37,470 nt of DNA. It comes from Candidatus Ruthenibacterium merdigallinarum. Its GTDB lineage: Bacteria > Bacillota > Clostridia > Oscillospirales > Ruminococcaceae. The DNA lies in NCBI GenBank assembly GCA_019113785.1, contig DXGT01000004.1, positions 1 through 37,470 of the forward strand, given 5' to 3'. Position numbers and translations under genes: made by a program. Positions within the stretch are counted from its first letter, which is position 1; every line of letters begins with the position of its first letter. The notes under the pieces were generated by a model. It made no database searches and had not been told where the DNA came from. It saw only the letters and a program-made list of their open reading frames with translations. Shown piece by piece: positions 1 to 37,470 of the stretch.

Positions 1-21
1 AGCGCGCGGGAAAAGAGAAAA

Positions 22-52
22 GCCGCCGCGAACGTCATGCGTTCGCGGCGGC
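22..52 (-). terminator. Intrinsic terminator of the tRNA pair
   Basis: A perfect 13-bp inverted repeat (22-34 with 40-52) closes on a 5-nt loop. On the minus strand it is followed by a T-rich run (TTTTCTCTTTT). It lies directly downstream of tRNA-Pro and probably ends the tRNA transcript. Confidence 0.8.
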
Positions 53-53
53 G

Positions 54-129
54 TGGTCGGAGTGAGGAGATTTGAACTCCTGGCCTCTTGGTCCCGAACC
101 AAGCGCGCTACCATCTGCGCTACACCCCG
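54..129 (-). tRNA. tRNA-Pro (anticodon CGG)
   Basis: The reverse complement folds as a cloverleaf of 76 nt. The acceptor stem CGGGGTG pairs with CACTCCG (one G-U), the anticodon stem CTTGG/CCAAG encloses the loop TTCGGGA, and the T loop is TTCAAAT. The anticodon is CGG, so it reads CCG proline codons, which are frequent in GC-rich genomes. The terminal CCA is encoded (54-56). It lies about 34 bp downstream of tRNA-Gln on the same strand. Confidence 0.95.
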
Positions 130-133
130 AAAG

Positions 134-161
134 AAAACGGCAGCGTCTCGGCTGCCGTTTT
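134..161 (-). terminator. Terminator-like hairpin between the two tRNAs
   Basis: An 11-bp perfect stem (134-144 with 151-161) with a 6-nt loop is flanked by A and T runs, so it reads as a terminator on both strands. Its position between tRNA-Gln and tRNA-Pro suggests either separate transcripts or partial read-through with processing. Confidence 0.6.
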
Positions 162-163
162 TC

Positions 164-237
164 TGGTTGCGGAAGAAGGATTCGAACCCTCACAATACGA
201 GTCAGAGTCGCAGGTGCTACCATTACACAATTCCGCA
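164..237 (-). tRNA. tRNA-Gln (anticodon CTG)
   Basis: The reverse complement gives a 74-nt cloverleaf. The acceptor stem TGCGGAA pairs with TTCCGCA, the anticodon stem TGCGA/TCGTA encloses the loop CTCTGAC, and the T arm carries TTCGAAT. The anticodon CTG reads CAG glutamine codons. The CCA end is encoded (164-166). Confidence 0.95.
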
Positions 238-397
238 TCATGCACTTGTTTGGGGCCGGCGGGATGCCGGCGTCCGAGTGCTTTATTATTATACCGTCCC
301 CCGCCGGCTTTGTCAAGCGCTCTGCGCAAAAAAATCTTCACAGGCCGATACTTTCTGCATCCGGGCCCCGCAAACGGGACGCGCACGGCAAAGGGGC

Positions 398-426
398 TTG
401 CAATTGGCCGCCATTTCGATTACAAT
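398..426 (+). promoter_or_regulatory. Sigma-A type promoter for ydbC-like/HD pair
   Basis: TTGCAA and TACAAT are separated by exactly 17 bp, about 35 bp upstream of the first start codon, which has an AGGAAGG ribosome site. The stretch from 238 to 397 shows nothing else I can name. Confidence 0.65.
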
Positions 427-461
427 GAGCGAGGAAGAATACAAAAGGAAGGTGACGCCAT

Positions 462-683
462 ATGGCAGCATTCACATACGAGATCACCCAGCGCATCGCC
501 GTGCTCTCCCAGAGCCCCAACGGCTGGGAGCGCCAGCTGAACATGGTCAGCTGGAACGGCCGCGAGCCCAAGTACGACATCCGCGATTGGGCGCCCGACA
601 ACGCCAAAATGGGCAAGGGCATCAGCCTGTCTCACGACGAGCTGGCCATTCTCAAGGGCATCCTTGACGACATGGAGCTGTGA
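462..683 (+). CDS. YdbC-like PC4-domain protein
   Basis: A 73-residue protein with the look of the bacterial PC4/YdbC family, which is related to the ssDNA-binding domain of the eukaryotic coactivator p15. Visible features are the segments NGWERQLNMVSWNGREPKYDIRDW and GISLSHDELAIL, a short beta-rich body and a C-terminal helix. The family is predicted to bind single-stranded DNA in the cytoplasm, and its cellular role is poorly defined. The start is supported by AGGAAGG eight bases upstream and a good promoter at 398-426. The following HD-domain gene begins 14 bases after the stop, so the two probably form one transcript. The length is normal for the family. Confidence 0.8.
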   Translation: MAAFTYEITQRIAVLSQSPNGWERQLNMVSWNGREPKYDIRDWAPDNAKMGKGISLSHDELAILKGILDDMEL

Positions 684-697
684 GCGGGAGGCTTTGT

Positions 698-1285
698 ATG
701 GACTACCGCCAGGAATTTATCGAGAGCTTTCGCCGCGACGTGCAGCGCCCCGGCGCCGAGAAGCTGCTGGAGTGGCTGGACACCACCGACTTTTTCACGG
801 CGCCTGCGTCCACGCGCTTTCACGGCGCGTGCGAGAGCGGCCTTGTGCTGCACAGCCTCAACGTGTACAAGTGCATGATGTCCCGCTGGCTCGACCCCGA
901 GACGGACAGCCGCGAGTCGTTTGCGATCGTTTCGCTTTTGCACGACCTGTGCAAGGCGAACTTCTACAAAGCCGGCTTCCGCAACGTGAAGAACGACGCC
1001 ACCGGCCAGTGGGAGCGCGTGCCCAGCTACAGCGTGCAGGACGCTTTCCCCTACGGGCACGGTGAAAAAAGCGTGTATCTGATCGAGCGCTTCATGCGCC
1101 TGAAGCCCGCGGAGGCCATCGCCATCCGCTGGCACATGGGCGGCTTTGACGACGCCGCGCGCGGCGGGTGCTTTGCCATCAGCGAGGCGTACGACGAGTA
1201 CCCGCTGGCCGTGAAGCTGCATCTGTCCGATCTGGAGGCCACGTACCTGCTGGAAAAAGGCACGAGCCGCGTGCGCAACCGCTGA
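698..1285 (+). CDS. HD-domain phosphohydrolase-like protein
   Basis: A 195-residue cytoplasmic protein with an HD-domain metal-binding pattern: His52 (VLHSL), His82-Asp83 (LLHDLCK), then a GHGEKS segment and RWHMG near residue 145. HD proteins are metal-dependent phosphohydrolases, and many act on nucleotides, but the substrate cannot be told here. The ORF track begins at an overlapping GTG (680). I prefer the ATG at 698 because GGGAGG sits eight bases upstream. The gene follows the PC4-like gene closely and ends at a strong convergent terminator shared with thioredoxin. It has no attached receiver or RelA/SpoT-type synthetase domain. Confidence 0.75.
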   Translation: MDYRQEFIESFRRDVQRPGAEKLLEWLDTTDFFTAPASTRFHGACESGLVLHSLNVYKCMMSRWLDPETDSRESFAIVSLLHDLCKANFYKAGFRNVKNDATGQWERVPSYSVQDAFPYGHGEKSVYLIERFMRLKPAEAIAIRWHMGGFDDAARGGCFAISEAYDEYPLAVKLHLSDLEATYLLEKGTSRVRNR

Positions 1286-1311
1286 AAGCGGCCCGGCAAT
1301 TCCAAACACAC

Positions 1312-1357
1312 AAAAGGGCCGCCGCCCGGAAACTTCCGGGCGGCGGCCCTTCCCTTT
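1312..1357. terminator. Bidirectional terminator between HD gene and trxA
   Basis: A 15-bp GC-rich perfect stem (1316-1330 with 1335-1349) has an A run on one side and a T run on the other. It separates two converging genes and can end both transcripts. Confidence 0.85.
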
Positions 1358-1388
1358 TGTCCTGACGCCTCTTCCGGCTCCTTGCCCT

Positions 1389-1697
1389 TTACAGGCCCAG
1401 AGCCGCCAGCAGGCGGTCTTTCGGCAGCAGGCCCACGCTGCGCGCGGCCTCCTTGCCGTCGCGGAACAAAACGACAGTCGGGATGCTCATCACGCCGTAG
1501 CGAGCAGCGACGTCCTGCGCCTCGTCCACGTTCAGCTTGCACACGGTCACGTCCGTGCGCTCATCCGCGATCTGGCGGATGGTCGGCGCCAGCATGCGGC
1601 ACGGGCCGCACCACGGGGCCCAAAAATCCACGAGGACGGCGCCTTTCGCCTGCTCCACGTTCTGCGCAAAGTTCTGCGCGGTCAGTTCTTTTTCCAT
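1389..1697 (-). CDS. trxA: Thioredoxin
   Basis: A 102-residue cytosolic thioredoxin, the disulfide reductant for ribonucleotide reductase and other proteins. The active site WCGPC places the catalytic cysteines at 30 and 33, and the cis-proline is in MSIPT (Pro73). The C-terminal GLLPKDRLLAAL matches the usual last helix. The ORF track starts nine codons earlier. I chose the ATG at 1697 because an AAGGCGGAG ribosome site sits just upstream and the protein then has the standard length. It lies 29 bases downstream of the DivIVA-family gene on the same strand, so the two are probably co-transcribed. No thioredoxin reductase is present in the window. Confidence 0.95.
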   Translation of the reverse strand: MEKELTAQNFAQNVEQAKGAVLVDFWAPWCGPCRMLAPTIRQIADERTDVTVCKLNVDEAQDVAARYGVMSIPTVVLFRDGKEAARSVGLLPKDRLLAALGL

Positions 1698-1726
1698 CGG
1701 TTCTCTCCGCCTTTCTTGAATCAAAA

Positions 1727-3208
1727 TCAGTCTTGCCCCAGCATCGCGTTCAGCGTTGCCAGCAGCTGCGCGGTCGCGCTCTGCACACTGTGCGGCGCAT
1801 CCTCCTGCGCGCTGCGGCGCGCCGGCGGGATGGGCGCCGAATCCGGGATGACGACCTCTTCCTCCACCAGCGGCGCGTCCTGCACGGGCGGCTGCGGCTG
1901 TGTGAGGGGCGCGGCCGGGTCGAACGGCTGCGACAGCGGCGCGATGGGCGCCACGGGCGTGGGGCGCGGCACATAGGGCCGCGCCTGCTGCGCCGAAGCC
2001 GCAGGCGGCGCGGGCGGCGTGTGCACGCCGCGGCGCGCGGCCTCCTCATCGGTGAGATACGGCGGCGTGTGCGGCACGCCCTGCTCAAACGGGGCGAACG
2101 GCCTTGCCAGCGGACGGTGCGGCGCAGCCGCGGGCTGCGCTGCAAGCGGCGCGTCCGGCTGCGGGGCCGAGAACGAGCGCCCCGGCACGCCGCAGGCGCC
2201 TGCCGGCTGCGCGCGGCGCGCCTGCCAGTACAGCGCATCGCCGCGCCCGGCGTCCAAATCCTTTGCGGCGGCTGCCGCGCCGGTCTTTTCCTTTTCGCGG
2301 GCCTCGGCCGCGCCGGGCACCTGCGCCTGCAGGCCGTGCAGGCCGCGCTCGGCGCTTTGCAGCGCCAGCGTCACGTCCTGCGCCGCACGGCGCAGCCCGC
2401 CGGCCGCCGCCTCCACTTGCGCGTCCACGTCGGCCATCTGCGCCTTCAGCACCGTGATGCTGGCGGCGATGCCGTCCACGGCCTGCGCCAGCTGTTCGCG
2501 CGTGCGCACGCTCTCGGTTTTCGCCCTTGCGCCCAGCAGCTCCGCTTCGCGCCGCGCGGCCGCCAGCTCGCCCGCGGCCGCCTGGCGTGCGTCGGCCGCG
2601 TCGCGCTGGGCCTCGGCCACGATGGCGTCGGCCGTCCGGCGCGCCTCGCTCAGCGTCTGCTGCGCCTGCTCGGCCGCCTTTTTCGCGTCGGCGTCGGCGC
2701 TGGCCATCTTGGTGCGGATGGCCTCGTCCGCGCGCCGCATGGCGTCGTTGGCGTCCTTCAGCTCGCGTTCGCGCTGCGTCAGCTCGCTGTCCAGCCGCTC
2801 GATCTCCTTGTGCAGCACCTGGTTGTCGCGGCGCAGCGCCTCGTTCTCCGCCCGGCAGGTGTGCAGGCACTGCTCCAGCTCGTCCCGGCTGGCCTGCGTC
2901 TGCTCCAGGCGCGCTTTCATGCCACGCGTCTGGGCCGCGGCCTCCTCGGCCTTTTTCTTCTGGGCCTCCAGCTCTTTGCAGGTTTGGTCGGCCGAGCGCA
3001 CCAGCTGCGAGGAGTCCTCCTGCACGCGCGCCAGCTCGGCGCGCATTTTGTCGATGGTCTCGCCCAGCGCGCGCGCCTTTTCGGCGTTGGCCGCCGAGAT
3101 GCGCTCGATGTAGGCCAGCACCTCTTCCCGGTTAAAGCCCAGCACCTGCGTGCGGAACACCTGCCCCGGCCCGTTTTGCCCGGCCGAAACGCGATCGTCC
3201 TCGCGCAT
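1727..3208 (-). CDS. DivIVA-family coiled-coil protein
   Basis: A 493-residue protein. The N-terminal segment FRTQVLGFNREEVLAYIERI (about residues 18-37) is a DivIVA-type membrane-targeting and dimerisation motif. A long alpha-helical coiled coil (about 40-290) rich in Ala, Glu, Arg and Gln follows. The last 170 residues are Pro/Ala-rich and probably disordered. DivIVA proteins bind curved membranes at poles and septa and organise division or wall synthesis. It is about three times the length of classic DivIVA and has a tail of unknown partners. The ATG at 3208 is preferred to the upstream GTG because GGAGG lies seven bases before it. It follows ftsZ, but a terminator separates them. Confidence 0.8.
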   Translation of the reverse strand: MREDDRVSAGQNGPGQVFRTQVLGFNREEVLAYIERISAANAEKARALGETIDKMRAELARVQEDSSQLVRSADQTCKELEAQKKKAEEAAAQTRGMKARLEQTQASRDELEQCLHTCRAENEALRRDNQVLHKEIERLDSELTQRERELKDANDAMRRADEAIRTKMASADADAKKAAEQAQQTLSEARRTADAIVAEAQRDAADARQAAAGELAAARREAELLGARAKTESVRTREQLAQAVDGIAASITVLKAQMADVDAQVEAAAGGLRRAAQDVTLALQSAERGLHGLQAQVPGAAEAREKEKTGAAAAAKDLDAGRGDALYWQARRAQPAGACGVPGRSFSAPQPDAPLAAQPAAAPHRPLARPFAPFEQGVPHTPPYLTDEEAARRGVHTPPAPPAASAQQARPYVPRPTPVAPIAPLSQPFDPAAPLTQPQPPVQDAPLVEEEVVIPDSAPIPPARRSAQEDAPHSVQSATAQLLATLNAMLGQD

Positions 3209-3273
3209 ACGCACGCCTCCTCCCCTGATGATTCCCCGGATGCGCCGCTGCTATGCGCGGCGCATCGAATGGC

Positions 3274-3305
3274 AAAAACGCGGGGCTTTTGTGCAAAAGC
3301 CCCGC
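3274..3305 (-). terminator. Terminator after ftsZ
   Basis: An 11-bp perfect stem (3280-3290 with 3295-3305) and GTGC loop are followed by TTTTT on the minus strand, just after the ftsZ stop codon. This separates ftsZ from the DivIVA-family gene. Confidence 0.8.
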
Positions 3306-3312
3306 GGCGGTG

Positions 3313-4467
3313 TCAGTTGTTGCGGTTGTTCAGCAGCTTGAGGATCTCGTCGATGCCCTCGTCGAAGCCCTTGTCCGGGTCCTCCTGCGGCTGCGGCGCA
3401 GGCGCGGGGGCCGGCTGCGGCTGCACCGGGGCCTGCACGGGCTGCGCGGGCGCGGCGGCGGGCTGCGGCTCGGAGCCGAACACGTAGCCGGGCTGCATGG
3501 CGTCCTCCGGGTTCGCGTCGAAGCCCGTGGCGATGACCGTGATGCACATCTCGTCCTTGAGCGACTCGTCAAACGCGGCGCCCCAGATGATGTTCGCGTC
3601 CGGATGGGCGGAGTTCGTGATCTGGGTGGCGGCCTTCTCGACGTCCTCGAGGCCGATGTCGGGCGAGGCGGTGATGTTGATGATCACGCCGCGCGCGCCG
3701 GCGATGCTCGTCTCCAGCAGCGGGCTGGAAACGGCCGCGCTGGCGGCCTCCTCGGCCTTGTTGGGGCCCTTGGCGGAACCCACGCCCATGTGGGCGTAGC
3801 CGGCGTCCTTCATGATGCTGCGCACGTCGGCGAAGTCGAGGTTGATGAACGCGGCGGTGTTGATGAGCGCGGAAATGCTCTCGACGCCCTGGCGCAGCAC
3901 GTTGTCCGCGGCCTCAAAGGCGTTGAGCAGCGTGATCTTCTCTTTGCTGATGAGCTTCAAGCGCTCGTTCGGGATGACGATCAGGGAATCGACGCGATCC
4001 AGCAGGCCGCCGATGCCGATCTCGGCCATGTTCATTTTGCGCTTGCCCTCAAAGGCGAAGGGCTTGGTGACGATGCCCACCGTCAGGATGCCCTGCTCCT
4101 TCGCGACCTCGGCCACGACGGGCGCTGCGCCCGTGCCGGTGCCGCCGCCCATGCCGGCGGTGATGAAGGCCATCTGCGCGCCCTTGAGCGCGTTCGCGAT
4201 CTCGTCGCGGCTCTCCTCGGCGCTGCGCTGGCCGACCTCGGGGTCGGCGCCGGCGCCGCGGCCCTTGGTCAGCTTGGCGCCCAGCTGCACCTTCATGGTG
4301 GCGTTCGACTTCAGCAACGCCTGCTGGTCGGTGTTCATGCTGATGAACTCGACGCCGCGCAGCCCGCTCTGGACCATGCGGTTCACGGCGTTGCCGCCGC
4401 CGCCGCCCACGCCGACCACTTTGATATTCGTAATATTTTGCAGTTCTTCATCGAGGATGAACGCCAC
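3313..4467 (-). CDS. ftsZ: Cell division GTPase FtsZ
   Basis: A 384-residue tubulin-like GTPase that polymerises into the Z-ring at midcell. The glycine-rich signature GGGTGTG is at residues 107-113 and the T7 catalytic loop NLDFADVR is at about 208-215 with its aspartates present. The globular core ends near residue 315. A Pro/Ala/Gln linker follows, and the protein ends in a peptide of the type DEILKLLNNRNN rather than the common DIPxFLR form that binds FtsA and SepF. The start is a GTG with AGGGGG eight bases upstream. It follows ftsQ after a 121-bp AT-rich gap with its own promoter candidate, and a terminator ends it. No ftsA is adjacent. Confidence 0.97.
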   Translation of the reverse strand: MAFILDEELQNITNIKVVGVGGGGGNAVNRMVQSGLRGVEFISMNTDQQALLKSNATMKVQLGAKLTKGRGAGADPEVGQRSAEESRDEIANALKGAQMAFITAGMGGGTGTGAAPVVAEVAKEQGILTVGIVTKPFAFEGKRKMNMAEIGIGGLLDRVDSLIVIPNERLKLISKEKITLLNAFEAADNVLRQGVESISALINTAAFINLDFADVRSIMKDAGYAHMGVGSAKGPNKAEEAASAAVSSPLLETSIAGARGVIINITASPDIGLEDVEKAATQITNSAHPDANIIWGAAFDESLKDEMCITVIATGFDANPEDAMQPGYVFGSEPQPAAAPAQPVQAPVQPQPAPAPAPQPQEDPDKGFDEGIDEILKLLNNRNN

Positions 4468-4524
4468 GACAAATTCCCCCTAAAAGACATTTTCAACACT
4501 TACAAACAGCTTGCGCTAAGTATA

Positions 4525-4553
4525 AGAATATCAGATTTATGCTTCGATTTCAA
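4525..4553 (-). promoter_or_regulatory. Promoter candidate for ftsZ
   Basis: On the minus strand TTGAAA and TATTCT are spaced by 17 bp within a markedly AT-rich island between ftsQ and ftsZ. The leader to the GTG start is about 50 nt. Confidence 0.65.
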
Positions 4554-4588
4554 TACTAAACGTAAATTTTTGGCGCAAAAAGCCGCGC

Positions 4589-6094
4589 TCACGCCGCCAA
4601 AGCGCCGGAGGAGGCGGACGAAGCGTCCCCCGAGGCCGAAGAAGCGGACGTGGAATCCCCGCCTGCCGCGGCGGACGAAGCGTCCGTGCGCGCGACGTGC
4701 GTCACTTCGGTGCTGCCCGCGCGGAACGTGGCCTTGCCGCGCCCCTCGTCGCTGCGGCTCGACACGTCCAGGATGCCCGTGTCCGTGTCGGACAAACTGT
4801 CCTCGGTCTGCGGCGTCACCAGCCGCCAGGCCCAGTCGACTTTGTAGGCCATGTCGTTGGCCGTGCCCAGCACGATGCGCACGCGCCCGTCGTACAGCAC
4901 GTTCAGCTCCAGCGTGTCGGTGAGGTCGATCTCCGTCACGGGCGCAAGGCCCGTTTGCTCCAGCGCGGCGACGATCGTCTGAAGGGCCGAGAGCTTCTCC
5001 GCGCTGTCCAACGCCAGCGCCTCGCCGGGCACGGCGTTTTTCGCCAGCGCGCCTGTGATGCGCGCCGCGGGCTTGTCCGGTTCCTGCGCGGCGAGCGCCA
5101 GCACCTTGCCTTTGCGCGAGACGACGGCCCACGCGCCCTCCTGCGTCTGCACGCGCCACGCCTCCTCGGCCGGCTGCACGCGGATGAGCACCTCGTCGGG
5201 CAGGCGGCGCTCGATTGTGACGTTTTCGAGATACGGCAGCGCTTTTTCAATGCGCTGCTGCGCCTGCTGCGCGCTGAAGCCGAACAGGTTGCCGCCCAGC
5301 GGCTCGCCGAAGGCCGCGGCGATCTGCTCGTCCGAATAGGCGGTGCCGCCCTCCGGCTGCTCGACGCGCACCGTCTGGATGCGGAACAGGAACACCGATG
5401 CGCCCAGCGCGCACGCGGCCACGAGCGCCGCGATGAGCAGCGCCAGGCCCGCGCGCTTTGCGATGCGCCGGCGGCGCACCTGCTCGGGCGTGAGGGGCGG
5501 CGCGTTCTGCTTTTTTTCGCGCCGCAGGCGCCAAAAGCGCGCCCATGCGCTCTCGCGCGGGGGCTGCGGCGCGCGTTTTTTCCGTTTCGGCGCGCGCGGC
5601 GGCGCGGCGTTTTTCTGCGCCTGCCCTGCCGGCGGCCGCCGGTTCTGTGCGCCGCGGTTTTGCACGCCGCGCCCTTGCTCGCCCAGGCGCTCCGGCGCGC
5701 TGCGGCCCGCGCCCTGCGCGCGGCGCGGGGCGTCCGTGCGCTGCCCGCCGCCCGCCGGCCGCCGGCTTTGCGCCTGTGCGGACATGGGCGGCGCGCTGCG
5801 CGCTGCGGCCGTGTTTTGGGGCGCGCGGTTCGCGCCCTGCGCCGGCGCGGGCGTATCCGGCGCGCTGCGCGCCGCGCCCTGCGCGCCGGACGACGCGCGG
5901 TATGTAAAGTCGAGCCGGTCGGGCGATGAGCGGCGCGCGCTGCGCCCGCGCTGCGCGCCGTAGTCGATCGGCGCGGGGGCCGATCGGCGCGCGGCGCCGG
6001 TATTGCGCTCGTCGAACACGGGCGGAGGCGGCGTGCGCCTGCGGGGTGTTTCCTCATGCGGGAACACCGGTCTCTTCGGTGTCTTTCCTGCCAC
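4589..6094 (-). CDS. ftsQ: Cell division protein FtsQ/DivIB with long basic N-tail
   Basis: A 501-residue single-pass membrane protein of the divisome. The first 215 residues are cytoplasmic, rich in Arg, Pro, Ala and Gln, and probably disordered. One transmembrane helix (about 218-240, AGLALLIAALVAACALGASVF) is followed by a POTRA-like domain beginning FRIQTVRVEQPEGG and the beta domain with RLPDEVLIRVQP. The last 45 residues are Ser/Ala/Asp-rich. FtsQ/DivIB links early and late division proteins through FtsB/FtsL. The family is usually near 260-290 residues, so both tails are extra. The GTG start has AAAGGAGG eight bases upstream. A promoter candidate precedes it. Confidence 0.9.
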   Translation of the reverse strand: MAGKTPKRPVFPHEETPRRRTPPPPVFDERNTGAARRSAPAPIDYGAQRGRSARRSSPDRLDFTYRASSGAQGAARSAPDTPAPAQGANRAPQNTAAARSAPPMSAQAQSRRPAGGGQRTDAPRRAQGAGRSAPERLGEQGRGVQNRGAQNRRPPAGQAQKNAAPPRAPKRKKRAPQPPRESAWARFWRLRREKKQNAPPLTPEQVRRRRIAKRAGLALLIAALVAACALGASVFLFRIQTVRVEQPEGGTAYSDEQIAAAFGEPLGGNLFGFSAQQAQQRIEKALPYLENVTIERRLPDEVLIRVQPAEEAWRVQTQEGAWAVVSRKGKVLALAAQEPDKPAARITGALAKNAVPGEALALDSAEKLSALQTIVAALEQTGLAPVTEIDLTDTLELNVLYDGRVRIVLGTANDMAYKVDWAWRLVTPQTEDSLSDTDTGILDVSSRSDEGRGKATFRAGSTEVTHVARTDASSAAAGGDSTSASSASGDASSASSGALAA

Positions 6095-6129
6095 GTGCGC
6101 CGCCTCCTTTCCTCTTGTTTCTTCCTATT

Positions 6130-6159
6130 ATTATACGACAACTATGGCTATGCTTCCAA
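6130..6159 (-). promoter_or_regulatory. Promoter candidate for ftsQ
   Basis: TTGGAA and a perfect TATAAT are separated by 18 bp on the minus strand, in the short gap between murA and ftsQ. Confidence 0.65.
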
Positions 6160-6179
6160 CGGTCGCCGCGCCCGGGCGC

Positions 6180-7478
6180 TCAGGTGGCGCAGGGCGCGTT
6201 TTCAAACAGCGGGCGCTGCGCGCGGCGCACATAGCCCGCGTCGGCCCCGAGCGAGGCCAGCGTCCCTGCCAGATCTTCATATCCGCGCGCGATATGCGCG
6301 GCCCCGGCGATGACGCTCTCGCCCTCGGCCTGCAGCGCCGCCAGCACGAGTGCCGCCCCGCCGCGCAGGTCCGGCGCGCACACCTGCGCGCCGGCAAGGC
6401 GCGGCACGCCCTGCACGCAGATGGTGCGCCCCTGCACGCCGCACGCCGCACGCATGGCCGCAAAGCCCTGCGCGCAGGCAAAGCGCCGCTCAAAGATCGT
6501 GTCCGTGATGAGCGTTGCTCCCTCGGCCCGCAGCATGGCGGCGGCCAAAAGCGGCGCTGAGTCCGTGGGCAGCGCCGGGTGCACGTCCGTCACCAGCGCG
6601 CCGGGCGCGTGCAGCGCTCCCGTTCGCCGCAGCGAGACGGCGTCTTCGCGCCGGACAACCTCGCACCCCGCGCGCCGCAGCGCACGCAGCAGGGCCGCAC
6701 AGTCCTGCGCGCGGGCGCCGCGCAGCGTCACGCTGCCGCCGCAGCCCGCCACGGCGCACAGCAGCGTGGCGGTGAAGATGCGGTCCGGGCAGATGCGAAA
6801 GCGCGCGCCCTGCAAAAGCGGCCGGCCGCGGATACGCATGCGGCGCGTGCCCGCGCCCGTGATGCACGCCCCCGCGCACGACAGAAAGCGCGCCAGATCC
6901 ACGACCTCCGGCTCCACGGCGCAGCCGTCCAGCACCGTCTGGCCGCGCGCGCAGCACGCCGCCATCAAAAGCGTCTCGGTGGCGCCCACGCTGGGAAAAC
7001 GCAGCGCGATGTGCGCGCCACGCAGGCCCTGCGGGGCCGTCACCGTCAGCTGCGCGCCGTCCTCCTCCACATTCGCCCCCATCGCGGCAAGGCCCGCGAG
7101 GTGCATGTCGATGGGCCGCGCGCCGAGGTTGCACCCGCCGGGCGCGGTGATAGACGCGCGCCCCGTGCGCGCCAGAAGCGGCGCCAGGAAAAACAGCGAC
7201 GAGCGCATGCGCCGCATCAAAGGCGGCGGCACCTCGCTGGCGGGGGCCTGCGCCGGCAGGATGGCCAGCGCGCGCTCGCCCGCCAGCACACGGCAGCCCA
7301 GGCTTTGCAGGATGCGCGCCGCGCACGCCACGTCCGACAGCTGCGGCACATTTTCCAGCACCACGCGCTGCTCGCATAAAAGCGACGCCGCCATGATGGG
7401 CAAAACGCTGTTCTTCGCCCCCGGCACCGTCACCTGTCCGTACAGCGGCACAGCGCCGCGCACCCTGATTCCCTCCAT
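6180..7478 (-). CDS. murA: UDP-GlcNAc enolpyruvyl transferase (MurA)
   Basis: A 432-residue cytosolic enzyme that transfers enolpyruvate from PEP to UDP-GlcNAc, the first committed step of peptidoglycan synthesis and the fosfomycin target. GAKN carries the conserved Lys near residue 20. GGCNLGARP carries the catalytic Cys and Arg. FPSVGATE and DLRGGAALVLAALQAEG match the family. PTD near residue 300 carries the expected Asp. The usual PDRIEAGTF segment is altered here to PDRIFTATLL, and the sequence is unusually rich in Cys, Ala and Arg. Many Firmicutes carry two MurA copies, and this may be the more divergent one. The ATG at 7478 with GGGG upstream is chosen over the GTG at 7487. Confidence 0.9.
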   Translation of the reverse strand: MEGIRVRGAVPLYGQVTVPGAKNSVLPIMAASLLCEQRVVLENVPQLSDVACAARILQSLGCRVLAGERALAILPAQAPASEVPPPLMRRMRSSLFFLAPLLARTGRASITAPGGCNLGARPIDMHLAGLAAMGANVEEDGAQLTVTAPQGLRGAHIALRFPSVGATETLLMAACCARGQTVLDGCAVEPEVVDLARFLSCAGACITGAGTRRMRIRGRPLLQGARFRICPDRIFTATLLCAVAGCGGSVTLRGARAQDCAALLRALRRAGCEVVRREDAVSLRRTGALHAPGALVTDVHPALPTDSAPLLAAAMLRAEGATLITDTIFERRFACAQGFAAMRAACGVQGRTICVQGVPRLAGAQVCAPDLRGGAALVLAALQAEGESVIAGAAHIARGYEDLAGTLASLGADAGYVRRAQRPLFENAPCAT

Positions 7479-7555
7479 CACGCGCACCCCATTCCCCGCA
7501 AAGTCCGACGCGCGGCCCGCCTGGCCGGCATCTGACCCATGCTATGAGAAAACGG

Positions 7556-7576
7556 GCGTTTTGGTGCGCAAAACGC
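7556..7576 (-). terminator. Weak hairpin between murG and murA
   Basis: A 7-bp stem GCGTTTT/AAAACGC with a 7-nt loop is followed by CCGTTTTCTC on the minus strand. It may attenuate read-through from murG into murA. The rest of the 204-bp gap holds GC-rich inverted repeats and no gene I can support. Confidence 0.3.
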
Positions 7577-7682
7577 GCATCTTTTGGCTGCGGCGCGCAA
7601 AAAGCGCCGCGCCGCGCGAAGGGGTGCGCGGGCCTGCGGACGCCCTGCGGCGCCGCACTATTGCGAAAGCAGCGCGCCGGGT

Positions 7683-8816
7683 TCAGGGCCGGCCGCTCTG
7701 CAACACGCGCTCGAGCGCGTTCCAGATCTTTTCCAGCGAATCCGGCTGGGCCAGCGCGCGGGCGCGCGCGCCCATCTCCATCAACTGCGCGGGGTCTTTT
7801 GTCAGGTCGTCCACCAGTTGGATGAAGCCCTCAGGGGTCAGCTCCTTCTCCTGCACCACTCTGGCCGCGCCCAGCTTTTCCAGCTGAAGGGCGTTGTAAT
7901 ACTGATGGTTTTCGGCCACGTTCGGCGAGGGGATCAGCACGCTGGCGCGCCCCACGGCCGCGATCTCGGCCAGCGTCAGCGCGCCGGCGCGGCTGATGAC
8001 AAGGTCGGCCGCCGCCAGGAGCGTGGGCATGTCGTCGATGTACTCGCGGATGACAAAGCGCTCGTCGCCGTCGATGCCCATGCGCGCGGCCATGGCGGCA
8101 AAGTCCTTCTTTTCGATGCTGCCCGTGGCGTGGATGTGCAGAAAGCTACGCTCGCGCAGCTCCCACTGGGCCAGCGCGGCCACGGCCTCGTTCAGGCGCT
8201 GCGCGCCCAGGCTGCCGCCGAACGAGACGATCACCACCTGCCCGTCCTTTGCGCCCACAGCGCGGCGCGCGGCGGCGCGGTCGGCATGCCACATCTCCTC
8301 GCGCACGGGGTTGCCCACCACGACGGTCTTGCCGCGCGCCTCTTCGCCCAGACGCTCGACGGCGTCCGGCATAGCCACAAACACCACGTCCGCGCGCTTT
8401 GCCAAAAGCTTATTCGTCACGCCCGGGTAGGCGTTCTGCTCGTGGATGGCCGTCAGGATGCCGCGGCGCGCGGCCGTCTCGACGACGGGCCCGCTGACAT
8501 AGCCGCCCGCGCCGATGACAAGATCCGGCTGCACTTCGCGCAAAATGGCCGCGGCGCGCGGCGCGCTGAGCGCCAGATGGTACAGCGCCACGGCGTTGCG
8601 CGCGATGTTGCGCACGGTGAGCCTGCGCTGGATACCGTTCACCTCGATGTTGTGAAAGGGGTAGCCCGCCTTCGTCACAAGGCCGTACTCCATGCCTTTT
8701 TTGCGCCCGGCGAAATGGATCTCGGCGCCCGGGCACTTCTGTTCGATGACGGACGCGATGGCCAGCGCCGGGTTGATGTGCCCGGCGGTACCGCCGGCGG
8801 CGATCAGTACTCTCAT
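7683..8816 (-). CDS. murG: Lipid II synthase MurG
   Basis: A 377-residue GT-B fold, membrane-associated glycosyltransferase. It adds GlcNAc from UDP-GlcNAc to lipid I on the inner membrane face, giving lipid II. The N-terminal loop AAGGTAGHINPALA, the motif IGAGGYVSGP, the sequence IHEQNAYPGVTNK, and the donor-site region SFGGSLGAQRLNEAV with ISRAGALTLAEIAAVGRASVLIPSP are all as expected. The ORF track extends far upstream because of chance open frame over ftsW. The true start is the ATG at 8816, with AGGAGG eight bases upstream; the ATG at 8822 is too close to that site. It lies downstream of ftsW in the division cluster. Confidence 0.96.
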   Translation of the reverse strand: MRVLIAAGGTAGHINPALAIASVIEQKCPGAEIHFAGRKKGMEYGLVTKAGYPFHNIEVNGIQRRLTVRNIARNAVALYHLALSAPRAAAILREVQPDLVIGAGGYVSGPVVETAARRGILTAIHEQNAYPGVTNKLLAKRADVVFVAMPDAVERLGEEARGKTVVVGNPVREEMWHADRAAARRAVGAKDGQVVIVSFGGSLGAQRLNEAVAALAQWELRERSFLHIHATGSIEKKDFAAMAARMGIDGDERFVIREYIDDMPTLLAAADLVISRAGALTLAEIAAVGRASVLIPSPNVAENHQYYNALQLEKLGAARVVQEKELTPEGFIQLVDDLTKDPAQLMEMGARARALAQPDSLEKIWNALERVLQSGRP

Positions 8817-8875
8817 TGTCATGGCCTCCTGTTTCTTCCGTGATACGGCAAACAGCGGACGCCGCCTTCCGCACG

Positions 8876-8901
8876 GAAAAAGCGGCGTTCGCTGCGAACG
8901 C
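8876..8901 (-). terminator. Weak terminator-like hairpin between ftsW and murG
   Basis: A 7-bp perfect stem (8885-8891 with 8895-8901) and a 3-nt loop are followed on the minus strand by CGCTTTTT. The T run begins three bases after the stem, so it may be only partially effective. Confidence 0.3.
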
Positions 8902-8911
8902 GCAAAGAGGG

Positions 8912-10093
8912 CTAAGTTGTGTTCAGGCTGCTCTGGCGCGAGACGGACAGGACGATGCCCATCTCGCCCAGCAGCATCATCAGCGACGTGCCGCCGTAGG
9001 AAAAGAACGGCAGGCTGATGCCCGTGTTGGGGATGGTGCGCGTGACGACGGCGATGTTCAGCGCCGCCTGCACCGTGACCTGCGTGACGATGCCCACCAC
9101 CAGCATGGCGCCGAATTTGTCGCGCGAGCGACGGGCGATGGCCACGCCGCGCCACAGGAGCGCCGCGAACAGGAAGATCACCATCATGGCGCCGACAAAG
9201 CCCAACTCCTCGCACACGATGGCGAACACAAAATCGTTCTGCGGCTCGGGCAGATACAGGTGCTTTTGGCGCGAGTTGCCCAGCCCCAGCCCGAACAGGC
9301 CGCCCGAGCCGATGGCGTACATGCTCTGGATGACCTGATGCCCCTTGTCCAGCGGGTCGCTCCACGGGTCGATCCAGTATTCCAGGCGGTCGGTGGCGTA
9401 CCAGACAAGGTCCGGCTTGATGGCGATGGCCCCCGCCACGCCCACGATGAGCAGGCCCGCGGCCAGCACGAACCACACGATGCCCGTGCCGCCCACGAAC
9501 ATCATCACAAAGCCGATGGCGAAGATGAGCAGCGTGCCCGACAGATGCGGCTCGAGCAGCATCAGGCCCGCCAGCACGACCAGCACGGCCAAAAACGGGA
9601 GCACGCCGTAGGTGAACTGCTTCATGCGGCTGTAGTTTGCGGCGATGATGTGGCCGAACAGCACGATCACCGCGAATTTTGCGATCTCGGACGGCTGGAA
9701 GTTCAGCGGACCGATATAGATCCAGCGCGTGGTGCCCTTTGCGTCCGGCATGAACAGCACCACCACCAGCAGCACCAGCGTCACGCCCATCAGCGGCCAT
9801 GCGTAGCGCCGCCAGATGTGATAATCCATGCGGGACAAGAAGTACATCGCCGCCACGCCGATTGCGGCGAACACAGCCTGCCGCTCGATGTAGTGGTAGC
9901 TGTTGCCTTCGTAATAATACGCCGAGGCGTAGCTGGCGCTGAACATCATGATGAGCCCGAACACCAGCAAAATCAGCACAAGATAGGCGAACGGCCGATC
10001 CATCGGGTCGGACACAAAGCGCACGCCCCAGCGGCGCAGGACGCTCTCGCTCTCCTGTGCGCGGCGCTGCAGTTTTTTCGCTTCGCCCGGCAT
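8912..10093 (-). CDS. ftsW: SEDS glycosyltransferase FtsW
   Basis: A 393-residue polytopic membrane protein of the SEDS family with about ten transmembrane helices. It polymerises lipid II into glycan strands at the septum together with a class B PBP. Family hallmarks are RWIYIGPLNFQPSEIAKFA near residue 130, the QVIQSMYAIGSGGLFGLGLGNSRQKHLYLPEPQNDFVFAI segment, and PFFSYGGTSLM near the C-terminus. A basic cytoplasmic N-tail of about 30 residues precedes the first helix. The start has AAAGGGGG seven bases upstream. It directly follows mraY, in the place where many Firmicutes have murD in between; murD is missing here. FtsW rather than RodA is inferred from the cluster. Confidence 0.93.
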   Translation of the reverse strand: MPGEAKKLQRRAQESESVLRRWGVRFVSDPMDRPFAYLVLILLVFGLIMMFSASYASAYYYEGNSYHYIERQAVFAAIGVAAMYFLSRMDYHIWRRYAWPLMGVTLVLLVVVLFMPDAKGTTRWIYIGPLNFQPSEIAKFAVIVLFGHIIAANYSRMKQFTYGVLPFLAVLVVLAGLMLLEPHLSGTLLIFAIGFVMMFVGGTGIVWFVLAAGLLIVGVAGAIAIKPDLVWYATDRLEYWIDPWSDPLDKGHQVIQSMYAIGSGGLFGLGLGNSRQKHLYLPEPQNDFVFAIVCEELGFVGAMMVIFLFAALLWRGVAIARRSRDKFGAMLVVGIVTQVTVQAALNIAVVTRTIPNTGISLPFFSYGGTSLMMLLGEMGIVLSVSRQSSLNTT

Positions 10094-10127
10094 ACAGCCG
10101 CCCCCTTTCCCGCCGGCGCTTTCGCGC

Positions 10128-11141
10128 TCAGCTCAAATATACGTACATGCACCCCAGCAGCACAAACGTCAGCGTCACAAGGCTGAACACGAAGTCGATC
10201 TGCACCTCGCTCCAGCCGGACATCTCGAAGTGGTGATGGATGGGGCTCATTTTGAAGATGCGCTTGCCGTGCGTGAGCTTGAAATACGTCACTTGCAGCA
10301 TCACGCTGAAGGCCTCGGCCAGATAGATGACGCCGAAGAAGAGCAAAAGCTCCGGCCGGCCGAGGCCGTAGGCCGCGGCCACCACCGCGCCGCCGAGGAA
10401 CATGCTGCCGGTGTCGCCCATGAAGCAGCGCGCGGGGTAAAAGTTCCACGAGAGGAAGCCCGCGCATCCGCCGGCCACTGCCGCGGCGAACAGCGCCACC
10501 GTAGTATTGCCCAGCCAGCTGGAGATAAACATGAAGCCCAACATGCACACGAACGTCACGCACGAGGCGAGCCCGTCGATGCCGTCGGTGAGGTTGACCG
10601 CGTTCACCATGCCGATGATGAGCAGGAACGAGACGGGATAGTAAAAGATCCCGAAATCGTGCGTGCCGAACACCGGCAGCGAGACGACGGTGCTGAGCGT
10701 GCCGTTGAGCTGCAGCGCCGCCAGAAACGCGGCGGTGATGAGCACCTGCGCCACGATCTTATAGCGCGCCATCAGCCCGAGGTTGCGCTTTTTTACCACC
10801 TTGATGTAGTCGTCCAGCAGGCCCACGAGGCCGAACGCATAGGCCGTGAGCACGCAGATCACCAGCTGCACGCTGCCCGCGGACATCGACGCGCCCAGCA
10901 GCTGCGGCGCTGAGAACGCCAGCAGCACATAGCCCAGCAGCACGCCGCCCAGCGCGCCGAAGTAAAACATGAGGCCGCCCATGGTGGGCGTGCCGTTTTT
11001 GTTTTTGTGCCACGTGGGGCCGATCTCCTTGATGGTCTGGCCGAAATGCAGCCTGTGCAGCGCCGGCACGATGAAAAAGCCCGACAGCGCCGTCAAAATC
11101 AGCGCGCCGAACGAGGCCGCCAGCAGGGCCATTCGCTCCAT
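10128..11141 (-). CDS. mraY: Phospho-MurNAc-pentapeptide transferase MraY
   Basis: A 337-residue membrane enzyme with ten predicted helices. It transfers phospho-MurNAc-pentapeptide from the UDP precursor to undecaprenyl phosphate, forming lipid I. Conserved Asp motifs are present: GLLDDYIKV, NAVNLTDGIDGLA and FMGDTGSMFLGG. The HHH motif PIHHHFE near residue 297 is also intact. The N-terminus contains the usual GPTWHKNKNGTPTMGG sequence. The ATG at 11141 follows GGGAGAGTGAAGGAAC; an in-frame ATG nine bases later is possible. ftsW lies 34 bases downstream and murF 78 bases upstream, with two hairpins in that upstream gap. Confidence 0.97.
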   Translation of the reverse strand: MERMALLAASFGALILTALSGFFIVPALHRLHFGQTIKEIGPTWHKNKNGTPTMGGLMFYFGALGGVLLGYVLLAFSAPQLLGASMSAGSVQLVICVLTAYAFGLVGLLDDYIKVVKKRNLGLMARYKIVAQVLITAAFLAALQLNGTLSTVVSLPVFGTHDFGIFYYPVSFLLIIGMVNAVNLTDGIDGLASCVTFVCMLGFMFISSWLGNTTVALFAAAVAGGCAGFLSWNFYPARCFMGDTGSMFLGGAVVAAAYGLGRPELLLFFGVIYLAEAFSVMLQVTYFKLTHGKRIFKMSPIHHHFEMSGWSEVQIDFVFSLVTLTFVLLGCMYVYLS

Positions 11142-11165
11142 GTTCCTTCACTCTCCCGTTTTTTG
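11120..11165 (+). other. Two plus-strand terminator-like hairpins in the murF-mraY gap (11165-11220)
   Basis: The span is 11165 to 11220 (read the two coordinates in that order). The first hairpin is GCCGGC/GCCGGC (11165-11170 with 11176-11181) followed by TTTTT. The second is GCGGGGC/GCCCCGC (11196-11202 with 11208-11214) followed by TTTTTT. The T tails lie on the plus strand, so they are antisense to the operon. Read in the operon direction there is no T tail. They could block antisense transcription, or shape the mRNA. Confidence 0.45.
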
Positions 11166-11219
11166 CCGGCGCGCGGCCGGCTTTTTCTCTCGCCTGCGGG
11201 GCGCGCCGCCCCGCTTTTT

Positions 11220-12575
11220 TCAGGCGTAGAAATCCCGCAAAATCTCCTCAAAGGCCATGCCGTGGCTCGCCTTTACGAGCAGCGCGTCGCCCTCTTTCGC
11301 CTCGCGGCGCAGAAAGGCCGCGGCCTCGGCGTTGTCCGCGCAGTGCACGGCGGGCACGCCCAGCTGCTGCGCGCGCTCGCAGGCAAGGCGCATCGCCTCT
11401 CCCACGGCGACGAGCAGGTCCACCCCGGCCCCGGCGCAAAGGTCGCCCACGGCGCGGTGCGCTTCGCGCTCGGCCGGCCCCAGCTCGAACATATCGCCCA
11501 GCACGGCGATGCGCCGCCCGGATACGCAAAGGCCCGCCAGCGCCGAAAGGCCCGCGCGCATGCTGTCGGGGCTGGCGTTGTAGCAGTCCTCCAGCACCTG
11601 CACGCCGCGGCACTGCACAAGGTGCTGGCGGTGGCCGGTGGTGGTAAAGCGGCGCAGCGCTTCGGCCGCGCGCTGCGCGTCCAGCCCCAGGCTCGCCGCC
11701 AGGGCGTACGCGCTCAGCGCGTCCATCACATTGTGCGCGCCCACCGCGGGGATGAACGCCGCAAAGCGCCCGCGCGCGCGGTCTTCGATCGTGAACGACG
11801 TGCCCCCCGCCTCGGCGCGCACATCCGCGGCGCGCACGTCGGCGTCCGGGTTTTCCATGGCGAACGTCACGCGGCGAAGCCGCGCGGGCACGCGCGCAGT
11901 GCAAAGCAGGTCGTTGTCCGCGTTGAGCACCAGCGGCGCGCCGTCCGGCATGCCCAGGCAGATCTCCATCTTCGCTTTGAGGATGTTTTCGCGCGTGCCC
12001 AGCTGCTCGAGGTGCGACTGGCCGATCATCGTGATGATCGCGCCGCACGGGCGCGCCGCGCGCGTGAGCTTTTCGATCTCGCCCATACCCTGCATGCCCA
12101 TTTCGACCACGGCGTAGCGCACGCTGTCGTCGAGGCGCAAGAGCGTGTTGGGCACGCCGATCTCGTTGTTCTGGTTGCCCTCGGTTTTGAGCGTTTTGCC
12201 GAACGCGCCCAGCACCGCCGCGCAGAACTCCTTCGTCGTCGTCTTGCCCACCGAGCCCGTGACGCCCACGAGCACCGGCGAGAATTTTTCGCGGTAGTTG
12301 CCGCCGATGGCGATCATCGCGTCCAGCGGGTCGGCCACGCGGATGCACCGGTCTTCGGGCACGCCGTCCACCGGATGCTGCACCAGCACGGCGGCCGCGC
12401 CCTGTGCGAGGGCCGCGGCCGCATAGTCGTGCCCGTCGACGCGCGCGCCCTTGATGCACACGAACAAACTGCCCGGCCCGGCCGCGCGGCTGTCCGTCAC
12501 CACAGAAGTGATCATGGGGTCGTGTGCAGGGCGCCCCAGCCCGCGGCACAATTCACTGAGGGCAACTGGCTGCAA
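11220..12575 (-). CDS. murF: UDP-MurNAc-tripeptide D-Ala-D-Ala ligase MurF
   Basis: A 451-residue cytosolic Mur ligase that adds D-Ala-D-Ala to UDP-MurNAc-tripeptide with ATP. The P-loop GVTGSVGKTTTKE is at about 104-116. Other family marks are TEGNQNNEIGVP, VVEMGMQGMGEI, the ATPase Asn/His region GAHNVMDALSAYA, and EDCYNASPDSMRAGL. The C-terminal domain contains AVLGDMFELG. The start is a TTG at 12575, chosen because GGGAGG lies eight bases upstream and the resulting N-terminus aligns with the family's first domain; no better in-frame ATG exists. It lies 32 bases after murE and is probably co-transcribed. Confidence 0.95.
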   Translation of the reverse strand: MQPVALSELCRGLGRPAHDPMITSVVTDSRAAGPGSLFVCIKGARVDGHDYAAAALAQGAAAVLVQHPVDGVPEDRCIRVADPLDAMIAIGGNYREKFSPVLVGVTGSVGKTTTKEFCAAVLGAFGKTLKTEGNQNNEIGVPNTLLRLDDSVRYAVVEMGMQGMGEIEKLTRAARPCGAIITMIGQSHLEQLGTRENILKAKMEICLGMPDGAPLVLNADNDLLCTARVPARLRRVTFAMENPDADVRAADVRAEAGGTSFTIEDRARGRFAAFIPAVGAHNVMDALSAYALAASLGLDAQRAAEALRRFTTTGHRQHLVQCRGVQVLEDCYNASPDSMRAGLSALAGLCVSGRRIAVLGDMFELGPAEREAHRAVGDLCAGAGVDLLVAVGEAMRLACERAQQLGVPAVHCADNAEAAAFLRREAKEGDALLVKASHGMAFEEILRDFYA

Positions 12576-12607
12576 ATGTCATTCCTCCCTTTCGGCCGGG
12601 CGACGGC

Positions 12608-14056
12608 TCACAGGCCCTTTTCGTCCAGCCATTCGCGCACGATGCGGTGCTCGTCGAGGTACAGCGTCACGCCGTCCACCACCTGGTAGTCCTCGTGGCC
12701 CTTGCCGCACAGCGCCAGCACATCGCCCTCGCGCAGCATGTCGAGCGCTTTGCGCAGCGCGGTGCGGCGCTCCACTTCCACCGCATACGGCTTGCCGGAA
12801 GCTTTGAGCCCCGGCTCAACATCCTCTATTATAGCATACGGATCCTCGCCGCGGGGGTTATCGGAGGTCAAAAATGTAAAATCGGCATACTTGACAACAG
12901 CGTTCGCCATCTGCGGTCTTTTTTGGGCATCGCGCTCACCCGCCGCGCCGAACAGCACGATCAGGCGCCCCTTTACGAAAGGTGCGATGCCGGAGAGCAT
13001 CTTTTCGATGGCGTCGCCCGTGTGGGCGTAGTCGCACAAAATGGTGAACGCGCCCGCATACAGCACCTCGCACCGGCCGCGCACGCCGCGCGTGGCGCTC
13101 AGCGCGCGGGCCGTCTCGGCCGCGGGCACGCCCAGCGCCATCACGGCCGCCGCGGCCGCGAGGGCGTTGTGCACGGAATAGTCGCCCGGCATCGGGAAGC
13201 GGATGCGCTGGATAAAGCCCTTGCCCACCATTTCAAACCGCACGCCGGAGGCCGTGCACGTCACGTTTTTGGCCGTGTAGTCGGCGTGGTCGTCGTGCGA
13301 GGAGAACGTGATGACGCGGCAGCTGTCCGCAAGCTCGGCCGCAAGGCGGCGGCCCCAGGCGTCGTCGCCGTTGACAATGGCCGTCTGCGTCTGTGCGAAC
13401 AGGCTCTTCTTCGCCGCGTAGTAGTGCTCGAAATCGCCGTGGTAGTCGAGATGGTCCTGCGTGAGGTTCGTGAACACGCCCACCTCAAACGAGAGGCCCC
13501 ACAGGCGCAGCTGGTCCAGCGCCTGGCTGCTGGCCTCCATCACGGCGAACTCGCACCCGGCGGCGGCCATGCGCGCGAACAGCGCGGCCAGATCCCACGC
13601 CTCGGGCGTCGTGTACTTGGCCGGCACCTCCATCTGGTCGATCATCGTGTGGATGGTGCCGATCAGCCCGGCCTTGCGGCCCGTCTGCTCCAGCGCCTGC
13701 TTGATGAGGGTGCTGACGGTCGTCTTGCCGTTCGTGCCCGTCACGGCCACAAGGCGCAGGCGCTTTGCGGGGTTATCGAAGTAGTTCTGGCACAAAAGCG
13801 CATAGGCCTTGCGCCCGTTTTCCACCTGCACCTCGCAGGGCAGGCCCAGCGGGCGCTCGGTCACAACGCACACAGCGCCCGCCTGCACAGCCTTCGCCGC
13901 ATAGTCGTGGCCGTCCGATGTGCGCCCGCGGGCGCACACGAACACCGCGCCCGGGCAGACGCGCCGCGAGTCCTGCGTGACGAGCGTCACCTCGCCCGCG
14001 TGCGCCGGCAGCGCGCCTTTATACTGTACGCCTAAAAACAAATGCGCAAGGTCCAT
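12608..14056 (-). CDS. murE: UDP-MurNAc-tripeptide synthetase MurE
   Basis: A 482-residue cytosolic Mur ligase that adds the third amino acid to UDP-MurNAc-L-Ala-D-Glu. The P-loop GTNGKTT is at residues 107-113, the carbamylated-Lys region and EASSQALDQLRLWG are present, and the substrate motif DNPRGEDP lies near residue 400. DNPR is known to mark enzymes that add meso-diaminopimelate, whereas lysine enzymes carry DDPN-like motifs, so a DAP-type wall is inferred. The ATG at 14056 follows GAGGGAG; the ORF track's upstream GTG would add ten residues with no ribosome site. It sits between the PBP gene and murF. Confidence 0.96.
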   Translation of the reverse strand: MDLAHLFLGVQYKGALPAHAGEVTLVTQDSRRVCPGAVFVCARGRTSDGHDYAAKAVQAGAVCVVTERPLGLPCEVQVENGRKAYALLCQNYFDNPAKRLRLVAVTGTNGKTTVSTLIKQALEQTGRKAGLIGTIHTMIDQMEVPAKYTTPEAWDLAALFARMAAAGCEFAVMEASSQALDQLRLWGLSFEVGVFTNLTQDHLDYHGDFEHYYAAKKSLFAQTQTAIVNGDDAWGRRLAAELADSCRVITFSSHDDHADYTAKNVTCTASGVRFEMVGKGFIQRIRFPMPGDYSVHNALAAAAAVMALGVPAAETARALSATRGVRGRCEVLYAGAFTILCDYAHTGDAIEKMLSGIAPFVKGRLIVLFGAAGERDAQKRPQMANAVVKYADFTFLTSDNPRGEDPYAIIEDVEPGLKASGKPYAVEVERRTALRKALDMLREGDVLALCGKGHEDYQVVDGVTLYLDEHRIVREWLDEKGL

Positions 14057-14095
14057 ATGCACTCCCTCATTTCTTTCGGCGGGCACGGCCCGCGC

Positions 14096-16429
14096 TCAGT
14101 CGATCAGGCTCTCGTCCTGGAATTCCACTTCGATCACAGCGCCCATTTGCACGCTCTCGCCCGCGGCGACGTTCTGCGCCGTAGCCTTGACGGTGGCGCT
14201 GTCCTTCGCGGCGCCGATGGGCAGCAGGTTCAGCTGCTCGGCCGCAAGGGCCTGCTCCACCTGTTCGTACGTCATGCCCACAAGGTTTGGCACCGTCACC
14301 GTCTGGGCGGCGACGCTTTCGTCCGTGTACAGCATGATGGTGGAGCCCTGCGCCAGCTTCGTGCCGGCGGCCGGGTACTGCGCCACCACGCTGGTGCCGG
14401 CGCCGAAGGTCTCGGCGTTGAAGCTGCCGGCCTTGTTCAGCTGGATCATCGCCTCGTCCAGCAATTCTCCCGTCACGTCCGGCAGCGTGATCTCGGCGAA
14501 TTCGGCCTCGCCCTCGTCGTAGCTGCGCTCCACGCCCAGGTACGGCAGGATCTCGCGCATCACCTTGCCCACATAGGGCCCGCAGATGCGCCCGCCGAAG
14601 GTGTTGCCGTCCTCGCGGCTGGGCGTATCGGCCAAAATCAGCACGGCCACCTGCGGGTCGTCCGCAGGGGCGAAGCCGAAGAACGAGGCCACATAGGTCT
14701 GCGTCTCGTCGTCGCCCGCGGCGCTCTGGTCCTTCTGGCTGGTGCCGGACTTGCCGCCGATGCGGTAGCCCGCCACATAGGCGTTGTTGCCGTGGCCGGT
14801 GGCCACGCTCTCCTCCAGCATGGCGGCGATGGTGCGGCTGGTCTCCTCGCTGATGACCTGCCGCTTCACCGTGATGCCGTGCTCCTCGACGACGTTGCCG
14901 TCCGCGTCGAGCACTTTATCCACCACATAGGGCACCACCAGCTGCCCGCCGTTGATCGCGGCCGAAGCCGCCGTGAGCATAGCGATGGGCGTCACCGCGC
15001 TGGACTGGCCGAACGCGCTGCTGGCCAGCTGCACCGTGTTCAGCTCATCGGCCGAATACGTCTGGCTGACAGCCTCGTCGTCCATGTCGATGCCCGTGCG
15101 CTCGTTGAAGCCGAAGACGTTGAGATAATCGGCGAACGTCTCGGCGCCCATCTGCCAGCCCAGCTGCACAAAGTACGGGTTGCACGAGTAGTTCAGACCG
15201 TCGTAGAAGCTCAGGTTCGTCAGGCCCTTCTGCACGTGCTGGCCCGCGCACGCGATGGGCTTCGACCAGCCGGGCACCTCGATGCTGCCCGTGCAGGTGA
15301 AGTGCGTGTTCACCGTGGCCTTGCCGGAGTCGAGCGCCGCGCTGGCCGTGATGATCTTGAACACGGAGCCCGGGTAATACAGGTCCGACACGGCCTTGTT
15401 GCGCCGCTGGGCCCACAGCTCGGTGTCGTAGGCGTCCTGGCGCTGCTGCTCGTCGGCGATGGCGCTGATCTCGGCCAGCGCCTCGGCGTCCACGATGGTG
15501 TTCGGGTCGTTCAGGTCGTAGTCGGGCTTTGTCGTCATCGCGAGGATCGCCCCGGTTTTGACGTCCATCACAATGCCCACCGCGCGCTCCTTGACGTTGT
15601 TCAGCTCCACCATCGTCTGCACCTGTTTTTCCAGGATGCTCTGCACGGTCTGGTCGATGGTCAGCACCAGGCTGCTGCCGTCGATGGCGTCGTACTGCGT
15701 CTCGTATTCCGTCTCGGGCAGCTCGTCGCCCCAGGCGTTCTGCGGCACCACCACGCGCCCCGGCGTGCCCTTCAGATCCTCGTTGTAATAGCGCTCCAGC
15801 CCGTTGACGCCGTCGCCGTCGACGTTCACATAGCCGATCACCGTCGAGGCCAGGTTGTTGTAGGGGTAGTAGCGCTTGGAGTCCTGCTCCAGCGTGATGC
15901 CGCGCACTTTGCTGTTTTTGTGCGCGGGGTCGGCGTTGTACTCCTCAATCCAGCTTTCCAGCTCGTCGGCCACGGGCTTTTCGATCTGGCGCTTGATCAG
16001 CTGGTACGTGCGGTACGTGCCGTCCTCATAGGTGGCCGTCAGCTTTTCCTGCACCTCGGCGGCGTCCATCTCCAGCAGCTCCGCCAATTTGGCCGCCAGC
16101 ACGGCCACGTCCGTGCCCGCCTCGTGGATGGCGTCGGGCGAGGCCGTCACCGTCCACACGGTAGCGCTAGTGGCCAGCAGCTTCATGTTCGCGTCGTAGA
16201 TATTGCCGCGGTTTGGCGCGATGGTCTCGTCGCCGGTCTGCTGCTCCTCCGCGCGGGCGCGCCACTCCTGCGTGTCGCGGATCTGATACGTATACAGCAT
16301 ATACACCAGCACGCAGAAAAACAGCATCAGGCCCGCGCCCACCGCGATGAAGCGCCCGCTCATGCCGCGCGTCACCGCCGAGGGCGAAGGCCTCGCGGTT
16401 TTTTCAGGCTCGTTGGCCCTTCGTTTCAT
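14096..16429 (-). CDS. Class B PBP with two PASTA domains (FtsI/SpoVD/PBP2B type)
   Basis: A 777-residue single-pass membrane D,D-transpeptidase for septal (or spore cortex) peptidoglycan. A short basic cytoplasmic tail is followed by a transmembrane helix (about 27-48), the dimerisation/pedestal region with IAPNRGNIYDAN, and the transpeptidase domain. Catalytic motifs are SVFK (Ser355, Lys358), SCN (415-417) and KSGTS (560-564). Two PASTA domains end the protein (from about 640, LPDVTGELLDEA and VPNLVGMTYEQV). Division PBPs of Firmicutes and SpoVD share this layout, so I cannot decide between them by sequence. The ATG at 16429 with GGGGG six bases upstream is preferred to the ORF track's start 18 codons earlier. 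It follows the ftsL-like gene. Confidence 0.93.
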   Translation of the reverse strand: MKRRANEPEKTARPSPSAVTRGMSGRFIAVGAGLMLFFCVLVYMLYTYQIRDTQEWRARAEEQQTGDETIAPNRGNIYDANMKLLATSATVWTVTASPDAIHEAGTDVAVLAAKLAELLEMDAAEVQEKLTATYEDGTYRTYQLIKRQIEKPVADELESWIEEYNADPAHKNSKVRGITLEQDSKRYYPYNNLASTVIGYVNVDGDGVNGLERYYNEDLKGTPGRVVVPQNAWGDELPETEYETQYDAIDGSSLVLTIDQTVQSILEKQVQTMVELNNVKERAVGIVMDVKTGAILAMTTKPDYDLNDPNTIVDAEALAEISAIADEQQRQDAYDTELWAQRRNKAVSDLYYPGSVFKIITASAALDSGKATVNTHFTCTGSIEVPGWSKPIACAGQHVQKGLTNLSFYDGLNYSCNPYFVQLGWQMGAETFADYLNVFGFNERTGIDMDDEAVSQTYSADELNTVQLASSAFGQSSAVTPIAMLTAASAAINGGQLVVPYVVDKVLDADGNVVEEHGITVKRQVISEETSRTIAAMLEESVATGHGNNAYVAGYRIGGKSGTSQKDQSAAGDDETQTYVASFFGFAPADDPQVAVLILADTPSREDGNTFGGRICGPYVGKVMREILPYLGVERSYDEGEAEFAEITLPDVTGELLDEAMIQLNKAGSFNAETFGAGTSVVAQYPAAGTKLAQGSTIMLYTDESVAAQTVTVPNLVGMTYEQVEQALAAEQLNLLPIGAAKDSATVKATAQNVAAGESVQMGAVIEVEFQDESLID

Positions 16430-16536
16430 CTTGCTCCCCCTTGGGCACAAAGCGCCGCGCCGCGGCGCCGGAATAAAAATCACCGCGCTTTTTGCACCGT
16501 TCCCCGGGCAGAAAGGCGGTGATAAACACTATGTTT

Positions 16537-17046
16537 TCAGGATGTGAAGTATGACATGATGCTCAGCAGCCCGCTCGACAGCTCGTCCGCAAAGCGGCCA
16601 AAGCCCGTCTTGGTGCGGGTGACCGAGTTCTCGGCCTTGCCCGACACATAGATGATCTGGCTCTGGTCCAGCTTGACAAGGCCCAGCTGGTCCTGCGCGT
16701 ACTGCTCGACCTGCGTGATGTTCGCCTTCATCTCCATCTCGTTGCTGAGATAGGCGTACTCGCTTTGCAGTTCCACCAGCTGCTGCTGCTGCGTCTGGAT
16801 GTCGCCGGTCAGCTCCGTCACTTTCGTCTGCGAGAACAGCACACTCAGCATCAGGCCCGCCATCAGGGCCCCCATCAGCATCAGCGACAGCGTCTGCATG
16901 CTGACGGGCAGGCGGCGGAGCAAGCCCTTCTTCTTCGGCGTCTTTACAACGCGCAGCTCCTCGCGCCGGCGCTCGGGGCGCGGCGCAAAGGTCGCAAGGT
17001 CGTACTCCGGCTGCATGCGCGGCGCGGCGTTCATATTCTGCTGCAA
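16537..17046 (-). CDS. ftsL: FtsL-like septum formation protein
   Basis: A 169-residue bitopic membrane protein. A basic cytoplasmic tail (ERRREELRVVKTPKKKG) precedes one transmembrane helix (about 49-71). A coiled coil follows (QTQQQQLVELQSEYAYLSNEMEMKANITQVEQYAQ) with the ending AQDQLGLVKLDQSQIIYV that is typical of FtsL/DivIC proteins. FtsL joins FtsQ and FtsB to activate the FtsW-PBP pair. Position between rsmH and the PBP gene is the standard place for ftsL. The start is a TTG at 17046 with AAAGGAGG nine bases upstream; the next in-frame ATG has no ribosome site at the right distance. About 30 residues after the conserved end (SVTRTKTGFGRFADEL...) are unexplained. Confidence 0.85.
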   Translation of the reverse strand: MQQNMNAAPRMQPEYDLATFAPRPERRREELRVVKTPKKKGLLRRLPVSMQTLSLMLMGALMAGLMLSVLFSQTKVTELTGDIQTQQQQLVELQSEYAYLSNEMEMKANITQVEQYAQDQLGLVKLDQSQIIYVSGKAENSVTRTKTGFGRFADELSSGLLSIMSYFTS

Positions 17047-17109
17047 GGCTCCTCGCCTCCTTTCCCTTTCCTCCCGGCGCGCCGGCTCACGAAACGCCCG
17101 CGCCCCGTT

Positions 17110-18033
17110 TTACAGTTTTTCCACAATGCGCAGCTTCGCGCTGCGCGCGCGCCGGTTTTCCTCCTGTTCAGCGGCCGACGGCTCAATGGGTTTGCGCGTG
17201 ACAAGGCGGGCTTTGGCCTTCCCTCCACACACGCACACCGGAAATTCCGGCGGGCACGTGCAGGCCGTGGCCCACTGCTTGAAACGCTGTTTGACAAGCC
17301 TGTCCTCCAGCGAGTGGAACGTGATGATGCAAAACCGACCGCCGGGGCGCAGCGCCGCGAAAATGGCGTCCATGCCCTCGCTCAGCGCGTCCAGCTCGCC
17401 GTTCACGGCGATGCGCAGCGCCTGGAACGTGCGGCGCGCGGGGTTTTTCGCCTTGCGGCGCACCGCGCTGGGCACGGCCCCGGCCACAATCGAGGCAAGG
17501 CGGCCCGTCGTCTCGATGGGTTCTCTCTCTCGCTCGCGCACGATGCGCCCCGCGATCTGCCAGGCGTTCGGCTCCTCGCCGTATTCGTTCAGGATGCGCG
17601 CCAGCTCCTCGCGCGGGAGCGTCGCCACCAGATCCGCGGCTGTGGGGCCCGTCTGGCTCATGCGCATGTCGAGCGGCGCGTCGGCGAGATACGAAAAGCC
17701 GCGCCCGGCGTCGTCCAGCTGATGGGACGAGACGCCGAGGTCGAGCAGCGCGCCGTCGAGGCCCTCGACGCCGAGGCGCTCGAGCACCTTGTCCGCATAG
17801 CGGAAATTTTCCCGCACCACCGTGGCGGGCAGGCCCGCAAGGCGCTGCGCCGCGGTTTTGACGGCGTCCGGGTCCTGGTCGAGGCTGATGAGCCTCCCGC
17901 CCGCAAGGCGGGAAGCGATCTCTCTTGAGTGCCCCGCCCCGCCCGCAGTGCCGTCGAGATATGTGCCTTCCGGCTGGATGGCAAGCCCCTCAAGGCATTC
18001 TGCGAGGAGGACGGGGACATGATGAAACTCCAT
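17110..18033 (-). CDS. rsmH: 16S rRNA (cytosine1402-N4)-methyltransferase RsmH
   Basis: A 307-residue SAM-dependent methyltransferase (formerly MraW) that modifies C1402 of 16S rRNA in the P site. The N-terminus MEFHHVPVLLAE, the SAM loop YLDGTAGGAGHS, the motif DGALLDLGVSSHQLDDAGRGFSY, and the C-terminal FHSLEDRLVKQRF with the TCPPEFPVCVCG cysteine cluster are all family traits. The ORF track adds 12 residues. I use the ATG at 18033 because GGGGGT lies eight bases upstream and this is the normal N-terminus. mraZ ends four bases before this start, so translational coupling is likely. Confidence 0.96.
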   Translation of the reverse strand: MEFHHVPVLLAECLEGLAIQPEGTYLDGTAGGAGHSREIASRLAGGRLISLDQDPDAVKTAAQRLAGLPATVVRENFRYADKVLERLGVEGLDGALLDLGVSSHQLDDAGRGFSYLADAPLDMRMSQTGPTAADLVATLPREELARILNEYGEEPNAWQIAGRIVREREREPIETTGRLASIVAGAVPSAVRRKAKNPARRTFQALRIAVNGELDALSEGMDAIFAALRPGGRFCIITFHSLEDRLVKQRFKQWATACTCPPEFPVCVCGGKAKARLVTRKPIEPSAAEQEENRRARSAKLRIVEKL

Positions 18034-18037
18034 GGCG

Positions 18038-18457
18038 TCAGACCCCCAATTCTTCCATAGCGGCGGCAATGCTGGCGCTGTCGAGAGTTTCGTTCATCTT
18101 CTTCCAGGCCGCGGTGTCCCAGATCTCGGCATGGCCGCCCACGCCGATGATGGTGACGTCTTTTTTCAGGCCCGCGTGCGCGCGCAGCGCGCCCGTCAAA
18201 AGGATACGGCCCTGTTTGTCCGGCTGCACCTGCGCGGCCGAAGCGAACAAAAAGCGCTGGATGTTGCTCGTTTTTACGATGCTCTTCTCGGCAAGCAGCG
18301 CGGCCACGCGCTCCCACTCTTTTTCCGGGAACGCGACCAGGCAATTGTCGAGCCACCGCGTGACGATGAACTGCGGGCCCATCTCGTCGCGGAATTTGGG
18401 CGGGAAGTTCACGCGGCCCTTGTCGTCGATGGCATAGCTGTACTCGCCGATCAACAT
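18038..18457 (-). CDS. mraZ: Transcriptional regulator MraZ
   Basis: A 139-residue AbrB-like double-barrel DNA-binding protein that represses or modulates its own division operon. Two SpoVT/AbrB-like repeats are visible: GEYSYAIDDKGRVNFPPKFRD at the N-terminus and QVQPDKQGRILLTGALRAHAGL near residue 77. The length is normal. It is the first gene of the division cluster. Upstream are a strong promoter and four repeats of the GTGGGG type at a 10-bp period, which fits the known binding mode of MraZ rings. The ribosome site is weak: a GGAAGGG about 13 bases before the ATG. Confidence 0.96.
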   Translation of the reverse strand: MLIGEYSYAIDDKGRVNFPPKFRDEMGPQFIVTRWLDNCLVAFPEKEWERVAALLAEKSIVKTSNIQRFLFASAAQVQPDKQGRILLTGALRAHAGLKKDVTIIGVGGHAEIWDTAAWKKMNETLDSASIAAAMEELGV

Positions 18458-18497
18458 GTCCGCCGCCGCCCTTCCGTCACGTCATCCACGCGGGTTT

Positions 18498-18533
18498 CCC
18501 CACATAGGCCCACTTATCCCTACTTCTCCCCAC
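18498..18533 (-). promoter_or_regulatory. Four MraZ boxes at a 10-bp period
   Basis: On the minus strand GTGGGG, GTAGGG, GTGGGC and GTGGGG follow each other at exactly 10-bp intervals (plus-strand ends at 18533, 18523, 18513, 18503). Known MraZ boxes are TGGG-type repeats with the same spacing. They lie just downstream of the -10 element, so bound MraZ would block initiation or early elongation. Confidence 0.85.
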
Positions 18534-18544
18534 TCGGTATCTCT

Positions 18545-18573
18545 ATTATACGGTCACTTGTGGGAAAATGCAA
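18545..18573 (-). promoter_or_regulatory. Promoter of the mraZ division cluster
   Basis: TTGCAT and a perfect TATAAT are separated by 17 bp on the minus strand. Transcription would begin about 90 bp upstream of the mraZ start codon, at the edge of the MraZ boxes. Confidence 0.85.
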
Positions 18574-18662
18574 CCATTTTTTGTGAGAAAATACGAATGG
18601 GCGAAAGTTTCACAAAGGAGCGCGCGCAAACCCTTTTGCGCTTTGAGCGGCCGCAGGGCGCG

Positions 18663-18718
18663 AAAACGGGGCGGCGCCCCTTTCGCACTGCCGCGAAAAG
18701 GGCGCCGCCCCGCTTTTC
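18663..18718 (-). terminator. Terminator-like hairpin upstream of mraZ
   Basis: A 20-bp GC-rich stem with one mismatch (18667-18686 with 18693-18712) lies between the 3' end of the transporter operon and the mraZ promoter. It has A/T runs on both sides, the better T run being on the plus strand. It probably insulates the division cluster from the upstream operon. Confidence 0.65.
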
Positions 18719-18753
18719 TTTGTATGATTTTTACGACATTCCCCTGCCGCGCT

Positions 18754-19902
18754 TTACCGGGCGCTTTTCCCGCATCCGGCGCGCCCCGCGCGGGCGATGC
18801 AAATGCGCCGGGGCCCGCTTGCAGGCGGGGCGGCTTTTGCGCCCTGCGCCGCCGGGCCGCTCTCCTCTTGTGCGCGGCGGGCGGCTTTGCGCGGGCCTTC
18901 TTCGCCGCGCCCCGCCGCCGCATAAATGGCCAGCGCGGCCCATGCGACCGCAAGGTGGGCGGCGCAGCGCAAAAGCGCCATCTTTGCCTGCACGTCTTTT
19001 TCAAACGGGCGCAGGGACAGCCACGCGCGCACGCCGTCGGCAAACTGCCCGGCCAGCGCGGGCCAGAAGGAAAAATCGCTCCAGCGCGCGGGGATCATCC
19101 AGCCCGGCAGCGCGCCGAGCGCCGCCGGCAAGGCCAGCGCGGCGCACACCGACAGCGCTAGCAATGCTGCGCCGCGCGCAGGGGGTGCAAGCGCGCACGC
19201 GCTGCGCAAAAGCCGCGCCGCCAGCACCAGCGCCGCGAGGACCAGCGGCGCAAAGCACAAAGCCTTCGCCAGGGCCGCCGTGCCTGCGCCCACACAGACG
19301 GCGTCCGGCTCGCCGAGGCCTGCGGCCGCGGCAAACGCGCGCGCCGAGTCGGTTTCCTCTGCGCCGGGTTCGCCCTGCAATTCCACACAGGTGAACGCCT
19401 CGTCCTCCCCTGCGCCCGCCAGCGCCAATAGCCCGCCGCCTGCAAACACGCCGCGCACCGTGTACGCGCGGCGCGCGCCGTCCTGCGTCTCCATCGTCAG
19501 CGGCAGGCCCACGACGTCGGCCGCGCCGAACAATTCCTGCGCCAGCGCCTCGCTCAGCGCGCAGCCGGCGGCGTCCTGCGCGCCGGGCATGCCGCCGCAC
19601 AAAAAGTCCGCCGCAAAGCACGCGCCGCCGTCGCCGCAGAAGGCGATCACCTCGGCCTGCGCCGCGGTGCGCGGTGTGCGCACCGTGCGCCGCTCCTGCC
19701 GCCAGAAGGTGGGGACGCCCTGCCCCGCCTCCTGCGCATAGCGGCGCGCCGCCTGTACCTGCGCGGCGGGCAGGGGCGTTTCGTACCGCAGGCCGGCGGC
19801 CGGATACAGCGCCTCGGCGCGCTGCGCCGCGCGCAGGGCGAAGAACAGGCACAGCCCGCACGCCGCGAGCGCCAGCGCGCGCAGCAACCGGCGCGCGCTC
19901 AT
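18754..19902 (-). CDS. MacB-like membrane protein, permease-like, no ATPase
   Basis: A 382-residue protein. An N-terminal transmembrane helix (about 5-25) is followed by an extracytoplasmic region of about 200 residues. This contains LSEALAQELFGAADVVGLPL and AYTVRGVF, which recall the periplasmic core domain of MacB/FtsX-type ABC permeases. Three hydrophobic segments follow (about 215-235, 245-265 and 310-328), and the last 50 residues are basic and low in complexity. FtsX-like permeases normally work with an ATPase of the LolD/MacB type, but none is encoded nearby. The start overlaps the upstream adaptor gene by ATGA, so the two are coupled. The family call is tentative, since similarity is by eye and over short motifs. 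Confidence 0.55.
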   Translation of the reverse strand: MSARRLLRALALAACGLCLFFALRAAQRAEALYPAAGLRYETPLPAAQVQAARRYAQEAGQGVPTFWRQERRTVRTPRTAAQAEVIAFCGDGGACFAADFLCGGMPGAQDAAGCALSEALAQELFGAADVVGLPLTMETQDGARRAYTVRGVFAGGGLLALAGAGEDEAFTCVELQGEPGAEETDSARAFAAAAGLGEPDAVCVGAGTAALAKALCFAPLVLAALVLAARLLRSACALAPPARGAALLALSVCAALALPAALGALPGWMIPARWSDFSFWPALAGQFADGVRAWLSLRPFEKDVQAKMALLRCAAHLAVAWAALAIYAAAGRGEEGPRKAARRAQEESGPAAQGAKAAPPASGPRRICIARAGRAGCGKSAR

Positions 19903-21206
19903 TCTTCCACCCGCACGCGCGCGCCCTCGCTGAGGGCTTTCGACGCGCCCGTCACAATGCGGTCGCCCGGCGCGACGGAGCCCGTCACGGCCACGATGTC
20001 CGCGCCGCGCGCCTCCACCTGCACGGCCATGCGCTCCAGCACGGTCTGCGCGCCCAGGACGGTCTGGCGCTCGCGCGCGGCATAGACGAACGTCCCCTGC
20101 GCGTCCTGGCGCACGGCCTGCGCGGGCAGGCACATCGCGTACTCGGCCTCGCTGAGCGTGATGCGCGCCGACGCCGCGCCCTCGCGCCACTGGGCGTCCG
20201 GCAGGCGCGCCGTCACCTGCACGCCGCCGTCCTCGAGCGCGCGCACGGCGTCGATCGACGCCTGGGCTTCGCCGCTCTGCTCCTGCGAGACCGTCGCCGC
20301 CGCGCCCGCCTGCGCGAGCTGCGCGTCCTCGCCGTACAGCGCCGCCTCGAACACATAGCCGCCCGCCGCCGTCGCAAGGGTGCACGCCTCGCCTTGCGCG
20401 GCCTGCCCGGGCGCGAGGCTCCATGTGAGCAGCGTGCCGTCCGCCTGCGCGCACAGCGCATAGCCGTCGTCCGCAAGCGCCTCGAGCGCCGCGAGCTGCG
20501 CCTCCAGCGCTTCGATTTGCAGCGCCAGCACCCCGGCCTGCGCCGCATTTTCCCGCTCGGCCTGCGCGGCGGCGGCCTGCGCGTCATGGTAGGCGGCGAT
20601 GGCCGCGTCGCGCGCCTGCTGGGCTTGCAGGGCCGCGCGGTTGGCTGCTTCCAGCGCCTCCTTCGCGCTTTGCACGGCCGCTTCGTCCGGCGGGTCGGCC
20701 GCCTGCGCCGCATCGAGGGCCGCCTGGGCCCCGCGCACGTCCTCATAGGCCCAGTCCAGCGCGGTCTGGGCCGCGGCGGCCTGCGAGGCGTCCGCTGCAT
20801 CCGTCTGCAAAAGGGCGTCGCGCTGGGCGCGCAGAAGCGCGAGCTGCGCGTTCGCCTGCCGCGCGGCCCGCTGCGTCTGCGCCTCGTCGAACTGCGCGAT
20901 GCGCTGCCCGGCCTGCACGCGCTCGCCCTCCTGCACCAGCAGGCTTTGCACCACAGCCCCCTCGGGCGCGGCCTGCACCTCGCGCGCAGCGGCTCGCACC
21001 GTCCCCTCGGCGGCGGCCTCCACGCGCACCACGCCGCGCGCGGGGCCCGTCAGCGTCACGGTGGGCAGCGCGGCCTGCGCCGCGCCCTGCGCCGCGAGCG
21101 TCAGCACCAGCATCGCCGCGAAAAAACGCGCGGCGCGCCGCAGCGCCGCGTCGCCCTCCCTTTCGCGCAGCGCCGAAAGCGCGGCGCGCATATCCGGCAG
21201 CTTCAT
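19899..21206 (-). CDS. HlyD-like membrane fusion/adaptor protein
   Basis: A 435-residue protein with an N-terminal hydrophobic segment (about 32-50). A lipoyl-like half motif follows (PEGAVVQSLLVQEGERVQAGQRIAQFD). Then comes a long alpha-helical hairpin of Ala/Gln/Glu-rich coiled coil (about 110-240), the second lipoyl half (LADDGYALCAQADGTLLTWSLAPGQAAQGEA) and beta-barrel domains ending GDRIVTGASKAL. This is the layout of periplasmic adaptor or membrane fusion proteins such as HlyD, MacA and YknX. In Gram-positives these assist ABC exporters. Here it lies downstream of sugar-type import permeases, which is unusual. The ATG at 21206 has AAAGGGGAG upstream; an ATG at 21224 overlaps the previous stop as ATGA and could also be used. 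Confidence 0.8.
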   Translation of the reverse strand: MKLPDMRAALSALREREGDAALRRAARFFAAMLVLTLAAQGAAQAALPTVTLTGPARGVVRVEAAAEGTVRAAAREVQAAPEGAVVQSLLVQEGERVQAGQRIAQFDEAQTQRAARQANAQLALLRAQRDALLQTDAADASQAAAAQTALDWAYEDVRGAQAALDAAQAADPPDEAAVQSAKEALEAANRAALQAQQARDAAIAAYHDAQAAAAQAERENAAQAGVLALQIEALEAQLAALEALADDGYALCAQADGTLLTWSLAPGQAAQGEACTLATAAGGYVFEAALYGEDAQLAQAGAAATVSQEQSGEAQASIDAVRALEDGGVQVTARLPDAQWREGAASARITLSEAEYAMCLPAQAVRQDAQGTFVYAARERQTVLGAQTVLERMAVQVEARGADIVAVTGSVAPGDRIVTGASKALSEGARVRVEE

Positions 21207-21220
21207 GCCGCTCTCCCCTT

Positions 21221-22075
21221 TCATCCTTCTTTCAGCCCGGCGCTCTGGATGCCGAGCTCGAGATAGTCCTGCCCGAACAGGAACACCAGCACCGCGGGCG
21301 CGAGCATCAGCAGGCTGGCCGCGCACGCGAGCGACAGCGCCGAGGCCGGCACCTGCGGCAGATACAGCGACAGCGGCCACAGCGCCTGGTTTTTCAAAAA
21401 CGTCATCGGCTGCTCCACAGCGCCCCACGCCTCGAGAAAGCACAGTACACACGCCGACAGAATGCCCGGCATGCCCAGCGGCAAACCGATCGACCAGAAC
21501 GTGCGCGCATAGCCCGCGCCGTCGAGCGCGGCCGCCTCCAGCAAGCTGCGCGGCACGCTGTCAAAGCCCTTTGCCATGATGAACACGGGGAACGCCGAGA
21601 ACGCGCCCGGCAGGATGACGGCCCACATCGTGTCCATCAGGCCCAACGCGTCCAGCACAAGATAGCTGGGCACCATCGTCACCTGGAACGGCAGCAGCAT
21701 CAGCACCGTATACACCGCCAGCAGCGGCCGGCGCAGCCGAAAGCGCAGGCGCGACAGGGCCCACGCCGCGCCCGCGCCCGCCAGCAGCTGCCCTGCCACC
21801 TGCCCGAAGGCCTGCGCGCAGGTGTTCCAGAACATCACGAAGAACTGCGGCGTGTCGAAGAGCAGCTGCACGGCGGGCGCGAGGCTGGGTGCGGGCGGCC
21901 ACAGCGGCCAGACGGCGTACCCCTCGCCCGCGCCGAGCGCCGGGCTCAGCGCCGCGGCCAGCGCGCTCTGGCCCGTGACGGCGCCGCACGCCATGCACCA
22001 CACCGCCGCCCACGAGAGCGCCGCCGGCGCGCACAGCACAGCCAGCGCCGGCCCCGCACCGCCCCGGCGCCTCAT
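21221..22075 (-). CDS. Carbohydrate-type ABC permease (MalG-like)
   Basis: A 284-residue inner-membrane permease of the binding-protein-dependent (MalG/LacG-like) family with about six helices. The cytoplasmic EAA loop, which docks the ATPase, reads EAAALDGAGYARTFWSIGLPLGMPGI (about 195-220). Other MalG-like marks are FWNTCAQAFGQVAGQLLAGAGAAWALSRL and MLLPFQVTMVPSYLVLDALGLMDTMWAVILPG. The ORF track starts far upstream; the true ATG at 22075 overlaps the stop of the other permease as ATGA, showing coupling. No ATPase gene is in the window, so a shared MsmX/UgpC-type ATPase encoded elsewhere would be needed. Substrate unknown. Confidence 0.9.
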   Translation of the reverse strand: MRRRGGAGPALAVLCAPAALSWAAVWCMACGAVTGQSALAAALSPALGAGEGYAVWPLWPPAPSLAPAVQLLFDTPQFFVMFWNTCAQAFGQVAGQLLAGAGAAWALSRLRFRLRRPLLAVYTVLMLLPFQVTMVPSYLVLDALGLMDTMWAVILPGAFSAFPVFIMAKGFDSVPRSLLEAAALDGAGYARTFWSIGLPLGMPGILSACVLCFLEAWGAVEQPMTFLKNQALWPLSLYLPQVPASALSLACAASLLMLAPAVLVFLFGQDYLELGIQSAGLKEG

Positions 22076-22956
22076 GCGCCGCCCCCGCGCATGGCGCGCT
22101 GCAGCGGCAGCGCCAGTGCCAGCAGCGCCAGCGCCGACAACACGGCCGCCGCCGTCAGGCGGCCCATATCCAGCGAGGCGAACCAGTTGTTGAACAGATG
22201 CTGCAAAAGATAGATGCTCTCGTGCGGGTAGCTGCCCGCGACGAGATACGCCTCGCGGAAGGCTTTGAACGCGTTGACAAGGCTCAGCAGCGCCGTAAGC
22301 GCCAGCGTGGGCGCAAGCTGCGGCAGCGTGATGCGCCGCAATGTCTGCCAGCGCGTGGCGCCGTCCACGGCGGCGGCCTCGTACAGGCTGTCCGGCACGG
22401 CGCCGAGGCCCGCCAGCCACAGCACCATGTCATAGCCGGCGTTTTTCCAGACGTAAGTGCCCACCAGCACCCAGAACGCCGCGCCCGTGCCCATGAAATC
22501 GACCTCCTGCGCGCCCAGCGCCGCCAGCAGGCCGTTCACCGCGCCCCTGCGCGCAAACAGCACCTGCCACAGCAGCGCCACGCTGGCCACAGGGAGGGCC
22601 ATGGGCAGCAGAAAGGCGGTTTTCAGCCGGCGGGCGGCACGCGGCGCGCGGCCTTTCGCCAGCGGGCGCACCGCCAGCGCCAGCGCGAAGCTGACTGCCA
22701 GCAGCAGCGGCACGCACACGCACAGAAAGCGAGCCGTGTTGCCCGCCGCCAGCCGGAACGCCGCGTTGCCCAGCACCGCGCGGTAGTTTGCAAGGCCCGC
22801 ACCCTGCGTGCCCAGCGCGTTTGTAAAGCTGCGGCGCACCGTCTCGGCGAACGGCGCCAGCACGAACAGCGCCGTGCCCAAAACGCTGGGCAGCAAAAAG
22901 CACGCGGCCGCGGCCGCCTCGCGCCTTTGCGCGCGCCCGTTCCGCTTGTGCGCCAT
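22072..22956 (-). CDS. Carbohydrate-type ABC permease (MalF/UgpA-like)
   Basis: A 294-residue membrane permease with six predicted helices. The N-terminus KRNGRAQRREAAAAACFLLPSVLG resembles UgpA/LacF-type permeases, and the EAA loop reads EAAAVDGATRWQTLRRITLPQLAPT. It would pair with the following MalG-like permease as the channel for the lipoprotein encoded upstream. Two starts are possible: the ATG at 22956 (AAAGGGG nine bases upstream) and the ATG at 22965 (AAGGG seven bases upstream). I use the first. The ORF track's start at 23010 has no ribosome site. About 150 bp separate it from the lipoprotein gene, with no clear terminator. Confidence 0.88.
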   Translation of the reverse strand: MAHKRNGRAQRREAAAAACFLLPSVLGTALFVLAPFAETVRRSFTNALGTQGAGLANYRAVLGNAAFRLAAGNTARFLCVCVPLLLAVSFALALAVRPLAKGRAPRAARRLKTAFLLPMALPVASVALLWQVLFARRGAVNGLLAALGAQEVDFMGTGAAFWVLVGTYVWKNAGYDMVLWLAGLGAVPDSLYEAAAVDGATRWQTLRRITLPQLAPTLALTALLSLVNAFKAFREAYLVAGSYPHESIYLLQHLFNNWFASLDMGRLTAAAVLSALALLALALPLQRAMRGGGA

Positions 22957-23102
22957 CGCCGCCATCCCCTTTCCCTTCGCCGTCCCGGTTTCTTTCAGCA
23001 TACCGCGCAAAGCTCAAAAAAGCCTGAAAGACGAAAAAACGCAGAAAAAGCGCGGGGCACGCCGTTTTTCCGCGCCCCGCGCTCCTTCTCTTTTCCAATC
23101 GC

Positions 23103-25385
23103 TCACTGCCGCTCGGCAAGATAGAGCGCCAGCTCCTGCTGCAAGGCCGCGGCGGCTTCGTCCGCCGTCTCGCCGCCGTCGCAGATGCGCGCGGCGTGGG
23201 CCAGCAGCTTTTCGTACACGGCCTCGTCGCGCGTCACGGGCGTCTGCGCCCGCTCAAGGAACGCGCGCACGTCGCCCGCGTACGCCACAGTGTAATCGCC
23301 GTCCTCCAGCAGCGCCAGCTGCGCGTCCAGCGCGGCGTTTGTCACAGGCAGGCACCCGTTCTGCGGCTGCGTCTGCACCTCGTCGCTCAAAAGCAGGCTC
23401 ACCCACTCGGCCGCGGCGTCCTTGTTCCCGCTGGCGGCCGAAACGCCCGCCAGCGTATTCGGCTCATAGGCCCCCTGCACAAGGCCCGGGCGCGGCACAA
23501 GGTACAATTCCCCGCCCGCGGCGTCCTGCGGCAGCAGCATGTCGGTGAAGTACCCCACGCCCGCGAGGTCCGCATAGCCGTAGCGCGAGGCGTGCACGAA
23601 CGAATACTCGTATGCCGGCTGCAAATACGTCACCATCACCGCGCGGTCGCCCTGGCTGGCCGCGCCGTAGTCCTCGCTGTACGCGCGGCCTTTCACGTCG
23701 TTGCAGGCGGCCGCCTGCTCGAGGAAGGCGCACAGCGCGCGCAGCGCCTGGCCGTCCACCGCGCCGCCGGACAAAAGCGCCGGGGCCGACGAATCGTACG
23801 CGAAATCCAGCACGTCCTGCGCCGTGGCAAACGGCATCGCATGGCGCTGCGCCTCGGTGCGCTGGGCGTAGAATTCGTCCGAATCCATATCCATCGCCGG
23901 GCGCGCGGGGCTCGCCTGCATCGCGCTGCACACGGCGTCCAGCGAGGTGAGGGCCTCGGTGTCCTGCGTGTCGCCGTATACAATCGGCATCGTCCACCCG
24001 CCGGGCACCACATACATCGCCTCTGACGCAAAGTCCGCGCGGATCTGCTTTTGCAGCGCGTCTGCGTCCACTTTGCCCGAGAGGTCCTCCAAAAGGCCCT
24101 GCGCAATGTAGGACGCGTAATCGACGCCGTCGAGGATCAGCACGTCCGGCCCCTGCCCGGCCAGCAGTTCGGTGTTCAGCGCGCGCAGCGCGTCCTGCGC
24201 GCTGGCAAAGCCGCCGTCCTCCAGCGCCGCCGTCACCTGCACACTCGACTCCGGGTGCTTTTGCAGGTACGCGGCGCTGGCCGCATCCACAAGATTGCTC
24301 GAGCGCAGCGTCCAGATGCGCAGCGTATCCTGCGCGGCGCTGGGCGCCGTCTCGTCGTACGCATAGCGCGTCAGCTCGCCCGTCATGCTCTCGCCTGCCA
24401 TCGTCACGTTCACGCACAAAACGCTGCCGTCCGGCGCGGCCGCCATGCTGATGGCCGTGTTGGACGGTTCGGAGAACGAATACCCGAGCCCCTCGCACAC
24501 GCGCTCGGTAACGGTTCCGGACGCGGAGCGCCGGCTGAGCCCGTCGGTGCTCAGCCACCAGCAGCCGCCATCCTCGTCCGCGGCCGCAGCGCTGATATAG
24601 CTCTGCACATCGGGCGAGACCGTCTCCTGCACCTCGCCGGCGGCGTCCATGCGCGCAAGCAGCGGCATATAGTCGCCGCCCGTGCCCAGCAGCCACGCGC
24701 CCTGCCCACCCGGGATGGGCGCGCAGGCTGTGAACGGCTGGCTCGCGCTCGAGATGGCAAAGTCGGAGACGTCACAGTCCGCCGTTTTTTCGCCGGTGTC
24801 CGTGTCCATGAGCAGCGCGCGCTGCGCCGCGGCGTAGCCCTCATCCGTCATTTTGCCGACGGCGACGAAGAGCTGCGACGCGCTGAACGGCTCCAGCTGC
24901 ACGATGCGTTCGTCCTGCGCAAGGCCGGGCACGGCGAGCGGCGCGGGCGCCGCGTCGTCCGGCTGCGCCAGCTGATACGCCACTTCGCCCGTCTCGGGCG
25001 CATACGTCTCTAAAACCGCCGCGCCCGAAGGCAGCTGCGCGATGTTTGAGATGGCGCCCTGCACGTTTTCCATCCAGGGCAGCGCCTGCGCCTGCCAGGT
25101 GACGCCGCCGTCGGCGCTCACATAGCGCACGGGCGCGTAGTCCTGCTCGCGGACGGCCCAGCACACAAGGGCGCCGTCGTCGAGCCGCGCCACCGAGCGC
25201 GGCACCTCGCCCGCGGGAAATTCCAGCGCCGTGCGCTCCACCCAGCGGCCCATGGCCGCGCCCGCCGACGCGCCATCGGCGGGCGCAGACGAAGCGCCCG
25301 CGCCCGTCTGTTTGCCGCACGCGGCAAGGCCCAGCGCCGTCAGCGCCGCGCACAAAAGCGCGGCGCAGCGTTTTTTCCATTGCAT
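23103..25385 (-). CDS. Lipoprotein: propeller-like domain fused to solute-binding domain
   Basis: A 760-residue secreted lipoprotein. The signal peptide ends in the lipobox LAAC (LGLAACGKQ), so it is anchored on the outer membrane face of the cell. Residues about 50-340 are beta-rich, with an Asp-box SADGGVTW and repeats such as ADEDGGCWWLSTDGL, which suggests a beta-propeller. From about 350 (LRIWTLRSSNLVDAASAAYLQKHPE) the sequence follows family 1 solute-binding proteins, with LNTELLAGQGPDVLILDG and PQNGCLPVTNAAL. Typical binding proteins are about 430 residues, so the N-terminal half is an addition. The ATG at 25385 has AGGAG eight bases upstream. It leads the permease operon and is divergent from the two-component system. 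Confidence 0.85.
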   Translation of the reverse strand: MQWKKRCAALLCAALTALGLAACGKQTGAGASSAPADGASAGAAMGRWVERTALEFPAGEVPRSVARLDDGALVCWAVREQDYAPVRYVSADGGVTWQAQALPWMENVQGAISNIAQLPSGAAVLETYAPETGEVAYQLAQPDDAAPAPLAVPGLAQDERIVQLEPFSASQLFVAVGKMTDEGYAAAQRALLMDTDTGEKTADCDVSDFAISSASQPFTACAPIPGGQGAWLLGTGGDYMPLLARMDAAGEVQETVSPDVQSYISAAAADEDGGCWWLSTDGLSRRSASGTVTERVCEGLGYSFSEPSNTAISMAAAPDGSVLCVNVTMAGESMTGELTRYAYDETAPSAAQDTLRIWTLRSSNLVDAASAAYLQKHPESSVQVTAALEDGGFASAQDALRALNTELLAGQGPDVLILDGVDYASYIAQGLLEDLSGKVDADALQKQIRADFASEAMYVVPGGWTMPIVYGDTQDTEALTSLDAVCSAMQASPARPAMDMDSDEFYAQRTEAQRHAMPFATAQDVLDFAYDSSAPALLSGGAVDGQALRALCAFLEQAAACNDVKGRAYSEDYGAASQGDRAVMVTYLQPAYEYSFVHASRYGYADLAGVGYFTDMLLPQDAAGGELYLVPRPGLVQGAYEPNTLAGVSAASGNKDAAAEWVSLLLSDEVQTQPQNGCLPVTNAALDAQLALLEDGDYTVAYAGDVRAFLERAQTPVTRDEAVYEKLLAHAARICDGGETADEAAAALQQELALYLAERQ

Positions 25386-25426
25386 ATCCAAGTCTCCTCT
25401 CCGCTCTTTCTGTGGTTTCTTTTCCT

Positions 25427-25432
25427 ACTGTA
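25427..25432 (-). promoter_or_regulatory. -10 candidate of the lipoprotein/permease operon
   Basis: TACAGT on the minus strand lacks a good -35 hexamer. The direct repeat at 25443-25459 occupies the -35 region instead, which fits an activator-dependent promoter. Confidence 0.35.
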
Positions 25433-25442
25433 CCGCAAAAAA

Positions 25443-25459
25443 CTTGAAAAAGCCTTGAA
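25443..25459. promoter_or_regulatory. Response-regulator box, pair 1
   Basis: CTTGAA occurs twice with an exact 11-bp period (25443 and 25454). OmpR-type regulators commonly bind direct repeats spaced by about one helical turn. It overlaps the -35 region of the leftward operon. Confidence 0.5.
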
Positions 25460-25473
25460 GGGTTTGCACTTCT

Positions 25474-25492
25474 TTTAAGATTTGTTTAAGAT
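25474..25492. promoter_or_regulatory. Response-regulator box, pair 2
   Basis: TTTAAGAT occurs twice with an exact 11-bp period (25474 and 25485). It overlaps the -35 region of the rightward regulator/kinase promoter, suggesting autoregulation. Confidence 0.55.
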
Positions 25493-25509
25493 GATGGTGG
25501 TACTATAGT
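25482..25509 (+). promoter_or_regulatory. Promoter of the two-component system
   Basis: TTGTTT and TATAGT are separated by 16 bp in an AT-rich stretch about 30 bp upstream of the regulator start. Confidence 0.55.
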
Positions 25510-25540
25510 ATAGAACGAATGTTTGGGGGACGATGCTGCC

Positions 25541-26215
25541 ATGCGCATTTTACTGATCGACGACGACTGCGCGCTGACGGACGCCGTGTGCGCGGCGCTC
25601 GGCGCGCAGGGCTTTGCGGTGGACGTGTGCGCCGACGGGGCCGATGCGCCCTTTTACCTTTCGCAGAAGATCTACGACGCCGTGATCGTGGACCGCATGC
25701 TGCCGGGCTGCGACGGGCTGACGCTTGTGGCGCGCCTGCGCGCGGAGGGCGACCATGTGCCCGTGCTGATGCTGACGGCGCTGGGGCGCGTGGGCGACCG
25801 CGTGGACGGGCTGGACGCCGGCGCGGACGACTATCTGACAAAGCCGTTTGACATGCGCGAGCTGGCCGCGCGTCTGCGCGCGCTGCTGCGCCGCCCGTCC
25901 GAGCGCGCCGAGGAGGGCGTGCTGCGCGCCGGCGCGCTGACGCTCGACGCCTCGCAGATGACGCTGACGGGCCCTGCGGGCACGGTGGCGCTGTCGCGGC
26001 GCGAGTGCGACCTTTTGAGCGTTTTTCTGCGCAGCCCCGGCCGGCTGTTGGCGCGCAGCGTGCTGCTGGGCAGCGTGTGGGGCGCCGAGGCCGATGTGGA
26101 GGACGCCAGCCTCGACAGCTATGTCTACTTTGCGCGCCGGCGGCTGGCGGCGGCTGGCGCGGGGCGCATCGTCACGGTGCGCGGCGTGGGCTACCGCTTT
26201 GAGGTGACACCGTGA
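25541..26215 (+). CDS. OmpR-family response regulator
   Basis: A 224-residue cytoplasmic transcription factor. The receiver domain has the acidic triad IDDD (residues 7-9), the phosphoacceptor Asp51 in VIVDRMLPG, Thr79 and Lys101 in YLTKPFD. The C-terminal winged-helix domain has LSRRECDLLSVFLRSPGRLL and ends RIVTVRGVGYRFE, as in OmpR/PhoB. The ATG at 25541 has GGGGG eleven bases upstream, a slightly long spacing; the ORF track's TTG at 25523 has no ribosome site. The kinase gene overlaps the stop by GTGA. The divergent position and the paired 11-bp repeats suggest that it controls both itself and the permease operon. Confidence 0.93.
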   Translation: MRILLIDDDCALTDAVCAALGAQGFAVDVCADGADAPFYLSQKIYDAVIVDRMLPGCDGLTLVARLRAEGDHVPVLMLTALGRVGDRVDGLDAGADDYLTKPFDMRELAARLRALLRRPSERAEEGVLRAGALTLDASQMTLTGPAGTVALSRRECDLLSVFLRSPGRLLARSVLLGSVWGAEADVEDASLDSYVYFARRRLAAAGAGRIVTVRGVGYRFEVTP

Positions 26216-27489
26216 TCCGCCGGCTGCGCCGGCGGCTGGCGGCCGTGTTCACCGCGCTGACGGCGCTGGTGCTGGCGGCCGCGCTGGCGGCGTCCTGGCT
26301 GGCGGCGCGCAGCCAGCACGAGCAGCGCGTGCAGCATTCGCTTGAGGCGGCGGCCGCCGAGGTGCGCGTCATGCTGGCGCAGGGCAGCGTGTCGGACGCG
26401 CGCCTCTCCCAGCTGGAGCAGCAGCTGTACGGCGCGGTCGACGTCCGGGACGGCGGGCGGCCGCTGCATTTTTCCGGCGTGGTGTACACGGGAGAGGCGC
26501 GCACAGCCCTGCTCAGCGCCGCGCGCGCGGCGCTCGAGGACGCGCCGCAAACCGATGCGCCGCGCAGCGTGCGCGGGCCCGGCGGGCAGCGCTACCTCGC
26601 GTGCGCCGTGCACGTGCAGACCGGCGCGGGCGCGTGCGAGGCGCTGCTTTTGGCCGATGTGCGCGACCATTCGGGCAGCCTTGCGCGCCTGTGGCTTTTG
26701 CACCTTGGCATCTGGCTGGCGGGCGCGGCGGGGCTTTTCGCCGTCAACTGGGGCCTCGCGGGCTTTGCCATACGCCCCACGGCCGAGAGCCTGCGCGCGC
26801 AGACGCAGTTCGTCGCCGCCGCGAGCCATGAGCTGCGCAGCCCGCTGGCGGTGATCCGCGCGGGGCTTGCCGCCGCAAAGCAGTGCGGCGACGGCGCGCA
26901 GGCCAGCCGTTTCCTCGACGCGGCCGACCGCGAGGCCGCGCGCATGGGGCACCTTGTGGGCGATCTGCTGACGCTGGCCTCCGGCGACGCCTGCGCGTGG
27001 AGCGCGCAGCTCGCCCCGCTCGATCTGGAGGCGTTCCTTGCGCAGGTATTCGAGCAGTATGAGCCTTACTGCCGCGCGCACGGCCACACGCTGCGCGTGC
27101 AGCTGCCGGACGCGCCGCTGCCCGCGGCGGAGGCCGACCGCGAGCGGCTGATGCAGCTGTTCGGCGTGCTGTTTTCCAACGCGTGCAGCTACGCGCCCGC
27201 CAATACGCCCGTCGAGCTGTTCGCCCGCTGCGCAAAGCGCGCGGTGCTTCTCGGCGTGGCCGACCACGGCCCCGGCGTGCCGGACGCGGACAAGGCGCGC
27301 GTTTTCGAGCGGTTTTTCCGCGGCAGCGCCGACCGCGGCGACAAATCGCACTTCGGGCTGGGGCTGTCGGTGGCGGCGCAGCTGGCAAAGCTGCACGGCG
27401 GGGCGCTCTCCTGCTCGGACACGCCCGGCGGCGGCGCCACCTTCACGCTGACGCTGCCGCTGCGCCGCGCGCGCGGCCCCCGCACATAA
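26212..27489 (+). CDS. Sensor histidine kinase
   Basis: A 425-residue membrane kinase. Two transmembrane helices (about 10-32 and 160-182) bracket an extracytoplasmic sensor region of about 125 residues with no domain I recognise. The linker after the second helix is short, with no full HAMP domain. The phospho-accepting His lies in FVAAASHELRSPLAVI (near residue 207). The ATP-binding domain has the N box LFSNACSYAP, the G1 box DHGPGVP, the F box RFFRG and the G2 box GLGLSVA. It overlaps the regulator stop codon through a GTG start (GTGA), so the two are made together. A strong terminator follows. The signal may relate to the divergent lipoprotein's ligand. Confidence 0.93.
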   Translation: MIRRLRRRLAAVFTALTALVLAAALAASWLAARSQHEQRVQHSLEAAAAEVRVMLAQGSVSDARLSQLEQQLYGAVDVRDGGRPLHFSGVVYTGEARTALLSAARAALEDAPQTDAPRSVRGPGGQRYLACAVHVQTGAGACEALLLADVRDHSGSLARLWLLHLGIWLAGAAGLFAVNWGLAGFAIRPTAESLRAQTQFVAAASHELRSPLAVIRAGLAAAKQCGDGAQASRFLDAADREAARMGHLVGDLLTLASGDACAWSAQLAPLDLEAFLAQVFEQYEPYCRAHGHTLRVQLPDAPLPAAEADRERLMQLFGVLFSNACSYAPANTPVELFARCAKRAVLLGVADHGPGVPDADKARVFERFFRGSADRGDKSHFGLGLSVAAQLAKLHGGALSCSDTPGGGATFTLTLPLRRARGPRT

Positions 27490-27542
27490 AAAGCGCGCCG
27501 GGCGCGGCCTTTTACAGGGGCCGCCCCGGCGCGCTCGTTTTG
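27488..27542. terminator. Bidirectional terminator between kinase gene and deoC
   Basis: A long GC-rich hairpin (arms around 27492-27502 and 27524-27535, with an inner GGCC stem) is flanked by AAAAA on the left and TTTTGGTTTT on the right. It separates two converging genes. Confidence 0.8.
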
Positions 27543-27549
27543 GTTTTCG

Positions 27550-28212
27550 TTACGCCTGCGCGGCCAGCTCGCGCGCGATGGCCACGCCGCTGCTGGTGCC
27601 CAGCCGCTCGCAGCCGAGCGAAAGGTACATCTGCGCGTCGGCCGCGCTGCGGATGCCGCCCGAGGCTTTGATTTTCACAGGGCCCGTCAGGTATTTTTTG
27701 AACAGGCGGATGTCGTCGGCGCTCGCGCCGCGCGTGCCGTAGCCGGTGCTGGTTTTGATGAAGTCGGCCCCCGTCTCGCTGACGATGCGGCACATGGCGG
27801 CGATCTGCGTCTCATTGAGATAGCACGTCTCGATGATGACCTTCAAAATGGCGTTTGAGGCGTGGCACAGATCCGCAAGGGCCTGCACCTCGGCGCGCAC
27901 GGCGGCCTCGTCCCCCTCCAGCAGGCGGCCGACATTGATGACCATATCGATCTCCTCTGCGCCGTCGGCCAGCGCGCCGGCCGTCTCGGTCAGCTTTGCG
28001 GCCAGCGTGTGCGTGCCGAAGGGAAAGCCCACCACGCTGCACGTTTTCACCGCGCTGCCGCGCAGCTGCGCCGCCACGAACGCCACGTTGCACGGGTTGA
28101 CGCAGACGCTGGCAAAGCCCATCTCCCGTGCCTCGGCGCACACGCGCGCAAGGTCCTGCTTTGTGGCGAAGGGTTTCAAAAGAGTGTGGTCGATGTGCGA
28201 ACAGATGTCCAT
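27550..28212 (-). CDS. deoC: Deoxyribose-phosphate aldolase
   Basis: A 220-residue cytosolic TIM-barrel aldolase that splits 2-deoxyribose 5-phosphate into glyceraldehyde 3-phosphate and acetaldehyde. The Schiff-base lysine is Lys153 in FIKTSTGYG, and the second active-site lysine is Lys182 in KIKASGGIR. The N-terminus IDHTLLKPFAT and the motif VVGFPFGTHT are typical. The ATG has AAGGAGAGG nine bases upstream. It stands alone, with no deoxyribonucleoside kinase, phosphopentomutase or nucleoside phosphorylase nearby. A promoter candidate lies at 28266-28294, and the gene converges on the kinase terminator. Confidence 0.97.
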   Translation of the reverse strand: MDICSHIDHTLLKPFATKQDLARVCAEAREMGFASVCVNPCNVAFVAAQLRGSAVKTCSVVGFPFGTHTLAAKLTETAGALADGAEEIDMVINVGRLLEGDEAAVRAEVQALADLCHASNAILKVIIETCYLNETQIAAMCRIVSETGADFIKTSTGYGTRGASADDIRLFKKYLTGPVKIKASGGIRSAADAQMYLSLGCERLGTSSGVAIARELAAQA

Positions 28213-28228
28213 AACGGTCTTCCTCTCC

Positions 28229-28257
28229 TTGTCAGCCGGCGGCGGCTGTGGTATCTT
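28229..28257 (+). promoter_or_regulatory. Promoter candidate for the Nudix gene
   Basis: TTGTCA and TATCTT are separated by 17 bp on the plus strand, 60 bp before the start codon. The -10 match is only moderate. Confidence 0.4.
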
Positions 28258-28265
28258 TGTATTAT

Positions 28266-28294
28266 ACTATATCAGACGGCGGCCCGCCTGACAA
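28266..28294 (-). promoter_or_regulatory. Promoter candidate for deoC
   Basis: TTGTCA and TATAGT are separated by 17 bp on the minus strand. The same -35 hexamer is used by the opposing Nudix promoter candidate. Confidence 0.6.
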
Positions 28295-28317
28295 GCCGCC
28301 GGAAGGGCGTGAATTTT

Positions 28318-28788
28318 TTGAAAAACACAACGCTGTGTTACATCGAGCGCGGCACGGGCTATCTGATGCTGCACCGCACAAAGAAAAAGAACGACGAAAA
28401 CGAGGGTAAGTGGATCGGCGTGGGCGGCAAGTGCGAGGAGGGCGAGAGCCCGGACGACTGCGTGCGCCGCGAGGTTTTTGAGGAGACGGGCCTGCGCCCC
28501 GCGCACTGGCGCTTTCGCGGCGTGGTGACGTTCGTCTCCGACACGTGGGAGGGCGAATACATGTACCTGTTCACCGCGTCCGGCTTTTCGGGCGAGGCGC
28601 GCGCGTGCGACGAGGGCGAGCTTGCCTGGGTGGAAAAAGCCGACCTCCCCCGCCTGCCGATGTGGGCGGGCGACGCGATTTTTTTGCGGCTTCTCTCCGA
28701 GGACGCGCCGTTTTTCTCGCTCAAGCTCGTGTACAGGGGCGAGGCGCTCGCGCAGGCCGTGCTGAACGGGCAGCCGCTCGCGCTTTAA
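28318..28788 (+). CDS. Nudix hydrolase, MutT-like
   Basis: A 156-residue cytosolic pyrophosphohydrolase. A complete Nudix box (G-x5-E-x7-REVxEExGL pattern) spans residues 37-59, beginning GKCEEGE and ending REVFEETGL. The N-terminus TTLCYIERGTGYLMLHRTKK and GKWIGVGG resemble Firmicutes proteins annotated as 8-oxo-dGTP diphosphatases, which clean the nucleotide pool, but the substrate is inferred only. The start is uncertain. I use the TTG at 28318, which has GGAAGGG ten bases upstream; a GTG at 28309 is too close to that site. The large ORF in the track extends upstream over deoC by chance. A terminator follows. Confidence 0.88.
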   Translation: MKNTTLCYIERGTGYLMLHRTKKKNDENEGKWIGVGGKCEEGESPDDCVRREVFEETGLRPAHWRFRGVVTFVSDTWEGEYMYLFTASGFSGEARACDEGELAWVEKADLPRLPMWAGDAIFLRLLSEDAPFFSLKLVYRGEALAQAVLNGQPLAL

Positions 28789-28804
28789 AAGTATCGGTGT
28801 ACAA
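28789..28804 (+). repeat. 16-bp repeat, copy 1
   Basis: AAGTATCGGTGTACAA begins right after the Nudix stop codon. An identical 16-bp copy lies at 30751-30766, next to the MATE promoter. Both are on the same strand. Confidence 0.7.
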
Positions 28805-28821
28805 GCAAAAGCGCATCGCAA

Positions 28822-28856
28822 GGGCCCGCCGGCTGTGCCGGCGGGCCCGCTTTTTC
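28822..28856. terminator. Terminator between the Nudix gene and the Enzyme I-like gene
   Basis: A 12-bp perfect GC stem (28822-28833 with 28837-28848), with a 3-nt loop, is followed by GCTTTTT on the plus strand. It separates two converging genes. Confidence 0.85.
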
Positions 28857-28864
28857 GATGTGTT

Positions 28865-30589
28865 TCACACGTCCACCGGCGCTTTTGTCAGCGAGGTGAG
28901 ATACTCCTCCACTTCCTTGGCCGTGGGCAGGCTCATCGCGTGCTGGGCCACGGTGGCGGCGTCGTCCCGCCGCCAGGTGGAGATGGCCTTGCGCGCGGAC
29001 AGGAGCGCCGCGGTACCGACGCTAAAGATCTCGAGCCCGAACGCGAGGAACAGGGGCGTCAGCCGCTCGTCGGCGGCCGCCTCACCCACGATGGCCACCG
29101 GCACGCGCGCCGCCTTGGACGCGTACGCCGCCGTGCGCACCGCGCGCAGCACCGAGGGGTGGAAGGGGTTGTAGAACGAGCTGACGGACGGGTCGCTGCG
29201 GTCGGCCGCCAGCATGAACTGCACGAGGTCGTTCGTGCCGATGCAGAAAAAATCCGCCTCGCGCGCGAACAGGTCGGCCGTGATGACCATGGCCGGCGTT
29301 TCGAGCGTAAGGCCCACGCGGATGCCGTCGTCGTACGGCACGCCGCGCGCGTCCAGCTCGCGCTTGCACTCGTCCAAAATTTCCCGCGCGCGGCGCACCT
29401 GGCGCAGCCCCGTCACAAACGGCAGCATGACGACGATGTTGCCGTGCGCCGCGCTCGCGCGCAGCAGCGCGCGCAGCTGCGTGCGCATCAGCTCTTCGTG
29501 GCTGAACAGATAGCGGATGCCCCGCTCGCCCAGATAGGGGTTGCGCTCGGGCGAAAAGCGCAGGCACGGCGGGAATTTGTCGCCGCCGACGTCGAACAGC
29601 TGGATCACGGCCGTGCCGTGCGGCACCGCATTTGCCACGCGCTCGTACATCTCGGCCTGCTCGTCCTCGCCGGGCACCTCGGTGCGGTCCATCAGCAAAA
29701 ATTCCGTGCGCATCGCGCCCACGCCGTCCGCGCCGTATTCCCGCACGCGCTGCACGTCGTCGGCCGAGGCGATGTTCGCCATCAGCTGCACGCGGCAGCC
29801 GTCCGCCGTGAGGGTGGGCTTGTCCCGGTAGGTCTCCAGCTCGCGCCGGCGCGCCTCATACAGGCTGCGCCGCGCGCGGTAAGCCGCCTGCTCGCGCGCG
29901 TTCGGCGAGGGGATCACAACCCCGCGCTCGCCGTCCACGATCACCTCGTCGCCGCTGGACACCTGCTGCAAAAGGCCCGCCGCGCCCACGACGCACGGGA
30001 TGCCCATCGCGCGCGCCAGAATGGCCGAGTGGCTGACGCGGCCGCCCAGCTCGGTGGCGATGGCCGCCACGCCCGTGCTGGCAAGGCCCACCGTCATGCT
30101 GGGGGTGAGATCGCGCGCGATGAGGATGGCCCCCTGCTCGTACGGGCCGGCCGATTCGGTGGTGCTGCGCGTCAACAGCTCCAGCATCCTGTCGCGCAGA
30201 TCGCGGATGTCCGCCGCGCGCAGGCTCGTCAGTTCATTGCCGGTCTGCTCGAACATCTCGATGTAGCGCCGGCACACCTCCGTGATGGCGGCCTCGGCGG
30301 ACGCGCCGTCCTCCACCAGCTGGTTTGTCTGGCTGCGCAGGCCCGCGTCCTCGCTGATGGCCACCTGCACCGCGATGATGTCGGCCTCGTTGGCCCCCAC
30401 ATGGCGGCGCATCGTGTGCGTCAGCTCCATGATTTCCTCGGCAAACTGCTTGGCCGCCTGCGTCAGGCGCAAGACCTCCTGCTGGGCCGAGCCCTGGCGC
30501 AGCGCCGGGTACACAAAGCTGCGCTCTTTCAGAACGACGGCCTTGCCCATGCCGATGCCGGACAACGCCCCGATGCCTTTCACTTCCAA
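28865..30589 (-). CDS. ptsI: PTS Enzyme I-like protein with altered active site
   Basis: A 574-residue cytosolic protein of normal Enzyme I length. Enzyme I takes phosphate from PEP onto a His and passes it to HPr. The phospho-His is present (His187 in GGRVSHSAILAR). Also present are RTEFLLMDR, GGDK, LETP (Glu430), GTNDL (Asn453) and DR (464). Two expected residues differ: the Cys of the GICGEMAGDE motif is Val501 here (AIVGEAAADE), and the Arg of VRTxDIGGDK is Gln330. In E. coli that Cys is essential as proton donor. No HPr or Enzyme II gene is nearby. The start is a TTG at 30589 with GAAGGGGG eight bases upstream. The symbol is by family only; its activity is in doubt. Confidence 0.85.
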   Translation of the reverse strand: MEVKGIGALSGIGMGKAVVLKERSFVYPALRQGSAQQEVLRLTQAAKQFAEEIMELTHTMRRHVGANEADIIAVQVAISEDAGLRSQTNQLVEDGASAEAAITEVCRRYIEMFEQTGNELTSLRAADIRDLRDRMLELLTRSTTESAGPYEQGAILIARDLTPSMTVGLASTGVAAIATELGGRVSHSAILARAMGIPCVVGAAGLLQQVSSGDEVIVDGERGVVIPSPNAREQAAYRARRSLYEARRRELETYRDKPTLTADGCRVQLMANIASADDVQRVREYGADGVGAMRTEFLLMDRTEVPGEDEQAEMYERVANAVPHGTAVIQLFDVGGDKFPPCLRFSPERNPYLGERGIRYLFSHEELMRTQLRALLRASAAHGNIVVMLPFVTGLRQVRRAREILDECKRELDARGVPYDDGIRVGLTLETPAMVITADLFAREADFFCIGTNDLVQFMLAADRSDPSVSSFYNPFHPSVLRAVRTAAYASKAARVPVAIVGEAAADERLTPLFLAFGLEIFSVGTAALLSARKAISTWRRDDAATVAQHAMSLPTAKEVEEYLTSLTKAPVDV

Positions 30590-30652
30590 AACAAGCACCC
30601 CCTTCGGGCCGTTCGGATGTTTTTTGAATCGCAGAACGAATTCACTATTATT

Positions 30653-30681
30653 ACGATACCACAAAACCCGCGCGCGCGCAA
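30653..30681 (-). promoter_or_regulatory. Weak promoter candidate for the Enzyme I-like gene
   Basis: TTGCGC and TATCGT are spaced by 17 bp on the minus strand, 64 bp before the start codon. The match is modest. Confidence 0.35.
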
Positions 30682-30711
30682 TGCGCACCGCGCAAAAGCG
30701 GCGGCGCACCC

Positions 30712-30742
30712 TTGCCGCATACGGCGCCGCGGGCGTATAATA
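30712..30742 (+). promoter_or_regulatory. Promoter candidate for the MATE gene
   Basis: A perfect TATAAT (30737-30742) is preceded by TTGCCG with a long 19-bp spacer. The 16-bp repeat copy 2 starts eight bases downstream of the -10 element. Confidence 0.5.
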
Positions 30743-30750
30743 AAGACAGA

Positions 30751-30766
30751 AGTATCGGTGTACAAA
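30751..30766 (+). repeat. 16-bp repeat, copy 2
   Basis: Identical to 28789-28804. It sits where the transcription start of the MATE gene is expected. Confidence 0.7.
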
Positions 30767-30791
30767 GATTTATGAAAGAGGGCTTTGCCAT

Positions 30792-32183
30792 ATGACAGCC
30801 GGTGCGGCGGGCGATTTTTCCGAAGGGAAAGTCAGCGCGAACATCATGCGCCTGGCGCTGCCGATGGTGGCAGCGCAGCTGGCCAGCGTTTTGTACAATA
30901 TTGTGGATCGCATCTATCTGGGGCACATGCCGGGCGCATCGGCCGACGTGCTGGCCGGCGTGGGCCTGACGTTCCCCATTTTGCAGGTGGTCACCGCCTT
31001 TGCGAACCTGTACGGCTCGGGCGGCGCGCCGCTGTTCGCCATGGCGCGCGGGCGCGGCGACGACAAACAGGCCGCGCGCGTATTGGGCGCGTGCTTTTCG
31101 CTGCTATGTGCCACGGGCCTTGTGCTGACGGGCGTATTTTTGTGGGCCGAGCGGCCGCTTTTGTACCTGCTGGGCGCCAGCGCCGACACCTACCCCTATG
31201 CGCGCGAATATCTTGTGGTGTACATGACGGGCAATGTGTTCGTGATGCTGAGCCTGGGCCTGAACGGCTTCATCAACGCGCAGGGGTTTGGGCGCACCGG
31301 CATGATGACGGTGCTCATCGGCGCGGCGGCCAACATCGCGCTGGACCCGGTGTTCATCTTTGCGCTGGATATGGGCGTGCGCGGTGCGGCGCTGGCCACG
31401 GTGCTCTCGCAGCTTCTGGGCGCTGTGTGGGCCGCGGGCTTCCTTTTTTCCCGCCGCGCGCCCGTGCGCATCCGGCGGCAATACTTCCGCTTTTCGCCGC
31501 GCCTTGCGCTGCGCATCTGCGCGGTGGGCATGTCCGGCTTTATGATGAGCGTCACGAACTGCGCCGTACAGGCCGTGTGCAACATGTCGCTGCAGCAGTT
31601 CGGCGGCGACGTGTACGTGGGCGTGATGACCATTGTCAACTCCATGCGCGAGATCGTCATCACCCCGGCCAACGGCGTGACGCAGGCGGGCCAGCCCGTG
31701 ATGAGCTACAACTACGGCGCGGGGCTGTACGCGCGCGTGCGAAAGGCCATCGGCTTCGTCACGGCGCTGTGCGTAGGCTACACGGCCCTTGTGTGGGTGC
31801 TGCTGATGGCCCTGCCCGCCCAGTGCGCTTCGCTGTTCACCTCAAACGCGCAGCTGCTCTCGGCCGGCGTGCCGGCCATGCGCGTATACTTCTGCGGCAT
31901 CTTCCTCATGGCGCTGCAAATTGCCGGCCAAGCGCCCGCCGTGGCGCTCGGGCGCGCCAAACAGGCCGTGTTCTTCTCGCTTTTGCGCAAGGCGATCATC
32001 GTCATCCCGCTCACGCTTTTGCTGCCGCGCATCGGCGGCCTCGGCGTGATGGGCGTGTTCTGGGCCGAACCCATCTCGAACCTTGTGGGCGGCGGCGCGT
32101 GCTATGTCACGATGCAGCTGACCATCGGCCGCGAACTGCGCCGCGAAGAGCGTGAAACTGCACAGAAAACCGGGGCGCTGTGA
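30792..32183 (+). CDS. MATE-family efflux transporter
   Basis: A 463-residue inner-membrane transporter with twelve predicted helices in two related halves. MATE proteins export organic cations, drugs or metabolites using a sodium or proton gradient. Typical segments are NIMRLALPMVAAQLASVLYNIVDRIYLGHM at the N-terminus, QGFGRTGMMTVLIGAAANIALDPVFIF, NGVTQAGQPVMSYNYGAG in the second half, and GVFWAEPISNLVGG near the end. Substrate is unknown. The ATG at 30792 has AGAGGG upstream. An overlapping ORF in another frame is a shadow. The stop codon lies inside the terminator hairpin. The gene is divergent from the Enzyme I-like gene. Confidence 0.95.
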   Translation: MTAGAAGDFSEGKVSANIMRLALPMVAAQLASVLYNIVDRIYLGHMPGASADVLAGVGLTFPILQVVTAFANLYGSGGAPLFAMARGRGDDKQAARVLGACFSLLCATGLVLTGVFLWAERPLLYLLGASADTYPYAREYLVVYMTGNVFVMLSLGLNGFINAQGFGRTGMMTVLIGAAANIALDPVFIFALDMGVRGAALATVLSQLLGAVWAAGFLFSRRAPVRIRRQYFRFSPRLALRICAVGMSGFMMSVTNCAVQAVCNMSLQQFGGDVYVGVMTIVNSMREIVITPANGVTQAGQPVMSYNYGAGLYARVRKAIGFVTALCVGYTALVWVLLMALPAQCASLFTSNAQLLSAGVPAMRVYFCGIFLMALQIAGQAPAVALGRAKQAVFFSLLRKAIIVIPLTLLLPRIGGLGVMGVFWAEPISNLVGGGACYVTMQLTIGRELRREERETAQKTGAL

Positions 32184-32200
32184 ACCGCCCCGGTTTTTTT
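32166..32200. terminator. Terminator overlapping the MATE stop codon
   Basis: A 12-bp stem AAAACCGGGGCG/CGCCCCGGTTTT with an 8-nt loop is followed by a T run. The MATE TGA is within the loop. It can also end the converging small-protein transcript. Confidence 0.85.
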
Positions 32201-32231
32201 CGATCCGATGTACTGCCTATGTACTGGACTT

Positions 32232-32405
32232 TCAAAAGCGGCCGCCGCTTTGCCTGCCGCCGCTGCCCTCGCCCTTGACGGTAAGGCCCAGCACAAGGAA
32301 GCAAAAGCCCAGCGCGAAAAAGCCCGCGCCCTGCCCCATGGCCGCGGCGGCCAGAAACAGCGCGCCCGCGGCGAAGTACAAGGCGCGGCCGATGTTCTTT
32401 TTCAT
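32232..32405 (-). CDS. Small hydrophobic protein, function unknown
   Basis: A 57-residue protein with two hydrophobic stretches (about 7-24 and 28-42: ALYFAAGALFLAAAAMG and GFFALGFCFLVLGLTV) and a charged Gly-rich tail. I do not recognise a family. It begins 28 bases after the stop of the DtxR-type regulator on the same strand and probably shares its transcript. The ATG at 32405 follows MKKN-type basic residues and has AAGGGGGAAG upstream at a slightly long distance. The ORF track's start nine codons earlier is less likely. It could be a small membrane partner in metal handling, but that is only a guess from position. Confidence 0.55.
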   Translation of the reverse strand: MKKNIGRALYFAAGALFLAAAAMGQGAGFFALGFCFLVLGLTVKGEGSGGRQSGGRF

Positions 32406-32433
32406 TCTGCGGCTTCCCCCTTCTGCTCGCACT

Positions 32434-32799
32434 TCACACGCCGCGCATGTGCGCTTTCAGCTTTTCAAAGCTCTCCTCGCTGATGACATGCTCGATGCGG
32501 CACGCGTCCTCGGCAGCCGTCTCCTCGCTGACGCCGAGACTTTGCAGGTACTGCTTCAAAAGACAGTGCCGCTCGTACACGCGGCCCGCCATCGCAAGGC
32601 CCTCGGGCGTCAGCTCCAGCAGGCCGTCCTTGTCCATCGTCAGAAGACCGGCGCTCTTCAAAAGGCTCACGGCGCGGCTGACGCTGGGTTTTGAAAAATG
32701 CATGCGGCCCGCCACGTCGATGCTGCGCACCGCGCCTTTTTCCTGTTTGAGAAGGAGGATGGTCTCCAGATAATCCTCGCGCGATTCAAATGAACGCAT
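32434..32799 (-). CDS. DtxR/MntR-type metal-dependent regulator
   Basis: A 121-residue dimeric repressor with a winged helix (SREDYLETILLLKQEKG to VSRAVSLLKSAGLL) and a metal-binding dimerisation domain (RHCLLKQYLQSLGV, EDACRIEHVIS). By eye alignment to MntR the ligands are Asp9, Glu12, His78, Cys100, Glu103 and His104. The Asp is MntR-like, whereas Cys at 100 is DtxR-like (Mn regulators have Glu there). The metal may therefore be iron, manganese or either. It lacks the C-terminal SH3-like domain, as in MntR. The ATG at 32799 has GGGAGG six bases upstream. The promoter at 32824-32852 is strong, and no metal transporter lies next to it. Confidence 0.88.
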   Translation of the reverse strand: MRSFESREDYLETILLLKQEKGAVRSIDVAGRMHFSKPSVSRAVSLLKSAGLLTMDKDGLLELTPEGLAMAGRVYERHCLLKQYLQSLGVSEETAAEDACRIEHVISEESFEKLKAHMRGV

Positions 32800-32823
32800 A
32801 CTCTGCCTCCCGAGCTTTTTTTC

Positions 32824-32852
32824 AGTGTACCATATTTTCGCCGCCGGTTCAA
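32824..32852 (-). promoter_or_regulatory. Promoter of the DtxR-type regulator
   Basis: TTGAAC and TACACT are separated by 17 bp on the minus strand, in the short gap after endonuclease IV. Confidence 0.7.
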
Positions 32853-32861
32853 GGCGCGCCT

Positions 32862-33704
32862 TTACGGCCGCGGGCCGCCCTCCAGCTCGCGCAAAAGCGC
32901 GATCTCCCTCGCCCAGCCGGCGTCGTCGTTCGGCGTCTCCAGCACCATCGGCAGATTTTTCAGCAGCGGATGGTTCACGATGTTCCAAAACGCCGCAAGG
33001 CCGATGTGCCCCTCGCCGAGACGGGCGTGCCGGTCCTTGTGCGCGCCGAGGGGGTTCTGGCTGTCGTTGAGATGCAGCGCGCGCAGCTTGGCAAGGCCCA
33101 CGGTGCGGTCAAACTCGGCCAGGACGCCGTCGAGGTCGCGCACGATGTCATAGCCCGCGTCCCACACATGGCAGGTGTCCAGGCACACGCCCAGCTGTTC
33201 CTCGCGCCCGGAAAGGCGCATGATCTCGGCCAGCTGCTCAAAGCGGCCGCCCACCTCGCTGCCCTTGCCCGCCATCGTCTCCAAAAGCACGGTGGTGTGC
33301 ACGGCTCCGTCCAGCACGTCCGCAAGCTGGCGGGCGATCAGGCGCATGCCGGCCTCCTCGCCCTGCCCCACATGGCTGCCCGGGTGGAAGTTGTAGTAAT
33401 TGCCGGGCAAAAACTCGAGGCGCGCCAGATCCTCGCGCATGGCGCTGCGCGCAAATTCGCGCAGGGCCGGGTCTTTCGCGGCGGCGTTCATCGTGTACGG
33501 CGCGTGCGCCACCAGCGGGCCGAAGGCGTTTTCTTTCGCCAGGGCGCGCAGCGCCGCAGCGTCCGCCTCGTCCAGCGGCTTCACCGCGCCGCCGCGCGGG
33601 TTGCGCGTGAAGAAGGCGAACGTGTTCGCGCCCAGCTTCTGCGCCTGGCGGCCCATGGCAAGATAGCCTTTGGCCGAGGAGATGTGGCTGCCGAAATATC
33701 CCAT
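32862..33704 (-). CDS. nfo: Endonuclease IV
   Basis: A 280-residue zinc-dependent AP endonuclease that cuts DNA 5' of abasic sites in base-excision repair. The TIM-barrel metal-ligand segments are all present: FGSHISSAKG, VAHAPYTMN, NFHPGSHVG, LLETMAGKGSEVG, CLDTCHVWDAGYD, and HLNDSQNPLGAHKDRHARLGEGHIG. The C-terminal ETPND is also typical. The start MGYFGSHISS at 33704 matches the family N-terminus; the ORF track adds 22 residues. The ribosome site is weak, so the start is set by homology. It is divergent from another repair-type gene (33863), and the 158-bp gap between them holds no clear promoter that I can defend. Confidence 0.96.
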   Translation of the reverse strand: MGYFGSHISSAKGYLAMGRQAQKLGANTFAFFTRNPRGGAVKPLDEADAAALRALAKENAFGPLVAHAPYTMNAAAKDPALREFARSAMREDLARLEFLPGNYYNFHPGSHVGQGEEAGMRLIARQLADVLDGAVHTTVLLETMAGKGSEVGGRFEQLAEIMRLSGREEQLGVCLDTCHVWDAGYDIVRDLDGVLAEFDRTVGLAKLRALHLNDSQNPLGAHKDRHARLGEGHIGLAAFWNIVNHPLLKNLPMVLETPNDDAGWAREIALLRELEGGPRP

Positions 33705-33862
33705 GGATGAAACCGTGCGCCGCGCGGCGCTTTCCTTTCCGCAAAAATCGGTGTATGATAGAAACAGCATTCAAAACGGCCGGCTTCGCCGCGCGGCCTG
33801 TTTTAAGTAAATCATACCATTTCAGTGGAAATTTTGCAACATCCGAAACAGGAGGGCCTGCG

Positions 33863-34168
33863 ATGAACGAATTCACAAAACGCATTTACGAAGTGGTGTG
33901 CCAGATCCCGCGCGGGCGCGTGGCCAGCTACGGGCAGGTAGCGGCGCTGGCGGGCAATCCGCGCGGCGCGCGCGGCGTGGGCTTTGCGCTGCACCGCAAC
34001 CCGCAGCCCGGCGTTATCCCCTGCCACCGCGTGGTGTTCAAGGACGGCAGCGTGTGCACGGGTTTCGCCTTCGGCGGCCCGCAGGTGCAGCGCCGCATGC
34101 TGGAGGAGGAGGGCGTCGTTTTCCTGCCGGACGGCCGCGTGGACATGGCCCGCTGCCGCTGGCTGTGA
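33863..34168 (+). CDS. Minimal MGMT-domain protein with active-site Cys
   Basis: A 101-residue protein equal to the DNA-binding/catalytic domain of O6-alkylguanine-DNA methyltransferases. It begins FTKRIYEVVCQIPRGRVASYGQVAALAGNPRGAR, and carries the active-site motif IPCHRVV (Cys54). The N-terminal RNase-H-like domain of full MGMT/Ogt is missing. Alkyltransferase-like proteins (ATL) are also this short but usually have Trp in place of the Cys. This protein therefore has ATL size with an MGMT-type reactive Cys. It may repair or flag alkylated guanines. The ATG has GGAGGG six bases upstream. It is divergent from endonuclease IV, giving a small DNA-repair pair. A shared terminator follows. Confidence 0.88.
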   Translation: MNEFTKRIYEVVCQIPRGRVASYGQVAALAGNPRGARGVGFALHRNPQPGVIPCHRVVFKDGSVCTGFAFGGPQVQRRMLEEEGVVFLPDGRVDMARCRWL

Positions 34169-34194
34169 CGGCTGCCTTGAACGGGCGGCGCGAT

Positions 34195-34228
34195 GCGGAT
34201 CGCTCCATTCCCTCTTGCGGATCGCTCC
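34195..34228. repeat. Short direct repeat
   Basis: TGCGGATCGCTCC occurs twice (34194-34206 and 34216-34228) in the gap after the MGMT-domain gene. Function unknown. The rest of the 152-bp gap holds only the terminator. Confidence 0.5.
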
Positions 34229-34266
34229 GCCCACCTTTCTGTGCATGACGGTTTTTTGCACCGAGC

Positions 34267-34297
34267 AAAAAGCGGCAGGCCGCAGCCTGCCGCTTTT
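34267..34297. terminator. Bidirectional terminator between the MGMT-domain and reductase genes
   Basis: A 13-bp perfect stem AAAAGCGGCAGGC/GCCTGCCGCTTTT encloses a 4-nt loop, with A and T runs on both sides, between two converging genes. Confidence 0.85.
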
Positions 34298-34320
34298 CTG
34301 TTTGGCGCTTATTTCAGCGC

Positions 34321-35868
34321 TTATTTCGCGTATTTGCCCGCCAGCGCGCGCAGCGCTTCGCCGTTTTGCGCGGCCCACTGCGCATACGTCCGGCCGCTGG
34401 CCTGCACGGTGCGGCCCAGCTCCACCAGAAACGCGGGGACGTCGTCTTGCAGCATCGTGCACACGGGCGTGCCCAGCCCCTCGGCGCCCTGCGCGGCGCT
34501 GCCGCCCAAAAACAGCGTAAACGCCGGATGCGCCACTTTTTCGATCACCTTGACGCCGCCCACAAAGCCCATGCCGCACGCCTGGTGCGCGCCGCAGCTG
34601 GACGGGCAGCCCGACACCGCGATGCGCGGCAGCGCGCCGTCCTGAATGCCGGCTTCGCGCACCGCGGCAATGCACGCGGCCAGCAGGCTTTGTGAATCGC
34701 GCACGCCCTGCTGGCAGGTGGCCGCGCCGATGCAGCTGGTGCTGCGCTCGAACGCGCTGGCGGCGCTGTCGGGCGTGGCCGCCAGCACGGCCTGCGCCTC
34801 GCGGGTCGTCAAATTCACCACATACAGCCCGCCGTCCGGGCGCAGGCGCAGCTCGGCCTGGGCGAAGTCCTTCACCGTCTCGTACAGACGCCGCACGGCC
34901 TCGCCGGCCAGCACGCCGCCCGCAGGGTGGTATTCCACCGCGTACAGGCCCGGCTGCTTCTGGGCCGTCACGCGCGTCATCGGCAGCGCCAGTTCGCCGT
35001 CCGCCGCCTTCGCGGGGGTCCACGGCTCAAAATGCAGCGCAAGATCCGGCCCGGCCTTCACGCGCGCGAGCGCGGCGGCAAACGCCGCTTTCAGACCCTC
35101 GGCGCCCAGCGTCTCCTGCAAATAGCGCGTGCGCGCCTTGGCGCGGTTTTCGTAGTTGCCGTGCTCGCAGAACACGGCGATCATCGCCTCAATGGCGTAC
35201 GCCGCGTCCTCGGGGCGAAGGCCCTCCGCCACTTTGACGCCCAGCTTCGGGTTCGGCCCCAGGCCGCCCGCGCAGTACACGTCGAACGTGCCGTCCCTGC
35301 GCGCGAGGAAGCCGAGGTCGCGCATGGCGGCGTGCACCTCGTCGGCCGCATCGTTGCAGAACGCCACCTTCAGCTTGCGCGGCATGTGCACTTCGTCGAT
35401 GCGCCCCAGCAGATAGCGCGCGGCCGCCTCGGCGACAGGGCGCACGTCAAAGGGCTCGTCCGCCGTAAAGCCGGACAGCGGGCTGACCATCACGTTGCGC
35501 GGGTTGTCCCCGCCGCCGCCCTTGGTGACGATGTCCACATCGACGGCTTTTTCCATCAGTTCCGCCGTCTGCTGCGCCGTCAGATCGTGCAGCTGGATGG
35601 TCTGGCAAGTGGTGATCTTCATGCGCTGCACGCCGTATTCGGCGGCGCAGTTCGCAATGAAAGCCAGCTGCGGCATCGTCACGTGGCCGCCCGCAAGGCG
35701 CAGGCGCAGCATGTGGCCCGTCTCGCCGCGCTGGGCGTAGCTGCCAAAGCCACCGGAAAAGCCCTTGTAGCTCTTGCGGTCCACCTCGCCGACCGCAAAC
35801 GCGCGCGCCTTCTCGGCAAACGCGGGGATCTGGCTGCGGAAATTTTCTTTCACCTGTTCAAACTGCAT
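34321..35868 (-). CDS. Siroheme-dependent sulfite/nitrite reductase
   Basis: A 515-residue cytosolic reductase with the duplicated ferredoxin-like and siroheme [4Fe-4S] domains. It reduces sulfite to sulfide or nitrite to ammonia by six electrons. The cluster cysteines are C-x5-C in SCIGAATCQQG (near residue 380) and C-x3-C in SGCPSSCGAHQ (near 420). The substrate-site basic residues appear in MKITTCQTIQLHDL. The length fits ferredoxin-type NirA/Sir enzymes, but sequence alone does not tell which substrate is used. The ATG at 35868 has GGAG seven bases upstream; the ORF track adds 34 residues. No siroheme or other sulfur genes are nearby. It lies 19 bases after the YggS-type gene. Confidence 0.9.
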   Translation of the reverse strand: MQFEQVKENFRSQIPAFAEKARAFAVGEVDRKSYKGFSGGFGSYAQRGETGHMLRLRLAGGHVTMPQLAFIANCAAEYGVQRMKITTCQTIQLHDLTAQQTAELMEKAVDVDIVTKGGGGDNPRNVMVSPLSGFTADEPFDVRPVAEAAARYLLGRIDEVHMPRKLKVAFCNDAADEVHAAMRDLGFLARRDGTFDVYCAGGLGPNPKLGVKVAEGLRPEDAAYAIEAMIAVFCEHGNYENRAKARTRYLQETLGAEGLKAAFAAALARVKAGPDLALHFEPWTPAKAADGELALPMTRVTAQKQPGLYAVEYHPAGGVLAGEAVRRLYETVKDFAQAELRLRPDGGLYVVNLTTREAQAVLAATPDSAASAFERSTSCIGAATCQQGVRDSQSLLAACIAAVREAGIQDGALPRIAVSGCPSSCGAHQACGMGFVGGVKVIEKVAHPAFTLFLGGSAAQGAEGLGTPVCTMLQDDVPAFLVELGRTVQASGRTYAQWAAQNGEALRALAGKYAK

Positions 35869-35887
35869 GTTCCTTCTCCTTTTCTTT

Positions 35888-36601
35888 TCATCTGGCCGGG
35901 TAACTGCGGGCGCCATAGATCGCCGTGCCGATGCGCACGATGTTGGCGCCCTCCCGGATCGCGTTCTCAAAATCGCCGCTCATGCCCATCGACAGCCACT
36001 GCATGTCGACGCGCTCGATGCGCCGGTCTCTCGCTTTGTCGAACAGCGCCCTCATCGCCGCCAGGTCGCGGCGATTGTCGGCGTCATTGTCGCGCACAGG
36101 CGGCACGGCCATCAGACCGCGCACATGCACATGCGCCATCACGGCGGCGGCCTCCAGAATGGCGTCCAGCTCCGCCGGGGCCACGCCGCTCTTCGCGGCC
36201 TCCTGCCCGATGTTCACTTCGATGAGGATGTCCTGGCACACGCCCGCGCGCGCCGCGCACTTCTCCACCTCGGCCAGCAGATGGTGCGAACCGACCGATT
36301 CGATCATCGCGGCCGCGCCCACCACCTGGCGCACCTTGTTCGTTTGCAGATGGCCGATGAAATGCAGCGGCTTTGCAAGATACGCGCCTGCCGCGCACTT
36401 CTGCACCAGTTCCTGCACGCGGTTTTCTCCGAACAGGTCGATGTCCAGCTGCGCCGAAAGGCGCACGGTGTCGGCGTCCTGCGTCTTGCTGGCCGCGCAC
36501 AGCAAAATCTCCTGCGGCCGGCGGCCGGCGCTGTGCGCCGCCGCCTCCATGCGCGCGCGGATGGCCGCCACGTTCGCGCGCATCTCCTCCAGTGTGGTCA
36601 A
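35888..36601 (-). CDS. YggS/PLPBP-family PLP-binding protein
   Basis: A 237-residue single-domain TIM-barrel protein of the YggS/YlmE/PROSC family, which binds pyridoxal phosphate and helps keep vitamin B6 and amino-acid pools in balance. The PLP lysine is Lys39 in CAASKTQ. Other marks are LFGENRVQEL, LHFIGHLQTNKVRQVV, VNIGQEAAKSGV, LSMGMSGDFENAIREGANIVRIGTAIYG. The start is a TTG at 36601 that overlaps the upstream stop as TTGA, with GGAGGAGG seven bases before it, so it is coupled to the YwlG-type gene. In many Firmicutes this gene lies in the division region (ylmE); here it does not. Confidence 0.93.
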   Translation of the reverse strand: MTTLEEMRANVAAIRARMEAAAHSAGRRPQEILLCAASKTQDADTVRLSAQLDIDLFGENRVQELVQKCAAGAYLAKPLHFIGHLQTNKVRQVVGAAAMIESVGSHHLLAEVEKCAARAGVCQDILIEVNIGQEAAKSGVAPAELDAILEAAAVMAHVHVRGLMAVPPVRDNDADNRRDLAAMRALFDKARDRRIERVDMQWLSMGMSGDFENAIREGANIVRIGTAIYGARSYPAR

Positions 36602-37149
36602 CGCAATTCCTCCTCCGGCTGATAGACGGCGCGCGCCCCGCCGATGAATTTCGGGCGCGTGCGCGCGCACACAAGGCGTGCACAGCCGATCGTGCGCACA
36701 GGCAGGCGCACGGGCACGGCCACGCGCTTCAAATGCATGCCGATCAGCGTGTCGCCGATGTCCATACCCGCGTCGGCGCGGATGGTCTCGACGGCCACCG
36801 GGTCGCGCAAAGCCTGCCACAGCGCCGTGGCAAAGCTGCCGCCCGCGTGCGGCTGCGGCAGAACGCTGACGATCTCGCTGTCCTGCGGGCGCGCCGCGCG
36901 CTCAATGACGACGGCGCGGTTCAAATGCTCGCAGCACTGGCCCGCCACGCAGACGCGCGCCGGGCCGAACACCTCCAAAAGCCCCTGCACCACCGCGCGC
37001 GCAGCGTCCATGCTGGAGGCGCTGCCGATGCGCTGGCCCATGATCTCGCTGGACGAACAGCCCACGATCACAATGTCGCCCGCTTTGAGCTTCGCCGCGT
37101 CCAAAAGCCCGCGCGCCGCCTCGGCGCATTGCCGGCGGATCTCTTCCAT
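36598..37149 (-). CDS. YwlG-type (UPF0340/TIGR01440) protein
   Basis: A 183-residue cytosolic protein of the YwlG family, which has no established function. Family segments are IVIVGCSSSEIMGQRIGSASSMDAARAV near residue 28, VAGQCCEHLNRAVVIE, VSVLPQPHAGGSFAT, DPVAVETIRADAGMDIGDTLIGMHLKRVAVPVR, and the ending RPKFIGGARAVY. The ATG at 37149 has AAAGGGG nine bases upstream; the ORF track begins 13 codons earlier. It is followed with a four-base TTGA overlap by the YggS-type gene and then by the reductase, so the three may form an operon. Upstream lies the tandem-repeat array. Confidence 0.9.
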   Translation of the reverse strand: MEEIRRQCAEAARGLLDAAKLKAGDIVIVGCSSSEIMGQRIGSASSMDAARAVVQGLLEVFGPARVCVAGQCCEHLNRAVVIERAARPQDSEIVSVLPQPHAGGSFATALWQALRDPVAVETIRADAGMDIGDTLIGMHLKRVAVPVRLPVRTIGCARLVCARTRPKFIGGARAVYQPEEELR

Positions 37150-37180
37150 CCGATTCAGCCCCTTTTTTGTATGAATTCCA

Positions 37181-37470
37181 TTGCACACTGGCCACTAACC
37201 TCGCCGTTCGCCTGTGGCTCCGGCTCGCTAAGAGGCCAGGTGTAAGTTCGCACTAAGTTCACCGTTCGCCCTGCGGGCTCCGGTTCACTAAGTGCTTACA
37301 TTGCACACTGGCCACTAAGCTCATCGTTCGCCTTGCGGCTCCGATTCGCTAAGAGGCCAGGTGTAAGTTCGCACTAAGTTCGCCGTTCGCCCTGCGGGCT
37401 CCGGTTCACTAAGTGCTTACATTGCACACTGGCCACTAAGCTCATCGTTCGCCTTGCGGCTCCGATTCGC
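37181..37470. repeat. Tandem repeat array of about 120-bp units, running off the window
   Basis: Units begin at 37181, 37301 and 37422 (TTGCACACTGGCCACTAA), giving periods of 120 and 121 bp and a partial third unit. Each unit has two related halves of about 60 bp. Each half contains a small dyad (GCCCTGCGGGC or GCCTTGCGGC) followed by a GGCTCCG-type segment and a CTAAG. The inverted pair ACACTGGCC/GGCCAGGTGT spans the first half. No open frame with coding character was found. The region from 37150 to 37180 holds only the leader of the YwlG-type gene. Confidence 0.9.

Follow-up and report, generated by a model that had tools for sequence, protein, structure and literature searches.

This locus raises the question of why an operon for sugar-type import permeases should also encode an HlyD-type adaptor and a MacB-like protein, and which ATPase would power the products. 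The window, by which we mean the whole 37,470-nt stretch of Candidatus Ruthenibacterium merdigallinarum DNA that was analysed, is contig C128 of a 2.18-Mb draft genome. Within it, a five-gene cassette runs on the minus strand from 25385 to 18754 in the order lipoprotein, MalF, MalG, HlyD/RND-type adaptor and MacB-like protein. The five genes lie where an earlier note on this DNA had placed them, and the last four are joined as it had described by ATGA overlaps between MalF and MalG (22072–22075), MalG and HlyD (21221–21224), and HlyD and the MacB-like gene (19899–19902). The lipoprotein gene has no such overlap, and the 146 nt that separate it from malF hold a 19-bp stem-loop (23043–23089, minus strand). 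This terminator- or processing-like structure has a predicted stability of -47.5 kcal/mol (z -4.3), equalled by none of 200 shuffled sequences. Pfam and NCBIfam models identified BPD_transp_1 in both permeases, RND_mfp/HlyD in the adaptor and SBP_bac_1 in the lipoprotein, and gave only a weak MacB_PCD match in the last gene. The earlier note had also remarked that neither of the expected ATPase classes is encoded here, and a search for PF00005 (ABC ATPase) indeed returned no match on the contig. A sigma-70 promoter scan gave no match. Approximately 300 nt downstream of the cassette, in the same direction, lies a division/cell-wall cluster of the mraZ-mraW-ftsL-ftsI type (14096–18457; named by eye from the translations), which did not recur downstream of the cassettes in the relatives.

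The conservation of the cassette was assessed in a MalG-only scan of GTDB genomes, which identified 218 relatives. Among the best 80 of these 218, selected by MalG alone, the HlyD and MacB-like genes follow MalF and MalG in every one of the 75 loci that were long enough to judge. The gene order, whose conservation in relatives the earlier note had proposed to check, is far beyond chance, and the agreement of 75/75 loci rules out a chance neighbourhood or a mis-joined contig. Among the carriers are Oscillospiraceae, Lachnospiraceae, Clostridiaceae and Defluviitaleaceae. When 299 genomes of the window's family were searched with a profile of the MacB-like protein, 31 gave strong matches. We had considered that the weaker matches might be ordinary MacBs; inspection of their surroundings overturned this, as many belong to further MalF-MalG-HlyD-MacB operons, in approximately 40 more genomes. 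In a MalF tree, in which the non-linked MalFs came mostly from the window's own genome, every cassette-linked MalF fell into a single clade (support 100/100), separate from the other MalFs sampled. The genes of the cassette, as read from these genomes, are co-inherited, and there is apparently a large importer clade of single origin in which the adaptor and the MacB-like protein are fixed partners. The nearest relative of the window MalF is that of an uncultured Ruthenibacterium (72% identity). The window's own subtype looks confined to part of the Clostridia, because just two of 399 genomes in a phylum-wide sample carry it, the window's own genome counted.

The MalF-type permease (294 aa; 22072–22956, minus strand) and the MalG-type permease (284 aa; 21221–22075, minus strand) are related in sequence to UgpA/UgpE/MalF/MalG, a CUT1 feature. 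Both contain an EAA loop (22309–22380 and 21467–21538, respectively), and a pattern search recovered the loop in 61/65 MalF and 64/68 MalG proteins of the window's subfamily. The retention of the EAA loops in this subfamily suggests live ATPase coupling. Of 46 MalF proteins from the sister subfamilies, the simple EAA pattern matched just 10.

The MacB-like protein (382 aa; 18754–19902, minus strand) consists of a first transmembrane helix, an extracellular domain of the MacB/YknZ type and three further transmembrane helices. The MacB-type extracellular core domain is present, and matches YknZ and MacB both by profile (E 2.6e-7) and by fold. The FtsX domain with its TM2–TM3 coupling helix, a feature of MacB/YknZ type VII permeases, is absent. 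In MacB, the cytoplasmic side of the protein carries the major coupling helix, which lies between TM2 and TM3 (PMC5985334). In an AlphaFold2 model of the MacB-like protein (mean pLDDT 90.9), TM2 (residues 205–236) and TM3 (240–263) are separated by a three-residue turn, at a junction (residues 231–244) encoded at 19171–19212 on the minus strand. The FtsX coupling signature was found in none of the MalFG-linked MacB-like proteins (0/68 and 0/48; 0/116 in all), whereas it was found in 7/7 MacBs encoded beside a LolD-type ATPase (Fisher p 1.4e-11), a comparison for which both the signature and the subfamily binning were picked after the sequences had been inspected. The Pfam FtsX model behaved in the same way, matching 0/61 and 0/6 MalFG-linked proteins versus 4/4 with a LolD-type ATPase. 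Judged by its sequence, the MacB-like protein no longer has the helix through which a LolD/MacB motor would be coupled. No fused or adjoining LolD/MacB-type ATPase is present at the window, and none of the window-type operons examined had a LolD-type ATPase within it or abutting it. The premise of the earlier note that the MacB-like protein needs an ATPase of this type fails for a family without the FtsX coupling region. An exporter whose ATPase is merely missing from the neighbourhood was rejected on the absence of the coupling helix and the FtsX domain. It should be noted that the MacB-like proteins diverge fast, with a mean column identity of 16%, and that both they and the HlyD proteins keep invariant or nearly invariant motifs. 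One such conserved motif, IPtRWSDFsFW (19063–19095, minus strand), lies in the predicted outer TM3–TM4 loop. In the sister MacB-like proteins of L122–L127, just two predicted transmembrane helices (or one) flank the extracellular domain, which gives the impression that the permease fold has been lost entirely.

The window genome contains one stand-alone UgpC/MsmX-type ATPase with no permease adjoining it (483 bits against a cut-off of 432), and in about ten of its MalFG loci no ATPase was seen. An ATPase of the MalK/UgpC/MsmX type, as CUT1 importers use, is therefore available in the genome. Related ATPases in or abutting such operons were seen only twice, and both are UgpC/MalK-type: in L014 an OB_MalK/TOBE_2 ATPase gene overlaps the MacB-like gene, and in G146/L160 a UgpC-type ATPase gene directly follows MalG, in a genome without any OB_MalK match. 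In Firmicutes, MsmX and MsmK each serve several incomplete importers (PMC7658222). The cassette is most likely powered by a shared UgpC/MsmX-type ATPase encoded elsewhere, the identity of which we infer. These observations agree well with one of the options in the earlier note, namely an importer that uses a borrowed, shared ATPase and whose two last-encoded proteins have their role at the envelope. OB_MalK was present in 25/26 well-assembled cassette genomes versus ~84% of others (Fisher p 0.14). Such co-occurrence, given its frequency in the other genomes, proves nothing alone, and we rejected it as too weak to serve as proof of the motor. At E<1e-60, no UgpC-like ATPase was found in G239, a 99% complete genome with a sister-type operon. 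An ATPase gene 147 nt behind the L045 operon was set aside, as it encodes one of two tandem proteins of exporter size (623–624 aa).

The lipoprotein (760 aa; 23103–25385, minus strand) is predicted to have a beta-propeller in its N-terminal part and, after it, a solute-binding domain of the type-I sugar class (model pLDDT 88). Its C-terminal half matches sugar-binding proteins, among them CbpC, GacH and MalE, and its N-terminal half matches beta-propellers and is nearly all strand in the model. A solute-binding lipoprotein of the sugar class is a further CUT1 feature present at the window. In some loci the lipoprotein gene is found in two or three tandem copies. Three propeller-SBP lipoprotein genes stand in tandem ahead of MalF in L045 (1–6470) and L070 (1–5840), which suggests several ligands for one permease. 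No conserved carbohydrate-active enzyme neighbour that would point to the substrate was found. The adaptor (441 aa; 19899–21224, minus strand) is of the HlyD/MacA/RND type and, by sequence profile only, contains lipoyl and barrel domains with a helical hairpin; it is anchored by one N-terminal transmembrane helix.

Divergent from the cassette, on the plus strand, are genes for an OmpR/PhoB-type response regulator (25523–26215) and a sensor histidine kinase (26212–27489), which overlap each other. An OmpR-type pair of this kind abuts 47/59 assessable loci of the window's subfamily, and a related pair was found in just 3/43 sister-subfamily loci. The intergenic region at the window contains the direct repeat TTTAAGAT-N3-TTTAAGAT (25474–25492), with 11-nt spacing, which from its sequence is a probable response-regulator site. 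Across 40 such regions between the two-component genes and the cassette, repeats spaced by 11 nt exceeded those in shuffled sequences with a Fisher p value of 3e-11, too small to be taken as exact because related loci are not independent. In the same 40 regions, the eight other spacings (8–10 and 12–16) showed no excess over shuffles. Tandem half-sites spaced by 11 nt are the sites used by OmpR/PhoB-type regulators. The adjoining two-component system probably controls the operon via these direct repeats. A second, imperfect 11-nt repeat, AAAAAACTTGA / AAAAGCCTTGA, is found beside the main repeat (25437–25458).

The cassette shows the CUT1 importer features tested and lacks the coupling features by which a MacB permease is defined. 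We regard it as probable that the locus encodes a conserved variant of a CUT1 (MalFG-type) importer, with a shared ATPase, a passive HlyD/MacB envelope scaffold and two-component control. In such a system, the propeller-SBP lipoprotein would capture an extracellular, presumably carbohydrate-like ligand, which MalF and MalG would translocate while a UgpC/MsmX-type ATPase from another locus, common to the cell's other importers, hydrolysed ATP. By comparison with MacA and MacB, the adaptor is assumed to dock on the MacB-like protein at its extracellular domain. The MacB-like protein, after loss of the ATPase-coupling region, would act as a passive membrane scaffold and not as a pump. The adaptors of MacAB-like pumps in Gram-positive bacteria assemble into hexameric tubes (PMC5768738), whose height matches the gap beneath the cell wall, and peptidoglycan is bound by YknX (PMC5985334). 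By analogy, the present assembly could retain the lipoprotein or conduct substrate across the sub-wall zone; it would span the space between membrane and peptidoglycan, probably holding the binding lipoprotein and/or guiding substrate to MalFG. The OmpR-type two-component system would regulate the operon through the 11-nt-spaced repeats. A bolder idea, which we advance tentatively and consider rather doubtful, is an import-directed trans-envelope ABC machine of Gram-positive bacteria in which an HlyD-type tube on a motorless MacB channels substrate across the region of the cell wall to MalFG, reversing the efflux role of the adaptor.

The main rival, an option also raised in the earlier note, is a role in sensing, in which the SBP-MalFG importer and the HlyD/MacB scaffold report ligand or flux to the adjoining kinase in the manner of BceAB-BceS, transport being secondary. 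The frequent adjacency of the OmpR-type pair in the window's subfamily, the 11-nt repeats in the common intergenic region and a MacB-like protein without motor coupling are all consistent with this model. However, the sister subfamilies keep SBP, MalFG, HlyD and MacB while seldom carrying the related kinase and regulator genes, and the EAA loops of the window's subfamily point to live ATPase coupling. We therefore consider a primarily sensory function unlikely.

Two further models treat the adaptor and the MacB-like protein as parts of an exporter. The operon might encode two machines, a MalFG importer and a separate HlyD/MacB exporter whose LolD-type ATPase would be borrowed from a different locus. 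In favour of this, the adaptor and the extracellular domain share homology with components of YknXYZ/MacAB, and true HlyD-ATPase-MacB operons are present in the same bacterial family. The earlier note had allowed that such a pair might occur elsewhere together with an ATPase of its own and lie here by chance; these operons encode a different, FtsX-bearing MacB, and the association described here stands. A second machine is made very improbable by the absence of the TM2–TM3 coupling helix and the FtsX domain from all members tested, by the sister members with just two predicted transmembrane helices, and by the lack of a LolD-type ATPase within or next to the window-type operons that were examined. 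Alternatively, the two genes could be leftovers of a decayed exporter that merely hitch-hike with the importer, as the fast divergence of the MacB-like proteins and a broken copy in one genome of the same genus (G143) might suggest. Both genes are, however, kept in all 75 loci across several families with motifs invariant or nearly so, and we consider decay the least credible account, with hardly any likelihood.

The importer variant that we favour resembles the CUT1 importers served by MsmX in B. subtilis (for example YesOPQ) and by MsmK in S. pneumoniae, which also combine an SBP lipoprotein with EAA-bearing MalF/MalG and have no ATPase gene in the operon, a UgpC/MsmX-type ATPase being encoded on its own elsewhere in the genome. 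Unlike these, the cassette adds an obligatory HlyD-type adaptor, a MacB-like protein, a propeller-SBP fusion and an OmpR-type two-component system. With the type VII ABC exporters YknWXYZ, Spr0693-0695 and MacAB it shares an HlyD/MacA-type adaptor beside a protein with the MacB extracellular domain, but it lacks the LolD-type ATPase, the FtsX domain and the coupling helix, and is always MalFG-linked. The extracellular domain is distantly similar in fold to LolC/LolE, whereas the MacB-like protein has neither the ATPase partner nor the coupling region of the LolCDE and FtsEX mechanotransmission systems. Like the BceAB-BceRS flux-sensing modules, the cassette places a transporter beside an OmpR-type two-component system, the likeness here being one of gene linkage and repeats alone; it differs in being a MalFG/SBP importer and in lacking an FtsX-type permease with a dedicated ATPase. 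Literature searches that covered few subscription papers found no published description of an importer combined with an adaptor and a MacB-like protein, and the cassette appears to be a so far undescribed machine of import and export parts in gut Clostridia. Gram-positive adaptor and MacB-like proteins are usually annotated as efflux-pump parts. If our interpretation is true, some gut Clostridia genes annotated as 'efflux' serve uptake or sensing, the MacB extracellular domain works without ATP, and adaptors have non-export roles. Anaerotruncus colihominis and Gemmiger formicilis are cultured carriers, which makes the cassette testable.

Finally, the arrangement of the genes varies in some relatives. 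MalG and HlyD are separated by a lipoprotein gene in L029, L031, L033, L034 and L038, so that the two permease genes form one block and the adaptor and MacB-like genes another, each separable from the other; some of these loci have a second lipoprotein gene beyond the kinase. In L131, the broken copy from the same genus, the order is altered to SBP, HlyD, MacB, MalF, MalG, the SBP and HlyD genes are fragmented, and a stop lies inside the MacB-like match.
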